Both the position numbers and the translations under genes were made by a program. DNA of 64,000 bases, from contig NZ_LT630003.1 in the NCBI RefSeq assembly GCF_900105615.1, forward strand, positions 682,001 to 746,000, written 5' to 3'. The stretch comes from Lacrimispora sphenoides JCM 1415 (GTDB lineage: Bacteria > Bacillota > Clostridia > Lachnospirales > Lachnospiraceae). The notes beneath the pieces were generated by a model, which had not been told where the DNA came from, ran no database searches, and saw only the letters and a list, made by a program, of their open reading frames with translations. Positions 1 to 64,000 of this stretch are shown piece by piece (position 1 is the first letter of the stretch; each line of letters opens with the position of its first letter).

Positions 1-216
1 AAGGAAGAGGTAAACCGTTTCATCGATCTGCCGGCTGACGGAGAGGAAATTATAAAGTATTTAAAGGGAGAAACTCTGTCGGGAGAGACTTCCCTTTCTC
101 TTGGCAATAAAAAAGGCTGGGTGCTTGTTAATACCGACGGATATTCCATCGGATTTGCCAAGCTGGCCGGGGGAATTCTTAAAAATCATTATCCCAAAGG
201 CCTTCGGTGGATGTGA
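1..216 (+). CDS. 16S rRNA m5C methyltransferase, C-terminal end (partial)
   Basis: The reading frame is open from the first base and stops at 214-216, giving the last 71 residues of a protein whose start lies outside the window. The tail GWVLVNTDGYSIGFAKLAGG followed by ILKNHYPKGLRW is the typical C-terminal domain of RsmF/NOL1-NOP2-Sun family RNA cytosine methyltransferases, where it helps bind rRNA; the SAM-binding and catalytic cysteine motifs would be upstream of the window. Its last 38 bases overlap the convergent pseudouridine synthase gene. Family assignment is from memory of the motif and is fairly safe; the exact rRNA position methylated cannot be told. Confidence 0.8.
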   Translation, partial: KEEVNRFIDLPADGEEIIKYLKGETLSGETSLSLGNKKGWVLVNTDGYSIGFAKLAGGILKNHYPKGLRWM

Positions 217-1102
217 TCCCAAGAAACTGCATGTCCTCAGGAAGAGGCGCCTCAAAAGAAAGAGGCTCCTTTTTGATTGGGTGAAGGAAATCCAGCCGGA
301 AGGAATGCAGGGCCTGACGGGTAATGTAACGGTAGTCCGGATGATAGAGGAAATCTCCTGGCAGGGGATGTCCGATGGATTTTAAATGGACCCGGATCTG
401 GTGGGTGCGGCCGGTTTCCAGGCAAAGACCTGCAAGGGAATGCCCTGTCGCAGGGTCATAATAAAGCCGTTTATAATGAGTGCGGGCCTCTTCTCCATTT
501 ATCGGGTCCACACACCGTTCAATGGTGGAACCGTCTACCCGGGCAATCGGAGCGTCGATGGTTCCTTCTAAAGGAAGCTCTCCCTGGACAACTGCAAGGT
601 AACGGCGGCGGATCTCTCTTTTTTTCACCATATCCGAAAGAATGCAGGCGCTTAAAGGATTTTTTGCCACCACCAAAAGTCCGGTGGTATCCCGGTCAAG
701 GCGGTTAATGGCCCGGTAGATAAAAGACTCATTCTTTTCCTCAAAATAATAGGCGATCCCGTTAGCAAGGGTATGATCAAAGTTCCCCTGGGACGGATGA
801 ATGGGGACACCGGCTTCCTTGTTAATGACCAGGATATGTTCATCCTCGTACTGGATATGGATCGGCATGGGTGTGGGAACAATATTCTTAGAACTTTCTT
901 CTTCGCAGATAAATATGGATAAAAGCTCGCCAGGCTTAAGGGCGTGTGTTGTATAGACAGGCTCTCCTCCTACAGTGATTCCGTTTGATTGGTTCCGAAG
1001 CTGTCTTATGAGGCTCTGGGAGTATCCCAGATTTAATAAATACTGCTTTACAGTCATAGCTTCAAAGGTTTTTGTTATGGTATAATTCATAGTCATTTTC
1101 AT
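179..1102 (-). CDS. RluA/RluD-family pseudouridine synthase
   Basis: The 307-residue protein has an N-terminal S4-like RNA-binding segment (about residues 15-75) and a pseudouridine synthase domain. The catalytic motif reads NRLDRDTTGLL, with the expected catalytic Asp; the usual leading His of HRLD is Asn here. The C-terminal LxTGRTHQIRVHL block typical of the family is present. It would isomerise uridine to pseudouridine in rRNA or tRNA; members of this group are not assignable to a substrate by sequence alone. The gene converges on the methyltransferase at its 3' end and overlaps it by 38 bases. Confidence 0.88.
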   Translation of the reverse strand: MKMTMNYTITKTFEAMTVKQYLLNLGYSQSLIRQLRNQSNGITVGGEPVYTTHALKPGELLSIFICEEESSKNIVPTPMPIHIQYEDEHILVINKEAGVPIHPSQGNFDHTLANGIAYYFEEKNESFIYRAINRLDRDTTGLLVVAKNPLSACILSDMVKKREIRRRYLAVVQGELPLEGTIDAPIARVDGSTIERCVDPINGEEARTHYKRLYYDPATGHSLAGLCLETGRTHQIRVHLKSIGHPLPGDFLYHPDYRYITRQALHSFRLDFLHPIKKEPLSFEAPLPEDMQFLGITSTEGLWDNDF

Positions 1103-1191
1103 AAACCGATTCTAACATGGCGGGTGGTGATTGACAAGGAGAATCTATGGGTTATAATTAGCTGGTAGAAAATGAAAGTGGGGTTTTGATA

Positions 1192-1461
1192 ATGTTAGAT
1201 CAGGATATTTATGAAGCATTGGAAATGGAATTAGAAAGAAACCACATTAGGGAAGATGTGGATGAAGTTCTGCTGGATTTGGCGGAAGCGCTTGCAGACA
1301 AGGGAATTATGGATAAAGAATTGGTTTTGACGGAATCCTATGGTAAGACACAGATTCAGGTGACCGGGATCTGCTCCGAAGAAGAGGGGGAAGTTAACAT
1401 CCTCATGAAGCAGGTGCGGATCGGGAAAAAGGAATTTGAAATTAATGATTATTTTCTGTAA
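1192..1461 (+). CDS. Small conserved hypothetical protein
   Basis: An 89-residue acidic protein without recognised domain. I chose the ATG at 1192 because a GGGG ribosome binding site at 1179-1183 is 8 bases upstream; an in-frame TTG at 1186 would add two residues but sits too close to that site. It has no signal peptide or membrane segment and looks cytosolic, with a helical acidic first half and a short strand-rich end. It is 38 bases ahead of the YitT gene in the same direction, so the two may share a transcript. Function unknown. Confidence 0.6.
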   Translation: MLDQDIYEALEMELERNHIREDVDEVLLDLAEALADKGIMDKELVLTESYGKTQIQVTGICSEEEGEVNILMKQVRIGKKEFEINDYFL

Positions 1462-1499
1462 GGAGAAAACAGGGCGGAAGAAATGGAGGCAGTACACTC

Positions 1500-2378
1500 A
1501 TGATGACAATCAAACAGGAATATTCGCCAAAGGAGCTGGGGATCGATCTTCTGTGTGATTTGGCGGGAGCAATTTTATTTAATATTGGAATCTATAATTT
1601 TGCAGTAAATGCGGAGTTCGCTCCCGTTGGTGTATCTGGTATCGCACTGATTCTGCGCTATCTGTTCGGCCTGCCAATGGGCATTACCAGCATAGTCTTA
1701 AACATTCCCATCGTATTAGTCAGTTACAGGCTTTTGGGAAGGGGGTTTTTGCTTCGTTCCATGAAGAGCATGATCATCTTTGCCCTTGTCCTGGACTATG
1801 TAGTTCCTTATCTGCCGGTTTATCAGGGAAATCCTCTGTATGCTTCCGCTTGCACCGGAATCTTTTCCGGTCTGGGGTTAACCATCGTTTATTTAAGAAA
1901 CTGCTCCACAGGGGGTACGGACTTTCTGGTTATGGCAATCCGGAAGATTTTCCCTCACCTGACCATCGGGCAGATATCCCTTGTGGTGGATGCCGTGGTA
2001 ATCATCGCCGGAGGACTGGTATTCCGCAATCTGGATGCGGTCATCCTGGGCATGCTTTCTACCATTGTAACCACCATGGTGATCGACAAGATTATGTATG
2101 GCCTGGGAGCCGGTAAACTGGTTTTTGTGGTCACCTCCCATGCAGAAGAGGCAGCACAGAGAATCGAGGAAAGTACCGGACGAGGCTGCACCTTTCTTCA
2201 GGGCCAGGGCTCTTATTCCCTGGATGAAAAGAAGGTGATTATGTGCGCCTGCAATAACAGTCAGGTGGTGCCCATCCGCCGTGCCATTCACGAAACAGAC
2301 AAAGAGGCTTTTCTCATCATCACGGATTCCAATGAGGTTTACGGCGAAGGGTTTAAAGCCATTGGAGGCCAGCTATAG
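1500..2378 (+). CDS. YitT-family membrane protein
   Basis: A 292-residue protein with about five hydrophobic segments in the first 200 residues followed by a soluble DUF2179-like C-terminal domain (about 205-285), the standard YitT (DUF161) architecture. The FNIGIYNFAV...PVGVSGIALIL and CSTGGTDFLVMAI blocks are typical. The transport substrate of the family is not established. GGAGG at 1484-1488 serves the ATG at 1500 or 1503. A paralogue lies at 5305-6150, so two YitT proteins are encoded within 5 kb. Confidence 0.88.
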   Translation: MMTIKQEYSPKELGIDLLCDLAGAILFNIGIYNFAVNAEFAPVGVSGIALILRYLFGLPMGITSIVLNIPIVLVSYRLLGRGFLLRSMKSMIIFALVLDYVVPYLPVYQGNPLYASACTGIFSGLGLTIVYLRNCSTGGTDFLVMAIRKIFPHLTIGQISLVVDAVVIIAGGLVFRNLDAVILGMLSTIVTTMVIDKIMYGLGAGKLVFVVTSHAEEAAQRIEESTGRGCTFLQGQGSYSLDEKKVIMCACNNSQVVPIRRAIHETDKEAFLIITDSNEVYGEGFKAIGGQL

Positions 2379-2383
2379 CCCCC

Positions 2384-3628
2384 TTATTTTATGCCGGATT
2401 TCCCCCGGCCGGATGTATGGTCCACAATTGAATCCTTTTTTAAGAAACTGGCTCTTTTAACGCTGTCAGTTCCGAATTTGCCGCGGATATGATCCACGGC
2501 TTTTTCCATTTCCTTCATCTTTCGGGCCTGCTCTGACTCAAATAGATTAAGCTGGCAAAACCCTTCCTCAGAAATCTTGGTGGCTCGCACGCCGATTAAG
2601 CGAAGAGGGGTGCGGTCCCAAAGCTCCTTAAGTAAGTTACAGGCGTTTTCATAAATTACAGTCGTGGAGTCCGTAGGATTGTTTAAGGTCATCTGATGGG
2701 ACTTGGTATGAAAATTCCAGTCTTTGATCTCCACACAGACACAGTCAGATAAGACATGGTCTGAACGGAGACGGGCTCCTACGGTTTCGCATAGGGACAG
2801 AAGAACCTGACAGGCCACGTCTAGGTCATCGATATCATGGGAAAGGGTGGTACTGTTTCCATAACCCTTGTTTAAGGGCTCCCGTTCTTCCACAGGCGAG
2901 GTATCAATGCCCAGGGCATAATCATGGATCAGCAGGGCATACTTTTCCCCCAGCAGGGGTTTTAAATGGCCTACGCTGCAGGCCGCCAGTTCCCCTATGG
3001 TGTGGATGCCGATGCCTTCCAGCTTTTTCTGTGCGGAATGGCCCACAAAAAACAGTTCCCGTATGGGAAGGGGCCACATTTTGGAAGGTATTTCATGGGC
3101 AAACAGGGTATGGCAAAGATTGGGCTTTTTAAAATCCGATGCCATTTTAGCCAGAAGCTTATTGGGAGCCACACCGACGTTCACCGTAAACTTCAGTTCC
3201 TGCCAGATCCTTTCCCGTATCTGGTTTGCTACCTCCAGCGGGGGGCCGAAGAGGTGGATGGTAGAGGTCATGTCAAGAAATGCCTCGTCGATGCTGAATT
3301 TTTCAATGTCTGGAGTGTAATCGGACAAAAGCTCCATAAGCTTCCGGGATTTATCAAGGTATATATCAAACCGGGCCGGAACAACCGTGAGGGCAGGGCA
3401 TTTGCGCAGAGCCTGGCTGATGGGCTCTCCGGTTATGATTCCATATGCTTTTGCGGGCGTGGATTTAGCCAGAACGATCCCATGCCTTAAAGAGGCGTCG
3501 CCGCCTACTGCCGATGGAATGGTACGTAAATCAAGGGCGTTAAAGTCAGCTTCCAGCCGGCTGACAGATTCCCAGCTTAAAAATGCGGAGTTCACATCTA
3601 TGTGAAAAATTAAGGGCTCCTGTGCCAT
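2384..3628 (-). CDS. dinB: Y-family DNA polymerase (Pol IV / DinB type)
   Basis: The 414-residue protein carries the Y-family signatures: HIDVNSAF with the first metal-binding Asp at about residue 10, and SIDEAFLDMT with the catalytic Asp-Glu pair at about 112-113. A helix-hairpin-helix-like segment (FFVGHSAQKKLEGIGIHTIG) and a little-finger domain follow. It copies across damaged template bases. The start has an AAGGAGGG site about 6 bases upstream. A LexA-type operator lies between the -35 and -10 boxes of its promoter, so SOS induction is expected. It lacks an obvious C-terminal beta-clamp peptide that I could place with confidence. It converges with the YitT gene, 5 bases apart. Confidence 0.9.
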   Translation of the reverse strand: MAQEPLIFHIDVNSAFLSWESVSRLEADFNALDLRTIPSAVGGDASLRHGIVLAKSTPAKAYGIITGEPISQALRKCPALTVVPARFDIYLDKSRKLMELLSDYTPDIEKFSIDEAFLDMTSTIHLFGPPLEVANQIRERIWQELKFTVNVGVAPNKLLAKMASDFKKPNLCHTLFAHEIPSKMWPLPIRELFFVGHSAQKKLEGIGIHTIGELAACSVGHLKPLLGEKYALLIHDYALGIDTSPVEEREPLNKGYGNSTTLSHDIDDLDVACQVLLSLCETVGARLRSDHVLSDCVCVEIKDWNFHTKSHQMTLNNPTDSTTVIYENACNLLKELWDRTPLRLIGVRATKISEEGFCQLNLFESEQARKMKEMEKAVDHIRGKFGTDSVKRASFLKKDSIVDHTSGRGKSGIK

Positions 3629-3675
3629 GTCAGTCCCTCCTTTGGCATCTTTTACTTAAATTTCCTTCACTTTCT

Positions 3676-3705
3676 ATTATATCGAAAATACGTTCGGAAA
3701 GTAAA
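3676..3705 (-). promoter_or_regulatory. dinB promoter with LexA/DinR box in the spacer
   Basis: On the minus strand TTTACT (3700-3705) and TATAAT (3676-3681) are separated by 18 bases. Inside the spacer, 3683-3696 reads CGAAAATACGTTCG, matching 13 of 14 positions of the Gram-positive SOS box CGAACRNRYGTTCG. The site is about 55 bases upstream of the dinB start. Placement between the two promoter boxes fits simple repression by LexA. Confidence 0.8.
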
Positions 3706-3765
3706 GGGGAATAATTAAAAAACCATTGGAATAGGATAAAATAAATCCATGGGGGAGGCTCTTTC

Positions 3766-5082
3766 ATGAGGCATGCCATAGGAATCCTGCTGGCAGCAGC
3801 TTTTGTCTTTCTTATAGGGACAGGGGCTGCCGCGGTCTGGCTGACGGGAAAAGAGGCCGTTAATGAAAACACAACAGTAACAGAGGAGAGGGAAGAGAAA
3901 AATACAACGATTCAGACAAAGGATGAGCTAAATCTTTATGCCCAATCAGCAGTTTTGATGGATGCCTCAACCGGCCGCGTTTTATATGGAAAAAATGAGA
4001 ATCTGGCCCGGCCCATGGCCAGCACCACAAAAATCATGACTTGCATCCTCGCCCTGGAGAGCGGGAATCTTTCTGACACGGTAACTGCCAGCCAGAATGC
4101 GGCTTCCCAGCCTAAGGTTCATTTAGGAGTCTATAAGGGAGAGACGTTTCTGCTAAAGGATTTACTTTACAGTCTGATGCTGGAATCCCATAATGATGCA
4201 GCCATGATGATCGCAGAGCACATAGGAGGAAGCCAGGAGGGGTTTGCCAGGCTGATGAACCAGAAGGCCAGGGATTTAGGCTGCGAAGATACCTATTTTA
4301 TCACACCCAATGGGCTTGATGCCAAAGAAGAAAAGGATGGACAGGTGAAGATCCATTCCACGACAGCCACAGATTTGGCCAGGATCATGAATTACTGCAT
4401 CGGCCAGTCGCCCAAAAAAGAGGAATTCCTTGAGATTACGGCAACAAGAAGCTATGCCTTTGCTGATCTGGAAGGAAAACGTTTCTTTTCCTGCAATAAC
4501 CACAATACCCTTCTGGCCATGATGGACGGGGCGTTTTCAGGAAAGACAGGGTTTACCGGAGGAGCCGGCTATTCTTATGTGGGAGCTGTCCAGGATGAGG
4601 GAAGAGTTTATACCATCGCCCTTTTAGGCTGCGGATGGCCGCCTCATAAGGCTTATAAATGGTCAGATGCAAGAAAGCTTTTCCAATACGGGATGGAACG
4701 CTTTCATTACAGGAACGTATTTGAAGACGTCAGTCTTCCGGATATTCCCGTAAAAGAGGGGATTCCTTCCTCAGGACGCTTAGATGAACCGGTCCTGGTA
4801 TCCTGCAGCATAGGCGGAGAAGAAGAAAAGAGCTTAACCCTCCTTTTGGCGGATGAGGAAGAGGTCACGGTACAGACTGAGATTCCCAAGGAATTAAATG
4901 CTCCGGTCCGAAAGGGGCAGACGGTGGGGACTGTTATTTACCGCTTAAACGGAGAGGTCGTAAAAAGCTATCCGGTATATCTGACGGCTGGAGCAGACCG
5001 CCTGACAACGGCCTGGTGTATAAAAAATATTTTCAATAGATATTTATCCATGCCCGGAGTTATGGGACTTATCCCTAACTGA
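3766..5082 (+). CDS. D-alanyl-D-alanine carboxypeptidase (peptidase S11, DacF type)
   Basis: The 438-residue protein starts with a hydrophobic signal segment (residues 3-27). The active-site triad of penicillin-binding peptidases is complete: STTK (Ser86 to Lys89), SHN (141-143) and KTG (260-262). A C-terminal PBP5-like beta domain covers about 310-400. It trims the terminal D-Ala from peptidoglycan stem peptides at the outer face of the membrane; members of this family near sporulation genes act on spore cortex, but no such context is visible here. The ATG at 3766 has GGGGGAGG at 3751-3757. It is divergent from dinB. Confidence 0.9.
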   Translation: MRHAIGILLAAAFVFLIGTGAAAVWLTGKEAVNENTTVTEEREEKNTTIQTKDELNLYAQSAVLMDASTGRVLYGKNENLARPMASTTKIMTCILALESGNLSDTVTASQNAASQPKVHLGVYKGETFLLKDLLYSLMLESHNDAAMMIAEHIGGSQEGFARLMNQKARDLGCEDTYFITPNGLDAKEEKDGQVKIHSTTATDLARIMNYCIGQSPKKEEFLEITATRSYAFADLEGKRFFSCNNHNTLLAMMDGAFSGKTGFTGGAGYSYVGAVQDEGRVYTIALLGCGWPPHKAYKWSDARKLFQYGMERFHYRNVFEDVSLPDIPVKEGIPSSGRLDEPVLVSCSIGGEEEKSLTLLLADEEEVTVQTEIPKELNAPVRKGQTVGTVIYRLNGEVVKSYPVYLTAGADRLTTAWCIKNIFNRYLSMPGVMGLIPN

Positions 5083-5097
5083 CCGAATACATAAAAG

Positions 5098-5148
5098 AAT
5101 GAGGCGTAAGGAATCTTAAACGTTCCCTTACGTCTCATTTTTTGTTCT
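5098..5148 (+). terminator. Rho-independent terminator after the carboxypeptidase gene
   Basis: Arms at 5098-5111 and 5126-5139 pair over about 13 bases with a G-T wobble, followed by a T run at 5138-5143. Confidence 0.8.
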
Positions 5149-5235
5149 TTATTAACGGCAAGCCGGATTACATTCCGGTTAAAGGGAGATACTGATATTT
5201 CATAGGGATTCCTCACATAAACGGCAGAAAATAAA

Positions 5236-5264
5236 TTGTATAAAACATTGTCACATGGTATATT
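5236..5264 (+). promoter_or_regulatory. Sigma-A type promoter upstream of second YitT gene
   Basis: TTGTAT at 5236-5241 and TATATT at 5259-5264 with a 17-base spacer, 41 bases ahead of the chosen start codon. Confidence 0.6.
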
Positions 5265-5304
5265 AAGAGTGTTTGTTTATACAAGGAAAGGAAATTACAA
5301 AAGT

Positions 5305-6150
5305 ATGAATATGAAAAAGATCGCAACAGTGCTAGTGGGCAATACCATTTATGCTCTGGCCGTATCCTTGTTTATTCTGCCGGGGGGACTGATCACAGGC
5401 GGAACAACCGGTCTTGCTTTGGTGGCCCATCACCAGTTGGGCATTCCCGTAGCTGCCTTTATCGGAGCCTTTAATATTATCATGTTTGTGGCGGGAGCCT
5501 TCTTTTTGGGAAAGCAGTTTGCATTTACAACCATGATCAGTACTTTTTATTATCCGTTTATATTAGGAGTATTTGAAAATCTGTTCGGTCAGGCCGCTAT
5601 GACAGATGACCGGATGCTGGCCACTGTTTTTTCCGGACTTTTAATCGGCGTGGGCATCGGTATGGTAATACGGGCCGGCGCTTCCACCGGAGGAATGGAT
5701 ATTCCCCCTCTGATCCTTAATAAAAAAATGAATCTGTCCGTATCTATGACCATGTCGGCCTTTGACTGCCTGATCCTTCTGTCACAGATGTTATTTTCCA
5801 ATAAGGAGCAGATCCTTTACGGAATCCTGCTGGTGCTTACCTACAGCACGGTTCTTGATAAGGTGCTCTTAATCGGCCGCAACCAGATGCAGGTAAAAAT
5901 CATAAGTGAAAAGTATGAGGAGATCAGCCAGGCGATCCAATCCCGGATGGACAGAGGAACTACCTTGCTTGCCAGCGAAGGAGGATATTTAAGAACGGCT
6001 TCCTTTACGGTTCTTACCGTAATTTCCGGGAGACAGCTTTCAAAGGTGAACGAACTGGTCATGGGGATTGATCCCAGTGCATTCATGATCATTAACCAGG
6101 TCAATGAGGTGCGGGGAAGGGGATTTACCCTTCATAAAGAATATAAATAG
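5305..6150 (+). CDS. YitT-family membrane protein
   Basis: A 281-residue YitT protein (from the ATG at 5305) with five predicted membrane segments, the ILPGGLITGGTTGLAL and GASTGGMDIPPLIL blocks, and a DUF2179-like C-terminal domain ending NEVRGRGFTLHKEYK. I chose 5305 because AAGGAAAGGAAA lies at 5284-5294 and a promoter occupies 5236-5264; the longer frame opening at 5236 would begin inside that promoter. It is related to the product of 1500-2378. Transported substrate unknown. Confidence 0.87.
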   Translation: MNMKKIATVLVGNTIYALAVSLFILPGGLITGGTTGLALVAHHQLGIPVAAFIGAFNIIMFVAGAFFLGKQFAFTTMISTFYYPFILGVFENLFGQAAMTDDRMLATVFSGLLIGVGIGMVIRAGASTGGMDIPPLILNKKMNLSVSMTMSAFDCLILLSQMLFSNKEQILYGILLVLTYSTVLDKVLLIGRNQMQVKIISEKYEEISQAIQSRMDRGTTLLASEGGYLRTASFTVLTVISGRQLSKVNELVMGIDPSAFMIINQVNEVRGRGFTLHKEYK

Positions 6151-6284
6151 TGGATAAAGAACAGACGAGAATCTTACGGAAAGATGACTAAGGTTTACGG
6201 TTTTAGAAACCCTATTGACTTAACAGTCTGGCAGGTGCTAAACTGAACCCGGATTAGAAAATGGACGCAGGGAGGAACCAGGAA

Positions 6285-6860
6285 ATGCTGAAAAAGAAAA
6301 TCAGTTTATTTTGTTTTGCCGTCGCTTTTGCTGTGCTGTTGACAGCAGGCTGCGGCAGGAAGCAAGCTGCAGATTTGGGCGGAGCTCCTTCGGAAGCGGC
6401 AAAGACAGAGACTGCGGCCGTAAAAATGGAGAGATCGGGGACAAATCAAGGAGATGAGGAAGCAGTTCCGGAAGAGGAAATGGATCAGTCAGGGCCGGGA
6501 ATAGAGGCCGTGGAGAGTGAAGTAAGCACTGGAGCGGGAAAAAAGGTGGAGGCGTTTGCCGAAAAGATTCAGGAAGCGGTAGGAGACCGGGATCTGGAAG
6601 CATTTGCAGGCCTGATGTTTTATCCCTGTGTTTTCGTAACAGCGGATGAGGAGACGATTACCCTTAAAAACCGGGAAGATTTATTTAAGCAGAACCCTGA
6701 CATGGTGTTTGGAGATGATCTGATGGTATCAGTGGCCAATGTGGATACAGTTTCTCTGAACATGACGGATAAAGGCGTGACCATGGGAGAAGGAGCATCG
6801 AAAATCATCTTTCAGGAACGGTCAGACGGAAGCTTTGGAATAGTAGAAATCAGGGAATAA
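6285..6860 (+). CDS. Lipoprotein of unknown function
   Basis: Starting at the ATG 6285 (GGAGG at 6271-6275), the 191-residue protein has a short signal peptide ending in the lipobox LLTAGC, so it is predicted to be lipidated at the cysteine and held on the outer membrane face. About 55 acidic, low-complexity residues follow, then a compact domain (about 90-191) that resembles small nuclear-transport-factor-like folds (AFAGLMFYPCVFV...), an impression only. A TTGACT/TAAACT promoter pair may lie at 6215-6244. It is 39 bases ahead of citX, but nothing in it suggests a citrate role. Confidence 0.75.
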   Translation: MLKKKISLFCFAVAFAVLLTAGCGRKQAADLGGAPSEAAKTETAAVKMERSGTNQGDEEAVPEEEMDQSGPGIEAVESEVSTGAGKKVEAFAEKIQEAVGDRDLEAFAGLMFYPCVFVTADEETITLKNREDLFKQNPDMVFGDDLMVSVANVDTVSLNMTDKGVTMGEGASKIIFQERSDGSFGIVEIRE

Positions 6861-6899
6861 GCAATACCCTTAACAGGAAATAAAAAGGAAAAGACAAAA

Positions 6900-7433
6900 G
6901 TGGAAGAAAATGTGACTTTAGATGAGATGCTTTCTTTCCGGGAAAAGAAAGTAAGTATGCAGGAAGCACTTCATAAAAAGCATGAGGAAGCCACGATTGT
7001 GGCTCTTGGGATGAACATTCCCGGTCCGAGGAAAATCTCTCCAGGTATCTTTCAGGCATTTTCCGCAGGGGGAGAAGCACTTAACCGCCTGTTTTTGGAA
7101 CATGGGCTGACTGTGACGGAAGAGACCGTGGTAAAAGAGAAGGCCGGCTATTTAAAGCTCTATGCAGTAAAAAGCCAGGACCCTCTATTTGTGAAAAAGA
7201 TAACGATTCACATGGAAGAAACCCATCCTCTTGGAAGGCTGTTTGATATCGACGTTTACGATGAGGCTGTAAACGGGATCGGCAGAGCGGAATTGGGATA
7301 CCCTGTGCGCAGATGTCTGATATGTGAAAAGGATGCAAAGCTATGCGGCCGCAGCCGGAGCCATACGGTAGAGGAGCTTTATGGACGTGTTGAGAGTATG
7401 ATAAATTCCTGGTTGATCGAAAGGGGCAGATGA
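6900..7433 (+). CDS. citX: Apo-citrate lyase phosphoribosyl-dephospho-CoA transferase
   Basis: The 177-residue protein matches CitX: the early MLSFREKK...Q block, ALGMNIPGPRK, then the FDIDVYD and the cysteine-containing RRCLICEKDAKLCGRSRSHT blocks. CitX transfers the 2'-(5''-triphosphoribosyl)-3'-dephospho-CoA prosthetic group to the acyl carrier subunit of citrate lyase. The start is GTG at 6900, with AAGGAAA at 6885-6891. It is the first gene of the cit cluster, but a hairpin terminator overlaps its end, so it may be partly uncoupled from citD. Confidence 0.9.
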   Translation: MEENVTLDEMLSFREKKVSMQEALHKKHEEATIVALGMNIPGPRKISPGIFQAFSAGGEALNRLFLEHGLTVTEETVVKEKAGYLKLYAVKSQDPLFVKKITIHMEETHPLGRLFDIDVYDEAVNGIGRAELGYPVRRCLICEKDAKLCGRSRSHTVEELYGRVESMINSWLIERGR

Positions 7434-7454
7434 AAATCTGCCCCTTTCTTAATA
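7421..7454 (+). terminator. Hairpin terminator overlapping the citX stop codon
   Basis: An 11-base perfect stem (7421-7431 with 7436-7446) around a GAAA loop, followed by TCTTAATAAATTTT. The citX stop codon TGA (7431-7433) lies in it. It would reduce read-through into citD, so citD probably has its own promoter in 7455-7537. Confidence 0.75.
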
Positions 7455-7537
7455 AATTTTAAGATTCCATTTTTCCCTGGTTAAGATTCTCCCTTTAAAA
7501 TGAAAGTATAGAACATAAAAGGGAGGCTTTAAGCAAA

Positions 7538-7840
7538 ATGGAAATTAAAAAACCAGCCATGGCCGGTACATTGGAGTCCAGCGACTGTCAGGTGACTGTA
7601 GAGCCAGGTGATGGTAAAATCGATTTTGTACTGGAAAGCGCAGTAATAAACCAGTATGGCAACAGGATTCGGAAGGTAATTATGGAGACCCTTAAGAATC
7701 TGGGAATCGACAATGTGAGAATCACGGTTGTTGATAAGGGAGCACTGGATTGCACCATAAAGGCGCGGGTGGAAGGTGCGGTATCCCGTTCCACGGACCA
7801 GTTTGAAAATATTCTTTGGGGAGGCAGAAGAAAACGATGA
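7538..7840 (+). CDS. citD: Citrate lyase acyl carrier protein (gamma subunit)
   Basis: The 100-residue protein is CitD, the carrier subunit of citrate lyase. Ser14 in GTLESSDC is the predicted attachment serine for the phosphoribosyl-dephospho-CoA group. The NQYGNRIRKVI block is typical. GGGAGG lies upstream near 7521-7526. Its stop codon overlaps the citE start (ATGA at 7837-7840), so the two subunits are translationally coupled. Confidence 0.93.
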   Translation: MEIKKPAMAGTLESSDCQVTVEPGDGKIDFVLESAVINQYGNRIRKVIMETLKNLGIDNVRITVVDKGALDCTIKARVEGAVSRSTDQFENILWGGRRKR

Positions 7841-8736
7841 ATCCGAATAAGAAACGGCTCAGAAGAACTATGATGTTTTTAAATGCCCAAAAACCAGGCC
7901 TCATTAAGGATCCGCATATTTATAAACCGGATTCTATTATGCTGGATCTAGAAGATGCGGTCGCAGAAAATCAGAAGGATGCAGCCAGGTTTTCCCTTTA
8001 TCATGCACTTCAGGAGATTGATTACAGGGGCTGCGAGCGGGTAGTCCGGATCAATGGACTGGATACTCCTTATTGGAAGGAGGACATCCGCTGTGCGGTT
8101 GCAGGCGGCTGTGATGCGATCCGGATCCCGAAAACAGAAAGGCCTGAGGATGTAATAGCAGTGGAGGCAGAGATCCGGACTGCAGAAGAGGATTTTGGCA
8201 TTCCGGAAGGAAGGACCCTCATTATGGCTGCCATAGAATCTGCAAGAGGTGTGGTGAAAGCACTGGATGTCTGTGAGGCTTCCGAGAGGCTGTTTGGAAT
8301 CGCACTATCCGGCGGGGACTATACCAAAGACTTACAGACCTATATTACAGGAACCGGAATTGAGCTGATGGGAGCCAGACAGAACTTGATCATTGCGGCC
8401 AGGGCGGCAAAGATCCAGTGCTTTGATACGGTTTATACGGACCTTGATGATATGGAAGGCTTCCGGCGGGATGTGGAAACCATTCATCTGATGGGATTTG
8501 ACGGAAAATCCATTATCAATCCCCGCCAGATCCCGGTTGTCCATGATATCTTTACTCCGGCACAGAAGAATATCATCTTTGCAGAAAAGGTGGTTATGGA
8601 AATCGAGGACAAAAGGGAAAAGGGAATCGGAGTATTTATCGTAGACGGAAAAATGATCGACATTGCGTTCTATGACGGAGCCAAGAGAACCATAGAGCTT
8701 GCCAAGGCCTCTGGCGTATACAAAGGAGGATTGTAA
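7837..8736 (+). CDS. citE: Citrate lyase beta subunit (citryl-ACP lyase)
   Basis: The 299-residue protein is an HpcH/HpaI-fold lyase: RRTMMFLNAQKPGL at the N-terminus, the metal-binding LDLEDAVAENQKD, and AIESARGV with the second metal ligand. It cleaves citryl-ACP to acetyl-ACP and oxaloacetate. The ATG at 7837 overlaps the citD stop; GGGGAGG at 7818-7824 lies within the end of citD. A longer frame starting at 7816 exists but overlaps the ribosome site. Confidence 0.93.
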   Translation: MNPNKKRLRRTMMFLNAQKPGLIKDPHIYKPDSIMLDLEDAVAENQKDAARFSLYHALQEIDYRGCERVVRINGLDTPYWKEDIRCAVAGGCDAIRIPKTERPEDVIAVEAEIRTAEEDFGIPEGRTLIMAAIESARGVVKALDVCEASERLFGIALSGGDYTKDLQTYITGTGIELMGARQNLIIAARAAKIQCFDTVYTDLDDMEGFRRDVETIHLMGFDGKSIINPRQIPVVHDIFTPAQKNIIFAEKVVMEIEDKREKGIGVFIVDGKMIDIAFYDGAKRTIELAKASGVYKGGL

Positions 8737-8737
8737 G

Positions 8738-10300
8738 ATGATAAATGCAGTAGGGAGAGATATTCCGGAAGAAATCTTAAAACTCACAGGAAAAGAACCT
8801 TTTATGGGAGTTCATCACTTTGATGGATCCGTGTATAAAAAGGATGGTCCTGTGACAAAATGCGTGATTAATTCGGAAGGGAGCAAACTGGTGGACAGCA
8901 TTCACGATTGTCTGGTGAAATGCGGGATCCGGGATGGCATGACCCTGGGCTTTCACCATCATTTCCGGGAAGGCGACTACGTGGTAAACATGGTAATGGA
9001 GGAGATCCACAGCATGGGAATTAGGGATATTACCATCTGTGCAAGCTCCCTTGGAAAAGCCCATGATCAGCTGGTGGATTACATAGAGGATGGGACCATT
9101 ACCGGGATTCAGTCCTCCGGCGTCAGAGGAAAGATCGGCAGGGCCATATCAGAAGGAAAATTAAAGGGCCTGGCCATTATGCGTTCCCATGGCGGAAGAG
9201 TCCGTGCCATCGAAACCGGTGAGGTTAGGATCGATATCGCATTTGTCGGTGCGCCCACCTGCGATGATTATGGAAACTGCCGGGGCATCGGCGGAAAATC
9301 CGATTGCGGTGTTCTCTCTTATTCCATGGTGGATGCAGATTATGCGGATAAGGTGGTAGCAATCACGGACTGCCTGGTTCCATTTCCAAACTTCCCCGCC
9401 CATATTTCCATGACAAAGGTAGATTATGTGGTAGTTGTTGATGAGATCGGAAATCCGGATAAGATTGCTACCGGAGCCGCAAAACCAACCACAGATATGC
9501 GAAAGCTTATGATGGCTGATTACTGCACCAATTTTGTCGTGAATACCCCGTATTTTAAGGACGGATTTTCTTACCAGACCGGAGTTGGCGGAGCTTCCAT
9601 CGCTTCCACCATTTCTCTTGCAAAAATCATGAAGGAGAGAAATGTGCGTATGCGCTTCGGAGTGGGAGGGCTGACAAAACCCATGTGCGACTTATTGGAG
9701 AACGGTCAGGTGGATGCCCTGTTAGATACCCAGGATTTCGATCTGGATGCGGTAGAATCCGTCATGAATCCAAAGCATTTTCGAATCAGTGCAGGGGAAT
9801 ACGCGGATCCCTTTAACAAGGGAGCTGTTGTCAACAAGCTGGATTTTGTGATCCTGGCTGCTCTGGAAGTTGATGTGAATTTTAACTGTAATGTAGTGGT
9901 TGGTTCTGACGGCATGATTACAGGCGCTCAGGGAGGGCATCCGGACACTGCGGCAGGAGCAAAATGTACCATAGTGATTACTCCGCTGCTGCAGGGAAGG
10001 ATTCCGGCAGTCTGCACAGATGTAACAACAGTTACGACTCCCGGCGAATCCATTGATGTGGTGATTACGGATTATGGCATTGCAGTCAATCCAAGAAGGC
10101 AGGATTTAATCCAGTGTATGAAAGATGTGGATCTGCCGTTTAAGACCATTGAGGAACTGCGGGACATCGCATACTCCATTACAGGAGAACCGGAAAAGGT
10201 GCAGTTTGATGATAAGGTGGTAGGTATCATCGAAAGCAGGGATGGTACCGTCATGGATGTGGTGCGTAAGATCAGGGAGTTTCAGTTTACAGGAGAATAA
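8738..10300 (+). CDS. citF: Citrate lyase alpha subunit (citrate:acetyl-ACP transferase)
   Basis: The 520-residue protein is CitF, which exchanges acetate for citrate on the acyl carrier. It shows the expected GFHHHFREGDYVVNMVM start block and SHGGRVRAIETGEVRIDIAF further on, at near-standard length. The ATG at 8738 follows AAAGGAGG (8722-8729) and is one base after the citE stop codon, which makes operon membership certain. The cit order here is X-D-E-F-G-C. Confidence 0.93.
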   Translation: MINAVGRDIPEEILKLTGKEPFMGVHHFDGSVYKKDGPVTKCVINSEGSKLVDSIHDCLVKCGIRDGMTLGFHHHFREGDYVVNMVMEEIHSMGIRDITICASSLGKAHDQLVDYIEDGTITGIQSSGVRGKIGRAISEGKLKGLAIMRSHGGRVRAIETGEVRIDIAFVGAPTCDDYGNCRGIGGKSDCGVLSYSMVDADYADKVVAITDCLVPFPNFPAHISMTKVDYVVVVDEIGNPDKIATGAAKPTTDMRKLMMADYCTNFVVNTPYFKDGFSYQTGVGGASIASTISLAKIMKERNVRMRFGVGGLTKPMCDLLENGQVDALLDTQDFDLDAVESVMNPKHFRISAGEYADPFNKGAVVNKLDFVILAALEVDVNFNCNVVVGSDGMITGAQGGHPDTAAGAKCTIVITPLLQGRIPAVCTDVTTVTTPGESIDVVITDYGIAVNPRRQDLIQCMKDVDLPFKTIEELRDIAYSITGEPEKVQFDDKVVGIIESRDGTVMDVVRKIREFQFTGE

Positions 10301-10303
10301 ACA

Positions 10304-11215
10304 ATGATTAGCAGTTCTTGCGTGAAACCAAAAGAGACAATGAAAGAGGCGGCTTTTCACATTGGGAACCTGGCTTACCGGGCCATGCTTGAGGAGGTTT
10401 ATACGACTCCCAAGCCCGGCCTGGTGGATTTGTATTCCACAGGCGCTCATAAAGATATGGACGTTATCTCCTTTGAAAAGAGTGCCAAAGCCCTGGAGCC
10501 GTATTTTGTTTCCATGGCCTTAGAAGGCATGAGGCTTCCCCGCATGCCAAGGTTGTTATTTGAGCGCATCCGCCGGATCGGTCTGTCTGCAGAGGAAGCC
10601 ATGTATCAGGCTACGGCAGGGGTAAATACTCATAAGGGACTGATCTTTCACCTGGGAATCTTAAGTGCAGCCGCCGGGGCTTGCATAGAGACTTATGGAA
10701 CCGTGACAACAGAGTATCTGGTGGAAATGGAGCAGGCCATGGCAAGAGAGACCCTAATAAAGGAATTAAAGGAGATGCAGGAGTTTTCAAGCAACGGAGA
10801 AAAAAATCTGAATCAATATGGGCTTACCGGTGCAAGGGGAGAGGCCATAAGCGGTTATGCTTCCGTATGCAGGATCGCCCTTCCTGTCATGGCAAAAGGG
10901 GTTAAGGAAGGCCGGGATTGGAACCGGATCAAACTGGAAACTTTGTTTATGCTTATGAGCAGGGTAGAGGACTCCAACATCATTGCAAGACATGATCCGT
11001 CCGTTCTTTTGAAGGTTCAGTCCATCGCAAGGAATTTCCTGCTTGCCGGTGGGGCCTACGGGGACAAAAGCATGGTGACGTTAAAACGAATGGACGCGGA
11101 TTTTATAAAGGGAAATATAAGTGCCGGAGGATGTGCAGATCTTCTGGCTGTTGCAATTTTTATGAATGATCTGGCAGAAGAGCCGGTGAAGGGGAGGCTT
11201 CTATGGAATTCGTAA
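10304..11215 (+). CDS. citG: Triphosphoribosyl-dephospho-CoA synthase
   Basis: The 303-residue protein is CitG, which makes the prosthetic-group precursor from ATP and dephospho-CoA. Typical blocks are YTTPKPGLVDLYSTGAHKDM, GVNTHKGLIFHLGIL and SRVEDSNIIARHD. The start ATG is 3 bases after citF; its last 13 bases overlap citC, so citG and citC are translationally coupled. CitX plus CitG together complete the maturation route of CitD. Confidence 0.92.
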   Translation: MISSSCVKPKETMKEAAFHIGNLAYRAMLEEVYTTPKPGLVDLYSTGAHKDMDVISFEKSAKALEPYFVSMALEGMRLPRMPRLLFERIRRIGLSAEEAMYQATAGVNTHKGLIFHLGILSAAAGACIETYGTVTTEYLVEMEQAMARETLIKELKEMQEFSSNGEKNLNQYGLTGARGEAISGYASVCRIALPVMAKGVKEGRDWNRIKLETLFMLMSRVEDSNIIARHDPSVLLKVQSIARNFLLAGGAYGDKSMVTLKRMDADFIKGNISAGGCADLLAVAIFMNDLAEEPVKGRLLWNS

Positions 11216-12231
11216 AGCTGGAGGGAAGGCCGTTAAAAGGAAAAGAGCTGGAACTGTTAAAGGATTTTTTAAAACGGAATGATCTGGATTATGACCAGGG
11301 AATCGAATACAGCGTATGCCTGCTTGATGAGAATTACCGGATCCAGGCCACCGGCTCAGCAGAACAGAATGTCTTAAAATGCATAGCGGTTGATAAAAGC
11401 GCACGTGGGTTTGGCTTATCCGGAACGATCATCTCATCCCTGACCCAGTATGAATTTGAAAACGGCAGGTCCCATATTCTCATATACACAAAGCCGGAAA
11501 ACAGGGAGATGTTTGGAGATCTTGGATTTTATCCGGTTCTTATGACCGATGAAGTTCTTTTTTTGGAAAACAGAAAAAACGGGTTTGAAGAGTTTGTAAA
11601 CCGTCTGATCTCAGAGTCTCCTAAGGAGGCTCTGAACCCGGATATGGTCATCGGTTCCATCGTTGCCAACTGCAATCCATTTACTTACGGCCACCGGTAT
11701 CTGGCAGAACAGGCCCTTGCCTGCTGTGACTATGTCCATGTAATGGTTCTTGCCGATAACAGAAGCAGTTTTGGAGCAGATGAACGATTTTTTATGGTGC
11801 AGGAGGGACTAAGAGATCTGCCGCGGGTGATCGTTCATCAGGCAGCTGATTATGTCATATCCGCAGCAACCTTTCCGACCTATTTCATAAAGGAGAAGGT
11901 CCGGGGGGAAAAGGCTGGCTGCCAGCTGGACTTAGAGCTTTTTGGCAAGCGCATCGCCCCGGCTCTTAAGATAACAACGCGTTTCGTGGGGACAGAACCG
12001 GTATGCGCGGTAACCGGGCATTACAATGAGGAGATGAAAAAGATCCTTCCCGGGCATGGGATTTCTGTGATGGAAATCGAGAGGAAGCGTTCCGGGGGAG
12101 AGGCAATCAGTGCAACTGAAGTCCGGAAATGGTATGAAAAGGGGGACTTTGAAGGAATGAGAAACCTGGTGCCTGAAACCACATTGGAATACCTTGAAAA
12201 GAAAAAAAAGGGCCAGAGGCCTAAGGGATAA
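11203..12231 (+). CDS. citC: [Citrate (pro-3S)-lyase] ligase
   Basis: The 342-residue protein combines an N-terminal GNAT-like acetyltransferase segment (about 1-125, with RGFGLSGTIISSL) and a nucleotidyltransferase domain carrying the HxGH-like NPFTYGHRYL motif and the later ISATEVRK signature. It acetylates the thiol of the citrate lyase prosthetic group using ATP and acetate, switching the enzyme on. It overlaps citG by 13 bases and converges with the response regulator gene, overlapping it by 11 bases. Confidence 0.92.
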   Translation: MEFVKLEGRPLKGKELELLKDFLKRNDLDYDQGIEYSVCLLDENYRIQATGSAEQNVLKCIAVDKSARGFGLSGTIISSLTQYEFENGRSHILIYTKPENREMFGDLGFYPVLMTDEVLFLENRKNGFEEFVNRLISESPKEALNPDMVIGSIVANCNPFTYGHRYLAEQALACCDYVHVMVLADNRSSFGADERFFMVQEGLRDLPRVIVHQAADYVISAATFPTYFIKEKVRGEKAGCQLDLELFGKRIAPALKITTRFVGTEPVCAVTGHYNEEMKKILPGHGISVMEIERKRSGGEAISATEVRKWYEKGDFEGMRNLVPETTLEYLEKKKKGQRPKG

Positions 12232-12907
12232 ACCGGTATCCAAGACCTCTGACTGTTACGATATGGACCGGCTTCTGCCGGTTTTCTTCGATTTTACCAC
12301 GCAGGCGGTTGATGTATACCATGATGGCATTATCGTCTACGGCAACGCTGTTTCCCCACACATGATCGTAAATCATGTCTTTTGTAAATACCTGGCCTGG
12401 ATGCTTTAAAAACAGGAGCATCAGACTGCTCTCCTTGGAAGAAAGAACAATCTCTTCTCCGTTTTTATAAAACCGCATGGTGGAAGTATTATAAGTGAAA
12501 GATCCGCATTCCAGAACATCCGAGCTGTACAGCACCTGGTTTTTGTTGCGGCGGATTAACGCCTTTACCTTGGCTCCCAGCACCAGGGGACGGAATGGCT
12601 TGGTTATGTAATCATCTGCGCCGACCGAAAGACCATATAGGGAATCATAATCTTCGTTTCTTCCGCTTACGATCATAACCGGAGTCTGGATGCCCTGGCT
12701 TCGCAGACGTTTGATAACCTCAAAGCCCTCCATATCGCCCAGCATTACATCCATGAGGATCATATCGTAAGTGTGGTTTTTCAGTTGATTCAGTGCGGTA
12801 AGTCCGCTGTCAGCAACGCTGGTTTCCAGATCATTGCTGTGCATGACTTTTTCCAATAACTTGCAAACCGCCGGATCGTCATCCACAATTAATACTTTAT
12901 CAGACAT
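12221..12907 (-). CDS. OmpR-family response regulator
   Basis: The 228-residue protein has a receiver domain (IVDDDP acidic pair, phosphoacceptor Asp53 in LMDVMLGD, Thr/Lys in the TKPF motif) and a winged-helix Trans_reg_C DNA-binding domain ending YINRLRGKIEENRQKPVHIVTVRGLGYRF. It is divergently transcribed from the sensor kinase gene with a 67-base gap holding both promoters. Lying between citC and the citrate transporter, it is the likely regulator of citrate use. This is inferred from position, and the usual CitA/CitB-type regulator is not seen here. Confidence 0.9.
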   Translation of the reverse strand: MSDKVLIVDDDPAVCKLLEKVMHSNDLETSVADSGLTALNQLKNHTYDMILMDVMLGDMEGFEVIKRLRSQGIQTPVMIVSGRNEDYDSLYGLSVGADDYITKPFRPLVLGAKVKALIRRNKNQVLYSSDVLECGSFTYNTSTMRFYKNGEEIVLSSKESSLMLLFLKHPGQVFTKDMIYDHVWGNSVAVDDNAIMVYINRLRGKIEENRQKPVHIVTVRGLGYRFIP

Positions 12908-12974
12908 AGCTTCCCCCTAAGTAAAATTTATGTAAAGTCTAAAATTATTATAATATTAACCCGGAGACAAGTCA

Positions 12975-15182
12975 ATGAGGAACAGGCAAATAGAGGATAA
13001 TTTCATGAGTAAAATAAAAAGAAATAAGAGATATGGGACGGTTTTCATGTTTTGTACCATGGCCTCCATACTGCTGATTTTCTGTTGTCTTGTATTCAGC
13101 ATCTGGGATGAATATAAAGAAACGATTATAAATAATCAAAAGAAACAGATGCTTTTGACAACCCAGAGCATGGGAGAAAATCTAAAGATTTTTATTGAAG
13201 GATATCAGGCAGATTTAAACACCCTGTGCGACATAGAAAACGAGAACTATAAAAAGACAGGCAGGGAAGAATGGAGTATACTAGAGAGCTATGTGACGAA
13301 ACACAGCCGGTTTGTTTTTGATGTTATTCTGGAGGATCAGGATGGAAGTTTATTAAAAAGTGTCAATGGATATGGGGTGACTGATACTTATTCTGTAACA
13401 GAGATCAGCCAGGATGTGAGCTTCCGGCAGTGCAAACTGAATAATGGAGAAATGTATTTGATTTTAAGGAAAATATTTCCTGACGGCAGAACCCTTTCCA
13501 TGATCTTAAATGAAAAGAATTATTACAATTCCCTTGTTTCCAATATCCGCCTGGGAACTAATGGGTATGTGGTAATCAAGGACTCGAAAGGGATCATCCT
13601 CATTCACCCTCAGGAAAGCCAGTGGGGGATCAATGTGATTTCCGGCAGGCAGGAGATGTTTCCTGACAAGGATTTAACCAGCCTGCAGCAAATGATAGAA
13701 AACCAGAACAGAGGAGAGGCAGGGGTCTCCGAGTATTATTCCTACTGGTGGCTGGATCCGGGGGTTCCGGAGGTGAAAAAGGTCAGCGCTTATTCACCGG
13801 CTGTCATTGGAAACGGATTTCTGGTAGTCAGTGCAGTGATTGACTACAATGATATTTATATCCCGGTTGCAGCCGGATTTTTCAAGCTGGGCCTTGTCTT
13901 TTTAGGAATTGTTTCCGTACTCCTTGGAATGGTGCTTTATATCGGGGATCTGCGGGTCCAGAAGAAAAAGGACACGGAAGAGATCGCCTATCTCTGGGAG
14001 CTAAATAAAATTTTAGAAGAAATGCATCAGAGTGAAGAAACCATTGCCCATCAGCAGAGGCTTCAGATTATGGGAACCATGACCGGCGGCATTGCCCATG
14101 AGTTTAACAACTTACTGACTCCGATCATGGGATATTCCGAATTGCTGATGTATGGACTTCCGGAGGGGGAGGAAAATTATGACAGTGCGTCAGAGATTTA
14201 TGAAGCCTCCAGAAAGGCAAAAGAAATTATCCAGCAGATCTCATCCTTAAGCCGGAAAAATATGGAGACCGCCTATAAAAACATAAACGCCGCAAAGGTA
14301 CTGAACCGTGCCATAAAAATGGTAAGTTCCGTATGCCCCGCCCATGTGCATTTAAAGAAAGAAATTGTCTTATCCGGTGAATGTTTTCTGGGAAACGAAA
14401 CCCAGATGAATCAGGTCATATTAAACATCTGTGTGAATGCTATTCATGCCATCGGCCACAGGGAAGGAACCATAACCATAAACGGAAGCAAAGTAAGTTC
14501 GGAAGAATTAAAACAATACAAGCTCACCGCAGTTTCAGAGGAGTGGAACTATTACCTGCGGATTGACATTGCAGACGACGGGGAAGGCATGAGCGAAGAG
14601 ATGTTAAAGCAGATTTTTGATCCGTTTTTTACAACAAAGAAAAATGGGACCGGAACGGGCCTTGGCCTTTCTCTGGTGGAGCAGATCATTCATTCTCACA
14701 AAGGATATGTTTTTGCGGAAAGCAGACTGGGAGAAGGCAGTGTCTTTCATATTTTCCTTCCTGTGAATGAACAGAAAGAGCAGGAAGGGCAGCAGGAAAC
14801 CGGGGAGGAAAGCGGGGACTCTTTAAGACTTCTGGTCATCGACGATAATCCAAAAGTATTACGTCTTCTGGAAAAAAGTTTCAGCAGGCTTCATGTGCCC
14901 TTGACAGCCTGCATGGATTTTGAAGAGGCCAGAAGAATACTAAAGGAACAGGAAATCGATGCCATTGTAACGGAACAGGAAATTGCCGGGAAAAGCGGCA
15001 CCGATTTTTATATGTCCCTTCAGGGAAAGTATCCGGATATTATCCGGATCATTATGACGGACCGGGTAACGAGAGAAATCCTGGAGGCCAAGAAACGGAA
15101 AATCATTGATGAATACATCGATAAACCGGTTTCTGACTCCGTGATTTTAAAAGCAGTAAAGAACTGTAAGGAAAGAATTTAA
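12975..15182 (+). CDS. Membrane-bound hybrid sensor histidine kinase with a degenerate receiver
   Basis: The 735-residue protein has a membrane segment at about 24-45, an extracellular sensory region to about 300 (dCache-like, with [17 protein letters not shown]), a second membrane segment near 302-325, a HisKA domain with His375 in GGIAHEFNN, an ATPase domain ([17 protein letters not shown]) and a C-terminal receiver from about 617. In that receiver the acidic pair VIDDNP and the lysine of DKP are kept, but the phosphoacceptor position is Glu667 (VTEQEIAG) instead of Asp. It would phosphorylate the adjacent divergent regulator. The ligand may be citrate, by position. A weak TTTATG/TATAAT promoter lies at 12927-12954. 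Confidence 0.88.
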
Positions 15183-15185
15183 AAG

Positions 15186-15267
15186 AAAAGCCTAATCTTA
15201 ACAACTATTAATTTTTCTCTTAAAGAAATGAAAGAGAGAAGGAGGAAGAGTGTAAGGTTAGGCTTTT
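15186..15267 (+). promoter_or_regulatory. Leader inverted repeat upstream of the citrate transporter
   Basis: Arms at 15186-15200 and 15253-15267 match at 14 of 15 bases, the exception being a T-G pair, and enclose about 52 bases with further self-complementary purine/pyrimidine stretches. The right arm ends in TTTTATA but lacks a strong T run. It could be a terminator for the kinase gene or a regulatory leader for the transporter gene 42 bases downstream. Confidence 0.6.
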
Positions 15268-15309
15268 ATACTGTTCCTATAAATAAAAAGTAAAGAGGAG
15301 GAAGAAAAC

Positions 15310-16647
15310 ATGAATGAGACAATGCTTGCATTATTAGGATTTGCAACCATTATCATGATCATTGTTTTACTGCTGAGGAATGTTACTGTTCCGGCGCTGG
15401 CATTTATCGGTGTATCCAGCGTAAGTGCGCTGATCCTGGTTTTGACCGGAACCTTCACAGTCAGTGAAGTGGGGAAATTTATTTCCAAGGGGGTATCCGG
15501 GGTACACTCGACCGCTGCGCTGTTCATATTTTCCGTATTGTTTTTCGGAATTATGACGGATGCAGGAATGTTTGACCGCATCATTGATGCGCTTATGAAA
15601 AAAGTGGGGAACAATGTAGTAGGTGTGGCATTTATGACCAGCATTATCGCCATAATCGGCCATTTGGACGGAGGCGGAGCTTCTACGTTCTTAATTACCA
15701 TTCCAGCCATGCTGCCGATCTATAAGAAATTGAAAATGCGTCCGACAACGCTGCTTTTAATATGCGTTACTTCCATGGGTGTTATGAACCTGCTTCCATG
15801 GGGCGGTCCGACCATGCGTGCTGCTTCCGTATTGGAGGTAGAAGCTAATGTCCTTTGGATGAAGATTTTGCCGATGCAGGCGGTTGGTATTGTAGTTGCC
15901 CTGTTTACCGCGTTTTTCTGGGGAGTTGTTGAAAAGAAGAGAGGGGCAGGAGCCAATAGCACTCTTGTAATTGATGATTACGAAGCATTGGAAGAGAGTG
16001 CCTCTGCCTCCGATCTGGGAGAGCTTGCAAGACCAAAGCTGTTTGTTTTCAACGTAATCCTGACTTTAGTTGTTATTATAGCTCTTGTTTTCATGCCGAT
16101 GCCGTCATATTTTATTTTTATGATAGGATGTGTCGCAGCACTTTTAGTCAATTATCCTGGTGCGAAGCTTCAAAATAAGATCATTAAGTCCCACGCCGGT
16201 CCTGGCCTTATGATGGCATCTACCATTCTGGCAGCCGGTGTATTCCTTGGAGTATTGGAAGACAGTGAGATTATGAATTACATGGCAAACGCAATGGCTG
16301 CATTTATCCCTCAGTCCATGGGTCGTTTTCTGCCGCTTATCATCGGAGTACTGTCCGTTCCGCTGACCTTATTGTTCTGTACGGATTCCTATTTCTATGG
16401 TCTCCTTCCGGTTTTGATCGGGATAGGAAGCAAATTTGGCGTAGATCCTGCCCAAACTGCCATCACCATGGTGGTCTGCCGGAACTGCGCAACCTTCATA
16501 AGCCCTGTTGTGCCGGCCACATTCCTGGGAATCGGCCTGGCGGGTGTGGAGATCAAAGATCATATTAAGACCTGCTTCCTGTGGGTATGGGGAGTGAGTA
16601 TGGTATGTCTGGTAGCCGGACTTTTACTCGGTGTACTGACCTTATAA
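15310..16647 (+). CDS. CitMHS-family citrate:proton (metal-citrate) symporter
   Basis: The 445-residue, strongly hydrophobic protein has about 11-12 predicted membrane segments with GHLDGGGASTFLITIPAML and NLLPWGGPTMRAA in the first half and the FCTDSYFYGLLPVL block in the second, as in CitM/CitH transporters. It would import citrate, probably as a metal complex, feeding the citrate lyase cluster upstream. GAGGAGG sits just ahead of the ATG at 15310. It is followed by a bidirectional terminator. Confidence 0.85.
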   Translation: MNETMLALLGFATIIMIIVLLLRNVTVPALAFIGVSSVSALILVLTGTFTVSEVGKFISKGVSGVHSTAALFIFSVLFFGIMTDAGMFDRIIDALMKKVGNNVVGVAFMTSIIAIIGHLDGGGASTFLITIPAMLPIYKKLKMRPTTLLLICVTSMGVMNLLPWGGPTMRAASVLEVEANVLWMKILPMQAVGIVVALFTAFFWGVVEKKRGAGANSTLVIDDYEALEESASASDLGELARPKLFVFNVILTLVVIIALVFMPMPSYFIFMIGCVAALLVNYPGAKLQNKIIKSHAGPGLMMASTILAAGVFLGVLEDSEIMNYMANAMAAFIPQSMGRFLPLIIGVLSVPLTLLFCTDSYFYGLLPVLIGIGSKFGVDPAQTAITMVVCRNCATFISPVVPATFLGIGLAGVEIKDHIKTCFLWVWGVSMVCLVAGLLLGVLTL

Positions 16648-16687
16648 TAGATTCCTGATATAAAATCCTAAAATATAATTAAATGGG

Positions 16688-16723
16688 AAAGACGCCGGAA
16701 TTTGATTCCGGCATCTTTCTTTC
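16688..16723. terminator. Bidirectional terminator between transporter and carbonic anhydrase genes
   Basis: Arms 16688-16701 and 16705-16718 pair with one mismatch around a 3-base loop; T-rich on the right and A-rich on the left, so it can serve both convergent genes. Confidence 0.8.
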
Positions 16724-16734
16724 CTATGTAAGGA

Positions 16735-17277
16735 TCAGGAAACCTGATCCAGCCTGCCGCAGGTAATATCCATTACAAAGCCCTGAACCGCTACATCAGA
16801 TGGCATGAGAGGATGGCCTTTAATCAGGGTAACGGATGTTTGAACGGCGGTTTCCGTGTCTTCAAAGCCCTGAAACCAGGATTCAAAGTCCAGTCCCTCC
16901 TCTTTCAGCCGGAGTATGGTTTCCATGCTTATGCCTCTCTGGATCAGATGGGCGATGATGGTTTCCGGCGACAGAACGGCTGCACCGCAGTCGGTATGAC
17001 CGATAACCATGATTTCTTCCACGCCGAATTCCAGAACAGCGATCAGCAGGCTGCGGATTGTGCTGTCAAATGGATCTAAGATCAAGCCGCCTGCATTTTT
17101 TATTAACTTTACATCTCCGTTGTGGATTCCAAGTGCGGCCGGCAGAAGCTCTACCAGCCGGGTATCCATGCAGGTTAGTATGGCAAGCTTTTTTCTGGGA
17201 CATTTGTTTGAAGCAAAGGATTTAAAAGTACCGTTGTTTACAAAAACATCATTGTGCTTTAAAATTTCTCGAATCAT
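16735..17277 (-). CDS. Beta-class carbonic anhydrase
   Basis: From the ATG at 17277 the protein has 180 residues. Zinc ligands and the catalytic dyad are visible: Cys36, Asp38 and Arg40 in CMDTR, His94 and Cys97 in GHTDCG. It interconverts CO2 and bicarbonate in the cytoplasm. GAGGAGG at 17284-17290 lies 6 bases ahead of the chosen start, which rules out longer forms. Position between the citrate transporter and a decarboxylase operon suggests it handles CO2 released from oxaloacetate. Confidence 0.88.
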   Translation of the reverse strand: MIREILKHNDVFVNNGTFKSFASNKCPRKKLAILTCMDTRLVELLPAALGIHNGDVKLIKNAGGLILDPFDSTIRSLLIAVLEFGVEEIMVIGHTDCGAAVLSPETIIAHLIQRGISMETILRLKEEGLDFESWFQGFEDTETAVQTSVTLIKGHPLMPSDVAVQGFVMDITCGRLDQVS

Positions 17278-17464
17278 AATCTGCCTCCTCTTTATCATAT
17301 AGGCCAATGATAGAGGAGAAACCTTAATATTGGATAAAATACTGTCTTAAAGATTGTTTAGTTTGTTTTATCGGGAATTCTTCCCTTGGTTTGTTTGAAT
17401 TGTGCTGAATTTAAAGTTTAGAATTTTGATTTAATGCAAAAAATGCACTGCCTGGTACTTGAAA

Positions 17465-17493
17465 TTTACTTAAATTAGTTATACAATTATAAT
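17465..17493 (+). promoter_or_regulatory. Promoter of the decarboxylase operon
   Basis: TTTACT at 17465-17470 and TATAAT at 17488-17493, spacer 17. The rest of the 17278-17578 gap is AT-rich; I see no other feature in it. Confidence 0.7.
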
Positions 17494-17578
17494 TGGCAGA
17501 AATTGGTGTTATTGCATAGGACTTTGTTAATTGTTTAACAAATGACTGTAGAAAAATTACAAAATGGAGGATTGCAAA

Positions 17579-19033
17579 ATGAGTAATTCAACGAAAAACT
17601 CGGCAAGCAACCGGATTCATGCCTTGCTTGATGAGAACAGTTTTGTTGAAGTTGGCGGCTATGTTACCGCAAGGAACACAGACTTCAACATGACGGCAAA
17701 AGAAACTCCTGCTGACGGTGTTGTTACCGGATATGGTACCATTGAGGGGTGTCTTGTTTATGTATACAGCCAGGAGGCATCGGTTCTGGGTGGCTCAGTA
17801 GGTGAAATGCATGCAAGAAAGATTACAAAGCTCTACACCATGGCTATGAAGACCGGCGCACCGGTGATTGGTCTGGTTGACTGCGCGGGCTTAAGGCTTC
17901 AGGAAGCAACCGATTCTCTTAACGGACTTGGTGAAATTTATATGAGTCAGACTCTGGCCTCCGGAGTAATCCCTCAGATAACAGCAATATTCGGAACCTG
18001 TGGCGGCGGCATGGCCGTTTCTGCAGCAATGTCTGACTTTACCTTTATGGAAACAAAGGGCGGCAGATTATTTGTCAATTCCCCCAATGCCATTCAGGGA
18101 AATTATACAGAAAAATGCAACACTGCTTCCGCGGATTTCCAAAGCAGGGAAACCGGCATGGTGGATTTTGCGGGAGATGCGGATGACATTATAAATAATA
18201 TCAGAACTCTCATATCCATTCTTCCTGCCAACAGTGAAGATGACATGTCTTATGATGAGTGCAATGACGATTTAAACCGTATATGCTCCGATCTGGAAAA
18301 TTATGTTGGGGATACGGCGATTGCATTGGCTCAGATTTCCGATAATCAGTTCTTTATGGAGACCAGGAAGGAATATGCAGCTTCCATGGTAACCGGTTTT
18401 ATCCGTTTAAATGGCATGACAGTGGGCTGTGTTGCAAACAGAACGGAATCCTATAATGAAAGCGGCGTTAAGACTGGGGAATATGATGCTCTTTTAAGCG
18501 GGCAGGGTTGTGAAAAGGCTGCAAGATTTATTCATTTCTGTGATGCATTCAGTATTCCGGTACTTACCCTTGTAAATGTAAAAGGGTATGAAACAACCAA
18601 ATGCTCCGAGAAAAAGATTGCCAGGGCGGCTGCAGGGCTTACCTATGCCTTTGCCAATGCCACAGTCCCAAAGGTAACGGTTATTCTCGGTCAGGCCCTT
18701 GGAACCGCCTATCTGACCATGAACAGCAAGTCCATTGGAGCAGATATAGTTTATGCCTGGCCGTCGGCCTGTATCGGCATGATGGAACCGGCTGAAGCGG
18801 TAAAAATCATGTATGCGGATGAGATTGCAAAGGCTGAGGATGGAAAAGCATTAATCAGCGATCAGTCAGAAAGCTACAGGCAGCTTCAGTCCAGTGCCGT
18901 TTCTGCGGCAAAGAGAGGTTATGTTGATGATATCATAGATGCCAGCGAAACAAGAGCACGGGTCATAGCGGCATTTGAGATGCTGTTCACAAAGAGAGAG
19001 GATCGTCCGGCAAAAAAACATGGCACGATTTAG
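17579..19033 (+). CDS. 12S-type acyl-CoA carboxyltransferase subunit
   Basis: From the ATG at 17579 (GGAGG at 17566-17570) the protein has 484 residues and two crotonase-like halves with oxyanion-hole glycines (FGTCGGGMAVSAA; GQALGTAYLTM), as in the methylmalonyl-CoA decarboxylase alpha subunit, propionyl-CoA carboxylase beta or the 12S transcarboxylase subunit. It would take the carboxyl group from a CoA ester to the biotin carrier encoded two genes downstream. The operon also contains a 5S-type oxaloacetate subunit, so two donors may feed one carrier. It is slightly shorter than typical family members (about 510 residues). Confidence 0.85.
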   Translation: MSNSTKNSASNRIHALLDENSFVEVGGYVTARNTDFNMTAKETPADGVVTGYGTIEGCLVYVYSQEASVLGGSVGEMHARKITKLYTMAMKTGAPVIGLVDCAGLRLQEATDSLNGLGEIYMSQTLASGVIPQITAIFGTCGGGMAVSAAMSDFTFMETKGGRLFVNSPNAIQGNYTEKCNTASADFQSRETGMVDFAGDADDIINNIRTLISILPANSEDDMSYDECNDDLNRICSDLENYVGDTAIALAQISDNQFFMETRKEYAASMVTGFIRLNGMTVGCVANRTESYNESGVKTGEYDALLSGQGCEKAARFIHFCDAFSIPVLTLVNVKGYETTKCSEKKIARAAAGLTYAFANATVPKVTVILGQALGTAYLTMNSKSIGADIVYAWPSACIGMMEPAEAVKIMYADEIAKAEDGKALISDQSESYRQLQSSAVSAAKRGYVDDIIDASETRARVIAAFEMLFTKREDRPAKKHGTI

Positions 19034-19050
19034 AATGAGGTGACAGGTAT

Positions 19051-19821
19051 ATGAAACTGAATATGAAACGAGTAGCATTGGGACTTATTATGGCAGCCTG
19101 CCTCTTTTCATTATCTGCATGCAGCAAAGCCGATACCGCAGCCGAAGAAATCGATGTAAGGATCCAGACGCAGATGGAACAGCTTCCCGGTTCCTTCCTG
19201 GAGCTGTATACCGGTCTTGAGGACAGCCAGGTTCCTGAATTTAAGAAGAACATGCAGTCCCAGGATGAGTATGCTGCCCTGGCTGAAGGTGTGGATTCCT
19301 GGGAGAATATAAAGCGTGAGCTTGGTGCTCTGGTATCAATCGGCGATACGGTGAAGGTAGAGGCCATAGATCATGGATACAGTGCTACAATTAATGCAGT
19401 ATTTGAAAAGAGAAATATGGAATTTTCCATTACAACGGATTCAAAACTAACGAAGGTCACCAGTGTGGCATTTGTGCCGGAATATACATTAGGTGAACGG
19501 ATGGAAAAAGCCGTGTTCAATACCCTGATGGGAATGGGAACCGTCTTTATTGTGCTGATTTTCATCAGCTGGCTTATCGGCTGCTTCCAGTATATCGGAA
19601 AGCTTGAAGATAAGATAAACGGGAAGGCACAGGAGCCTGCTCCCGTACCCCTCCCCGAAGTTTCTGTCCCTGCGGCAGAAGAGAACGAAGAACTTGTGGA
19701 TGACTTAGAGCTGGTAGCAGTAATTACTGCGGCAATTGCGGCATCTGAAGGGAGCTCGCCAAGCGGCCTGGTGGTCCGCTCGATCAGACGGGCGCCATCT
19801 GGTAAATGGAAAAAAGCTTAA
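19051..19821 (+). CDS. OadG/MmdD-like accessory subunit with lipoprotein-type N-terminus
   Basis: A 256-residue protein in three parts. The N-terminus has a signal peptide ending in a lipobox-like LSAC; an extracytoplasmic region covers about 27-150; a membrane helix (about 162-185) precedes a cytoplasmic tail. The tail ends AVITAAIAASEG...SGLVVRSIRR, the block shared by OadG/MmdD subunits that hold the carboxyltransferase, carrier and pump together. The classical subunit is only about 80-120 residues, so the outside domain is an extension. GAGGTGA lies upstream of the ATG. Confidence 0.78.
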   Translation: MKLNMKRVALGLIMAACLFSLSACSKADTAAEEIDVRIQTQMEQLPGSFLELYTGLEDSQVPEFKKNMQSQDEYAALAEGVDSWENIKRELGALVSIGDTVKVEAIDHGYSATINAVFEKRNMEFSITTDSKLTKVTSVAFVPEYTLGERMEKAVFNTLMGMGTVFIVLIFISWLIGCFQYIGKLEDKINGKAQEPAPVPLPEVSVPAAEENEELVDDLELVAVITAAIAASEGSSPSGLVVRSIRRAPSGKWKKA

Positions 19822-19842
19822 TCAATCAGGAGGATTAACATC

Positions 19843-20271
19843 ATGAAAAACTATACAATTACAGTGAATGGGAATGTTTATGAAGTAACCGTAGAAGAAG
19901 GCTTAACCACAGGTGCACCGGCAGCAGCGAAGATGCCATCGGTACCTGCGCCTTCTGCACCAGCCGCACCAGCTCCCTCTGCACCGAAGGCAGCGCCTGC
20001 ACCGGCAGCACCTGCACCGGCTGCTCCTGTGAAGGCGGCAAACGTCGGCTCAGAAGGCAATCTAAAGGTAGCGGCTCCCATGCCAGGCAAGATCCTTGGA
20101 CTTAAGGTAAATCCGGGACAGGCAGTGAAACGTGGAGATGTGCTGGTTCTTCTTGAGGCGATGAAGATGGAGAACGAAATCGTAGCACCTTCCGATGGAA
20201 CCGTTGCCAGTGTTAATGTAGCGACCGGTGACTCAGTAGAAGCAGGAGCAACCTTGGCTACATTAAACTAG
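19843..20271 (+). CDS. Biotin carboxyl carrier protein of decarboxylase
   Basis: A 142-residue protein with a short N-terminal strand, an Ala/Pro linker (about 24-65) and a biotinyl domain with the EAMKMEN motif; Lys108 is the biotinylation site. It shuttles carboxyl groups between the carboxyltransferase(s) and the membrane pump. A ribosome site AGGAGG precedes the start. It is 21 bases after the OadG-like gene. Confidence 0.92.
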   Translation: MKNYTITVNGNVYEVTVEEGLTTGAPAAAKMPSVPAPSAPAAPAPSAPKAAPAPAAPAPAAPVKAANVGSEGNLKVAAPMPGKILGLKVNPGQAVKRGDVLVLLEAMKMENEIVAPSDGTVASVNVATGDSVEAGATLATLN

Positions 20272-20279
20272 TACGGAAG

Positions 20280-20309
20280 AATCCGCTGTAAAGATAAACA
20301 GAGCGGATT
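20280..20309 (+). other. Intercistronic hairpin before the pump gene
   Basis: Arms 20280-20287 and 20302-20309 (8 bases) pair perfectly, with no T run. Likely an mRNA stability or processing element. Confidence 0.55.
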
Positions 20310-20327
20310 TCATATGGAGGGATTAAC

Positions 20328-21476
20328 ATGGATTATATAAGTAATACATTTACAAATCTTCTTCAGCAGACCGCATTTTTTAACCTGACCGCAGGGAATA
20401 TGATCATGATTCTTGTAGCCTTTATATTTTTATATCTGGCTATCAGAAAAGGTTTTGAACCCCTGCTGCTGGTACCGATTTCCTTTGGTATGCTGTTGGT
20501 TAATATCTACCCGGATATTATGAAGGAGGCTGGACCAGATGGCTCCGGAGGTGGACTGCTGAATTATTTCTTTAAGCTGGATGAATGGGGCATCCTGCCA
20601 CCCCTGATTTTCATGGGTGTAGGTGCCATGACGGATTTTGGGCCTTTAATTGCCAATCCAAAGAGCTTTCTGTTAGGAGCGGCTGCCCAGTTCGGTATTT
20701 ATACCGCTTATTTTCTGGCTATTTTTATGGGCTTTAACGATAAGGCAGCAGCTGCCATCTCAATCATCGGTGGAGCCGACGGACCGACTTCCATATTCCT
20801 TGCAGGAAAATTGGGAATGACCTCCCTTATGGGCCCCATTGCGGTTGCGGCTTATTCCTATATGGCGCTGGTACCCATTATCCAGCCGCCGATCATGAAG
20901 CTTCTGACCACGGAAAAAGAGAGAAAGATCCGGATGGAACAGCTTCGTCCTGTATCAAGACTTGAGAGGATCTTATTTCCGATCATCGTAACAACGGTCG
21001 TATGTCTCATTCTTCCCACAACGGCTCCCCTGGTGGGCATGCTGATGTTAGGAAACTTATTTAAAGAATCCGGCGTGGTAAAGCAGTTAACAGAAACTGC
21101 AGGCAATGCCATGATGTATATCGTGGTCATCCTGTTAGGAACTTCTGTAGGTGCGACGACCAGCGCTGAAGCCTTCTTAAATATGAACACCATCAAGATC
21201 GTTATTTTAGGCCTGGTGGCATTTGCAGTAGGAACAGCCGCCGGCGTGCTGTTTGGAAAGCTGATGTGCAAGGTTTCCGGCGGTAAGGTGAATCCTCTTA
21301 TCGGTTCTGCAGGCGTATCTGCGGTTCCCATGTCAGCCCGCGTGTCCCAGAAGGTTGGCTCTGAGGCAGATCCTACCAATTTCCTTCTGATGCATGCCAT
21401 GGGACCAAACGTGGCAGGCGTTATCGGTACTGCAGTTGCGGCCGGTACATTTATGGCAATATTCGGAGTTAGGTAA
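20328..21476 (+). CDS. Na+-pumping decarboxylase beta subunit (OadB/MmdB type)
   Basis: A 382-residue polytopic membrane protein with about nine hydrophobic segments. The key [10 protein letters not shown] block, containing the aspartate essential for Na+ binding in OadB, and the later SAVPMSAR and [14 protein letters not shown] blocks are present. It decarboxylates carboxybiotin and exports Na+. TGGAGGG lies about 9 bases ahead of the ATG. Hairpins bracket the gene on both sides. Confidence 0.92.
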
Positions 21477-21485
21477 CTTTTCCCT

Positions 21486-21506
21486 GGAAAGGCGTTAAGC
21501 CTTTCC
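21486..21506 (+). other. Intercistronic hairpin after the pump gene
   Basis: Perfect 8-base arms 21486-21493 and 21499-21506 with a 5-base loop and no T run. Confidence 0.6.
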
Positions 21507-21543
21507 GGTAAACAGAAGAATGAACAAACCTGGAGGTAAGACA

Positions 21544-22956
21544 ATGGCAGAAATAGAGAAAAAGCCGGTTAAGATTGTAGAGACAGTCCTTCGTGACGCT
21601 CATCAGTCTTTGTTTGCTACAAGAATGACAACCGAGCAGATGCTTCCCATCATAGAGAAGATGGATCAGGTTGGCTATCATGCGGTAGAGTGCTGGGGCG
21701 GTGCAACCTTTGACGCATGCCTGCGTTTCTTAAAGGAAGATCCCTGGATGAGGCTTAGAAAATTAAGGGATGGGTTTAAGGACACAAAGCTGCAGATGCT
21801 GTTCCGGGGACAGAATATCCTGGGATACAACCATTATGCCGATGACGTGGTAGAGTATTTTGTCCAGAAATCTCTGGCTAACGGCATTGATATTATCCGC
21901 ATTTTTGACTGCTTTAACGATCTTCGCAACTTACAGACCGCAGTGACTGCCTGCAATAAAGAAAAAGGACATGCGCAGGTAGCTTTAAGCTATACCCTTG
22001 GGGAAGCCTATACCCTGGATTACTGGAAGGACATAGCAAAGAGGATCGAGGATATGGGTGCCGATTCCATCTGTATCAAGGACATGGCAGGTCTTTTAAC
22101 ACCCTACAAGGCGGATGAGCTGGTACGGGCATTAAAAGAATCCACAAAGCTTCCGATTGACTTACACACCCACTATACTTCCGGCGTTGCTTCCATGACC
22201 TATCTAAAGGCAGTTGAAGCAGGCTGTGATATCATCGATACCGCAATGTCTCCCCTTGCTCTTGGAACCAGCCAGCCGGCGACTGAGGTTATGGTTGAGA
22301 CCTTCCGCGATACGCCCTATGACACGGGCTACGATCAGAACCTGTTGGCAGAAATCTGTGCATACTTCCAGCCGATCAGAGAGGAAGCGTTAAAGAACGG
22401 ACGCTTAAATCCAAAGGTATTGGGCGTAGACATTAAGACCCTTCAGTATCAGGTACCTGGCGGCATGCTTTCTAACCTGGTGAGCCAGTTAAAGGAAGCC
22501 GGTCAGGAAGACAAATACATGGAAGTGCTGCAGGAGATTCCAAAGGTACGAAAAGACTTTGGAGAACCGCCTCTGGTTACCCCATCTTCCCAGATCGTCG
22601 GTACCCAGGCCGTTTTAAATGTTATTAGCGGTGAACGTTATAAAATGGTAACGAAAGAGACAAAGAAAATTTTTATGGGCGAATTCGGACAGACGGTTAA
22701 ACCATTTAATGAAGAAGTCCAGAAGAAGATCATCGGTGATGAGACGCCGATCACCTGCCGCCCGGCCGATTTGATTCCTCCTCAGCTTCCTCAGTTTGAG
22801 AAGGACTGCGCACAGTGGAAACAGCAGGATGAAGACGTACTTTCCTATGCCCTGTTCCCAACGGTTGCCAAGGAATTCTTCCAGTACCGGGCCGCACAGC
22901 AGACCGGCGTGGACTCTTCTCTGGCAGATAAAGAAAATAAGGCTTATCCGGTATAG
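21544..22956 (+). CDS. oadA: Oxaloacetate decarboxylase / transcarboxylase 5S-type carboxyltransferase
   Basis: From the ATG at 21544 (GGAGGT at 21533-21538) the protein has 470 residues: an HMGL-like TIM barrel with ETVLRDAHQSLFATRM at the start, the CIKDMAGLL lysine block and the LHTHYTSG metal-binding histidines, plus the conserved C-terminal PYC_OADA domain. The biotinyl domain found in classical OadA is absent; the separate carrier gene replaces it. It moves the carboxyl of oxaloacetate to biotin, releasing pyruvate, and so consumes the oxaloacetate made by citrate lyase. A strong terminator follows. Confidence 0.9.
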   Translation: MAEIEKKPVKIVETVLRDAHQSLFATRMTTEQMLPIIEKMDQVGYHAVECWGGATFDACLRFLKEDPWMRLRKLRDGFKDTKLQMLFRGQNILGYNHYADDVVEYFVQKSLANGIDIIRIFDCFNDLRNLQTAVTACNKEKGHAQVALSYTLGEAYTLDYWKDIAKRIEDMGADSICIKDMAGLLTPYKADELVRALKESTKLPIDLHTHYTSGVASMTYLKAVEAGCDIIDTAMSPLALGTSQPATEVMVETFRDTPYDTGYDQNLLAEICAYFQPIREEALKNGRLNPKVLGVDIKTLQYQVPGGMLSNLVSQLKEAGQEDKYMEVLQEIPKVRKDFGEPPLVTPSSQIVGTQAVLNVISGERYKMVTKETKKIFMGEFGQTVKPFNEEVQKKIIGDETPITCRPADLIPPQLPQFEKDCAQWKQQDEDVLSYALFPTVAKEFFQYRAAQQTGVDSSLADKENKAYPV

Positions 22957-22963
22957 CTTCATA

Positions 22964-23000
22964 AAAATGGTCTCCCAATTTTGGGAGACCATTTTTTCTT
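22964..23000 (+). terminator. Terminator of the decarboxylase operon
   Basis: A 15-base perfect stem (22964-22978 with 22981-22995) followed by a T run. Confidence 0.9.
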
Positions 23001-23113
23001 TATAGGAAAATGAAGAGGAGGAGCAAAGGAGCTGGGATACCGAAGACATTCTCTTATAAGTATAAAGATTTTCTTACAAATAATTCCATTTGTCTGAACT
23101 TTACCTGATTCAG

Positions 23114-23143
23114 TTGACACATGGTATCATTTGTCATTATAAT
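23114..23143 (+). promoter_or_regulatory. Promoter of the glucosaminidase gene
   Basis: TTGACA at 23114-23119 and TATAAT at 23138-23143 with an 18-base spacer; nearly consensus. The start codon is 68 bases downstream. Confidence 0.8.
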
Positions 23144-23211
23144 AAATAAATGTATAATTTACATGTAATTGGAAATTTATTAAATACAAGAGGACATATT
23201 GGGAGAAACAG

Positions 23212-25527
23212 ATGAAAAAGTATAAAAAAGCTCGTAAGATGGCCGTCATTCTGGCCAGCGTCCTGGTGATGGATTCTTACATGGGAGCGGTTTCGCCATA
23301 CATAAATGCTTATGCTTATACGGAAAAGGCAGCGACGGTCAATGCCACCACTTTAAATGTGAGAAGCGGCCCGGGGACGACCTATTCAGTTGTTACAAAA
23401 TTAACAAACGGGGCATCGGTTACGGTGATCGATGAGAAGAACGCATCGGATGGAGCGCTCTGGTATCAGATCCGTGTGTCCGGTTCCGGCGGCCAGACGG
23501 TTACCGGATATGTTTCCAAAAGCTATCTTAAGTTTCCCGCCTCTTATACCAATGATGCGGATTTTGAGTCCCGGCTTACGGCGGAAGGATTTCCGGAAAG
23601 CTATAAGACAAAGCTTCGTGCGCTGCATGCCCAGTATCCCAAGTGGGTATTCCGCGCCCAGCATACAAACCTGGACTGGAACACGGCTATTAAGGAAGAA
23701 AGCCAGGCAGGAAAAACTCTGGTCCACACTAACAGCCTGTCATCCTGGAAGTCCACAGTAGATGGCGCATATAACTGGGATACCAGCACATGGATCGGTT
23801 ATGACGGAAGCACCTGGGTCACCGCTTCTGAAGACATTGTAAGATATTATATGGACCCCAGGAATTTCCTTGATGAGACCAATGTCTTCCAGTTTATGAC
23901 CCATACATATGACAGCAATAAGCATACGGCAGAGGGATTAAAAACCATGGTAAAGGGTACGTTTCTATCCGGCGAATCTTCCGGCGGAAGCAGTAACTCT
24001 GGTAATACGGACAGTTCTTCCGGCGGCGGCACGGTCATAGGGCCAGGTGCGGCCATTGGGCCGGGAGCGGCTACTAACCCGGGGGCGGGATCGGAGTCCA
24101 ATTCCGATTCAGGAAAGGCCAGTCTGGAAGGGCCGCAAGCTTCCATAACGCCTAAAAACCTTCCTATCGTTATGGAATACGGACCGGGAGCCAGCCTTAC
24201 GGGGCCTTCCTCATCCGATACCAATTCCAATACCACTGGAACAGTTTCAGGCAGCAGCGCCTATGTGAATATGATCATGAATGCGGCTTCTCAGTCAGGG
24301 GTGAACCCTTATGTCCTTGCAGCTATGATCATTCAGGAGCAGGGATCTTCCGGTACAGGCAAAAGCATTTCAGGAACAGAATCCGGTTACCAAGGATATT
24401 ATAATTTTTTTAATATTGAAGCATATCAGTCAGGAACTATGACTGCGGTGCAAAGAGGTTTATGGTGGGCGTCCCAGTCCGGCAATTATGAAAGACCATG
24501 GAATTCTCCTGAAAAATCAATTTTAGGCGGAGCTTTCTATTATGGTAATAACTATGTAAAAGTTGGGCAGGATACATTTTATCTGAAGAAGTTTAACGTA
24601 CAGGGGTCTAATTTATATAAACACCAGTATATGACCAATGTACAGGGAGCTGCATCAGAGGGTGCTGTTTATTCAAAAGCTTATAACAGCGATATGAAAC
24701 AGACAGAGCTTGAGTTTAAGATACCAATTTATAACAACATGCCTGATAACGCCTGCAGCCAGCCTACCGGCGACGGCAATCCAAACAATAAGCTGTCCGG
24801 TTTGAGCGTGGAAGGATTTGTCATGACTCCCACCTTTAGCCGCGATACTCTTGCATACGATTTGATTGTGGATCCCGGAGTATCAAGCATCAATGTGAAT
24901 GCAACCGCCTTAAGTTCCTTGGCATCTGTCAAAGGGACAGGTACCATTGCGCTTTCAAGCGGCAATAATGATATCAAGGTGACGATTACGGCTCAAAATG
25001 GAAGTGTCAGGGAATACGTCCTTCATGTGGTGCGCCAGAACAACGGCCCGACTTATTCCTCAGGCGCTGGTACCGGAACAAGTTCCGGCTCCGGCGGCAA
25101 TTCTTCTTCCGGCCCTGGCAGCAACACAGGCCCAGGAGTATCAAATTCTTCCGGTACGGATCATGCAGGAACACCGGGAGGAAGCAATGTATCCATAGCT
25201 CCTGACGGTTCCACAGGCATTTCCGTTCAGACTTCCACGGGAGTCATAGCCCAGGGACCTGGAACTGACATCAAAGTGACGGAAGCCGCCACAAGCAGTC
25301 CCCAGCAGCCCCAGGCTCCGGCCGCCGGCCAGTCCTCCGCCTATGGAATAGGAGATATTAACGGGGATGGAAAAATAAACAGCCTTGATGTACTGAAGCT
25401 TCAGCGATACCTTCTGGGATTGGAAACCATACCTGAGCAGGGCAAGCTGGCAGCTGATTTAAATGGAGACGGCAAGGTGAATTCACAGGATCTTCTGCTT
25501 TTGCAGAAAAAAATCCTCGGACTTTAA
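23212..25527 (+). CDS. Secreted SH3b-glucosaminidase with C-terminal type I dockerin
   Basis: The 771-residue protein has a signal peptide (about 1-37), a bacterial SH3 domain (about 42-105, TTLNVRSGPG), an LytG-like glucosaminidase region split by a Gly/Ser/Pro linker (about 255-345) with a putative catalytic Glu in AAMIIQEQG, a cadherin-like beta-sandwich (about 525-610) and a C-terminal dockerin (about 710-771). The dockerin has two calcium loops, DINGDGKINSLD and DLNGDGKVNSQD. It would cut peptidoglycan glycan strands outside the cell and dock onto a cohesin. The next gene encodes a membrane-anchored cohesin-like protein, 24 bases downstream, so the pair is probably co-transcribed. Confidence 0.85.
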   Translation: MKKYKKARKMAVILASVLVMDSYMGAVSPYINAYAYTEKAATVNATTLNVRSGPGTTYSVVTKLTNGASVTVIDEKNASDGALWYQIRVSGSGGQTVTGYVSKSYLKFPASYTNDADFESRLTAEGFPESYKTKLRALHAQYPKWVFRAQHTNLDWNTAIKEESQAGKTLVHTNSLSSWKSTVDGAYNWDTSTWIGYDGSTWVTASEDIVRYYMDPRNFLDETNVFQFMTHTYDSNKHTAEGLKTMVKGTFLSGESSGGSSNSGNTDSSSGGGTVIGPGAAIGPGAATNPGAGSESNSDSGKASLEGPQASITPKNLPIVMEYGPGASLTGPSSSDTNSNTTGTVSGSSAYVNMIMNAASQSGVNPYVLAAMIIQEQGSSGTGKSISGTESGYQGYYNFFNIEAYQSGTMTAVQRGLWWASQSGNYERPWNSPEKSILGGAFYYGNNYVKVGQDTFYLKKFNVQGSNLYKHQYMTNVQGAASEGAVYSKAYNSDMKQTELEFKIPIYNNMPDNACSQPTGDGNPNNKLSGLSVEGFVMTPTFSRDTLAYDLIVDPGVSSINVNATALSSLASVKGTGTIALSSGNNDIKVTITAQNGSVREYVLHVVRQNNGPTYSSGAGTGTSSGSGGNSSSGPGSNTGPGVSNSSGTDHAGTPGGSNVSIAPDGSTGISVQTSTGVIAQGPGTDIKVTEAATSSPQQPQAPAAGQSSAYGIGDINGDGKINSLDVLKLQRYLLGLETIPEQGKLAADLNGDGKVNSQDLLLLQKKILGL

Positions 25528-25551
25528 AGTCCAACAGAAATAGGAGACAAT

Positions 25552-27399
25552 ATGAATAGGAAACTGAAAAAACTAACGGCCGGTCTGATGCTGGCCTGTG
25601 TGATTGCCATATCCTGTCCTGCCGGACGGCTGGTATCCTGGGCCGCAGATGCTAAGATCGCGTTTTCTGACCCATCGGTCATGGTGGGAAACGAAGTAAC
25701 AGTAAACATGAAAGTGACCAGTGACAGTGCCTTAGGTACGGCGGAGGTCATGCTGTCTTATGATCCGAATATTTTGGAGTTTGTAAGCGGAACCAATGCA
25801 AATGGCGGAGCAGGAGCTATTAAGGTCCTGGGAACCATGGATTCTGCCGATCAGAAAACTTTTAGCTTTACCTTAAAGTTTAAGGCTTTGCAGGCAGGAA
25901 ATACCCAGATCAACGTGACCTCCCAGGAAATCTATGATGTGGATTCCCAGACACTTTCTTTAAGCAAGCAGGGGAGTTCAACGGTCAAGGTAACATCTCC
26001 TGCCACATATTCAAAGGATGCAACGCTTAAATCATTAAAGATTTCCCCAGGGACCCTGACTCCGGCGTTTTCTGCGTCTGTAGAAAGCTATACGGCAGAG
26101 GTAGATGGAAACATAGCGGACCTGGTAGTAAATGCGGTGGCAGCCAATGCAGGCGCCCATGTAGCACTTCAGGGAGAAAAGGGCTTAAAGTCCGGTGCAA
26201 ACCAGGTGGTTATCAAGGTAACTGCAGAAGATGGGCAGACCGTTAAAAATTATACAATTCAGGTTAATAAAGCAGATGGGGGACAAACCGCCCCGACTAC
26301 AGGCGGAAATACAGAAACGTCTGAGGCCGAATTCGGCGAAGCAGTGGTGACCATTAACGGAACCGATTACAGCATTGCTTCATCCTTTGATGAATCAACG
26401 CTTCCGGAAGGCTTTGAGTCTGAGACCTATTCCTATAAAGGAACAGAAGTCATGGCTGGAAAAGGACTGGAAAAAGACCTGCTTCTGCTTTATTTAAAGG
26501 ATTCCGGAGGAAACGGCGGATTCTACATTTACAATGAAGGTTCAGATTCCTGGGCCCAGTTCGTTCAGGTTGAGACCGTAGCAAAGGCCATTGTCATCAT
26601 TCCTCTTGATAAGGATACGGTTGTGCCGGAAGGCTTCCATGAACGGCAGGCCGATATCGACGGCGCGCGAGTGACCGGCTGGGTAGAAAACTCAGAGGCT
26701 GAGCCTCAGTATTGCCTATTCTATGCAATGAACTGGAACGGAGAAAAACATTTCTACCGTTATGATATTTCAGAAAAGACCATTCAAAGATACTATGCTT
26801 CCGGAGTTTCCAATAGTAAGTATGTGGAAATGGCCAACACATATGATCAGCTGGCTAAGGATTACTACAGGCAGCTCTACCTTCTCATTGGAGTGAGCGT
26901 TGTTGCCCTTGGATTGCTTGTTGCAGTCATCGTCCTTGCAAGAAAAGGAAACGGATCCGGCAACGGCCGGCCCGGCAACGGCAGGTCTGGAAAAGGAAAA
27001 GAACAAGAACCGGAGGATAACCGATTGTGGGCAGAGCCGGAGGAAGAAATTCCAACAAGCAAGATCAAACGATACAGCAGGGAAGAGTTTGACAGACAAA
27101 ACTCCCAAACCGAACTGGATCCGGAATACCAGGAAGAAACCTTGGACGAGCCTCTTTATGCAGATGATGCAGAACAAGAAATCCGGGAAGAGGATGATTT
27201 CGAAGAGGATGATTTCATAGAAGAAACCAGTCTGGAAGATTTTGAACGGGATCTTAAATCTTCCGGTGAAGGGAATTCCGGGAAACCAAGGAAAAAGGGC
27301 GTTTCAATGCCTGCCCATAAGGAGCCGGATGACTTTTCGGAAACGGAAGAGCCAGATAAGGACGAAGACGACTTTGAGTATTTGGACTTAGATGATTAA
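25552..27399 (+). CDS. Membrane-anchored cohesin-domain protein
   Basis: The 615-residue protein has a signal peptide (1-31), an N-terminal cohesin-like domain (about 33-145, VGNEVTVNMKV...VMLSYDPNILEFVSG), a cadherin-like beta-sandwich (about 150-240), a further extracellular domain (about 255-430), a membrane helix (about 443-465) and a long acidic cytoplasmic tail. A topology with the cohesin outside fits docking of the dockerin enzyme encoded immediately upstream. Cohesin identity is by motif recognition; the match to carbohydrate-related cohesins is loose. Confidence 0.78.
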   Translation: MNRKLKKLTAGLMLACVIAISCPAGRLVSWAADAKIAFSDPSVMVGNEVTVNMKVTSDSALGTAEVMLSYDPNILEFVSGTNANGGAGAIKVLGTMDSADQKTFSFTLKFKALQAGNTQINVTSQEIYDVDSQTLSLSKQGSSTVKVTSPATYSKDATLKSLKISPGTLTPAFSASVESYTAEVDGNIADLVVNAVAANAGAHVALQGEKGLKSGANQVVIKVTAEDGQTVKNYTIQVNKADGGQTAPTTGGNTETSEAEFGEAVVTINGTDYSIASSFDESTLPEGFESETYSYKGTEVMAGKGLEKDLLLLYLKDSGGNGGFYIYNEGSDSWAQFVQVETVAKAIVIIPLDKDTVVPEGFHERQADIDGARVTGWVENSEAEPQYCLFYAMNWNGEKHFYRYDISEKTIQRYYASGVSNSKYVEMANTYDQLAKDYYRQLYLLIGVSVVALGLLVAVIVLARKGNGSGNGRPGNGRSGKGKEQEPEDNRLWAEPEEEIPTSKIKRYSREEFDRQNSQTELDPEYQEETLDEPLYADDAEQEIREEDDFEEDDFIEETSLEDFERDLKSSGEGNSGKPRKKGVSMPAHKEPDDFSETEEPDKDEDDFEYLDLDD

Positions 27400-27430
27400 A
27401 GTACTTTAAACAATTGAATTAACAATGACG

Positions 27431-27463
27431 AAAGCACCTGAATGAAGGTGCTTTTGTTCTTTC
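27431..27463 (+). terminator. Terminator after the cohesin gene
   Basis: Arms 27431-27439 and 27446-27454 followed by TTTTGTTCTTT. Confidence 0.8.
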
Positions 27464-27561
27464 GTTATTGGTTTTTAACATACGGTACGGAACCTCCGGT
27501 TTGTTTAGACAGAGCGCAGATGACGTATAAAATGGGGAATGATGCCAGATGATTTTTAGTG

Positions 27562-27608
27562 TTGAAAAAGGCGATGGATTGTGCTATTATGTGTATAACA
27601 GGTATAAC
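27562..27608 (+). promoter_or_regulatory. Promoter and candidate operator of the clpC operon
   Basis: TTGAAA at 27562-27567 and TATTAT at 27585-27590 are 17 bases apart. A tandem GTATAAC (27593-27599 and 27602-27608, 9-base period) covers the expected transcription start and is a candidate operator for the GntR protein encoded just downstream. No CtsR-type heptad repeat (GGTCAAANANRGTCAAA) was seen. Confidence 0.6.
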
Positions 27609-27624
27609 GAAAGATGGTGAAAAT

Positions 27625-28011
27625 ATGTTTTTACAAATTGATTTTAACAGTGATGAAGCGATTTACATTCAGCTTCGGAACCAGATAATCATAGGAATCG
27701 CCAGGTCAAGTATAAGAGAAGGTGACCCCCTGCCTTCCGTGCGCCAGATGGCCGACAACATAGGGATTAATATGCATACGGTAAATAAGGCGTACTCTGT
27801 GCTGAAACAGGAAGGATTTGTCAAGCTGGACCGCCGTAAAGGGGCCGTAGTATCGCTGGACGTGGATAAAATCCAGGTCCTTGATGAAATGCGCAAAGAT
27901 TTAGGAGTTGTGCTTGCCAGAGGAGTCTGTAAGAATATATCATGTGAAGAGGTTCACCAGCTGGTTGATGAGATATTCCAGTCGTTTTTAAGGGGCCAGG
28001 GGGAAGAGTGA
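27625..28011 (+). CDS. GntR-family (YtrA-like) transcriptional regulator
   Basis: From the ATG at 27625 (GGTGA just upstream) the protein has 128 residues. It has a GntR winged helix-turn-helix (about 8-75; IREGDPLPSVRQMADNIGIN...NTVNKAY-type layout) and a short C-terminal helical tail of about 50 residues, as in YtrA-type regulators without a ligand domain. It heads the mcsA-mcsB-clpC operon, where CtsR normally stands, so it is the likely operon regulator by position. It is not a CtsR by sequence. Confidence 0.87.
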   Translation: MFLQIDFNSDEAIYIQLRNQIIIGIARSSIREGDPLPSVRQMADNIGINMHTVNKAYSVLKQEGFVKLDRRKGAVVSLDVDKIQVLDEMRKDLGVVLARGVCKNISCEEVHQLVDEIFQSFLRGQGEE

Positions 28012-28033
28012 TTCACTGGATTGGAGGTTTTTT

Positions 28034-28618
28034 ATGTTATGTGAGAAATGTAAAATTCGCGAAGCAAATATACAATATACAGAAGTTGTAAATGGCACGA
28101 AGAAAGAGCACCATTTTTGTGCCCAATGTGCGAAAGAGATGGATTTTGGAGTGTATGCAGCTATTTTTGACGGGGAATTTCCCTTAGGAAAGCTGCTTTC
28201 CGGCCTTTTGGGAATAGAAGATAAGGATCAGGAGCCAGATAAGCTCCATCAGATCCTGTGTCCGACCTGCGGGACCGGTTACGATGAATTTGTAAGAGAC
28301 AGCAGATTTGGCTGTGCAGATTGCTACAGCGTATTTGGTCCCCTTATGGAGGACAGTTTAAAGCAGCTTCATGGAAATCTTATTCACACGGGAAAAACAC
28401 CGGTTTACCAGAGGCAGGACAGTATGGATCCGGCCGGCCATGGGAACGTCCGCTCTGCGGGGGCACCAATAGACCCGGAAAGCGCTGCCAACTATGAGGA
28501 AATCTTTCAGTGGGATGCCAAATTAAAGGAAGCCCTGCGATTTGAGGATTATGAAACGGCAGCTGTTTGCCGCGATAAGATAAGAGAGCTGAAGAAAGGA
28601 AATGAGACAGATGCTTAG
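28034..28618 (+). CDS. mcsA: McsA-type zinc protein, activator of arginine kinase McsB
   Basis: The 194-residue protein has CxxC zinc-binding pairs (MLCEKC at residues 3-6, FCAQC, LCPTC, GCADC) and a C-terminal UVR motif (LKEALRFEDYETAAVCRDKIR). McsA binds and activates McsB, which labels proteins for ClpC. It overlaps mcsB by 8 bases. The length is close to the family's usual 180-185 residues. Confidence 0.9.
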   Translation: MLCEKCKIREANIQYTEVVNGTKKEHHFCAQCAKEMDFGVYAAIFDGEFPLGKLLSGLLGIEDKDQEPDKLHQILCPTCGTGYDEFVRDSRFGCADCYSVFGPLMEDSLKQLHGNLIHTGKTPVYQRQDSMDPAGHGNVRSAGAPIDPESAANYEEIFQWDAKLKEALRFEDYETAAVCRDKIRELKKGNETDA

Positions 28619-29642
28619 ATGGTTTGAACAGAAGGACACTGGTCGGCCTGGAGTGATAAGCAGCCGGATCCGTCTGGTAAGAAACTGGCAGGATTACCAG
28701 TTTCCTTCTGCGCTTAGTGAAAAAGAAGGCGAAGAGATGGTCCGCAGGCTGGAGTTCGGCTTAAAGGATTTAGGCAAGGAAGAAGGCCGGAATTTTGAAT
28801 TTTCCATGCTTTCGGACTTGGAAGAGCTGGACCGGGTGGCCCTTAAAGAGCGGAGAGCTCTTAATTCCGCAGCTGTTTTAAACAAAAAGCCTGCCGGTAT
28901 TTTTATATCAGAGAATGAAGACACCGGAATCGTGCTTAACTGCGATGATCACATCCGGATCCAGCTTCTCCAGATGGGCCTTCACTTAGAGGAGCTTTGG
29001 GAAAGGGCAGATAAGATCGATGATTATATCAATGAGCGGTTTGCTTATGCATTTGATGACCGTTACGGTTATCTCACCTCGTTTCCCACGAATATGGGGA
29101 CCGGCTTAAGGGCATCGGTGGTGGTTCACCTTCCCATGCTGTCCCAAGGGAAAAAGTTCCAGGGGCTTATCAGCGATATGAGCCGCTTCGGAGCTTCTGT
29201 CCGGGGCGTCTATGGGGAAAGGGATGAGAATTTCGGTTCCCTTTATGAGATATCAAACCAGAAAACCCTGGGTCAGACGGAGCGGGAAATAATCGATACC
29301 GTTACAAAGGCAGCGATCCAGCTGACCAACCAGGAGTTTCAGGTGAGGAAGCTTTCTCTCCAAAGGCACAGGGAAGAGAGAGAGGATGAAGTTTACAAAT
29401 CCTATGGGGTATTAAAATACTCCAGACGGCTGACTTCCAGGGATGCTATGATTTTCCTATCACAGATCATGGCAGGGCTGGCAGACGGCCTGATCCATAC
29501 GGAGGAAGATTTTTCCGTCTACCGCTTGATGCTTGGAATCCAGCCGGCGAATCTGCAGAAGCTTTCAGACCGCCCATTAAGCAAGGAAGAACTGGATGGA
29601 GCCAGGGCGGAATTTATCCGGAGAGAATTGCCGGAACTATGA
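28611..29642 (+). CDS. mcsB: Protein arginine kinase McsB
   Basis: From the ATG at 28611 the protein has 343 residues. It belongs to the ATP:guanido phosphotransferase fold: SSRIRLVRN near the start, the NCDDHIRIQ block with the catalytic-loop Cys, and TSFPTNMGTGLRASV. It phosphorylates arginines on unfolded proteins, marking them for ClpCP. An ATG at 28602 is possible, but AAAGGA (28595-28600) is better spaced for 28611. Coupled to mcsA by overlap; clpC starts 16 bases on. Confidence 0.9.
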   Translation: MLRWFEQKDTGRPGVISSRIRLVRNWQDYQFPSALSEKEGEEMVRRLEFGLKDLGKEEGRNFEFSMLSDLEELDRVALKERRALNSAAVLNKKPAGIFISENEDTGIVLNCDDHIRIQLLQMGLHLEELWERADKIDDYINERFAYAFDDRYGYLTSFPTNMGTGLRASVVVHLPMLSQGKKFQGLISDMSRFGASVRGVYGERDENFGSLYEISNQKTLGQTEREIIDTVTKAAIQLTNQEFQVRKLSLQRHREEREDEVYKSYGVLKYSRRLTSRDAMIFLSQIMAGLADGLIHTEEDFSVYRLMLGIQPANLQKLSDRPLSKEELDGARAEFIRRELPEL

Positions 29643-29658
29643 CAGGAGGATTGAATTT

Positions 29659-32109
29659 ATGATAGACAGATTTACAACAAAGGCCAGGACAGCCATTAAT
29701 CTGGCCGTTCAGGCAGCGGAACGTCTCGGCCACAGCTATGTGGGAACGGAACACTTATTAATCGGGCTTTTAGAAGAGGGCAGCGGAGTTGCTTCCAGAG
29801 TTCTGGAAGAGAATGGTGTAAAAGAGGAGAAGGTTTTAAACCTGATCAGCCAGCTGATCGCTCCTGATCAGGCAGTCAGGCTGAAAGAAGGTAACGGGTA
29901 TACTCCGGGTGCCAGAAGGGTTTTAGAGAACAGCTACCGGGAAGCCGTGCGGTTTAAGGCAAATTTAATCGGTACGGAGCATTTGCTCATTTCCATAATC
30001 CGTGACAATGACTGCGTCGCTTCCAGGCTTTTAAATACCATTGGAATCAGCATTCAAAAGCTATACATTGATGTGCTGTCTGCGATGGGTGAGGATGCTC
30101 CTGCCAATAAGGAAGAGCTTATGAAATCACCAAAGTCAAAAGGCAGTACGCCCACTCTTGACAGTTACAGCAGAGATTTAACGGAGCTTGCAGTACAGGG
30201 AAAGCTTGATCCGGTCATCGGAAGAGAGTCGGAGATCAAGCGTCTGATCCAGATACTGAGCCGGAGGACCAAGAATAATCCGTGTCTCATCGGAGAGCCT
30301 GGAGTTGGGAAAACTGCAGTTGTGGAAGGTCTGGCTCAGATGATAGCAGAAGGTGACGTGCCTGAAACCATTGAAGGCAAGAGGCTTCTGACCCTGGATT
30401 TATCCGGCATGGTAGCCGGTTCCAAATACAGGGGGGAATTTGAAGAAAGAATTAAGAAGGTGATTGCCGAAGTGATCGATGATGGGGAAGTTCTTCTTTT
30501 CATCGATGAGATCCATACGATTATCGGTGCAGGAGGAGCGGAGGGAGCCATTGACGCCTCCAATATCTTAAAGCCCTCTCTGGCAAGAGGAGAATTGCAG
30601 CTGATCGGTGCCACCACCATTGAAGAGTACCGCAAATATATCGAAAAGGACTCTGCCCTGGAACGGCGTTTCCAGCCGGTTACGGTGGAGGAGCCATCGG
30701 AAGAGGCTGCTGTCGACATATTAAGAGGACTGAAAGGCCGGTATGAGGACCATCATAGGGTAACCATTACAGACGATGCCTTAAAGGCAGCCGTAAAGCT
30801 GTCTTTCAGGTATATCAATGACCGTTTCCTTCCGGATAAGGCAATTGATGTTATTGACGAAGCTTCTTCCAAGGTACGCCTGACTACATTTGTAGAGCCG
30901 GGTGAAATTAAAGAACTGGAAGCTGAGATCGAGCAGCTGGAGGATCAAAAGGAAGCCGCTATTAAAGCCGAAGCTTACGAAAAGGCAGGAGCCATTAAGA
31001 AGAAGCAGGAAAAGAAGCGGGAAAAGATTGAGAAGATCCGGGATCGCTGGCAAAAGGAAAAAACATCAAAGAACCTCATAGTCGATGAGGGAGAGATCGC
31101 TGATGTGGTATCCAGCTGGACCAAGATCCCTGTTAGAAAGCTGGAAGAGGGAGAGAGTGAACGCCTCCGCAATCTGGAAGCCATCCTCCATGAGAGGGTG
31201 ATCGGCCAGGAGGAAGCGGTTACCGCTGTTTCAAAGGCCATACGCCGGGGGAGAGTGGGACTTAAGGACCCCAGGCGCCCCATTGGTTCCTTCCTGTTTT
31301 TAGGACCTACAGGCGTGGGAAAAACCGAGTTATCCAAAGCCCTTTCCGAAGCCATGTTCGGAACGGACAATGCATTGATCCGGGTAGACATGTCTGAGTA
31401 TATGGAGAAGCACAGCGTTTCCAAGATGATCGGCTCACCGCCAGGATACGTAGGCTATGATGAAGGCGGACAGCTTAGTGAAAAGGTCCGCAGGAATCCC
31501 TATTCCGTCATCTTGTTCGATGAGATCGAAAAGGCTCATCCCGATGTGTTTAATATTCTGCTTCAGGTACTGGACGACGGACATATTACAGATGCCCAGG
31601 GCCGTAAGATTGATTTTAAGAACACCATTATCATCATGACCTCCAATGCAGGTGCGGAGAACATCATTTCGCCCAAACGTCTGGGCTTTGGTGCAGTTGG
31701 GGATGAAAAGGCTGATTATAAGATCATGAAGGACCGGGTCATGGAGGAAGTAAAGCGCCTGTTCAAGCCGGAATTCATTAACAGGATCGATGAGATCATC
31801 GTATTCCATACGTTAAATAAAACTCACATGAAGGATATCGTGACGATCATGGTGAAAGATATCATGAAGCGGACATCAGAACAGATGAGCATCACCCTGA
31901 CAATCGAAGAGGATGCCAAGGAATACCTGATCAATAAAGGGTATGATGAGAAATACGGCGCAAGACCGTTAAGACGTACCATTCAGAACTGCCTGGAGGA
32001 TAAACTGGCAGAAGAGATCTTAAATGGAACGGTAAAAACAGGGGATGACGTAGTTGTGGCCGCAGGTGAGGACGGACTAAAATTTTCTGTCAGGGAGCTG
32101 GTAAAATAA
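29659..32109 (+). CDS. clpC: ClpC ATPase, Hsp100 unfoldase
   Basis: From the ATG at 29659 (AGGAGG at 29644-29649) the protein has 816 residues: two Clp_N repeats (about 1-145), AAA1 with GEPGVGKT, a middle UVR-like coiled coil (about 410-460), AAA2 with GPTGVGKT, and a ClpB-D2-type C-terminal domain. It unfolds substrates, including McsB-labelled proteins, for ClpP. No ClpP gene is in the window. The operon is GntR-mcsA-mcsB-clpC. Confidence 0.95.
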   Translation: MIDRFTTKARTAINLAVQAAERLGHSYVGTEHLLIGLLEEGSGVASRVLEENGVKEEKVLNLISQLIAPDQAVRLKEGNGYTPGARRVLENSYREAVRFKANLIGTEHLLISIIRDNDCVASRLLNTIGISIQKLYIDVLSAMGEDAPANKEELMKSPKSKGSTPTLDSYSRDLTELAVQGKLDPVIGRESEIKRLIQILSRRTKNNPCLIGEPGVGKTAVVEGLAQMIAEGDVPETIEGKRLLTLDLSGMVAGSKYRGEFEERIKKVIAEVIDDGEVLLFIDEIHTIIGAGGAEGAIDASNILKPSLARGELQLIGATTIEEYRKYIEKDSALERRFQPVTVEEPSEEAAVDILRGLKGRYEDHHRVTITDDALKAAVKLSFRYINDRFLPDKAIDVIDEASSKVRLTTFVEPGEIKELEAEIEQLEDQKEAAIKAEAYEKAGAIKKKQEKKREKIEKIRDRWQKEKTSKNLIVDEGEIADVVSSWTKIPVRKLEEGESERLRNLEAILHERVIGQEEAVTAVSKAIRRGRVGLKDPRRPIGSFLFLGPTGVGKTELSKALSEAMFGTDNALIRVDMSEYMEKHSVSKMIGSPPGYVGYDEGGQLSEKVRRNPYSVILFDEIEKAHPDVFNILLQVLDDGHITDAQGRKIDFKNTIIIMTSNAGAENIISPKRLGFGAVGDEKADYKIMKDRVMEEVKRLFKPEFINRIDEIIVFHTLNKTHMKDIVTIMVKDIMKRTSEQMSITLTIEEDAKEYLINKGYDEKYGARPLRRTIQNCLEDKLAEEILNGTVKTGDDVVVAAGEDGLKFSVRELVK

Positions 32110-32211
32110 CTAGCCATTTTATATCAATTCGTGTATAATAGCTACAAGCGAGATCATTAGTTCATCGCCTTAAAAAAGGATAAGTAAACAAAATACTAGG
32201 AGGGCAAACCA

Positions 32212-32625
32212 ATGCCGGTAATTGAAGATTTAATCCGCTCAGAGCAGGACGGGACGATCAGTTTTGGTAATTACAAATTAAAGACAAAGTCAAAATTACA
32301 GGATTTTGAACACGACGGTGATTTATATAAAGTAAAGACTTTTTACGAGATAACCAAGCTGGAAAGAAACGGCATGTTCGTATACGAATCCGTTCCTGGA
32401 ACCGCTGCCATGAATTTCACCGTATCCGATGATGGGGTAGGGTTTTTAGTAGAAGGTGATAAGGATGCCCAGCTGACCGTTCAGCTGGCAGAGGATACCG
32501 AATATGAGGTTTATGTGGATGATGCTGCCGTGGGCGGCATGAGAACCAACATGAGCGGTAAGCTGTCCATCAGCGTGGAACTGAATGAAGGAACACCTGT
32601 AGCAGTGAAGATCAAACGAAGATAA
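32212..32625 (+). CDS. Conserved small beta-rich protein of unknown function
   Basis: A 137-residue soluble protein (MPVIEDLIRSEQDGTISFGN...). Similar proteins are common in Lachnospiraceae next to radA or clpC and are sometimes labelled endosialidase in databases, which I would not trust. GGAGGG precedes the ATG. A TATAAT at 32134-32139 suggests its own promoter, though a -35 box is unclear. Confidence 0.75.
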   Translation: MPVIEDLIRSEQDGTISFGNYKLKTKSKLQDFEHDGDLYKVKTFYEITKLERNGMFVYESVPGTAAMNFTVSDDGVGFLVEGDKDAQLTVQLAEDTEYEVYVDDAAVGGMRTNMSGKLSISVELNEGTPVAVKIKRR

Positions 32626-32742
32626 CAGGATGAGAAGCTGGGTTCGGCCCTTTTATAAAGAGCCGGGCCCAGATTTTTTGCATGAGCAATGAGCCGGACG
32701 AATATGCCAGCATATTCCTTTGGCAAATAGGAGGAAATTCCC

Positions 32743-34140
32743 ATGGCAAAGGGAAAGACGACCGCATTTTTCTGCAAGGAATGCGGATTTGAATCGGCAA
32801 AGTGGCTGGGACAGTGTCCGGCCTGTAAAGAATGGAATACATTTGTGGAGGAGCCTTCCGGTAAAAAGGAACCGGCTGCAAAGCGGGGAATCAGTGGAAA
32901 AGGGGACGGGACCGCAGGAAATCATTTCCTGAATGCCAAGCCCTCCCGTTTGTCTGATATTCAGTTAGACGAGCAGGACCGGATGAAGACCGGATATGAG
33001 GAACTGGACCGGGTTTTAGGCGGCGGCGTTGTCAAAGGCTCACTCGTGCTGGTAGGCGGTGATCCAGGCATCGGAAAATCCACCCTGCTTTTACAGGTTT
33101 GCCGCAATCTTGCGGCCGGCAGCAGGAAGGTGCTTTACATATCAGGAGAAGAATCCCTAAAACAGATTAAGCTGCGGGCAAACAGAATCGGGGAAGTGAA
33201 GGGGGATTTGTTATTCCTTTGTGAAACCAGCCTGGAGTTGATTGAAAGTGCCATTGAAGAGGAAAAGCCAGATGTGGTAATCATTGATTCCATACAGACC
33301 ATGTTCCGGGAAGAAATCTCTTCCGCCCCGGGAAGTGTCAGCCAGGTAAGGGAATCCACCAATATCCTGATGCAGATCGCCAAGGGGGCGGGAATCGCCA
33401 TATTTATCGTAGGTCATGTGACAAAAGAAGGCGTGGTGGCCGGTCCCAGAGTCTTAGAGCATATGGTTGATACGGTTTTGTATTTTGAAGGAGACCGAAG
33501 CGCTTCTTACCGGATCATCCGGGGAGTGAAAAACCGTTTTGGATCCACCAACGAGATCGGCGTTTTTGAAATGGTCGAAAGCGGGCTTTCTGAGGTGAAG
33601 AATCCTTCGGAATATATGCTCAGCGGAAGGCCGGAGGATGCCTCTGGTGCAGTGGTAGCCTGTTCCATGGAAGGTACCAGGCCCATGCTGCTGGAGGTTC
33701 AGGCCCTGGTCACCCCAACGGCTTTCGGTATGCCAAGGCGTACTGCGGCTGGTACGGATTATAACCGGGTGAATCTTTTAATGGCTGTTTTGGAAAAACG
33801 ATGCCATTATGACCTGTCCCATTTTGATGCTTATGTGAATATTACGGGCGGTCTGCGTATGAATGAGCCGGCCTTAGACTTAGCGATTATAATGGCAATT
33901 GTGTCCAGTATGAAGGATAAGGCCGTAGATCCGAAAACCATTATCTTTGGAGAAGTGGGACTGGCAGGAGAGGTGCGGGCCGTGTCCATGGCACAACAGA
34001 GAGTGAATGAGGCAAAGAAGCTGGGATTTAACACCTGCGTGCTGCCGGAGATTTCCCTTGGAAAGATGGGGAAGGTGGAAGGGATGCGGCTGATAGGAGT
34101 CACGAATGTAAGAGAGGCGATTGTGAGAGTTATGGGGTGA
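32743..34140 (+). CDS. radA: DNA repair/recombination helicase RadA (Sms)
   Basis: The 465-residue protein has an N-terminal C4 zinc finger (CKEC...CPAC, residues 11-28), a RecA-like ATPase with Walker A GGDPGIGKS (Lys112), the RadA-specific KNRFG motif, and a Lon-like C-terminal domain. It processes recombination intermediates by branch migration. GGAGG precedes the ATG by about 9 bases. A hairpin terminator overlaps its stop codon. Confidence 0.95.
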   Translation: MAKGKTTAFFCKECGFESAKWLGQCPACKEWNTFVEEPSGKKEPAAKRGISGKGDGTAGNHFLNAKPSRLSDIQLDEQDRMKTGYEELDRVLGGGVVKGSLVLVGGDPGIGKSTLLLQVCRNLAAGSRKVLYISGEESLKQIKLRANRIGEVKGDLLFLCETSLELIESAIEEEKPDVVIIDSIQTMFREEISSAPGSVSQVRESTNILMQIAKGAGIAIFIVGHVTKEGVVAGPRVLEHMVDTVLYFEGDRSASYRIIRGVKNRFGSTNEIGVFEMVESGLSEVKNPSEYMLSGRPEDASGAVVACSMEGTRPMLLEVQALVTPTAFGMPRRTAAGTDYNRVNLLMAVLEKRCHYDLSHFDAYVNITGGLRMNEPALDLAIIMAIVSSMKDKAVDPKTIIFGEVGLAGEVRAVSMAQQRVNEAKKLGFNTCVLPEISLGKMGKVEGMRLIGVTNVREAIVRVMG

Positions 34141-34170
34141 AGCCATTTAAGGCTTCGCCCTTATTTTATT
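34135..34170 (+). terminator. radA terminator
   Basis: Arms 34135-34144 and 34151-34160 (10 bases, one G-T pair), then TTATTTTATT. Confidence 0.75.
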
Positions 34171-34197
34171 TAGTGATTTACGTTCTATATATATAAT
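34169..34197 (+). promoter_or_regulatory. Promoter of the PTS operon
   Basis: TTTAGT at 34169-34174 and TATAAT at 34192-34197 with a 17-base spacer, beginning within the radA terminator tail. Confidence 0.5.
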
Positions 34198-34202
34198 TGA
34201 GA

Positions 34203-34326
34203 AATTTCCCGCAATAATGGGAAAAATAACAGATGTCCTTACCTTGTGCCGAAAATGCTGGCAAGGCTATTTTTTTACATGCCTGTATGATATGTTATTT
34301 ACGGATGAAGATTTTCGCGAAAAATC
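34203..34326 (+). promoter_or_regulatory. Structured leader of the PTS operon
   Basis: The leader contains a TTTCCC/GGGAAA hairpin (34203-34222), then a hairpin built on CCTTG-GCC and GGCAAGG with a following T run (about 34241-34277) that looks like an intrinsic terminator ahead of the genes, and finally a near-perfect palindrome GATTTTCGCGAAAAATC near 34310-34326, a candidate operator. This arrangement suggests attenuation and/or repressor control of the PTS genes. Confidence 0.5.
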
Positions 34327-34352
34327 ACATTTACCTATAGGAGGATATTATT

Positions 34353-35900
34353 ATGATGGAGAAACTGCAGCGGTTTGGAGGAGCGATGATGGCACCCGTA
34401 ATGCTTATGCCATTTGCCGGTATTATCATCGGATTCTCGACCATTTTTATGAATGCAGATATTATGGGGGCATTAGCAGCAGACACTACGCTCTGGTATA
34501 AATTTTGGTCCATGATGTACGATGGGGGATATGCAATTTTTAATCAGCTTCCATTATTATTTGTAATTTCATTGCCCATTGGCCTGGCTAAAAAGGCAGC
34601 AGGGCGTGCGGCGATGGAATCTTTTGTAATCTATATTATTTTTAACTACTTTATTCAATCCCTGCTTACATTCTTTGGTGATACCATGTTCCATGTGGAT
34701 TTTGCCCAGGAAATAGGCGGTACAAGCGGACTTACAATGGTTGCCGGAATTAAAACCATGGATATGAGCGTGATTGGAGCCATTATGATTGCTGCAATTG
34801 CTGTATGGATCCACAACCGCTGGTATGATAAGAAGCTTCCCAGCTTAATAAGCTCTTTTCAAGGTTCAGCCTTAATTGTCATTATCGGATTTGTTTTCAT
34901 GATACCAATGGCTTTTGCTGTGTGCGTTGTATGGCCTGGCGTTCAATCCGCTATTTTAGGATTGCAGGAATTCTTATCAAAGTCCGGTAATTTAGGTGTA
35001 TTCCTGTTTACCTTTTTAGAACGTATAACACTTCCTACCGGCTTGCATCATTTCTTATGGACACCGTTTGATTTAGGTCCTGCAGTCATTGCAGATGGCA
35101 ACTGGACACACTGGATGGCCAATGTAAATGAATACGCTGCTTCCACAGCTCCCTTAAAGGAATTATTTCCTACCGGCGGATTTGCATTATATGGAAACTG
35201 TGCCGTCTGGGGAATGCCTGCCATAGCGTTTGCTATGTATAAAACAGCCCGTCCGGAGAATAGAAAGAAAGTTGCGGCGATGCTGATTTCTGCTACGATC
35301 CCTGCAGTATTGTGCGGTATTACTGAGCCTATTGAATTTACATTCTTATTTATATCACCCATGCTGTTTGCAGTAGGTGCGGTTCTTGCTGCTTTGCTCT
35401 CCACTGTTTTGTACATGTTTGGGGTCGTTGGTTATCAAGGCGGCGGGCTCATGGATTACATTACCTATAACTGGATGCCGATGATGAAGAATCATATGGG
35501 AGAAGTTATTACTCATATTGTGATCGGCTTAATCTTCTCCGTTATCTATTTTGTGGTATTTTACTGGGCGATAAAGAAATTCAATATTATGACTCCCGGA
35601 AGAGAAAAGGATATGGGCAGTGAAGTAGAATTAGGAAAGCAGACCGGATCTGCCTCCAGTGTCTTTCATGACGAAGCCGTTGGCTTTTTACAGGCTTTGG
35701 GAGGGAAGGGAAATATCGAAAGCGTTACAAATTGTATGACTAGATTGCGTCTCAGTGTAAAAGATGAAAGCCTTGTTGCAGCGGATGAGGATTTTAAGAA
35801 ATATAATGCAAAAGGCGTTGTCCGTAAAGGGAAAGCAATTCAGGTCATCATTGGATTTGATGTAGAAAATGTAAAAAATGAATTTGAAAAACTGTTATAA
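34353..35900 (+). CDS. Alpha-glucoside-type PTS enzyme IICB
   Basis: A 515-residue protein with a polytopic EIIC domain (about 1-410; GITEPIEFTFLFISP is the signature) followed by an EIIB domain (about 430-515) with the phosphocysteine in TNCMTRLRL. The nearby GH4 enzyme suggests maltose- or other alpha-glucoside substrates, giving a 6-phospho-glucoside inside. No EIIA domain is encoded here, so another gene must supply it. AGGAGG lies at 34339-34344. Confidence 0.9.
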   Translation: MMEKLQRFGGAMMAPVMLMPFAGIIIGFSTIFMNADIMGALAADTTLWYKFWSMMYDGGYAIFNQLPLLFVISLPIGLAKKAAGRAAMESFVIYIIFNYFIQSLLTFFGDTMFHVDFAQEIGGTSGLTMVAGIKTMDMSVIGAIMIAAIAVWIHNRWYDKKLPSLISSFQGSALIVIIGFVFMIPMAFAVCVVWPGVQSAILGLQEFLSKSGNLGVFLFTFLERITLPTGLHHFLWTPFDLGPAVIADGNWTHWMANVNEYAASTAPLKELFPTGGFALYGNCAVWGMPAIAFAMYKTARPENRKKVAAMLISATIPAVLCGITEPIEFTFLFISPMLFAVGAVLAALLSTVLYMFGVVGYQGGGLMDYITYNWMPMMKNHMGEVITHIVIGLIFSVIYFVVFYWAIKKFNIMTPGREKDMGSEVELGKQTGSASSVFHDEAVGFLQALGGKGNIESVTNCMTRLRLSVKDESLVAADEDFKKYNAKGVVRKGKAIQVIIGFDVENVKNEFEKLL

Positions 35901-35904
35901 ATGA

Positions 35905-37272
<1,368 letters not shown>

Positions 37273-37314
37273 GATGAACTTGTAAAAGTGTGGATCGTAT
37301 ATATCGTTTATTGG

Positions 37315-37346
37315 AAAATGACAGAGTCTTATCTGTCATTTTTCTT
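37315..37346 (+). terminator. Terminator after the GH4 gene
   Basis: Perfect 11-base arms 37315-37325 and 37332-37342 followed by TTTCTT. Confidence 0.85.
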
Positions 37347-37426
37347 ATGTAAGAGCCGGATTTCGGTGGTATATTTTTTGCCCGGGATATGATACTATGA
37401 AAGAAATACGAAATTGAGGTGGCATC

Positions 37427-38179
37427 ATGCTGATTGAAGCGATTAATAAAAATTACGATAAATTAAATGAATCAGACATTCAAAGCCTTTCTATTATCAT
37501 GTCGATTGTATATAAAATTTCTGAAATGAGTATTGAAGACCTGGCAAACGAATGCAATACATCGAAAAGCACGATTTTAAGATTGACCCAGAAGCTAGGG
37601 TTTTCCGGATACAGTGAATTTAAGAACTATCTGAAATGGGAGAAGAAAGAACATGTAAAAGGGAATGATAAGGATATCAAATCAGACATAAGAAGCGATT
37701 TCTTAAATACGTGCCAGCAGATAGAATCCTCTGCGAATCTGTCTGCCATAGCAAAGGAAATTCATAAGTCCCAAAATGTTGTTGTTTATGGTACGGGACA
37801 GGCCCAGCGCCATTGTGCAATGGAAATGCAGCGTTTGTTTATGCAGATGAATAAATATATCTATCATGTAGGTGCAAGTGATGAGCTTTGTATGCTGTCA
37901 AAGAATCTGGGACCTGAGGATTTATTAATTGTGATATCTTTGTCCGGGAATGTGCAGAAAATAAAGGATACTTTGCAATTACTTCATTTGAAGAAAGTGA
38001 AGATCGTTTCTATTACAAATCTTCAAAGTAATTTGCTGGCGGGTATGAGTGATTACAGCCTGTATGCTGTCAGCAGTCCTGTTAAGATTGGTGAACACCT
38101 ATATCATAATTCCTTTGTTAACTTTTTAACTGTTATTGAGTATGTGTTTTTGAGTTATATTGAGGTGAGTGAAGGATAG
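37427..38179 (+). CDS. RpiR/MurR-family transcriptional regulator
   Basis: The 250-residue protein has an N-terminal HTH_6 domain (about 1-75; DLANECNTSKSTILRLTQKLGFSGYSEFK) and a SIS sugar-phosphate-binding domain (about 105-235; VVYGTGQAQRHC and VISLSGN). It probably controls the PTS/GH4 genes immediately upstream in response to a sugar phosphate. It has its own ribosome site (GAGGTGG). Confidence 0.9.
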   Translation: MLIEAINKNYDKLNESDIQSLSIIMSIVYKISEMSIEDLANECNTSKSTILRLTQKLGFSGYSEFKNYLKWEKKEHVKGNDKDIKSDIRSDFLNTCQQIESSANLSAIAKEIHKSQNVVVYGTGQAQRHCAMEMQRLFMQMNKYIYHVGASDELCMLSKNLGPEDLLIVISLSGNVQKIKDTLQLLHLKKVKIVSITNLQSNLLAGMSDYSLYAVSSPVKIGEHLYHNSFVNFLTVIEYVFLSYIEVSEG

Positions 38180-38316
38180 TTGCGGCCACATTGCTGGCCG
38201 CATTTCTTATGCTGTTTCCTTCCTCTCCGGCAGCTGTGGAAATGCCAATTCTTAACAGGACTCTCATTGCATAAATTATATATATGCGCCATTGCTGTAG
38301 ATGAGGAGAACCGATC

Positions 38317-39990
38317 ATGAATAAAATATTAGACGATAACTATTATGACCTAATAATTAGTAACATCATGATTCCGTACTATGATACCGGAGATAATATA
38401 ACGCATATGAATATAAGGAATTCGTTAGCCCATGTTCCCAATAATACTGTGAAACCTTGTGATTTAGGAATTTACCCTTATAATGCATTTCCTTCCATCG
38501 CTACCTTAAGTTCTACGGTGAGCCTTGAAAGATCTGGTGTCGGAACGGTTCAGAGAAATCCCCATCTGGCCCTGTTTGGGCGGGGAATTATTGTGGCAGT
38601 CTTGGATACCGGAATAGATTACCAGCATCAGGCTTTTCTGTATAATGACGGATCGACCCGGATTCTTTCCCTATGGGATCAGACCATACAGGAAGGCTCG
38701 CCGCCGGATGGATTTACATATGGTACGGAATATACCAGGGATCATATTAATGTTGCATTAAAATCGGATGATCCTTTATCCATAATACCTTCCGTGGATA
38801 CCAATGGCCATGGAACCGCAATTGCAAGTATCATAGCGGGGAAAGCCAGTCCGGAGCACTCATTCAGCGGCGTTGTTCCGGAATCCGAACTGGTGATTGT
38901 AAAGCTGAAGCAGGCGAAAAACAGTTTGAAAAAGATCTTTTTTGTTCCGGAAGACATTGAATGCTACCAGGAAACGGATTTAATTATTGGGATTTCTTAT
39001 GTGACTTCGGTCGCCCAGAGGCTGAACCGTCCGATTGTCATATGCATTGCAATGGGCTCGAGTCAGTCAAGCCATGACGGACGGGGGGCCACCAGCTTTA
39101 TTACCAATTATCTGGTTCAACAGCCTAACATCGGGATAACGATCTCTGCTGGCAACGAAGCCAACAAGCACAGGCATTATTATAACAGTATAACTGCGGA
39201 ACCATTTCAAAATGATTTTGAATTAAGGGTGGGAGAGAATGATAAGCTTTTTGCCATTGAGCTATGGCCGCTTGTTCCGGCAAGGCTGTCGATTGAAATA
39301 ATCGCTCCAAATAGGGAGACCACAATGGAGGTGTACCCATCACTGGGGGAATGCAGAAGATTTCCCAGTATATTTGGCCCAAGCGTCGTATGGGTCAATA
39401 ATTATATTTTTGAAGAAGAGACCGGAGACCAGCTCATATTGATGCGTTTTCAGGATCCCATTCCAGGAATCTGGACGATTCGGGTGAAAAATCTTGACAA
39501 TGGGCCATTTTCTTTTCATGCATGGCTGCCATCGGCAGATCTGATCTCAGAAGAGACTTTTTTTTTATATTCTGATCCGAATACAACCATAACTTCTCCG
39601 GGAAATGCAACCAGTCCTCTTACCGTCACCGCTTACAATCAATTCAGTAACAGCATACTGCCGGAGTCAGGAAGAGGCTATACAAGGACAGGGTTTATGA
39701 AGCCAGATATCGCCGCACCGGGATACCAGCTTCCCTGTGCATTTCCGGGAAACCAGTACGGAAACATCACAGGAAGCGGAACAGCGGCAGCCCATGCGGC
39801 AGGTATTATTGCTATGGCCTTTGAATGGGCAGTTTCAAGAGGAAATTATACAAATATTACTGGAATCGATGTGAACCGTCTGCTTATTCGCGGCGCCCGG
39901 CGCCCTAGTTCAACCACCTATCCTAATATTGTATGGGGATATGGTCAGATTGATATTAATGCTCTGTTTGAACGGCTAACAAGGACTTAA
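38317..39990 (+). CDS. Subtilisin-fold (S8) protein, probable Csp-like pseudoprotease
   Basis: A 557-residue S8 protein without signal peptide, with an inserted beta-rich domain between the His and Ser regions, as in clostridial Csp proteins. Asp97 (VLDTGID) and His165 (NGHGTA) of the triad are present. At the serine position the sequence reads TGSGTAAAH; aligned on the invariant T-G and A-A-A/H, the catalytic Ser is Gly488, while Ser487 is one residue early. The enzyme may therefore be inactive, as is CspC of C. difficile, which also has Gly there. The gene stands alone; Csp partners and SleC are not in the window. Confidence 0.8.
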   Translation: MNKILDDNYYDLIISNIMIPYYDTGDNITHMNIRNSLAHVPNNTVKPCDLGIYPYNAFPSIATLSSTVSLERSGVGTVQRNPHLALFGRGIIVAVLDTGIDYQHQAFLYNDGSTRILSLWDQTIQEGSPPDGFTYGTEYTRDHINVALKSDDPLSIIPSVDTNGHGTAIASIIAGKASPEHSFSGVVPESELVIVKLKQAKNSLKKIFFVPEDIECYQETDLIIGISYVTSVAQRLNRPIVICIAMGSSQSSHDGRGATSFITNYLVQQPNIGITISAGNEANKHRHYYNSITAEPFQNDFELRVGENDKLFAIELWPLVPARLSIEIIAPNRETTMEVYPSLGECRRFPSIFGPSVVWVNNYIFEEETGDQLILMRFQDPIPGIWTIRVKNLDNGPFSFHAWLPSADLISEETFFLYSDPNTTITSPGNATSPLTVTAYNQFSNSILPESGRGYTRTGFMKPDIAAPGYQLPCAFPGNQYGNITGSGTAAAHAAGIIAMAFEWAVSRGNYTNITGIDVNRLLIRGARRPSSTTYPNIVWGYGQIDINALFERLTRT

Positions 39991-40035
39991 GCTCTTCTTG
40001 ACATGCCCGGAATCCGCATTATAATCCAAACAAAG

Positions 40036-40063
40036 GGGAAAGACCGAAAAAATGATCTTTCCC
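40036..40063. terminator. Inverted repeat between convergent genes
   Basis: GGGGAAAGA (40036-40044) pairs with TCTTTCCCC (about 40055-40063). There is no clear T run, so its role as terminator is uncertain. Confidence 0.5.
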
Positions 40064-40121
40064 CATGGAAACCTCTTGCACAGTATTTTCTGCATAGTCA
40101 AATGCTTTCAAATTACAGTTT

Positions 40122-42206
40122 TTATAACGGTTCATAAACCTCTGTCAGTTCTGTTATATTATTGCCGCTTTTATCAGTGTGGACAATTAACTTTGCAATT
40201 GTCGGTTTTTTGAAGTAACTACCACCTTGATTCAAGTAACTGATGAGCTTTTTACCGTTTGTGCCTGTGCTGCTTTCATAATCAATGTAACTAACCAAAA
40301 CGTCAGCGGGGAGTATCAATTTCGTGTTACTGACCACGTCATATGTTGTCTCGCCGCTATTTTCAACCATATTACCTTTAGGAGCAAGAACTTCGATATA
40401 CAAAGAGCAACTATCTCCGATTTCAAAATTTACAATTCTTATAACACTCCCGTCCACAATATTCGGTTCCGTTACCATGACAGGTATGGTACCTAAGCCT
40501 GTATTATCGGAGGCGCTCCCTGAGAACATCTTTTCAATTGAAAGGTTCCAGTTGTTCTGAAAATCTTGCCAACCAAGCCCGATAGATTCAAGATATTCGG
40601 ATATATTCTCCTTGCTGTACGTCGCCCGTGAAGTGTATTTCTCCTTGTCGAGTACGCCGTCACCCGGTGTTTCACGAAAAGCAATATTCACTTCCTCAAG
40701 ATTATCAATCATTACGAATAATAGTGCGGAGTTCTTAGGCGTAACCGTTATATTCCATATAGCGGACGTTTCTGCATCGTTAGGTTCATAGTAAATAGTG
40801 AGTGTATTGGGAGCACGGCCAGTTCCGTAATCGTCACCAATTGAAAAAAACTGTTGTGTATACTCTCTGTCAATTCTTGGCAGCTCGCCTATGATCTTTC
40901 CGACCGCGCTGTTATTACCCACATAAGGTGTCCGCATTGCGGAAAGTGCATAGATATCGTCCATATTTATACTCATATCAGGGCTTGACAAAACAATCGC
41001 GTAAACGGTATTTATCTGCGCCGGATAGGACTCCGCGATTTCACCGTTATAATAGACAATAACTCTATCACCGACATTAAAATGGGTCATGCTATCTTTT
41101 AATTTCACATTGAGAGAAACACTCATCAAGTCGCTGCTCCTGCGCACCTCCTCGCCCTCATCGACGATCACAAGGATGGTATTATCGTACACTTCGGCTA
41201 CCGTTCCGGCAAAGTGTGGCTCTTTCGCGATATTGTGCATAGACATTGGTATTATCAGATCTAAAATGCTTCCATCTGTAGTGCGATTCACCGCGAACCC
41301 AGCGCTCATCACCGTTACAAGCACAATGGCAAGCGTAATAATCACCCTCGACGGCTTTTTGAAATTCAGCACGTTCTTTATCCTTTCTTTCATACCACCC
41401 TCTCCAAACGCAAGGGGACTTCCGTTCAAGATTTTACGCCCCGACGCCACACGGACGAGTGACAACGAATATGCGCTTTTAATCTCCCCGCCAAGTTTGC
41501 GTATCACGCATTCATCGCAGGACATTTCCATATCCGCACCCATCAGAACAAACGCAGCCCACACCAGCGGATTGAACCAATGCAGGCAGAGCACAAGATA
41601 CGCGAACATTTTAACCGCGTGGTCGTGACGCCTGATGTGCGTCTGCTCATGAAGGACGATAAAGCAATGTTCCTCGTCGGTCAGTCCTGCCGGAATGTAA
41701 ATCTTCGGTTTGAAAATTCCGATTACAAGCGGTGTTTTAAGGTTGTGGGCTTCATAAAGATTTCCTTCGATAAGCACCGCGCAGCAAAGTCTGCGTTTTA
41801 ACACAACGATTGATACAAAACTGTAAATAAGCATAAGGGCAATGCCGAAAAGCCAAATGCAAGTACCGATAAAAATCCATATCTGCAATGGGTTTATGCT
41901 TGTGACGGGTGTGGCGGCAGGTAACGCGGCACTTACGGCTTTGTCGACAACGGTTATCCCGCTGTCAATGCGCGGAACAGCTTGCACTGCGATGTCCTGT
42001 GGGATAGGTGTGGAGTTGAATGGGAGCAAACTGAATGCGCCCTCCAAAGTAAACGGGAACACGAGCCGAAACCCAGCCACTGCCCACAGCGCATAGGAGA
42101 TTATCTTCGGAGCTCTTTTAAGCGGTATCCGCGCTAAGATTATTGCGGCAATAACAAAACTTGCCGTCAGGCTCATATTGAGGACTGACAGAAAAATCCT
42201 TTCCAT
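40122..42206 (-). CDS. BlaR1-like M56 metallopeptidase with extracytoplasmic C-terminal domains
   Basis: The 694-residue protein has four N-terminal membrane segments and a cytoplasmic M56 zinc protease loop with HEQTH at 186-190. After a further membrane helix (about 285-310) the outside portion does not carry a penicillin-binding domain; it contains a DUF3221-like segment (about 335-420) and a DUF4825-like segment (about 425-510). Such proteins sense an outside signal and inactivate a BlaI repressor. The BlaI-like gene is 3 bases upstream. The inducer is unknown and need not be a beta-lactam. Confidence 0.82.
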   Translation of the reverse strand: MERIFLSVLNMSLTASFVIAAIILARIPLKRAPKIISYALWAVAGFRLVFPFTLEGAFSLLPFNSTPIPQDIAVQAVPRIDSGITVVDKAVSAALPAATPVTSINPLQIWIFIGTCIWLFGIALMLIYSFVSIVVLKRRLCCAVLIEGNLYEAHNLKTPLVIGIFKPKIYIPAGLTDEEHCFIVLHEQTHIRRHDHAVKMFAYLVLCLHWFNPLVWAAFVLMGADMEMSCDECVIRKLGGEIKSAYSLSLVRVASGRKILNGSPLAFGEGGMKERIKNVLNFKKPSRVIITLAIVLVTVMSAGFAVNRTTDGSILDLIIPMSMHNIAKEPHFAGTVAEVYDNTILVIVDEGEEVRRSSDLMSVSLNVKLKDSMTHFNVGDRVIVYYNGEIAESYPAQINTVYAIVLSSPDMSINMDDIYALSAMRTPYVGNNSAVGKIIGELPRIDREYTQQFFSIGDDYGTGRAPNTLTIYYEPNDAETSAIWNITVTPKNSALLFVMIDNLEEVNIAFRETPGDGVLDKEKYTSRATYSKENISEYLESIGLGWQDFQNNWNLSIEKMFSGSASDNTGLGTIPVMVTEPNIVDGSVIRIVNFEIGDSCSLYIEVLAPKGNMVENSGETTYDVVSNTKLILPADVLVSYIDYESSTGTNGKKLISYLNQGGSYFKKPTIAKLIVHTDKSGNNITELTEVYEPL

Positions 42207-42209
42207 ATC

Positions 42210-42572
42210 TTAGTCCCCCTTGTGTTCGTTAATTAGGCGCACAAGTTCCTCCGCCTGCTTGTTGGATAACCTTTTTCCGCCAATGAACGAAGTTAGAAAA
42301 CGTGGCAGACTACCGCCGAACGTATCCTCGATATAGCAGCGGCTCTGACCCGCATAAAACTCATCACGGCTTATCGCCGACGTAACGACTGCGCCCTCGT
42401 TTTTGAAAATCCCCCTGTCGCACAACCGCTTCAGGATGGTGTATGTGGTAGATTTTTTCCACTTCATAACTTCCTCTGACAGCCGGACCAGCTCTGTTGA
42501 ATTAATCGGCTCATTTTCCCAAATCAAATCGGCGAATTTCGATTCCGTTTCTGCCAATCTATAATCAATCAT
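42210..42572 (-). CDS. BlaI/MecI-family repressor
   Basis: The 120-residue protein has the Penicillinase_R winged helix layout: AETESKFADLIWENEPINS, then KKSTTYTILKRLCDRGIFKNE. It dimerises through its C-terminal third and would be cut by the adjacent BlaR1-like protease. Two dyads lie just upstream, one over its promoter, so autoregulation is expected. The ribosome site AGGAGG is 7-8 bases from the ATG. Confidence 0.9.
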   Translation of the reverse strand: MIDYRLAETESKFADLIWENEPINSTELVRLSEEVMKWKKSTTYTILKRLCDRGIFKNEGAVVTSAISRDEFYAGQSRCYIEDTFGGSLPRFLTSFIGGKRLSNKQAEELVRLINEHKGD

Positions 42573-42593
42573 ATGACAATCCTCCTATTGATC

Positions 42594-42645
42594 TACTATT
42601 AGTAAACCTTAGCTGAAGTTTACTTCAAGTAGACCTGATTGTCAA
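42594..42645 (-). promoter_or_regulatory. blaI-like promoter with two operator dyads
   Basis: On the minus strand TTGACA (42640-42645) and TAAACT (42617-42622) are 17 bases apart. A 17-base near-perfect palindrome (42618-42634) covers the spacer and -10 box; a second, TACTATTAGTA (42594-42604), lies downstream of the start site. Both contain TACT/AGTA half-sites like known Bla/Mec operators. Confidence 0.75.
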
Positions 42646-42884
42646 GAGCTATTTGTGCTACTAGAAAATTAGACATTTACCTTTGATGAAATGGAGAATC
42701 TATGGTTCGCCAAGATCAGTTATGAGATTTGCATTTCTGTATTGAGAGAATTAAGAAATATATAAAATAATAAGGGGAGAATATAATTCTAATATTGATG
42801 TAATTTCAAGTATTTTCAATATAAAAAAGAAAGAGCTTAAAAATCCTAAAAATCCTATATAGAATAGGGAATTTAAAGCTTAAC

Positions 42885-42902
42885 AAAAGCAGGGGAAGAG
42901 GG
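42885..42902. repeat. Left attachment repeat (copy of tRNA-Trp 3' end)
   Basis: Eighteen bases identical to 58893-58910. To its left a hairpin with a T run on the minus strand (about 42838-42880) looks like the original tRNA terminator left in the chromosome. The remainder of the gap 42646-43143 is AT-rich; it includes the perfect palindrome ATCAATATTGAT near 43023-43034. Confidence 0.75.
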
Positions 42903-43143
42903 ATATATACTCCACAAAACGTTATAAATAAAGGAGGAAAAGACACTTCATCCGTACATGTATTCAATTTTGTAGTCAAAATATTTTGTATGCAAATAAA
43001 TTTATATACAAGTGCATTTAAATATCAATATTGATTAAATATATTTATATATGAATTTAATTACCATGATTATCCAGTGAATAGATTTGGTAATATGTGG
43101 TATAATTTATATATTAATATTTATAGGTAAAGGAGAGGATCTT

Positions 43144-43389
43144 ATGCCCCGTGGAGTACGCAAATCACCACTTGTAAAACTTAGAGATGAGCTAAAAGAT
43201 ACACAAGATTCAATAGAACAATACAAAGCTGCAATCAAAACACTTCAGGAAAAAGAGAAGCAAATACAAGAAGAAATTAAGTTAGAAGAATTTAAAGAAG
43301 TATCAACAATATTAGAAGAACAAAACATGTCCTTGTCGGAATTAAAGGAATTACTTATATCTAAAGCAGAAATTGAACAGGGTAGCTGA
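43144..43389 (+). CDS. Small coiled-coil protein
   Basis: From the ATG at 43144 (GGAGAGGA at 43132-43139) the protein has 81 residues. Basic first 12 residues (MPRGVRKSPLVK) are followed by a heptad-like coiled coil (about 13-60) and a short helical end (SLSELKELLISK). Function unknown; size and charge pattern recall small nucleoid-type or mobile-element accessory proteins, which is only an impression. A truncated second copy lies at 50657-50827. Confidence 0.7.
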   Translation: MPRGVRKSPLVKLRDELKDTQDSIEQYKAAIKTLQEKEKQIQEEIKLEEFKEVSTILEEQNMSLSELKELLISKAEIEQGS

Positions 43390-43395
43390 ATTTTG

Positions 43396-43437
43396 TACCG
43401 AGAGTCTTCGTAATGAAGATTTTCGGTATATTTTTTA
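43396..43437 (+). terminator. Terminator of the coiled-coil gene
   Basis: TACCGA (43396-43401) pairs with TCGGTA (43423-43428) and CTTC with GAAG inside, followed by a T run. The duplicate at 50830-50870 keeps the pairing with changed bases. The rest of 43440-43760 shows no gene that I can support. Confidence 0.75.
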
Positions 43438-43767
43438 TATAGAACATATGTTTGTATTTTTCTGCTGTATGTTATAATATAACATAAAAAGGTATCGCTG
43501 TCAGATTCACGAATGAATATTCATTGTTAAGTTGACCATTAAACCAGTCAGTAAAGACCATTTGCGAGTTAAGATTTTTTGAACCAACCGATACAAAAAT
43601 TAGTGGATGAATCGCAGAAGAATATAAGCGAGTGAGATTTTACCGATGAATCAATCATTTTAAGAGGAATTAGTATTTAACGGAGAAAGGAAAGCAGAAG
43701 TGAGTTTCTGCGATTAAACCCTGCAGCATTAGAAAAGCATACACAAAGGTTGTACTAATTTAGATTG

Positions 43768-43792
43768 GCCGGATTTTCGATTCCGGCCAGAG
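43768..43792 (-). terminator. Hairpin after the 43803 gene
   Basis: TGGCCGGA and TTCCGGCCA pair around a short loop just past the stop codon of the minus-strand gene. There is no strong T run. Confidence 0.5.
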
Positions 43793-43802
43793 AATTGGAT
43801 TT

Positions 43803-44258
43803 TCAAAGATACTCTGGGTTATAAAAATAAATTGCCCAAGTTGTTAGCTCCGAGAAAGGTCTGAGAGGATAATGAGCAGGCATACCAGGAGATATTATGG
43901 GAGGCCATGTAAAAGCAACAAATGTGTAAAATGGATAATTGGGTTGAGTGGTGTTGGGCTGGAAGATTTGAAATATATTTACAAGATTGGCCGTAAAAGG
44001 TCCGTCTATTATCGGTCCTGTTATTAGAATAACCCATCTTCCAATGAAGTTATATAAATCAAGAGGATTTATTAAGCCCGATATTATATAGCCAGGAGAT
44101 TCAAATAAGTTTCTATCACCCTGATAATTTATAACTATATTTTTCATAGCTATTTGATCGTTTTGGATATTAGAAAATTCATTGATTTGTATTTGAATAG
44201 GAGCTGGAATAATCAAGCTTTTATTTTCTCCGATGCCAAAATAATTAGTGTCATTCAT
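43803..44258 (-). CDS. Hypothetical protein
   Basis: A 151-residue protein with no signal peptide and no recognised domain. It is rich in Ile, Pro, Asn and aromatic residues, with several PIQIQI/IVILITGPII-type strands, suggesting a soluble all-beta fold. AGGTAAT about 8 bases ahead of the ATG is a weak ribosome site. It stands alone in the island between the coiled-coil gene and small ORFs. I do not recognise the family. Confidence 0.5.
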   Translation of the reverse strand: MNDTNYFGIGENKSLIIPAPIQIQINEFSNIQNDQIAMKNIVINYQGDRNLFESPGYIISGLINPLDLYNFIGRWVILITGPIIDGPFTANLVNIFQIFQPNTTQPNYPFYTFVAFTWPPIISPGMPAHYPLRPFSELTTWAIYFYNPEYL

Positions 44259-44359
44259 ATTGTATTACCTGTTTTTAATATAGTATATGCAATATATATT
44301 CTAAGAAAGCTTGGCTTTTTATTTTAGGGCTTACCGTAGTATAGGAAGAAAGGATATAA

Positions 44360-44500
44360 ATGAGATTTAAAGCTGCAGTTGGTTTATATAAAAAATGTGA
44401 ACAAGCTGCTTCCGACCTGACTGGAAGAACCAGGGTAAATACGGTGCAAATGGATTACATTATCTGTAGGGGAGAAAAAGCCCAAGCAACGAAAAGGTAG
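44360..44500 (+). CDS. Possible small protein or gene fragment (46 aa)
   Basis: The frame MRFKAAVGLYKKCEQAASDL... starts at an ATG with AAGGA 5 bases upstream and ends TAG. It is a basic helical peptide with no known family. It may be the remnant of a larger gene. Downstream (44640-44740) another frame reads SGLQASGGKWYYM, which resembles a degenerate cell-wall-binding repeat, followed by a GC-rich hairpin (44709-44735). Confidence 0.3.
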   Translation: MRFKAAVGLYKKCEQAASDLTGRTRVNTVQMDYIICRGEKAQATKR

Positions 44501-44750
44501 GTTACTCAGGCTTATACACGAGATGGGTCAATATTATAGTCCCCGTAAATATAAGAAATATCCAGAAAATTAGTATTTAAATGAATAAGAAACGGTTAAT
44601 CAGGTCCTGATTAGGGGCTTATTTTTATACTCATTTGAGCAGAAAGGAATCATATATGAAAGCGGCCTGCAGGCGTCTGGTGGCAAGTGGTATTACATGC
44701 GAAGTATGGGCGGGCTTTGGTTTTCCGGGCCCGCCTGTATTTTCTAATCT

Positions 44751-44930
44751 TCACTTTTCATAATACTGCTCATACCATCTTGTTTTTCTTTTGTATTCTG
44801 ATTTCTCTTTCTTTGCTTCCGGATTTCTGAAAAATCCACACACATTATTATTAGTAGCACAACTCCCAGTTTCTGAATTATAGTTGGGACATTGGTTTAT
44901 GTCTGGCGCAAGAGAACACATTCCTGTCAT
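44751..44930 (-). CDS. Small cysteine-containing protein
   Basis: From the ATG at 44930 the protein has 59 residues with cysteines in MTGMCSLAPDINQCPNY, GSCATNNNVCGFF and then a basic helical tail. Four spaced cysteines suggest metal binding or a disulfide-knot peptide. AGGAGG lies about 12 bases upstream of the ATG; GTG codons at 44939-44942 are alternative starts but are part of that ribosome site. Function unknown. Confidence 0.55.
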   Translation of the reverse strand: MTGMCSLAPDINQCPNYNSETGSCATNNNVCGFFRNPEAKKEKSEYKRKTRWYEQYYEK

Positions 44931-45193
44931 GATTCCCACCACCTCCTGAATACATTATGAGAACTGACGTTCGAAAAGTTAAAGGAAATCATATCCAATT
45001 AAATAGCAAATTAAGGAGATAAAGTTGATAAAAGCACATTTACGTATCAATTTAAAGATCATCAATATATTGTGGTTCAATTTCCCTTATTTCTCCTTCC
45101 GGCTACAATTCGTCATCATTATTATACACTCCACATGCGGTGACACGAAAGTTTATACTATGTGGCGAAAATACGGGGTTTTACAACTAAATT

Positions 45194-45568
45194 TTAGAAA
45201 CGGTTTCGGTCGAATAATTGTCTTAAAAACAAAAGTCTGATAATATCTCTTAAATTAAAATCATGAAAGCGACGGCGGTGGCGTCTGCGGCGGTCTCTAT
45301 CTCTGTCTCTGTCCCTATCTCTGTCCCTATCTCTGCCATCCCTACCTCCGAAACCATCAAAAGGTATCTGCTGAGATAAACTCTCTCCCATCTCCTGTCC
45401 ATAATAATCCTCGTACTCGAAATTACTAACAAAATTATCAATCAAATTGTCCCAATCCCTGAGAGACTCTTCTCCGGTCATATTGTTCGCCGCAATAGTG
45501 GATCTAACAGTTTCATTTAACATTGCATATAATTCCGGAAATTCAGAGGCGAATGCATATAATTCCAT
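45194..45568 (-). CDS. Protein with an Arg-Asp repeat tract
   Basis: A 124-residue protein. The first 70 residues form an acidic helical region (MELYAFASEFPELYAML...), followed by a run of about nine Arg-Asp dipeptides (about 80-97), an Arg/His cluster, and a final hydrophobic-basic helix. The tract is encoded by a short DNA repeat of CTATCTCTGTCC type, so its length may vary by slippage. AAGGAGT lies ahead of the ATG at 45568. No family recognised. Confidence 0.6.
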   Translation of the reverse strand: MELYAFASEFPELYAMLNETVRSTIAANNMTGEESLRDWDNLIDNFVSNFEYEDYYGQEMGESLSQQIPFDGFGGRDGRDRDRDRDRDRDRDRRRRHRRRFHDFNLRDIIRLLFLRQLFDRNRF

Positions 45569-45699
45569 ATAATAATTACTCCTTATTCATTTTTTAGCTA
45601 TTTTACTTTTAATATATAATATTGAGTAAATCAATAATAGTTCACGTATTTTATTGAATTATTTATCACATAGGGGCAGCAAGAAACGAACCTCAAACA

Positions 45700-45882
45700 G
45701 ATGGGGGAAGACCGGTAAGACTGTGGGACCCTATCGGCACTAAAAAGGTTGTAGCCGAAAAAGAAAGTATGGGATTTTAAATGTAATACCTGCTTTTTGT
45801 CTAAGATAAAAATACCTAATATCTGAGAAAAAGAATGGTTAATGTAAAGAATTGTTGTTTACGTGTAACTAAATTAGTATTT
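45700..45882 (+). repeat. 183-bp direct repeat, copy 1
   Basis: Matches 58248-58430 over the same length with about 11 differences counted by eye and no gaps. Its first part reads as the end of a protein (RPVRLWDPIGTKKVV...SMGF, then stop), so both copies are probably the tail of a lost gene with its downstream region. Confidence 0.85.
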
Positions 45883-45911
45883 ACAGAATTATAGTACATT
45901 AAAAACTAATA

Positions 45912-45940
45912 TTGATAGTTAGAAGAGTTTATTGTATTAT
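45912..45940 (+). promoter_or_regulatory. Island-type promoter (TTGATAGTT motif)
   Basis: TTGATA at 45912-45917 and TATTAT at 45935-45940, spacer 17. The bases AATATTGATAGTTAG around the -35 box recur at 47026, 53388 and 57664. Confidence 0.7.
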
Positions 45941-45993
45941 TAATTAAAAATAGATTTATCGTATAATTGTTATTGGGATAAGAGGAGGAATAT

Positions 45994-46851
45994 ATGCTTT
46001 GGGTAGCGATAGTTTTGATTATGCTGGCAATCATGGTGATGTACTTAGCAATACCTGGTGGCAGGCTTTGGAAGCAATATCTTACAGATGTAAAACGTTC
46101 TATGACCGAAACAAATAGTCAAAGAAGCACACAGAGTATATTTACTGAAGAGTGTGTTGCTGAACTGCCCGTTCTGCTCCGGCAGCACATCATCAATGGG
46201 GGCTATATTGGAAAGCCTTTTATGGATAACATACTGATACATTTTCATGACACTAGGTTTCGTATGTCAGCAGGCAAAAAGCCAATTAAAATTAAATTCA
46301 TGCAGGTTAATTTTGTAAATAGGCCAGATCGACACGCATTTTTGACAGGAAGAATTGCGGGTATTCCATTGCACGCCAAAGACAGCGTATTGGACGGATT
46401 CGGCTCTATGATAGGTATGCTTGCCAAGCAGTTCGAGCTTTTCCACTCTACTGGGGCAGAAATGGATCAAGGTCAGTTGATAACGGCGTTGGCAGATGCA
46501 GTATATATGCCGTCCTTGTTTTTACAGGAATATGTATCGTGGACAGTCGTTGACAATTGCACGATTGAAGGTGAGATATCATGGAAGGGCGTTACTGCTA
46601 AAGGAAGATTTACTTTTGATAATAATGGCAACATAATACGTTTTGATACCAATGACCGATATATGGATAATAACGGGAAAGGCAGTTCGCTGGTACCATG
46701 GCATATAACCTATTCTGATTACAAAGAACAGAATGGTTACTTTCAGCCGGGAAGTGTTAGTGTAAGTTGGAGGCTCCCTGATGGTGACGATACATATTTT
46801 GTGAGCGACCATATTGAGGTTCTATACTCAATTAATGAAGCAATTTTATGA
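45994..46851 (+). CDS. DUF6544-type membrane-anchored protein
   Basis: The 285-residue protein has an N-terminal membrane helix (2-22) and a soluble domain with LPVLLRQHIINGGYIGKPFM, VNFVNRPDRHAFLTGRIAGIPL and SSLVPWHITYSDYKEQNGYFQPGS-type blocks, which I associate with DUF6544. The family's function is not known. GAGGAGG precedes the ATG. It has its own promoter and terminator, both of the island's repeated type. Confidence 0.75.
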   Translation: MLWVAIVLIMLAIMVMYLAIPGGRLWKQYLTDVKRSMTETNSQRSTQSIFTEECVAELPVLLRQHIINGGYIGKPFMDNILIHFHDTRFRMSAGKKPIKIKFMQVNFVNRPDRHAFLTGRIAGIPLHAKDSVLDGFGSMIGMLAKQFELFHSTGAEMDQGQLITALADAVYMPSLFLQEYVSWTVVDNCTIEGEISWKGVTAKGRFTFDNNGNIIRFDTNDRYMDNNGKGSSLVPWHITYSDYKEQNGYFQPGSVSVSWRLPDGDDTYFVSDHIEVLYSINEAIL

Positions 46852-46936
46852 CTTAATTATTTTACAGCGCAGCAGTAGGTTGTATTTTTTCTCAAAAGAT
46901 GAAACTCTCAAATTTTAATTCAATACGGTAATCGCG

Positions 46937-46972
46937 AACTACTAACTATCATTATTAGTTAGTAGTTTTTTT
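46937..46972 (+). terminator. Island-type terminator
   Basis: Perfect 12-base arms (46937-46948 and 46956-46967) and a T run. The left arm contains ACTAACTATCA, the complement of the promoter motif. Confidence 0.88.
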
Positions 46973-47028
46973 GCAGTAATTTAGTCTGTAAAATTAGCAT
47001 TGTATCAGTGAACTTTGAAAACTTAATA

Positions 47029-47057
47029 TTGATAGTTAGTAAGTATTGTGATATTCT
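47029..47057 (+). promoter_or_regulatory. Island-type promoter (TTGATAGTT motif)
   Basis: TTGATA at 47029-47034 and TATTCT at 47052-47057, spacer 17, with AATATTGATAGTTAGTA around the -35 box. Confidence 0.7.
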
Positions 47058-47112
47058 TTTAAAGATGATTTATAAAATGTGCAGATAAGCAGGAAATTGT
47101 GGGGTTATCTAC

Positions 47113-47739
47113 TTGTATGGTGAATTGAGAAATAATAAAAGTAATTTAGAATACCGTTCAATTATTTTAGCTACAATAATAGGTGCGATTTTAGGATTGG
47201 TGGCAAAGCTCGTGGATGTACCTGAGATTACTTCGGTATTGCCTATATTTGATGATTTATTCGGGCGATTTGGTATATGGATTTTTGTAGCCTCTATATT
47301 GTCTATTTTTTCCAATACGCCTATAAATGCAGCAATAAAAGTATTTAGTTTTTTTGTTTCAATGCTTATTATATATTATACATATACAATATTATTTCTT
47401 GGTTTTTTTCCGAAAACACAAATAATTTTATGGAGCAGTATATCACTAATTTCACCTATGTGCGCAGCTGTTATGTGGCATGCAAAAGAAACGAAACGAA
47501 TTGCTAATATCCTTGCGGCTTTACCAATCGTAGTAATGTGTACGGAATGGTATATAACAGGAAGCGAGAATACATTACTACTCGTGATATATTTATGTAT
47601 GATAGTATGCCTGCTAATCTGTGTACCCCAAAAGGTGAAGCGTAGCCTGCCCATTATCGTAATTGCGGCTGTGACGACTATATTGTTGATAAAAACAGGC
47701 TGGATGGAATTAATATATGGAAGGTTATTAAATGTATAA
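47113..47739 (+). CDS. Polytopic membrane protein
   Basis: A 208-residue protein with about seven hydrophobic segments. The start is TTG at 47113, after GTGGGG about 8 bases upstream; no better in-frame ATG exists near it. The sequence resembles small DUF-type integral membrane proteins found singly in clostridial accessory regions (DUF6518 is possible). Function unknown. Own promoter and terminator of the repeated island type. Confidence 0.7.
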   Translation: MYGELRNNKSNLEYRSIILATIIGAILGLVAKLVDVPEITSVLPIFDDLFGRFGIWIFVASILSIFSNTPINAAIKVFSFFVSMLIIYYTYTILFLGFFPKTQIILWSSISLISPMCAAVMWHAKETKRIANILAALPIVVMCTEWYITGSENTLLLVIYLCMIVCLLICVPQKVKRSLPIIVIAAVTTILLIKTGWMELIYGRLLNV

Positions 47740-47804
47740 GTTTTGATCCGATTAACTATGTTCTCGTTATGAACATATAACGAAGCCAATAAAATAAATA
47801 CTTC

Positions 47805-47846
47805 AAAAAACCATTAACTATCAGTATTGAGTTGATGGTTTTTTTT
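47805..47846 (+). terminator. Island-type terminator
   Basis: Arms 47805-47819 and 47830-47843 pair with one mismatch; the loop side contains AACTATCAGTATT. A long T run follows. Confidence 0.85.
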
Positions 47847-47858
47847 ATCCGTCCTCTG

Positions 47859-48149
47859 ATGGAAGTAATAGAAATTTCAGATAATGACAAGAAACAGATT
47901 ACGGAAGTCTTTAACCGAATTCCCGTAGTTCATGGGTTAATTGGTGATGCGAAGATCGCAAAAAGATTATTAACCAGGACACACTTAATTAGTGTAGTGC
48001 CAGCGATATGGAAATCGATAGAAAGTGGGCTTTCTGATAAACAAGTTGCAGAGTGGGTTACAGCTTTCCTTTCTGGAGGCAAGTCGGCCAGTGTTAGTAA
48101 AATATATAACGAGAATGCAGGTTCAGGATTTGCAGGAAGGAAGCAGTAA
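47859..48149 (+). CDS. Hypothetical protein, possibly a fragment
   Basis: A 96-residue soluble, helical frame (MEVIEISDNDKKQITEVFNR...). There is no ribosome site ahead of the ATG at 47859, and the frame begins right after a terminator, so this may be the C-terminal remnant of a larger gene. Family not recognised. Confidence 0.4.
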   Translation: MEVIEISDNDKKQITEVFNRIPVVHGLIGDAKIAKRLLTRTHLISVVPAIWKSIESGLSDKQVAEWVTAFLSGGKSASVSKIYNENAGSGFAGRKQ

Positions 48150-48378
48150 GGAAGCGTTTTAAACTGGCTTTATATCCTTTCCTATTAAAAATAACGAATC
48201 CTTCGTAAAAAAGAAAAATCAAGTGACACTAAAGCTTATAACCAATAAGAGAAAAAACCTTTATATTAAACTGCCTAAAACAAAGCAAAGGTTCTATTTT
48301 AATTTAGGAATGATAATAATGTTACATTTGGGAATAATGTGAATAATATATTATAAGGGTTAATAAGGAGGTGAATTT

Positions 48379-48615
48379 ATGCGAGGTTATTTGTCTATTG
48401 GGATTTTTTTCATCGGGATAATCTTGGCTGCTTATATTGGATATTGGAGTTTATTCATTAAGCCTATTATGGTTTGTGTATCGGCATCAAAGGCAGGAGC
48501 GTTAACGTCCGCACTTACAATGATGACAATAATCAAATGTGCATTATCATGGTTGGTTGCTGGTGTGATTTTTGGTTTGGGGTATATTGCTGCCATGATT
48601 GTGAGTCACAAATAA
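48379..48615 (+). CDS. Small two-helix membrane protein
   Basis: A 78-residue protein with two membrane segments (about 5-28 and 50-73) and a short loop. A strong AAGGAGGTG site lies ahead of the ATG at 48379. It is followed 28 bases later by a small acidic protein gene with its own good ribosome site, so the two form a likely operon. Function unknown. Confidence 0.65.
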   Translation: MRGYLSIGIFFIGIILAAYIGYWSLFIKPIMVCVSASKAGALTSALTMMTIIKCALSWLVAGVIFGLGYIAAMIVSHK

Positions 48616-48643
48616 TCTAGTTGTTGTATTGGAGGAAGAAACG

Positions 48644-48790
48644 ATGTTAAACGAAGATGTGCAAGCATGGGTAGATTTGGGGTTTTCAGAGGATGAGGCA
48701 ATTGTAATGGCAAACGCAATGAAGGATAGGTATGGTGATGTTGAAATAACAGATGATGACTCTGAGTCATCTCATAGTGAATTGTTTTGA
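48644..48790 (+). CDS. Small acidic protein (48 aa)
   Basis: The frame MLNEDVQAWVDLGFSEDEAI... is 48 residues, strongly acidic at the end (DDDSESSHSELF). GGAGGAAG lies about 6 bases ahead of the ATG. The WVDLGFSEDEAIVMANAM stretch looks like a UBA-like helical bundle. Probably partner of the membrane protein encoded upstream. Confidence 0.5.
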   Translation: MLNEDVQAWVDLGFSEDEAIVMANAMKDRYGDVEITDDDSESSHSELF

Positions 48791-48833
48791 GAACTGATAT
48801 GACAAAGAGGACATTCAATAAAGGAATGATTTT

Positions 48834-49202
48834 ATAAAAGTAATATTTTTAGATATTGGTGGTGTATTAAATTTCAACGGATGAGATAAAAGTGGCGGAA
48901 TTTATTTTGTAATTGATAACAGGATTAAACTTCTAAAGGAAATTATTATACAACAAGGGCAAAGATTGTCCTATCTTCAACCTGACAAATGGGCTGATTT
49001 GATAGAGATTATGGTCTACATAGTCAACACGTGGAAGATTTCAACATTAGGGGAAAAGCTAAAGAAATCTGAGATCATATTAATCTCAAGAACTCCGATA
49101 TTGCAAAGTGGATTTGGTGAAGAGATTAAATCATGGCTAGACAGTTGGAGGGACGAGCCAGTAGAGTCATTTGTAATTATAGATGATGATGCAGATATTT
49201 AA
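48834..49202 (+). pseudogene. HAD-like phosphatase pseudogene
   Basis: In one frame the sequence reads VIFLDIGGVLNFNG, then an in-frame TGA (near 48882), then continues to VIIDDDADI and stop. This resembles HAD domains linked to RNA-repair proteins (motif LDIDGVLN), with the second catalytic Asp replaced by Gly. No start codon is placed correctly. Broken gene. Confidence 0.6.
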
Positions 49203-49376
49203 TAGATATATACCTCTAATCCCAAAGGCCATCAACATATTAGAATTTATAATGAGTAAAAATGTGGAGTACTCAACAACCGATAGATATTTGTTTACAA
49301 AAGATGGTTGTCACTTGAATACAAACCAAATTAGCGTGGCATTGAGTCATGCATGTAGACAAGCCGGCATCTAGAT
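49199..49376 (+). pseudogene. Tyrosine recombinase (phage integrase) fragment
   Basis: The frame reads RYIPLIPKAINILEFIMSKN, then ...TDRYLFTKDG..LNTNQISVALSHACRQAGI and stops where integrases go on to the HxLRHT region. The end matches the central catalytic domain of clostridial tyrosine recombinases. The catalytic Tyr region is missing. Confidence 0.6.
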
Positions 49377-49550
49377 ATTCGAAGAAGTTTATATATAAAT
49401 AATCCGACTGTTTTAATGGCCGATTTTTAAAAAATGTGTTCGATTATTTTTCCAAATGAAAGCGTAAATTCAATAGGAAAAATTAATCAACATTTATTAA
49501 AATGTTTATAAATTAAAATATTAAATCAGTAAAAAAATATTGATATATTT

Positions 49551-49579
49551 TTGACAATGTTATATACTCTTTATATAAC
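49551..49579 (+). promoter_or_regulatory. Promoter of the alcohol dehydrogenase
   Basis: TTGACA at 49551-49556, TATAAC at 49574-49579, spacer 17; start codon 18 bases downstream of the -10 box. Confidence 0.75.
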
Positions 49580-49597
49580 TAAAAGGAGGTATACATA

Positions 49598-50650
49598 ATG
49601 AAAGGTTTTGGAATGCTCTCTATTAATAAAGCAGGTTGGATTGAAAAAGAACGTCCGAAATGTGGGGCTCTTGACGCGATTATCCGCCCAACTGTACTCG
49701 CTCCATGTTCCTCTGACAACCACCTTCTCCACGGTGGATTCGGAGACCGTAAAGATTTAATTCTTGGACATGAGGCCGTGGGTGAGATCGTTGAAGTCGG
49801 CAATTTGGTCAAGAATTTTAAAATAGGAGATATTGTTGTTGTACCTTGTACTACTCCGAATTGGCTTGCCGAGAATGTACAAGGTGAATATAATACGCAT
49901 GACGAAGGGCTCATGAAAAGTTTTAAGTTCTTAGGTTCCAAAGATGGTACTTTTGCGGAATATTTTCATGTTAATCAGGCAGATGCCAATCTAGTCCTTT
50001 TACCAGAAAACGTATTACCAGAAGCTGCTTTAATGACAGTTGACATGATGTCCACTGGTTTTCATGGTGTAGAAAACGCTAATGTCAGATTCGGTGATAA
50101 GGTTGTAGTCATCGGTATAGGGCCTGTGGGACTTATGTCGGTTGCAGGAGCTAAACTACATGGTGCTGGTCAACTGATTGCAATTGGAACTCGTCCGAAT
50201 TGTGTTAAAATTGCAAAGGAATACGGGGCAACAGACATTGTAAGTTACAAAGATGGTGATATCGTAAAACAGGTACTTGAATTGACCAAGGGTGGTGCTG
50301 ATTCTGTTATTATTGCAGGTGGAAGTGGGGATATTCTTCGGCAGGCTGTGGAAATGACGGTTCCGGGAGGATATATTTCCAATGTTAACTTCTTTGACGC
50401 TCAGGACGTGCTCTCTATGCCCACATTTTCATGGGGTCTTGGCATGTCAAATAAAACAATTTGTGGAGGATTCTGTCCTGGCGGGGCCCTTCGGATTAGA
50501 AAAATGCTTAATATGGTTCAACATGGTAGGGTTGATACAACAAAACTTATCACACATCGATATAACGGTTTATCAAAAATTGAAGACGCTTTTTATTTAA
50601 TGGATCAGAAGCCACAGGATTTAATTAAACCGATAGTTTTTATTGATTAA
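49598..50650 (+). CDS. Zinc-dependent NADP(H) secondary alcohol dehydrogenase
   Basis: The 350-residue protein is very like the Thermoanaerobacter and C. beijerinckii secondary alcohol dehydrogenases. Catalytic zinc ligands are Cys37 and His58-Glu59 (GHEAVG), with an Asp near 149 (VDMMSTG). The Rossmann motif GIGPVGLM and the GTRPNC loop, with its Arg, indicate NADP(H). It would interconvert ketones and secondary alcohols such as acetone and isopropanol. AAAGGAGG is 8 bases ahead of the ATG. It has no partner genes in the island. Confidence 0.92.
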   Translation: MKGFGMLSINKAGWIEKERPKCGALDAIIRPTVLAPCSSDNHLLHGGFGDRKDLILGHEAVGEIVEVGNLVKNFKIGDIVVVPCTTPNWLAENVQGEYNTHDEGLMKSFKFLGSKDGTFAEYFHVNQADANLVLLPENVLPEAALMTVDMMSTGFHGVENANVRFGDKVVVIGIGPVGLMSVAGAKLHGAGQLIAIGTRPNCVKIAKEYGATDIVSYKDGDIVKQVLELTKGGADSVIIAGGSGDILRQAVEMTVPGGYISNVNFFDAQDVLSMPTFSWGLGMSNKTICGGFCPGGALRIRKMLNMVQHGRVDTTKLITHRYNGLSKIEDAFYLMDQKPQDLIKPIVFID

Positions 50651-50656
50651 AAGTAA

Positions 50657-50827
50657 GAGCAATATAAGACTGCAATCAAAACACTTCAGGAAAAAGAGAA
50701 GCAAATACAAGATGAAATTAAATTAGAGTTTAAAGAAGTTTCAACTATATTTGAAGAGCAAAACATGTCCTTGTCGGAATTAAAGGAATTACTTATATCA
50801 AAAGCAGAAATTGAACAAGGTAGCTGA
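50657..50827 (+). pseudogene. Truncated copy of the 43144 coiled-coil gene
   Basis: The frame EQYKTAIKTLQEKEKQ...AEIEQGS matches residues about 26-81 of the coiled-coil protein at 43144-43389, with one codon missing and a few substitutions. It lacks a start and follows a stop codon immediately. The terminator is duplicated too (about 50833-50867), with compensating base changes. Confidence 0.85.
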
Positions 50828-51061
50828 ATTTACGCCGAGAATCTTCGCAATGGAGGTTTTCGGCATTTGGTTAAATAAAGAGGTAACTTCTATAAGACGA
50901 ATAATGCTTGAAAAGACAGAATTTACTTCCAACTTTTCACCACTTCACAAGTGTAATTCCTGGGTCTATAATAATGAATATAAAGAATTATCCAAACAAG
51001 AATAAAAAAACAACCATACCGCATTGCGCGGTTTAATGGACAAGTATTCTAAAATTCATGC

Positions 51062-51111
51062 AAACCTCCAGACTGGTGTGGGATATTAATCAGTTTGGAG
51101 GTTTATTTTTT
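51062..51111 (+). terminator. Hairpin terminator
   Basis: AAACCTCCA (51062-51070) pairs with TGGAGGTTT (51096-51104), then ATTTTTT. The gene it served is not clear; 50830-51060 has only a weak frame. Confidence 0.7.
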
Positions 51112-51165
51112 ACGAAATAAGGAACGATTCCTCAAGTGAGACGTTTTCCAGTATAATAAATGCCA

Positions 51166-51495
51166 CTAACTTCCGATAATAGGCATGGATCGAATATACT
51201 GTATATTCGTTATTTGTTCTACCATAAAGGCGTCAATGTCCTCGCGAGAGATGTTAAAACTCATCTTCACATCTCCATAACCCACTTTTACTTTGCCTAC
51301 ATATGGAGTATCCTTGGGTGCCATGAATCGCACCATTGTCCAATCAAGATTTGATCTTGAAACAAGTTCACCTATAGCCAACATTTCACCTTTTGCCTGT
51401 TTTAATGCAATGCCAGCCAAAATACCAGGTACAATTGTTATGAATGATTTCTTGTCATTCTCAAAAGGTACACTAGGGGTTGCCCATTCAATCAA
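51166..51495 (-). pseudogene. NmrA/SDR-like NAD(P)-binding protein, C-terminal remnant
   Basis: The 109-residue frame contains WTMVRFMAPKDTPYVGKVKVG and MSFNISREDIDAFMVEQ, typical of the C-terminal half of NAD(P)H-binding (NmrA-like) proteins. The Rossmann N-terminal half with GATG is missing, so it is a truncated gene; the frame can be followed upstream to about 51520. Confidence 0.6.
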
Positions 51496-51743
51496 GCGTG
51501 TGACAAGGGAACATGTGCCTAATAAAAAAGAAGCTAAGTTAATTCGAAAAAATAAAGCATTAAAATGCTGATTTAAATGAAGGATTCAAAATATGATTAG
51601 AGCATTGTCTATTACTATTTATCGTCAATTCAGAAACGGTTCAAGACACTCAACTTCTTTTGTTTTAAAAAAAAAACATTAAGAATTAATAGGTAAGGTC
51701 GACTATAATAATGTAGTATTATAAAATAGAAAGAGGTAATAAG

Positions 51744-52070
51744 ATGAATGAAGAAACATTAGTATTTGGTAAAGGTATTAAAATCTGGAGCATTATATGC
51801 ATTGTTTTAGGCGCACTTTCTTTAATTGTTAATTGTACATTAGGATTTTTTGATCTAGCTGTTATAGGCGTAGCTATCTGCGCTGCTTATATTCTATTGT
51901 TAGTTAAGAAAAGAAAGATTGCATTTTATGCCATTGTAGTTTGTACAATAATTATAATGGTTCTAAATATGGCAATACATGATGTAGGTATTATAACCTC
52001 ATTAACCGGTTTCATAAATCCTATTATTACATTTTGTTTTCTATCAAAATACTGGAAACAGATGGAATAG
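51744..52070 (+). CDS. Small four-helix membrane protein
   Basis: A 108-residue protein with four hydrophobic segments (about 13-32, 35-53, 60-78, 82-100). AAGAGGT lies 8 bases before the ATG at 51744. No recognised family. It ends at an AACTATC-type hairpin terminator like other genes of the island, but its upstream region does not show the TTGATAGTT promoter motif. Confidence 0.65.
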   Translation: MNEETLVFGKGIKIWSIICIVLGALSLIVNCTLGFFDLAVIGVAICAAYILLLVKKRKIAFYAIVVCTIIIMVLNMAIHDVGIITSLTGFINPIITFCFLSKYWKQME

Positions 52071-52098
52071 GCTTTTAGAATAAGGTGATTATATGGCA

Positions 52099-52128
52099 GC
52101 AACTATCTAAAATGGTAGTTGCTTTTTT
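52099..52128 (+). terminator. Island-type terminator
   Basis: GCAACTATC (52099-52107) and GGTAGTTGC (52114-52122) pair over 9 bases with one T-G pair, then TTTTTT. Confidence 0.85.
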
Positions 52129-52281
52129 ATATTTATGTGACAAGATATCTGTTATTCTGCCAATAAAGAGAACAGAGGCTTAGGGCAATATTTCTCAAAA
52201 CCACTGTTCCCTTATAAAATTTTTATTCTTTTTCCTCTTCTGCAGCGATTCTGTAATTTTAGTATGCGCTTTATTTTGACC

Positions 52282-52500
52282 TTAGATGTCTTCTACTTTT
52301 ATTTCATTATTGTTGACCAATATTGCTTGACTATTACTAATTGGGGTTAAGTTTAATGTAGAAGAATAAGTATCAATAATTTTTTGTACAGCTTTCTTGA
52401 AAGGGGGATTGTTATAGTGTGGTACAGCATAAAACTCTACAAAACCTAAAGCAGAGTAGCCTATGTTTGAAGGTTGGGTGTTAGGTGTAAAGTTTTACAC
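52282..52500 (-). pseudogene. Peptidase E / class I glutamine amidotransferase-like remnant
   Basis: On the minus strand a frame reads NIGYSALGFVEFYAVPHYNN followed by PFKKAVQKIIDTYSS..., ending NNNEIKVEDI and stop. The G-F-hydrophobic-PHYN pattern is the C-terminal part of peptidase E-like (S51) proteins. The front is missing. The rest of 52130-52800 holds only short broken frames on both strands. Confidence 0.5.
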
Positions 52501-52802
52501 ATGGTCGGGGTATAATAAAGCGTATAACGAAGCTGTCAGTAATGGGTTGTTTAAGATAAAAATGGAAAGGCAATAGTGAAGAAGTTATGATGGATAATAT
52601 ATTAGAAAACTAATCGTGATCAGGGAGGGGTTTTTGATAGTTTGCCAAATGGTGAACTTGGAGAAAGTTTGATTGATTTTAATGGAAAAGGCTAATATTT
52701 AGCTTTGAAATAGGTGTTTGAAGCTTAAGATTGATGACGAACAGGAAGTTAGAATACTAGAGCAGTAAATGTAATGAGATCTACGCTTAAGGAGTGGCAA
52801 AT

Positions 52803-53360
52803 ATGAATCAATTACCAGAAGGATATAAGGAAATAAGAAAGGTAGATTTGACAGAAGATAAAAAAACATTTATTGTTATAAACTTCTTTTCATTTATAAT
52901 TTTTATCGCTATGGCAGTTTTAGGTGCCATTATTATACCAATAAGCTTTACTGTTGATTCAAAATTTTTGTACCTATTAATCCTTGCTGTATTTTTGTAT
53001 ATAATCTATATCATTTTACATGAAGCGATACACGGATATTTTATGAAAAAATTTAGTGGGATAAAGGCATATTACGGCCATGCAATGTTCTGTGCATATG
53101 CAGGTAGTGATGCTTATTTCAATAAAAAGCATTACATCATAATATCACTTGCTCCTGTTGCAATTCTCGGCATTGTTTTATTTATAATTAATGCTATAGT
53201 ACCACAGAGTTATTTTTGGGTGATATATTTTGTACAAATGGGGAACTTAGCGGGTGCTACCGGCGACTTTTATGTAACCTATTTAATGAGTAAGATGCCT
53301 GATGACACTTTAACTCACGACACAGGTGAGTCTATGACAATGTATTCAAGACAATCGTAA
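52803..53360 (+). CDS. DUF3267 family putative zinc metallopeptidase
   Basis: From the ATG at 52803 (AAGGAG at 52789-52794) the membrane protein has 185 residues. The zincin motif HEAIH is at residues 73-77 in the second membrane segment, and a GNLAGATGDFY block supplies a possible third ligand. This matches DUF3267, a putative intramembrane zinc peptidase family. Substrate unknown. It ends close to the AACTATCAATA palindrome at 53375. Confidence 0.8.
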   Translation: MNQLPEGYKEIRKVDLTEDKKTFIVINFFSFIIFIAMAVLGAIIIPISFTVDSKFLYLLILAVFLYIIYIILHEAIHGYFMKKFSGIKAYYGHAMFCAYAGSDAYFNKKHYIIISLAPVAILGIVLFIINAIVPQSYFWVIYFVQMGNLAGATGDFYVTYLMSKMPDDTLTHDTGESMTMYSRQS

Positions 53361-53374
53361 TCTAAATTATTTTA

Positions 53375-53420
53375 AACTATCAATAAGCGTATTGATAGTT
53401 AATAAATTTGGTGGTATTCA
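53375..53420 (+). promoter_or_regulatory. Fused island terminator arm and promoter
   Basis: AACTATCAATA (53375-53385) and TATTGATAGTT (53390-53400) form a perfect 11-base palindrome. The second arm is also a -35 box: TTGATA (53392-53397), 17-base spacer, TATTCA (53415-53420). The promoter faces the IS110 insertion. Confidence 0.65.
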
Positions 53421-53597
53421 ATACCTGAAGGTAAAGATACGGCGATATTTGATACAAATTCAAACCAATAATTTAGCCTGCAAATAAAAAGTCAATAGGA
53501 AATTAATAAGATTTGCAGAAAAAGTTTTATGCAGTGTTTTTTGTATCACAAACAGACCACCGCTAAACGCTGGTCTGAAAAAGCTATGAAGCCAGAG

Positions 53598-54809
53598 TTA
53601 TTCTGACTGGGGAAGGGAATCTAAGTATTCTTTCACCCGTCCGTAGTAGATTCGCAGAAACTTGTTGGCACCGGCAGTCATGTAGACATAGTAGGATTTC
53701 CCCTGAGAGCGTTTTTTTGACATAAACTCGTAGACTGGATCATCTGCTGGGGATGTCTTAATTAATACGTCCATGACCTGAAATAAAGTCTTGCGGAGTT
53801 GGGCAGAGCCACGTTTTGAAGTGCGGACACTTTGCTGCTCGTAAGCCCCTGACTGGTTTGCCCCTGGATCAACTCCGGCAAATGCTGTAATCGCTCCCCG
53901 GTGAGAAAAACGGGCTACATCGCCGATTTCAGCCATGAGCTGGGGACCAAGAGATGGGCCGACACCTTTCATAGCCATAACAATCGGGTATTCCGGAAGT
54001 TTGGCCGCAGTCTGGTTCATCTTGCTGCGAAGTTCTTCTACGATTTTGGAGGCAGTGTCTAGTTGGTCTATCGCCTGTTTTATGAGCATTTTGGTCATTG
54101 GATCTTTTGAAAGAACTGCTATAAGGTTTTCTGAAGCAGTGTAAATTTCTCCTGGTTTATCAGGCTGGAAGTTATAGCCTTTGCGCCTACACCATTTCTG
54201 ATAATGCTCTGTAAACGCAGGGAGGGACATCTTGCGAACACAGTCTACATGCCAATAAGCAGATGCAAAATCAACCCATTTCTGGCTGCCGTCACTGCGA
54301 ACAGGGCTGTCAAAAAAATCATTGGCACCAGGATAGGTCTGATCAAGTAAAGAGATTAAGTTGTTTTTGAAGGAGGTCTTCTGCTTCATGTAGAAATCAA
54401 ACTGCCGATTCATGGTTTTGAGTTGAGTGCGTATTTCATCCATAAGACTATACTGTTTCAAATCGGTCCAGTTGTCAAGAGTATAACGGGCAATTTTTAT
54501 AGCATCTGCTTTATCCGTCTTGACTTTACGGAGAGAGTTGTTGCCAAAATCTTTGATGAGTTTTGGATTAACAGCACTGACAAACAGTCCGGCACCGGAA
54601 AGCCAGTGAGCCATTGGCTCATAGTAGCGTCCGGTGTGCTCCATAACGATTCTGGTGTCACCGTCCAGGGACTGGATATGGGAGATAAGTTCATTAATCC
54701 CACTGGATGTATGCAGGACCTCAAAGGGACTGGAAACAATTTCACCGAAGGGGCGAAGGATGGCAATCATACTCTTACCTTTGGAAACATCAACACCGAC
54801 AGCATTCAT
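53598..54809 (-). CDS. IS110-family transposase (DEDD recombinase)
   Basis: The 403-residue protein has an N-terminal RuvC-like DEDD domain (Asp7 in VGVDVSKGK; MEHTGRYYEP; DKADAIKIA) and a C-terminal Transposase_20 domain (about 270-360; KGVGPSLGPQLMAEIGD, AFAGVDPGANQSG, then the catalytic serine region RGSAQLRKTLF). This family moves by a circular form and is guided by a bridge RNA from the non-coding end. The gene is intact, at typical length (about 400 residues). Confidence 0.95.
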   Translation of the reverse strand: MNAVGVDVSKGKSMIAILRPFGEIVSSPFEVLHTSSGINELISHIQSLDGDTRIVMEHTGRYYEPMAHWLSGAGLFVSAVNPKLIKDFGNNSLRKVKTDKADAIKIARYTLDNWTDLKQYSLMDEIRTQLKTMNRQFDFYMKQKTSFKNNLISLLDQTYPGANDFFDSPVRSDGSQKWVDFASAYWHVDCVRKMSLPAFTEHYQKWCRRKGYNFQPDKPGEIYTASENLIAVLSKDPMTKMLIKQAIDQLDTASKIVEELRSKMNQTAAKLPEYPIVMAMKGVGPSLGPQLMAEIGDVARFSHRGAITAFAGVDPGANQSGAYEQQSVRTSKRGSAQLRKTLFQVMDVLIKTSPADDPVYEFMSKKRSQGKSYYVYMTAGANKFLRIYYGRVKEYLDSLPQSE

Positions 54810-54814
54810 AAATA

Positions 54815-55075
54815 TGTCACTCCTTAAAAAATGATAGTAGCAATGGATCCAGGTTTACTCATTGCCGATTCAATCTACTGTGGTGTGACACGAACGTGCT
54901 GGGAAAGCAGTTCAACCTGCATAAAACGAACGCTGCGAATGAGGAGCTGGTTGGCAGACTAAATTACGGACGTGAAGCCCAAGGAGGTGACCGCCGGACC
55001 AATTGCTCTCTACATTCTAACAGCTTAAGCAACAAGAAGGAATATGGACATGGCTGGTTTGTCATGTACCATAAC
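54815..55075 (-). ncRNA. Candidate IS110 bridge RNA region
   Basis: In IS110-group elements the non-coding end upstream of the transposase encodes the bridge RNA that pairs with target and donor DNA. The 265-base stretch here is of the right size and placement, and less AT-rich than its surroundings. I cannot fold it fully by eye, so the borders and strand are inferred. Confidence 0.45.
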
Positions 55076-55107
55076 CTATAAAATTATTGTAGTAGAGAGG
55101 TGGCATT

Positions 55108-55770
55108 ATGAGAGATTTTTATGATGTAATCAAATCAAGGCAGACAATTAGAGATTTTGAAAACGCATCCATAAATGATGAGGTTATAGAAAGAATTATT
55201 TCAGCGGGAATGAAAGCGCCTACAAATGACCACATGAGAGATTGGCATTTCATTGTTATTAAGGATAAGAATACTGTAGTTAAATTAATCAATAAAATAC
55301 CAGAGCAGATATCTGATGGCGAAGTCAATTCCATATTGCGAGATTGGAACTTAAATGATACTTGCCAACAAAATACCTACAAAGATGCAATTCCAAAACA
55401 GTATCAAATGTTAGCAGAGTCAGCTAGTTTGATTGTTCCATTGTTTAAACAAAAGACGGATATATTGCATCCTAAAAATCTTTCTCACTTAAATGGTTAT
55501 GCGTCTATTTGGTGTTGTATTGAAAATATGTTTCTGGCAATAACTGCTGAGGGATATGCATCTGCTTTACGCATTCCTTTAGGAGATGAAGGAGACTGGG
55601 CAAGAAAAGTCTTAAATTTTCCAGAGGATTATCTTATGCCGTGTTTTATAGCTGTGGGAAAAGAGAGTGCAAATGCTTCATGCGTAAAACAAAAAGAATA
55701 CTCTGTAACCGAGAGAATACATAAGAATGCCTGTAATAAATTCCATTTGGTACTTGCCAATTATGGGTAA
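55108..55770 (+). CDS. Nitroreductase-family flavoprotein
   Basis: The 220-residue protein begins MRDFYDVIKSRQTIRDFEN, with the FMN-binding Arg-Ser/Arg pattern, then GMKAPTNDHMRDWHFIVI and the later C-terminal WCCIENMFLAITAEG...LRIPLG block. It probably reduces nitro compounds or quinones with NAD(P)H. GAGAGGTGG precedes the ATG. Its original promoter may be the one now separated from it by the IS110 element. It ends in an island-type terminator. Confidence 0.85.
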   Translation: MRDFYDVIKSRQTIRDFENASINDEVIERIISAGMKAPTNDHMRDWHFIVIKDKNTVVKLINKIPEQISDGEVNSILRDWNLNDTCQQNTYKDAIPKQYQMLAESASLIVPLFKQKTDILHPKNLSHLNGYASIWCCIENMFLAITAEGYASALRIPLGDEGDWARKVLNFPEDYLMPCFIAVGKESANASCVKQKEYSVTERIHKNACNKFHLVLANYG

Positions 55771-55797
55771 AAAGTAAAATTATTAAAAGTGAACATG

Positions 55798-55839
55798 AAA
55801 AAAACTACTAACTATCAGTATTAAGCTGGTAGTTTTTTT
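55798..55839 (+). terminator. Island-type terminator
   Basis: AACTACTAACT (55803-55813) against AGCTGGTAGTT (55824-55834), loop including ATCAGTATT; a T run follows. Confidence 0.8.
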
Positions 55840-55859
55840 ATTTAGCAATTTAATCAAGT

Positions 55860-56069
55860 ATGGCGCATTCTTGTGAGGAAAACAATATTATGACCACTGG
55901 AGGATATAAGAGTTTCGTACCTTATCAGGATGTTGAGAGAAATCTCATCAAAGAAGGTTTTGATGTACTTGTATTTATTCCCAGCAGTGATGAAGATGAG
56001 GGGCGAATTACATGTGGTAACGCAATATTGAGCGGCACTCTTCCTGAGTGTGAATACAAAATTGTTTAA
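55860..56069 (+). CDS. Hypothetical protein or gene fragment
   Basis: A 69-residue frame (MAHSCEENNIMTTGGYKSFV...) without any ribosome site. It is soluble, acidic, and ends EGRITCGNAILSG...CEYKIV. It may be the end of a larger gene. Family not recognised. Confidence 0.35.
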   Translation: MAHSCEENNIMTTGGYKSFVPYQDVERNLIKEGFDVLVFIPSSDEDEGRITCGNAILSGTLPECEYKIV

Positions 56070-56103
56070 TAGAATGGTTCTTTCATTTGTGTTAGTAAAG
56101 ACA

Positions 56104-56135
56104 TAAAAAAAAGACCACTTATAAGCAGTCTTTTC
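56104..56135 (-). terminator. Cold-shock gene terminator
   Basis: AAAAGAC and GTCTTTT pair around a 12-base loop; on the minus strand a T run follows. Confidence 0.75.
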
Positions 56136-56146
56136 TATCACTTGGT

Positions 56147-56347
56147 TTATGCAGGACGAACATTAACAGCCTGTGGTCCACGATTACCTTCTGTTACATC
56201 AAATGTTACAGACTGACCATCATCTAAAGACTTATAACCGTCCATAGCAAGACCTGAGAAATGAACGAAAATTTCATTACCCTGCTCGTCGCTGATAAAA
56301 CCAAATCCCTTTTGTGCATTAAACCATTTTACTGTACCTTTATTCAT
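56147..56347 (-). CDS. Cold-shock protein (CspA family)
   Basis: The 66-residue protein has both RNA-binding motifs, KGFGFI (RNP1) and IFVHF (RNP2), in one cold-shock domain starting [12 protein letters not shown]. It binds single-stranded RNA as a chaperone. GGAGGTA precedes the ATG. The long 5' leader contains a strong hairpin and the gene ends in a terminator (about 56104-56135). Confidence 0.95.
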
Positions 56348-56397
56348 GAAAGATACCTCCTAATTATTAATATTATATTTTCGTTAAAACTAAAAAT

Positions 56398-56447
56398 CGC
56401 ATATATATGTAAATCATCAATAGAATAATGACTTACATATATATGCG
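56398..56447 (-). promoter_or_regulatory. Hairpin in the cold-shock mRNA leader
   Basis: Perfect 15-base arms (56398-56412 and 56433-56447) around a 20-base AT-rich loop, about 50-100 bases upstream of the start codon. Candidate temperature-responsive structure. Confidence 0.7.
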
Positions 56448-56476
56448 AAATCAAGACCTTATTAAAATACTGATTT

Positions 56477-56505
56477 AGCATAACACAATAGTTTGAATAA
56501 GTCAA
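56477..56505 (-). promoter_or_regulatory. Cold-shock gene promoter
   Basis: On the minus strand TTGACT (56500-56505) and TATGCT (56477-56482), spacer 17. It gives a leader of about 120 bases. Confidence 0.65.
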
Positions 56506-56699
56506 GGGGAAAATAGTATGAGCAACAAAATAGTATTTATTTAATATAAAGGTGTTTTATTGGAGTGGTGGTTATTTGTCAAATAGCATGGGTAATGCGT
56601 CCAGCGTGTCCGGCATTACATAACCTTCCGGCTGATCGGCAGTGCCAGGGCCGGAAGGGGAGTCATAATGGAAGTATAAACAAGTTTTACTTATAGGCA

Positions 56700-57368
56700 T
56701 TATTTACTATTGGTAAAATCCACTTCCAATACATCAACATTCTCTAAAAGGGCATTTGCTTGAGTTGTTGTTGAAGCAGTATCTTTTTTATCTATAGCAT
56801 CTTTTAAACTGATCATATTATTTTGAAAGCTATCGATATCATTTTTATAATTTGAACTTAGCTTAGAGGACACGTTTTTCCATAGTTTATTAGTTGTTTC
56901 GTAGTTACTACTTGCTGAGGACCAGTCAGAATTTTCAGCATTAAGAAGCAACTCTCTTCCAAGATAATCTAATCTTCCTATATCTGTAGGAATGGTGGTA
57001 GCATAACTATCTGCAATATCAGGTACATATTTTGAGATCTGATTAGCTTGAACTCTTGAATCATAAGATTTTTTTGAAGAAACGGCTGTTTCAAGATTAT
57101 TGATTGCAGTATTAAGTCCATCTATTGTTTTGGTAGAAATTTTTGATGATTCCATGATTGGCTTTAAGTTAGCATAATCAGTTTTTATGGTATTAACTCT
57201 GTTTTGTGCTGCGTCCCAATCATCTCCAGTTATATCATCTATAATATCCTCAGCGTTAGATTCAATGCTACTTAATTGTGTTGGTGGATTTTCAAGTGCT
57301 TTTTTTTGGCAACCTGTCAATAGAAAAATGCAAACAGATAAGAAAATTAAAAGCATTTTTTTTAGCAT
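56700..57368 (-). CDS. Lipoprotein with helical repeat region
   Basis: A 222-residue protein with a signal peptide and lipobox LLTGC (Cys20), then a soluble, strongly helical domain rich in Asn, Ser and Asp with heptad-like leucines. It should sit on the outer membrane face. A ribosome site AGAGGT precedes the ATG at 57368. No domain recognised. The 56521-56699 stretch between it and the cold-shock promoter contains only short broken frames. Confidence 0.65.
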   Translation of the reverse strand: MLKKMLLIFLSVCIFLLTGCQKKALENPPTQLSSIESNAEDIIDDITGDDWDAAQNRVNTIKTDYANLKPIMESSKISTKTIDGLNTAINNLETAVSSKKSYDSRVQANQISKYVPDIADSYATTIPTDIGRLDYLGRELLLNAENSDWSSASSNYETTNKLWKNVSSKLSSNYKNDIDSFQNNMISLKDAIDKKDTASTTTQANALLENVDVLEVDFTNSK

Positions 57369-57459
57369 GATAGATACCTCTTTCCATATTTTGTTTTATT
57401 ATGGTATGTAAATAAGTGATTTTTATTCAATAAGATTAGAATTTTCGTGAGGTGATTAT

Positions 57460-57630
57460 ATGCTATGGCATGAAATTGTCTGTGACGAATGCAGCACCGT
57501 TCTTGATGGCTTTTCTGGCACTGGTAATTATAATTTAAGGATAAAAAAGATTGCTAAAGATTGAGGCTGGTTTGTTAAAAAGAATGGCTATGCACTATGT
57601 CCAGATTGTAAGGATAAAAAAGCAAATTAA
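57460..57630 (+). pseudogene. Zinc-ribbon small protein interrupted by TGA
   Basis: From the ATG at 57460 (GAGGTGAT upstream), 34 codons are read to KIAKD, then a TGA at 57562-57564, then 21 more codons in frame ending PDCKDKKAN. The CDEC and CPDC pairs together would make one zinc ribbon, so the TGA breaks a single protein. Confidence 0.6.
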
Positions 57631-57666
57631 TATTTAAAAGATTTTTTGTTCTTTGATAATTGAATA

Positions 57667-57695
57667 TTGATAGTTGATAGCAAATGCGGTATGAT
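57667..57695 (+). promoter_or_regulatory. Island-type promoter (TTGATAGTT motif)
   Basis: TTGATA at 57667-57672 and TATGAT at 57690-57695, spacer 17, with AATATTGATAGTT as at the other island promoters. Confidence 0.7.
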
Positions 57696-57729
57696 AAATC
57701 ATATAATTCGTACTAAGGGGGAAAGAGGA

Positions 57730-57963
57730 ATGCTACAGATTGGAGCTTTGCTGATGTTGATTTCAGGACTGTGGGATGTATTTGGTGCTTCAAAGAGGAT
57801 TGACAAGAGCAAGCTTGGGGTGGGAGAGACCGTGGAAATTGCCGCTGAGAAAATTAAGAGTAGGGGAAGGCGTTTTATATTGCTGGCAATAGTAGCATCT
57901 ATAGTTAGCTTATTCATGCCGCAGATTGTATTGTTAATTCTTAATTTCGTTAATTTGTTCTAG
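57730..57963 (+). CDS. Small membrane protein
   Basis: A 77-residue protein from the ATG at 57730 with two hydrophobic segments (about 3-20 and 50-75) joined by a charged loop. A GGGGGAAAGAGG stretch lies upstream. It has both island-type signals: the promoter at 57667 and the hairpin terminator at 57991. Unknown function. Confidence 0.6.
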   Translation: MLQIGALLMLISGLWDVFGASKRIDKSKLGVGETVEIAAEKIKSRGRRFILLAIVASIVSLFMPQIVLLILNFVNLF

Positions 57964-57990
57964 AATTTGTTTTATAGATAAAATAGATTA

Positions 57991-58018
57991 CCAACTATCA
58001 ACCAGGTAGTTGGTTTTT
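57991..58018 (+). terminator. Island-type terminator
   Basis: CCAACTATC (57991-57999) and GGTAGTTGG (58005-58013) pair over 9 bases with one T-G pair, then a T run. Confidence 0.85.
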
Positions 58019-58087
58019 TGTTGCCATAAATCAGTTAAACTGAGATTTGACGTGATAATAAATTCAAAATTTGAAAGGAGAAACATT

Positions 58088-58180
58088 ATGATATGGGATA
58101 TTTGCAAGACGCCGGGGATCGTTAAAGTCATTCCAGCAATTTTATTGCACAAAGAGAAGAAACTGTTGGAATTTGGTTGA
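58088..58180 (+). CDS. Possible 30-residue peptide
   Basis: The frame MIWDICKTPGIVKVIPAILL... starts at an ATG with GAAAGGAG about 9 bases upstream and stops at TGA. The length and composition do not identify it; it could be a true small peptide or a gene remnant. Confidence 0.25.
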   Translation: MIWDICKTPGIVKVIPAILLHKEKKLLEFG

Positions 58181-58247
58181 AATGGTCATTCGTAATTAAG
58201 TTAAAGTAAGTTAAAAGGTTGTTTTCATTAATGAAAGACATCATTTC

Positions 58248-58430
58248 GATGGGTGAAGGCCGGTAAGACCGTGGGACCCTACCGGCACTAAAAAGGTTGT
58301 AACCGAAAAAGCAAGTAAGGGATTTTAAATGTAATACCTGCTTTTTCTCTAAGATAATAATACCTAATATCTGAGCAAAAGAATGGTTAATGTAATGAAT
58401 TGTTGTTTACGTGTAACTAAATTAGTATTT
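58248..58430 (+). repeat. 183-bp direct repeat, copy 2
   Basis: Matches 45700-45882 (see that entry). The coding reading in this copy gives RPVRPWDPTGTKKVV...SKGF and stop, but its upstream part is broken. The rest of 58431-58675 has no gene that I can support. Confidence 0.85.
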
Positions 58431-58675
58431 CCCAGAGTACTATCCATAAAAGAGAGTAGCCGACAAAACCTGAGGAAGATTTTATCGGCTGAAGTATGAA
58501 CATGAAATATCCGTTCTTAAATAGGATATCATACTTTACTGAAATAAAGCTGAAAAAATAAAAGAATTGAAAAGCAGTATTTGACAGTTGTTAGATCTCG
58601 TCGTAACAGAAAGCTAGAAAGGAAACGAGTTATCAAACTCGACCTTACAGATTCGGATAGTGTAATAGTAAACTA

Positions 58676-58805
58676 GATGCGGGTGAGGTTCCCACTGATG
58701 AAATAAGGACTTTACTAGGTCATACAGATGCTCAGACATCATTGGATATATTTTTAATCCGCTTCCAAAGGACGAAACATTAAATATGATTCAAAATTCA
58801 TTCTA
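58676..58805 (+). pseudogene. Tyrosine recombinase C-terminus, frameshifted
   Basis: The frame reads DAGEVPTDEIRTLLGHTDAQ..SLDI, with the conserved LGHT block, then after a one-base shift continues NPLPKDETLNMIQNSF and stop. This is the catalytic C-terminus of an integrase, directly beside the tRNA as expected for the element's own integrase. The catalytic Tyr region is damaged by the shift. Confidence 0.65.
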
Positions 58806-58839
58806 AAATATAGGTGTAGTCAAGTGTATTCAACGGATA

Positions 58840-58886
58840 AAAAAGGAAAAACCCCAAACTCCTTATAGATACAAAGGAATTTAGGG
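58840..58886 (-). terminator. tRNA-Trp terminator
   Basis: On the minus strand CCCTAAATTCCTT (58874-58886) pairs with AAGGAGTTTGGGG (58852-58864), two G-T pairs, and is followed by TTTTT. Confidence 0.75.
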
Positions 58887-58892
58887 CATACT

Positions 58893-58910
58893 AAAAGCAG
58901 GGGAAGAGGG
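58893..58910. repeat. Right attachment repeat
   Basis: Identical to 42885-42902; overlaps the last 13 bases of the tRNA-Trp gene. Confidence 0.75.
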
Positions 58911-58968
58911 GCTCGAACCCCCATTTACGGTTTTGGAGACCGTTGCTCTACCATTGAACTATTCCCCT
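58898..58968 (-). tRNA. tRNA-Trp (anticodon CCA)
   Basis: The minus strand folds as a cloverleaf: acceptor AGGGGAA with TTCCCCT, D arm GTTC/GAGC, anticodon stem ACGGT/ACCGT with loop CTCCAAA (anticodon CCA), and T arm GGGGG-TTCGAGC-CCCTC. The discriminator base is G; CCA is not encoded. Confidence 0.93.
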
Positions 58969-59333
58969 ATGGGTCGGCGTTATATCTCTGCCTGAGCACT
59001 TAGAGAGTATAGCATAGAAGTTTTTAAATTGCAACAGTTTTTAGTAAAAAATAAAAAATTAATTCTGCTGTTATTGAATCCCTATTTGTGGTAAAATATT
59101 ATAGAAAAGGAAGTTCATGGTAAAAGTCATATTTCATGGGCTTGGTTTGGCGTTTTATATGAAAATCATTAGATAAAACCGTGAAATTGAATTAGAATGA
59201 AAAGTATCATTGATAATCATTCCCAAAATAAAACTTGTCTCATCAAAAATATGCTTATCTACAAAGCTTTCCCTCAGATATAATTACAGGATATGCACAA
59301 AAAAGGGCCATATAATCGTATATGAAACATAAT

Positions 59334-59362
59334 TTGACAAATCATGTCAAACATGATATATA
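59334..59362 (+). promoter_or_regulatory. Promoter of the HPr-like gene
   Basis: TTGACA at 59334-59339 and TATATA at 59357-59362, spacer 17. The remaining 58985-59333 has no gene or clear site. Confidence 0.65.
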
Positions 59363-59404
59363 TATTCTATAACTTTTTCTTTACCATAAAAAGGAGTTGT
59401 GATT

Positions 59405-59647
59405 ATGAAACAGTTAAAGATTATGTTGCCGAATGTTGCCGAGGCGAAGAATTTTGTTGCTGCTGCTGCTAAATGTGATTTTGACATAGACGTGTATTAC
59501 AATAGAGTAACCATTGACGCAAAGTCTATATTAGGAGTATTGAGTTTAGATTTGACACAGGTTTTGACCGTTGAGTTTAACGGGGAAGATGCAGAGTTTG
59601 AGGCATTTCTGGCAGCGAAAGCTCCAGGTAAATGTTCAGCAGCATAA
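59405..59647 (+). CDS. HPr-like protein without the phosphorylatable histidine
   Basis: From the ATG at 59405 (AAGGAG at 59391-59396) the protein has 80 residues. The segment TIDAKSILGVLSLDL followed by VTVEFNGEDAEFEAFL-type strands and helix matches HPr, including the Ser46-region KSILGVLSL. The N-terminal active-site block (usually GLHARP) is NVAEAKNF, with no histidine. It may have a regulatory or structural role and cannot carry the phosphate as HPr does. Confidence 0.8.
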   Translation: MKQLKIMLPNVAEAKNFVAAAAKCDFDIDVYYNRVTIDAKSILGVLSLDLTQVLTVEFNGEDAEFEAFLAAKAPGKCSAA

Positions 59648-59841
59648 ACAGATGCAACGGAAAGAGGGAATTGTATGCCGTACGGCCTGCAGTTCCCTTT
59701 TTTTAACCTCATTAAGTGGCGAAGCGGATTACGAATATCCGATAGCCTTCATAGGAAAAAGCTCCGCTGTGGATGCACACTCTTTGTATTTAACTAAAAA
59801 AGAAAAGAACGGACAAGAAAAGAAAGGAGGGGACGCCGGAG

Positions 59842-62207
59842 TGGAGGAGATAAAGAAAAAAGTCCTGAAAATTTCTGTCAGGAATTTAGTTGAGCTTGTT
59901 CTGCGCTCCGGCGACCTGGATAACCGGCGGACTGGCGGGGCTGAAAAGACCGCCATGCAGGAAGGGAGCCGGATACACAGGAAGATCCAGCGCCGCATGG
60001 GAGCGGACTACCGGGCGGAAGTGGTGTTAAAGCATGAGGTAGAAGTGGATCAGTTTCAAATTCTGGTGGAGGGGCGGGCCGATGGCATCATTGATATACC
60101 GGAAGGGGTGACCATTGATGAGATCAAAGGCATGTATATGGATTTGTCCTATTTATCAGAGCCTATTGAAGTACATTTAGCCCAGGCCATGTGCTATGGG
60201 TATTTTTACTGTTATGACCACGGGCTGAATGGGGCTGTCATGCAGATGACCTACTGCAACATTGAAACAGAGGAGATACGGCGTTTTAAAGTGGAAAAAT
60301 CCTTTGAGGAGCTGGAAAGCTGGTTTCAGGGCCTGATTCACGAGTACATTAAATGGGCAAGATATTTATATAACCATGGAATAAGAAGAGATGAATCCAT
60401 AAAGGAGCTTTCCTTTCCCTATCCCTACCGGAAGGGGCAGAGGGAGCTTGTGGTGGCCGTATACCGGAGTATTGCAAGAAAGAAGAACCTTTTTATTCAG
60501 GCTCCTACGGGAATCGGTAAGACCCTTTCCACCGTTTATCCGGCCATAAAGGCCATTGGGGAAGGGCTTGGAGATAAATTGTTTTATCTGACCGCAAAAA
60601 CCATAACCAGAGGTGTGGCGGAAGAAGCTTTTGATATCTTGCGGGAGCATGGGCTTTATTTAAACTCAGTGACTATTACGGCAAAGGAAAAACTGTGCTT
60701 CCTTGAAAAACCGGAATGCAACCCGGATGCCTGTCCTTATGCCAAGGGCCATTTTGACCGGGTAGGAGATGCAGTTTATGATATTATCCACAAAGAGGCC
60801 GGAATCACCAGGGAAACAGTACTTCGCTATGCAGAGGAATACAAGGTATGCCCATTTGAATTCTGCCTGGATATCAGCAACTGGGTGGATTCCATTATCT
60901 GTGATTATAATTACGTATTCGACCCTAATGTCCGTTTGAAACGGTATTTTTCCGAAGGCCTCACAGGAGATTACCTGTTTTTGGCAGACGAGGCTCATAA
61001 CCTTGTTCCAAGAGCCAGGGAAATGTACAGCGCAACGGTCTATAAGGAGGACTTTCTTCTTATTAAAAAGATTTTGAAATCCATGAGCCCAAAGCTTGTC
61101 CGGATGCTGGAGCGGTGCAACAAAGAGCTTCTGGAAATGAAACGGGAATGCGAGGAGTTTCAGATCCTGGAAGACATCCGGTTTTTTATGACCGGTGTCA
61201 TGACCCTTTTCGGGGAAATGGAGAAATTTATGGAAACCGGTGAGGAATTTAAAGACCGGGACCTGGTTCTTGATTTTTATTTTAAACTGCGGGATCTTTT
61301 AAATATCTATGACTGTCTGGATGAGAATTACCGGATCTATACAGAGCTTTTGTCTGACGGACGTTTTATGCTCAGGCTGTTTTGCGTAAATCCGGCGAAA
61401 AACTTAAAAGAATGTCTGGACAAGGGAAACAGTACCGTGTTCTTTTCTGCCACATTGCTCCCGGTGCGGTATTATAAGGAGCTTCTAAGCGGTGACCAGG
61501 AAGAATATGCAGTGTATGCCCAGTCTCCCTTTGATCAAGAGAAACGTTTACTCCTTGTTGCTTCTGATGTCAGCAGCCGCTATACCAGAAGAAACCGCCG
61601 GGAATACCAGAAGGTAGTGGATTATATGCGAAGAATCGTGTCAGCCCGAAAAGGAAACTATATGGTGTTTTTGCCGTCATACCAGTATTTAAAGGCAGTA
61701 GAGGCGATTCTTGAGGAAACAGAAGGACTGGAACAGGAGTTTGCTTATATGTCCCAGGCATCTCACATGAGCGAACAGGAGAGGGAGGAGTTTTTAAAGG
61801 AATTTTCAGAGGACCGAAAGGATTCTTTTGTGGCCCTTTGCGTTATGGGCGGCGTATTTTCGGAAGGAATTGATTTAAAGGAAGGGCGTCTGATCGGAGC
61901 CATCATCGTTGGCACCGGACTTCCCATGGTCTGTACGGAGCAGGAGATCTTAAAGGGGTATTTCGATTCCAGGGAGCAGAACGGATTTGATTATGCTTAC
62001 CAGTATCCGGGGATGAATAAGGTCATGCAGGCAGCAGGAAGGGTAATCCGTACCGTCCGGGATGAGGGAGTCATCGCATTGCTTGATGAGCGTTTTATAA
62101 AGCCAGACTATCAGGCCCTGTTTCCAAGGGAATGGGACGGGTATTATGAAGTGAAGCTAAAAAATGTGGATGAAGTGGTCCAGAACTTTTGGGCCGGGCG
62201 AAAGTAA
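59842..62207 (+). CDS. PD-(D/E)XK nuclease and XPD/DinG-type helicase fusion
   Basis: From a GTG at 59842 (AAGGAGGGG 8 bases upstream) the protein has 788 residues. The N-terminal domain (about 1-190) has a Cas4-like nuclease pattern, Asp81 in GRADG and Glu94-x-Lys96 in DEIK. Walker A QAPTGIGKT lies near residue 225, a FeS cluster set of cysteines follows (CFLEKPECNPDACPYAKG... and CPFEFC), the DEAH box reads LADEAHNL, and the C-terminal helicase motif VMQAAGRVIRT is present. Presumably DNA repair. Confidence 0.87.
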
Positions 62208-62208
62208 A

Positions 62209-62234
62209 AGCTGCCGCCCAAAGAGGGCGGCAGC
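62209..62234. terminator. Hairpin between convergent helicase and LysR genes
   Basis: GCTGCCGCCC (about 62210-62219) and GGGCGGCAGC (about 62225-62234) form a 10-base GC-rich stem. Confidence 0.7.
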
Positions 62235-62254
62235 AGAAATCCAGTCATTACTGG

Positions 62255-63130
62255 TTAAAGCATATCCATAAACTGTTTGGAAGCTTGGGAAACGGGCAAG
62301 TTTTCATTGTAAGCTACGACCATCTGACGGGTAGGAAGCTTTTCCGAAAGCTTTACCTGGAATAAGTCCCTGTCATTCTCAGGAATGCAGAAGTCCGGAA
62401 CAAATGCGATTCCCAGGCCGATGCGGGCTAAGTCGATTAAAAGATCGTTGCTGCTCAGTTCGATCTCAGGGACCAGATCAAGCTGCTCCTTTTGGAACAT
62501 GTGATGAAGGAACTCACTGGTCGTACTTTTTCTCTCCAGCATCAGAATCGGATAGGTCTGGAGAGTCCCAAGGCTTACGGTCTGTCCCTTCAAAGGGAAA
62601 TATTCCTGATTGGCGACAAATACATCGGCGAATTCGTTGATGACCCGGGTATTCTGGGAGCTTAAAAGCCCTGAGTTGGGATAATTGGTAATGATAAAAT
62701 CCACCTGCCCGCTTTCCAGAAGATGAGCGCATTCAATGGATGTCTGGTTGGTGACCTTGATGTGTACATTGGGGTAGGTTTTATGAAATTTATTTAAATA
62801 TGGAACAAGGTAGTAGCGGCATATGGTGTCGCTGGCACCGATCCGCAGCTGGCCGCCGTTTAAGGTATTGGCCTCCAACAGCTGGTTTTCTCCCTTTTGA
62901 ATCAGATTAATGGCTGGTTCTATGTGCTTTAGGAGGATGTCTCCTTCCGGAGTAAGCTGCACCTTTTTCGTGCTCCGTACGAAAAGGGTCTGGTTCAGCT
63001 TTTTCTCCAGCACCTTGATGGACTGGCTGACTGCCGACTGGGAGATGAAAAGCTGTTTGGATGCCTCCGAGAAGCTTAAGGTGGTGGCAACGTGGTAAAA
63101 GACTTTATAAAGTTCATAATTAATATCCAT
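62255..63130 (-). CDS. LysR-family transcriptional regulator
   Basis: The 291-residue protein has an N-terminal LysR helix-turn-helix (about 2-60; FSEASKQLFISQSAVSQSIKVLEKKL) and a LysR substrate-binding domain (about 90-290). Its binding ligand is not predictable. It is divergent from the sigma-like gene. AGGAGGAC precedes the ATG at 63130. Confidence 0.92.
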   Translation of the reverse strand: MDINYELYKVFYHVATTLSFSEASKQLFISQSAVSQSIKVLEKKLNQTLFVRSTKKVQLTPEGDILLKHIEPAINLIQKGENQLLEANTLNGGQLRIGASDTICRYYLVPYLNKFHKTYPNVHIKVTNQTSIECAHLLESGQVDFIITNYPNSGLLSSQNTRVINEFADVFVANQEYFPLKGQTVSLGTLQTYPILMLERKSTTSEFLHHMFQKEQLDLVPEIELSSNDLLIDLARIGLGIAFVPDFCIPENDRDLFQVKLSEKLPTRQMVVAYNENLPVSQASKQFMDML

Positions 63131-63193
63131 TATTAGTCCTCCTTATAAACATATGGATATTCTATCATGGATCTGATTGGTTTGTAAAGGCGT

Positions 63194-63222
63194 TTGACAA
63201 ATTTCCTGGGGTGCGGTATAGT
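63194..63222 (+). promoter_or_regulatory. Promoter of the sigma-like gene
   Basis: TTGACA at 63194-63199 and TATAGT at 63217-63222 with a 17-base spacer. Confidence 0.75.
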
Positions 63223-63271
63223 ACGGGCACAGGAGCCAGGATATGAAAAAGAGAAGGAGCGGTATAAGAGT

Positions 63272-63880
63272 ATGCATGATGATTTTTATCAGATGTATCT
63301 GGAAGAAATGGGACATATCCCTCCCTGTACCAGGGGAGAGCAGGAAGACCTTTTAAAGGAAGCAGTACTGGGCAGGAAAGAAGCGAAAAAAAGGCTTGTA
63401 GAAGGAAACTTACGGGCTGCCCTGGAATATGCCAGGGAATATGACGGCAGGGGCGTTCTTATGACAGATCTGGTCCAGGAAGCCAATATGGCTCTCATGA
63501 TGGCTGTGGAGGAGTATGTTAATTCAGAAGACAGACCGGAATTTGACAGCTTTAAAAACCAGAGAATCAAGGAAGCCCTTGATGCAGCTGTGGAGGAACA
63601 GCAGTCTGCAAAGCAGACTGGAGAAGAGCTGGCCGCCCGGGTGAATGTGCTTCAGCAGATATCCCAGCTTCTTACAGGGGAACTGGGACGGGAAGCAACG
63701 GTAGAAGAGCTGGCAGACAAGATGAAGATGACCGTGGAAGAAATAAAGGGAATTATGAAGATTGCAATGGATGCCATGAGCATGAATGCGGAAACCTTGG
63801 ATTTAGAAGCCCTGGCAGAAGTAGAGGGCATCGAGATCACTGGGGATGAAGAGGCTGATGATTACGATTACGAAGAATAA
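63272..63880 (+). CDS. Sigma-70-like protein lacking region 4
   Basis: From the ATG at 63272 the protein has 202 residues. A region 1.2/2-like part (MHDDFYQMYLEEMG...; LVEGNLRAALEYA; TDLVQEANMALM) resembles sigma region 2, and a region 3-like part follows (QISQLLTGELGREATVEELADKMKM). A region 4 helix-turn-helix for -35 recognition is absent; the protein ends in an acidic tail. The role is unknown. The start lies 12 bases after AGAAGGAG, and an in-frame longer version from 63194 would begin in the promoter. Confidence 0.7.
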   Translation: MHDDFYQMYLEEMGHIPPCTRGEQEDLLKEAVLGRKEAKKRLVEGNLRAALEYAREYDGRGVLMTDLVQEANMALMMAVEEYVNSEDRPEFDSFKNQRIKEALDAAVEEQQSAKQTGEELAARVNVLQQISQLLTGELGREATVEELADKMKMTVEEIKGIMKIAMDAMSMNAETLDLEALAEVEGIEITGDEEADDYDYEE

Positions 63881-63898
63881 GAGACTGGGAGAGATGAG

Positions 63899-64000
63899 AT
63901 GAAGATATATCTGATACGCCACGGACAAACGGACTGGAACATCCAGGGTAAAATCCAGGGGAGCCACGATATTCCTCTTAATGAAACGGGCCGAAGGCAG
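63899..64000 (+). CDS. Histidine phosphatase family protein, N-terminus (partial)
   Basis: The ATG at 63899, after GGGAGAG, opens a frame [20 protein letters not shown] running off the end of the window. RHGQTDWN is the phosphohistidine motif of the phosphoglycerate mutase-like superfamily. The substrate cannot be told from 34 residues. It starts 18 bases after the sigma-like gene. Confidence 0.9.

Follow-up and report, generated by a model that had tools for sequence, protein, structure and literature searches.

The locus

The window, a stretch of 64,000 nucleotides from the genome of Lacrimispora sphenoides JCM 1415, contains a repeated word, AACTATCARTATT, with five exact copies that all lie within 45908–57675. 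In the orientation AATATTGATAGTT, the word makes up the -35 part of a predicted promoter block of ~55 bp (P); inverted, it supplies the inner arm and loop of a predicted terminator hairpin (T). With these elements and a 12-bp core found at cassette borders, the region has the following features:

45871..47001, +, cassette A, core to core, with a DUF6544 gene; 95.2% identity over 1133 bp with locus L245 (genome G006)
45871..45882, +, 12-bp core AAATTAGTATTT, left end of cassette A
45908..45940, +, P block of A: word, -35 box TTGATA at 45912, 17-bp spacer, TATTAT
45994..46851, +, gene A, 285 aa, DUF6544 (Pfam, 212.7 bits)
46937..46972, +, T of A: hairpin AACTACTAACTATCATTATTAGTTAGTAGTT plus T-run
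46990..47001, +, core between cassettes A and B, AAAATTAGCATT
47025..47057, +, P block of cassette B
47113..47739, +, gene B, 208 aa, membrane-like; Pfam match to DUF6518 under its cut-off
47807..47846, +, T of B, exact word at 47816
51744..52070, +, gene C, 108 aa, without Pfam match and without a recognised P block upstream
52099..52128, +, diverged T-like hairpin 3' of gene C
52794..53360, +, gene D, DUF3267 (Pfam); no P block recognised upstream
53374..53400, +, joined terminator word (D) and promoter word (E), AAACTATCAATA-AGCG-TATTGATAGTT
53392..53420, +, cassette E, -35 to -10
53477..55092, -, IS110-family element between the promoter and gene of cassette E
55108..55770, +, gene E, nitroreductase, 220 aa (Pfam)
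55803..55839, +, T of E, exact word at 55810
57625..58052, +, cassette F, core-like ends; shared with the second island of the same genome (L012), flanks unrelated
57663..57695, +, P block of F, subfamily 2
57730..57963, +, gene F, 77 aa, without Pfam match
57990..58019, +, T of F, loop changed, ACCAACTATCAACCAGGTAGTTGG
58248..58451, +, second copy of a 204-bp repeat, 90% identity to 45700–45903

All four promoters proposed in an earlier sequence-only reading are present as sequence: TTGATA starts at 45912, 47029, 53392, and 57667, and is followed after a 17-bp spacer by TATTAT, TATTCT, TATTCA, and TATGAT, respectively. Its six word-bearing hairpins were also recovered as sites, but the exact word stands only in those at 47.8 and 55.8 kb; because the others are mismatched, its figure of about ten copies holds only when mismatches are allowed. 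The 46.9 kb hairpin carries the word with one mismatch, those at 52.1 and 58.0 kb retain AACTATC and little else of it, and the one at 53374–53400, where a terminator word joins the next promoter word, has no T-run. Allowing up to two mismatches to AACTATCARTATT, the window holds 17 matches against 4.99 expected, a number reached in none of 100 shuffles; the weak matches at 49536, 52368, and 56362, inside the region, coincide with no recognised promoter or hairpin.

The match between cassette A and L245 begins at AAATTAGTATTT and stops at AAATTAGCATT, with differing flanks, and the L245 copy is bounded, beyond its P and T, by the 12-bp direct repeats AAAYTRGNATTT. To the left of cassette A lies one copy of the 204-bp repeat (45700–45903). 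The second copy has a core at 58419–58430 with no P after it and, judged by this layout, looks like an unoccupied cassette site. Cassette F was found in three unrelated contexts. L239 and L240 match cassette E from 53390 onwards, a position within the word; both of these copies are contiguous and lack the IS110 element (transposase at 53598–54809, PF01548 and PF02371). This split of the nitroreductase cassette goes beyond what had been observed earlier, as do the direct-repeat core, the prophage setting, and the coupled subfamilies described below.

Distribution of the word and its units

Elsewhere in the same genome there are six further exact words, and a second cluster at 2394.9–2399.9 kb accounts for four. 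The earlier statement that the full word is absent from the flanks stands for the window; the second cluster and the copies found genus-wide show that the word also occurs beyond this island. Across 25 Lacrimispora genomes, every one of which has the word, we counted 206 copies against 8 for a reversed control, and its frequency in 36 other genomes was at chance level, confirming that the repeat is real. The shuffles, the reversed control, and shuffled-word controls exclude a chance repeat. A known RNA family was rejected, Rfam having returned tRNA only (five sources searched).

Of 116 distinct exact words, 97 coincide with a predicted promoter or terminator, compared with 10 of 53 shuffled-word matches. 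A predicted sigma-70-type promoter accompanies 54 of the 116, and 13 more scored as both promoter and hairpin. A generic terminator lies within 2.5 kb of 77 P sites, the first such terminator containing the word in 57. P is conserved for at least 20 bases beyond the -35 box on its upstream side, further than a plain promoter would require, and the terminator loop is conserved, which termination by itself would not require.

We collected 60 P–T units, gathered with inverted P and T words so that orientation was preselected; 55 are non-redundant, with a median of 613 bp from P word to T word and a median largest ORF of 179 aa. Most hold one gene with its own predicted promoter and terminator, and units longer than 2 kb carry more than one ORF. 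The longest ORF runs from P to T in 59 of the 60, and an invertible unit was rejected on this basis. The cargo, in arrays and singles, is very mixed (GNAT, glyoxalase, MazG, hydrolases), extending to the whole genus the earlier remark that framed genes are functionally unrelated. Some of it matches candidate anti-phage families: PADLOC matched five of ten hand-picked proteins at E 0.01, two of the five weakly.

The two ends of a unit are coupled by type, with 28 units combining P1 and T1, 13 combining P2 and T2, no clear crosses, and 14 of 55 unclear. Within subfamily 1, likeness of P and T in the same unit was not clearly above that of random pairs (p 0.34, 22 columns), although the 13-mer alone gave p 0.03; concerted evolution of P and T in one unit was set aside, as subfamily 1 gives no clear signal. 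In six pairs, a gene and its frame are shared at 83–93% identity, and the matches stop at P-16 to P-50 and T+28 to T+62. A glyoxalase cassette (L060/L251, 91%) ends at the core or T-run. Framed and unframed copies of one gene exist for glyoxalase and DUF6544, and may show a host gene turning into a cassette.

Borders and exchange points

The 12-bp core stands at P-38±1 in 58 of 114 P sites. With up to two mismatches allowed, 54 of the 114 have none, and it is missing from 42 of 75 T sites. A second class of left border, without core, adjoins a dispersed repeat of ~150 bp. In tight T–P junctions the core sits between T and P in all four scanned, and P folds on T in five of the six single strands of such junctions tested.

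Homology breakpoints are concentrated at the core (100 seen vs 25 expected) and at the word (88 vs 15), a positive outcome for the earlier reading's proposed check of whether gain and loss break at the words, though part of the excess at the word is inherent, since the alignment of any two P blocks runs through it. At cassette-centred loci, the reversed word also had an excess (7 vs 1.4). An earlier search of all loci for cassette-free sites yielded one believable case and several trivial self-overlaps; slot-by-slot comparison gave L186 for L184, L191 for L190, L159 for L062, and L235. Comparing L186 with L184 and L191 with L190, along with the cassette-free L235, shows units inserted between genes that lie side by side in related phages. 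No target-site duplication is visible by eye at L186/L184, although the flanking cores are direct repeats. The terminal inverted repeats with target-site duplication that mark a transposon or MITE are not seen; the words lie ~26 bp inside the left core.

Phage setting and recombinase search

Many units appear to lie in prophages, close to genes for replication and for methyltransferases. PHROGs matched 8 of 10 flanking proteins from six loci, and 21 viral-contig stretches match the P pattern; other units are flanked by ordinary chromosomal genes. No recombinase was found (Pfam, E 0.01) among the 40 cassette proteins scanned, each the largest ORF of one of the 55 units, and on these 40 proteins an autonomous cassette with its own recombinase was rejected. 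In the L. sphenoides genome, all 16 tyrosine-recombinase matches (PF00589) are more than 250 kb away from both word clusters, and a local integrase was rejected. Not one of the 25 genomes exceeds the 265-bit cut-off for the integron integrase TIGR02249 (best score 93.9), and an integron was rejected accordingly.

Interpretation

The proposal of stand-alone cassettes built from a common frame gains support from these data, as the frame recurs genus-wide around unrelated genes and homology breaks at it. Comparison shows that the units move: a gene and its frame recur in different contexts, different genes occupy one context, breakpoints lie at core and frame, and some sites are cassette-free. 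We lean towards reading the words as paired ends, inverted to each other, of small mobile gene cassettes that are moved by exchange between end blocks. A full cassette would comprise core, ~26 bp, promoter word, usually one gene, inverted terminator word, 30–50 bp, and core. Such cassettes would be carried mainly by prophages, as morons, and exchanged by recombination between the common end blocks of one subfamily, most likely of the homologous or phage annealing type, as suggested by breakpoints that are spread over the whole 55-bp P block or lie at the T hairpin. In this reading the promoter would permit expression of the gene at any landing place, and the terminator would protect neighbouring genes. 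Homologous exchange leaves unexplained that P and T are mutually inverted copies in both subfamilies. Also counting against this reading are the non-uniform left borders, the P and T sites that lack a core, the inherent part of the breakpoint excess at the word, and the want of a clear P–T likeness within subfamily 1 units.

A dedicated, integron-like system, in which a recombinase supplied in trans would use the 12-bp core with the inverted words as its arm sites, taking cassettes out and putting them in as circles or folded single strands, is possible but doubtful. It would suit the direct-repeat core at both ends with its fixed 26-bp gap to the P word, the inverted end words of each subfamily with their coupled types, the loop conserved beyond the needs of termination, and the four of four tight junctions and five of six folding strands, whereas the empty recombinase searches (40 cassette proteins, 25 genomes at the integron-integrase cut-off, and none of 16 tyrosine-recombinase matches near the word clusters) and the variable borders, some without core, argue against it, and no circle was observed. 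The corresponding proposal, that Lachnospiraceae possess an integron-independent cassette system whose trans-acting recombinase uses the core flanked by inverted words, these doubling as -35 box and terminator loop of the cargo, is one that we put forward tentatively. If it is true, the recognition words are parts of promoter and terminator, mobility and expression reside in one piece of DNA, and phages would have in it a route to gain morons.

The extended conservation of P upstream of the -35 box, in all 25 genomes, would also fit a regulon in which promoters are bound at the word by a single protein of host or phage, the terminator copies being due to chance or looping. We consider this improbable: it leaves the word in terminators, the P/T coupling, the direct-repeat core, and the movement of whole units unexplained, and a regulon alone explains neither terminators nor mobility. 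Still further from likely is that these are ordinary morons acquired by illegitimate recombination, their promoters and terminators alike by descent or host preference and the frame irrelevant to movement. The phage setting and the variable left borders at some phage slots agree with that account, but the conserved loop and core, the coupled inverted ends, the clustering of breakpoints, and the reuse of gene-and-frame pairs in both chromosome and phage do not.

Comparison with known systems

Integron cassettes resemble the cassettes described here in holding mostly one gene, in forming arrays and singles with mixed cargo, and in having borders with a direct-repeat core, inverted sequences flanking that core, and a foldable junction. 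Integron cargo is normally promoterless, whereas each Lacrimispora cassette carries its own predicted promoter, and attC boxes follow GTTRRRY/RYYYAAC, in contrast to the core AAAYTRGNATTT. By inspection against this consensus, attC boxes are absent: the subfamily 2 core fits no box, and the subfamily 1 core continues with AAC, so that ATTTAAC fits one box in reverse complement, with no partner box.

Xer/pdif modules of Acinetobacter plasmids are, according to PMC13141974, small gene modules with inversely oriented end sites that are shuffled between replicons. The 60 units share inversely oriented words at both ends (having been collected that way), but the 28-bp pdif site is itself the crossover point, whereas the inverted words of the Lacrimispora units are enclosed by a direct-repeat core, are parts of predicted promoter and terminator, and do not look like 28-bp Xer sites; by inspection, P has no clear 11-6-11 dyad (XerC-6-XerD). 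Short common border sequences proposed to aid homologous exchange of phage modules (linkers; PMC3029335) are similar in lying at module borders and differ from this paired promoter/terminator frame, which surrounds one cargo gene and also occurs outside phages.

PMC4378225 defines a moron as a single coding region with its own promoter and terminator between phage genes adjacent in relatives; it found no common recombinase target at its variable regions and calls moron acquisition mysterious. Many Lacrimispora units are likewise single genes with their own predicted promoter and terminator, apparently in prophages, but in this genus a single frame with inverted ends and a direct-repeat core is common to unrelated morons, and units also adjoin ordinary chromosomal genes. 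Full-text searches on morons, Lacrimispora prophages, and attC in Lachnospiraceae, with subscription papers outside their range, listed no paper that appeared to describe the frame. The question of how phages gain morons becomes testable in a genus in which many unrelated morons share ends, exchange points, and cassette-free sites. Promoter, terminator, and exchange site in one sequence would be a compact natural design.

Distribution of the word within and beyond Lacrimispora

Exact copies of the 13-bp word AACTATCARTATT number five in the window, all within 45.9–57.7 kb; when ≤ 2 mismatches are allowed, 17 matches are found against 4.99 expected, a count reached in 0 of 100 shuffles. The complete L. 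sphenoides JCM 1415 sequence (5.30 Mb, one contig) holds 11 exact words, five in the window, four in a second island at 2394.9–2399.9 kb and two single, compared with none for the reversed word. Summed over 25 Lacrimispora genomes, the count is 206 words versus 8 in the reversed control. Outside the genus, across 36 genomes (12 from the family and 24 from the order), the frequency is that of chance (20 words vs 25 reversed).

The pattern of the promoter block in which the word forms part of the −35 region (P) was found in 32 stretches among named genomes, 14 of them labelled Lacrimispora and others Anaerocolumna, Anaerosporobacter, Muricomes, Konateibacter, and Faecalicatena, and in 21 stretches of viral contigs. 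At 14 loci picked mostly from outside Lacrimispora, a hairpin of the same family is the first or second terminator after 10 of 15 P sites, one of the ten lacking the word itself.

A paired promoter and terminator frame

Among 116 distinct exact words in 64 genus loci, 54 were scored as promoters, 30 as terminator hairpins, 13 as both and 19 as neither (14 resembling P blocks with a poor −10 box, five apparently stray); 10 of 53 shuffled words fell at a promoter or terminator. The P consensus is AAATTAGNATTTAACG-ATTA-TGTACATTGAAAACTT AATATTGATAGTT AG, then the −10 box, with conservation setting in sharply at about P-38, and that of the terminator hairpin carrying the word inverted (T) is AACTACTAACTATCAGTATTAAGCTGGTAGTTTTTT (118 P and 78 T windows). 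These windows were gathered with word-containing patterns, and generic terminators offer a less biased check. After setting aside 13 of the 118 P sites too near an end and 28 without a generic terminator within 2.5 kb, the first such terminator bears the word (≤ 3 mismatches) in 57 of 77, against a background of 22 of 113 in 19 word-bearing loci; in about 12 of the other 20, the hairpin differs from this family only in its loop.

P and T fall into two subfamilies, CTT..AG and TTG/CCG..GG, and 55 non-redundant P–gene–T units comprise 28 P1×T1, 13 P2×T2, no clear crosses and 14 unclear cases, two of which (L059 and L045) appear to be intermediates. In subfamily 1, P–T likeness inside a unit was not clearly above that of pairs drawn at random (p 0.34 across 22 columns; 0.03 for the 13-mer). 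In one second-island unit (L007:550-1035), the rare variant AGCT replaces AGTT in both the P and T words.

Movement and borders of cassettes

In six unit pairs, gene and frame are 83–93% identical and the flanks differ, the matches ending at P-16 to P-50 on the left and T+28 to T+62 on the right. These pairs are a selection from a longer list, in which others share flanks around different genes and a few share both. Three copies of cassette F, one each in the window, the second island and genome G014, are flanked left and right by unrelated DNA; those of the second island and G014 share 94% identity across 351 aligned bp. Cassette A (DUF6544) matches L245 of genome G006 at 95.2% over 1133 bp, exactly window positions 45871–47001, from AAATTAGTATTT to AAATTAGCATT; L246 (G012) carries gene A at 83% without the frame. 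Cassette E (nitroreductase) is uninterrupted in two other genomes (L239 and L240); its window copy is split between promoter and gene by an IS110-family element (53477–55092), and its left border falls within the word, fused there to the terminator word of gene D (DUF3267).

A 12-bp direct repeat outside the frame, the core AAAYTRGNATTT (≤ 2 mismatches), lies upstream of P at 60 of the 114 sites, with 58 falling between P-37 and P-39 (4 to 12 in controls), and downstream of T at 33 of 75 (4 to 6 in controls). In these phages the core also occurs naturally after stop codons, AACTGANATTT being present 48 times versus 5 reversed. A glyoxalase cassette of G009 has a 91% copy in G008, which extends from the core on the left as far as the T-run; both words are present in two of 15 glyoxalase loci examined (L249 and L251), and the frame is absent in the other 13. 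Cassette-free sites were found in L186 (vs L184), L191 (vs L190), L159 (vs L062, upstream side only) and L235; at right borders, the start of L283 coincides with the core and that of L284 lies four bases within it.

A second class of borders has no core and adjoins a dispersed repeat of ∼150 bp, present in several copies per genome in all 25 genomes and without an Rfam match in the sources searched. This repeat (GGAGCCGGTAAGA..TACCGGCTGAAG..GTGAAGAGTTTGTGAAAG, e.g. L081:3821-3960) often stands directly before P. In the window, a 204-bp direct repeat (90%; 45700–45903 and 58248–58451) surrounds the cassette region, its second copy ending in the core without a cassette.

Homology breakpoints and possible mechanisms

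Across 210 non-overlapping loci, 100 of 1886 homology breakpoints lie within 10 bp of the core, compared with 24.9 under uniform placement (largest of 1000 simulations 43) and 29.4 in a locally shifted control (largest 45); the reversed core has 19 versus 10.4 expected. Within 10 bp of the word there are 88, versus 14.7 (largest 28) and 28.7 (largest 46). This excess is to some extent inherent, since the word itself carries the alignment of P blocks; the reversed word has 7 versus 1.4 expected.

These comparisons show units with inverted ends, their movement as whole units, and exchange points at the core and the frame; the identity of the responsible enzyme is something we infer. Homologous exchange between shared blocks would agree with the spread of crossover points, but leaves the inverted words unexplained. 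A dedicated recombinase acting on the cassettes would suit both the core and inverted ends of coupled type, yet none was found near the word clusters of L. sphenoides or, by Pfam (E 0.01), among the largest ORFs of 40 of the 55 units, and an integron integrase is absent by cut-off in the 25 genomes. Of six single strands of T–P junctions, five fold P against T (z between −2.4 and −3.6), and the remaining one shows no such fold (z −1.6). Among published material, PMC13141974 includes pdif sites in inverse orientation, PMC3029335 boundary sequences of phage modules, and PMC4378225 a definition of morons, with a passage terming their acquisition mysterious.

Cargo and genomic setting

Largest-ORF proteins of the 40 scanned units gave Pfam matches at E 0.01 in 26 cases, including GNAT (eight), glyoxalase (two), DUF2971 (two), BacA, cupin, histidine phosphatase, HAD, FRG, MazG, FMN reductase, and abhydrolase. 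Three of ten hand-picked cargo proteins clearly matched candidate defence families, PDC-S31 twice and PDC-S15 once (L115:9959-10732, L106:1762-2772, and L151:721-1449). Some loci are flanked by phage replication, methyltransferase and integrase genes (PHROGs matches for 8 of 10 proteins); the flanks of others are mostly ordinary chromosomal genes.

In the window, a partial repeat (42839–42902 and 58847–58968) extends into a tRNA gene (ARAGORN: Trp, 58897–58968), and a decayed integrase end was seen by eye near 58640–58810; together they probably mark the borders of a tRNA-linked island. A further partial duplicate (43215–43393 and 50656–50831, 92–93%) contains a small coiled-coil-like ORF, truncated in the second copy.
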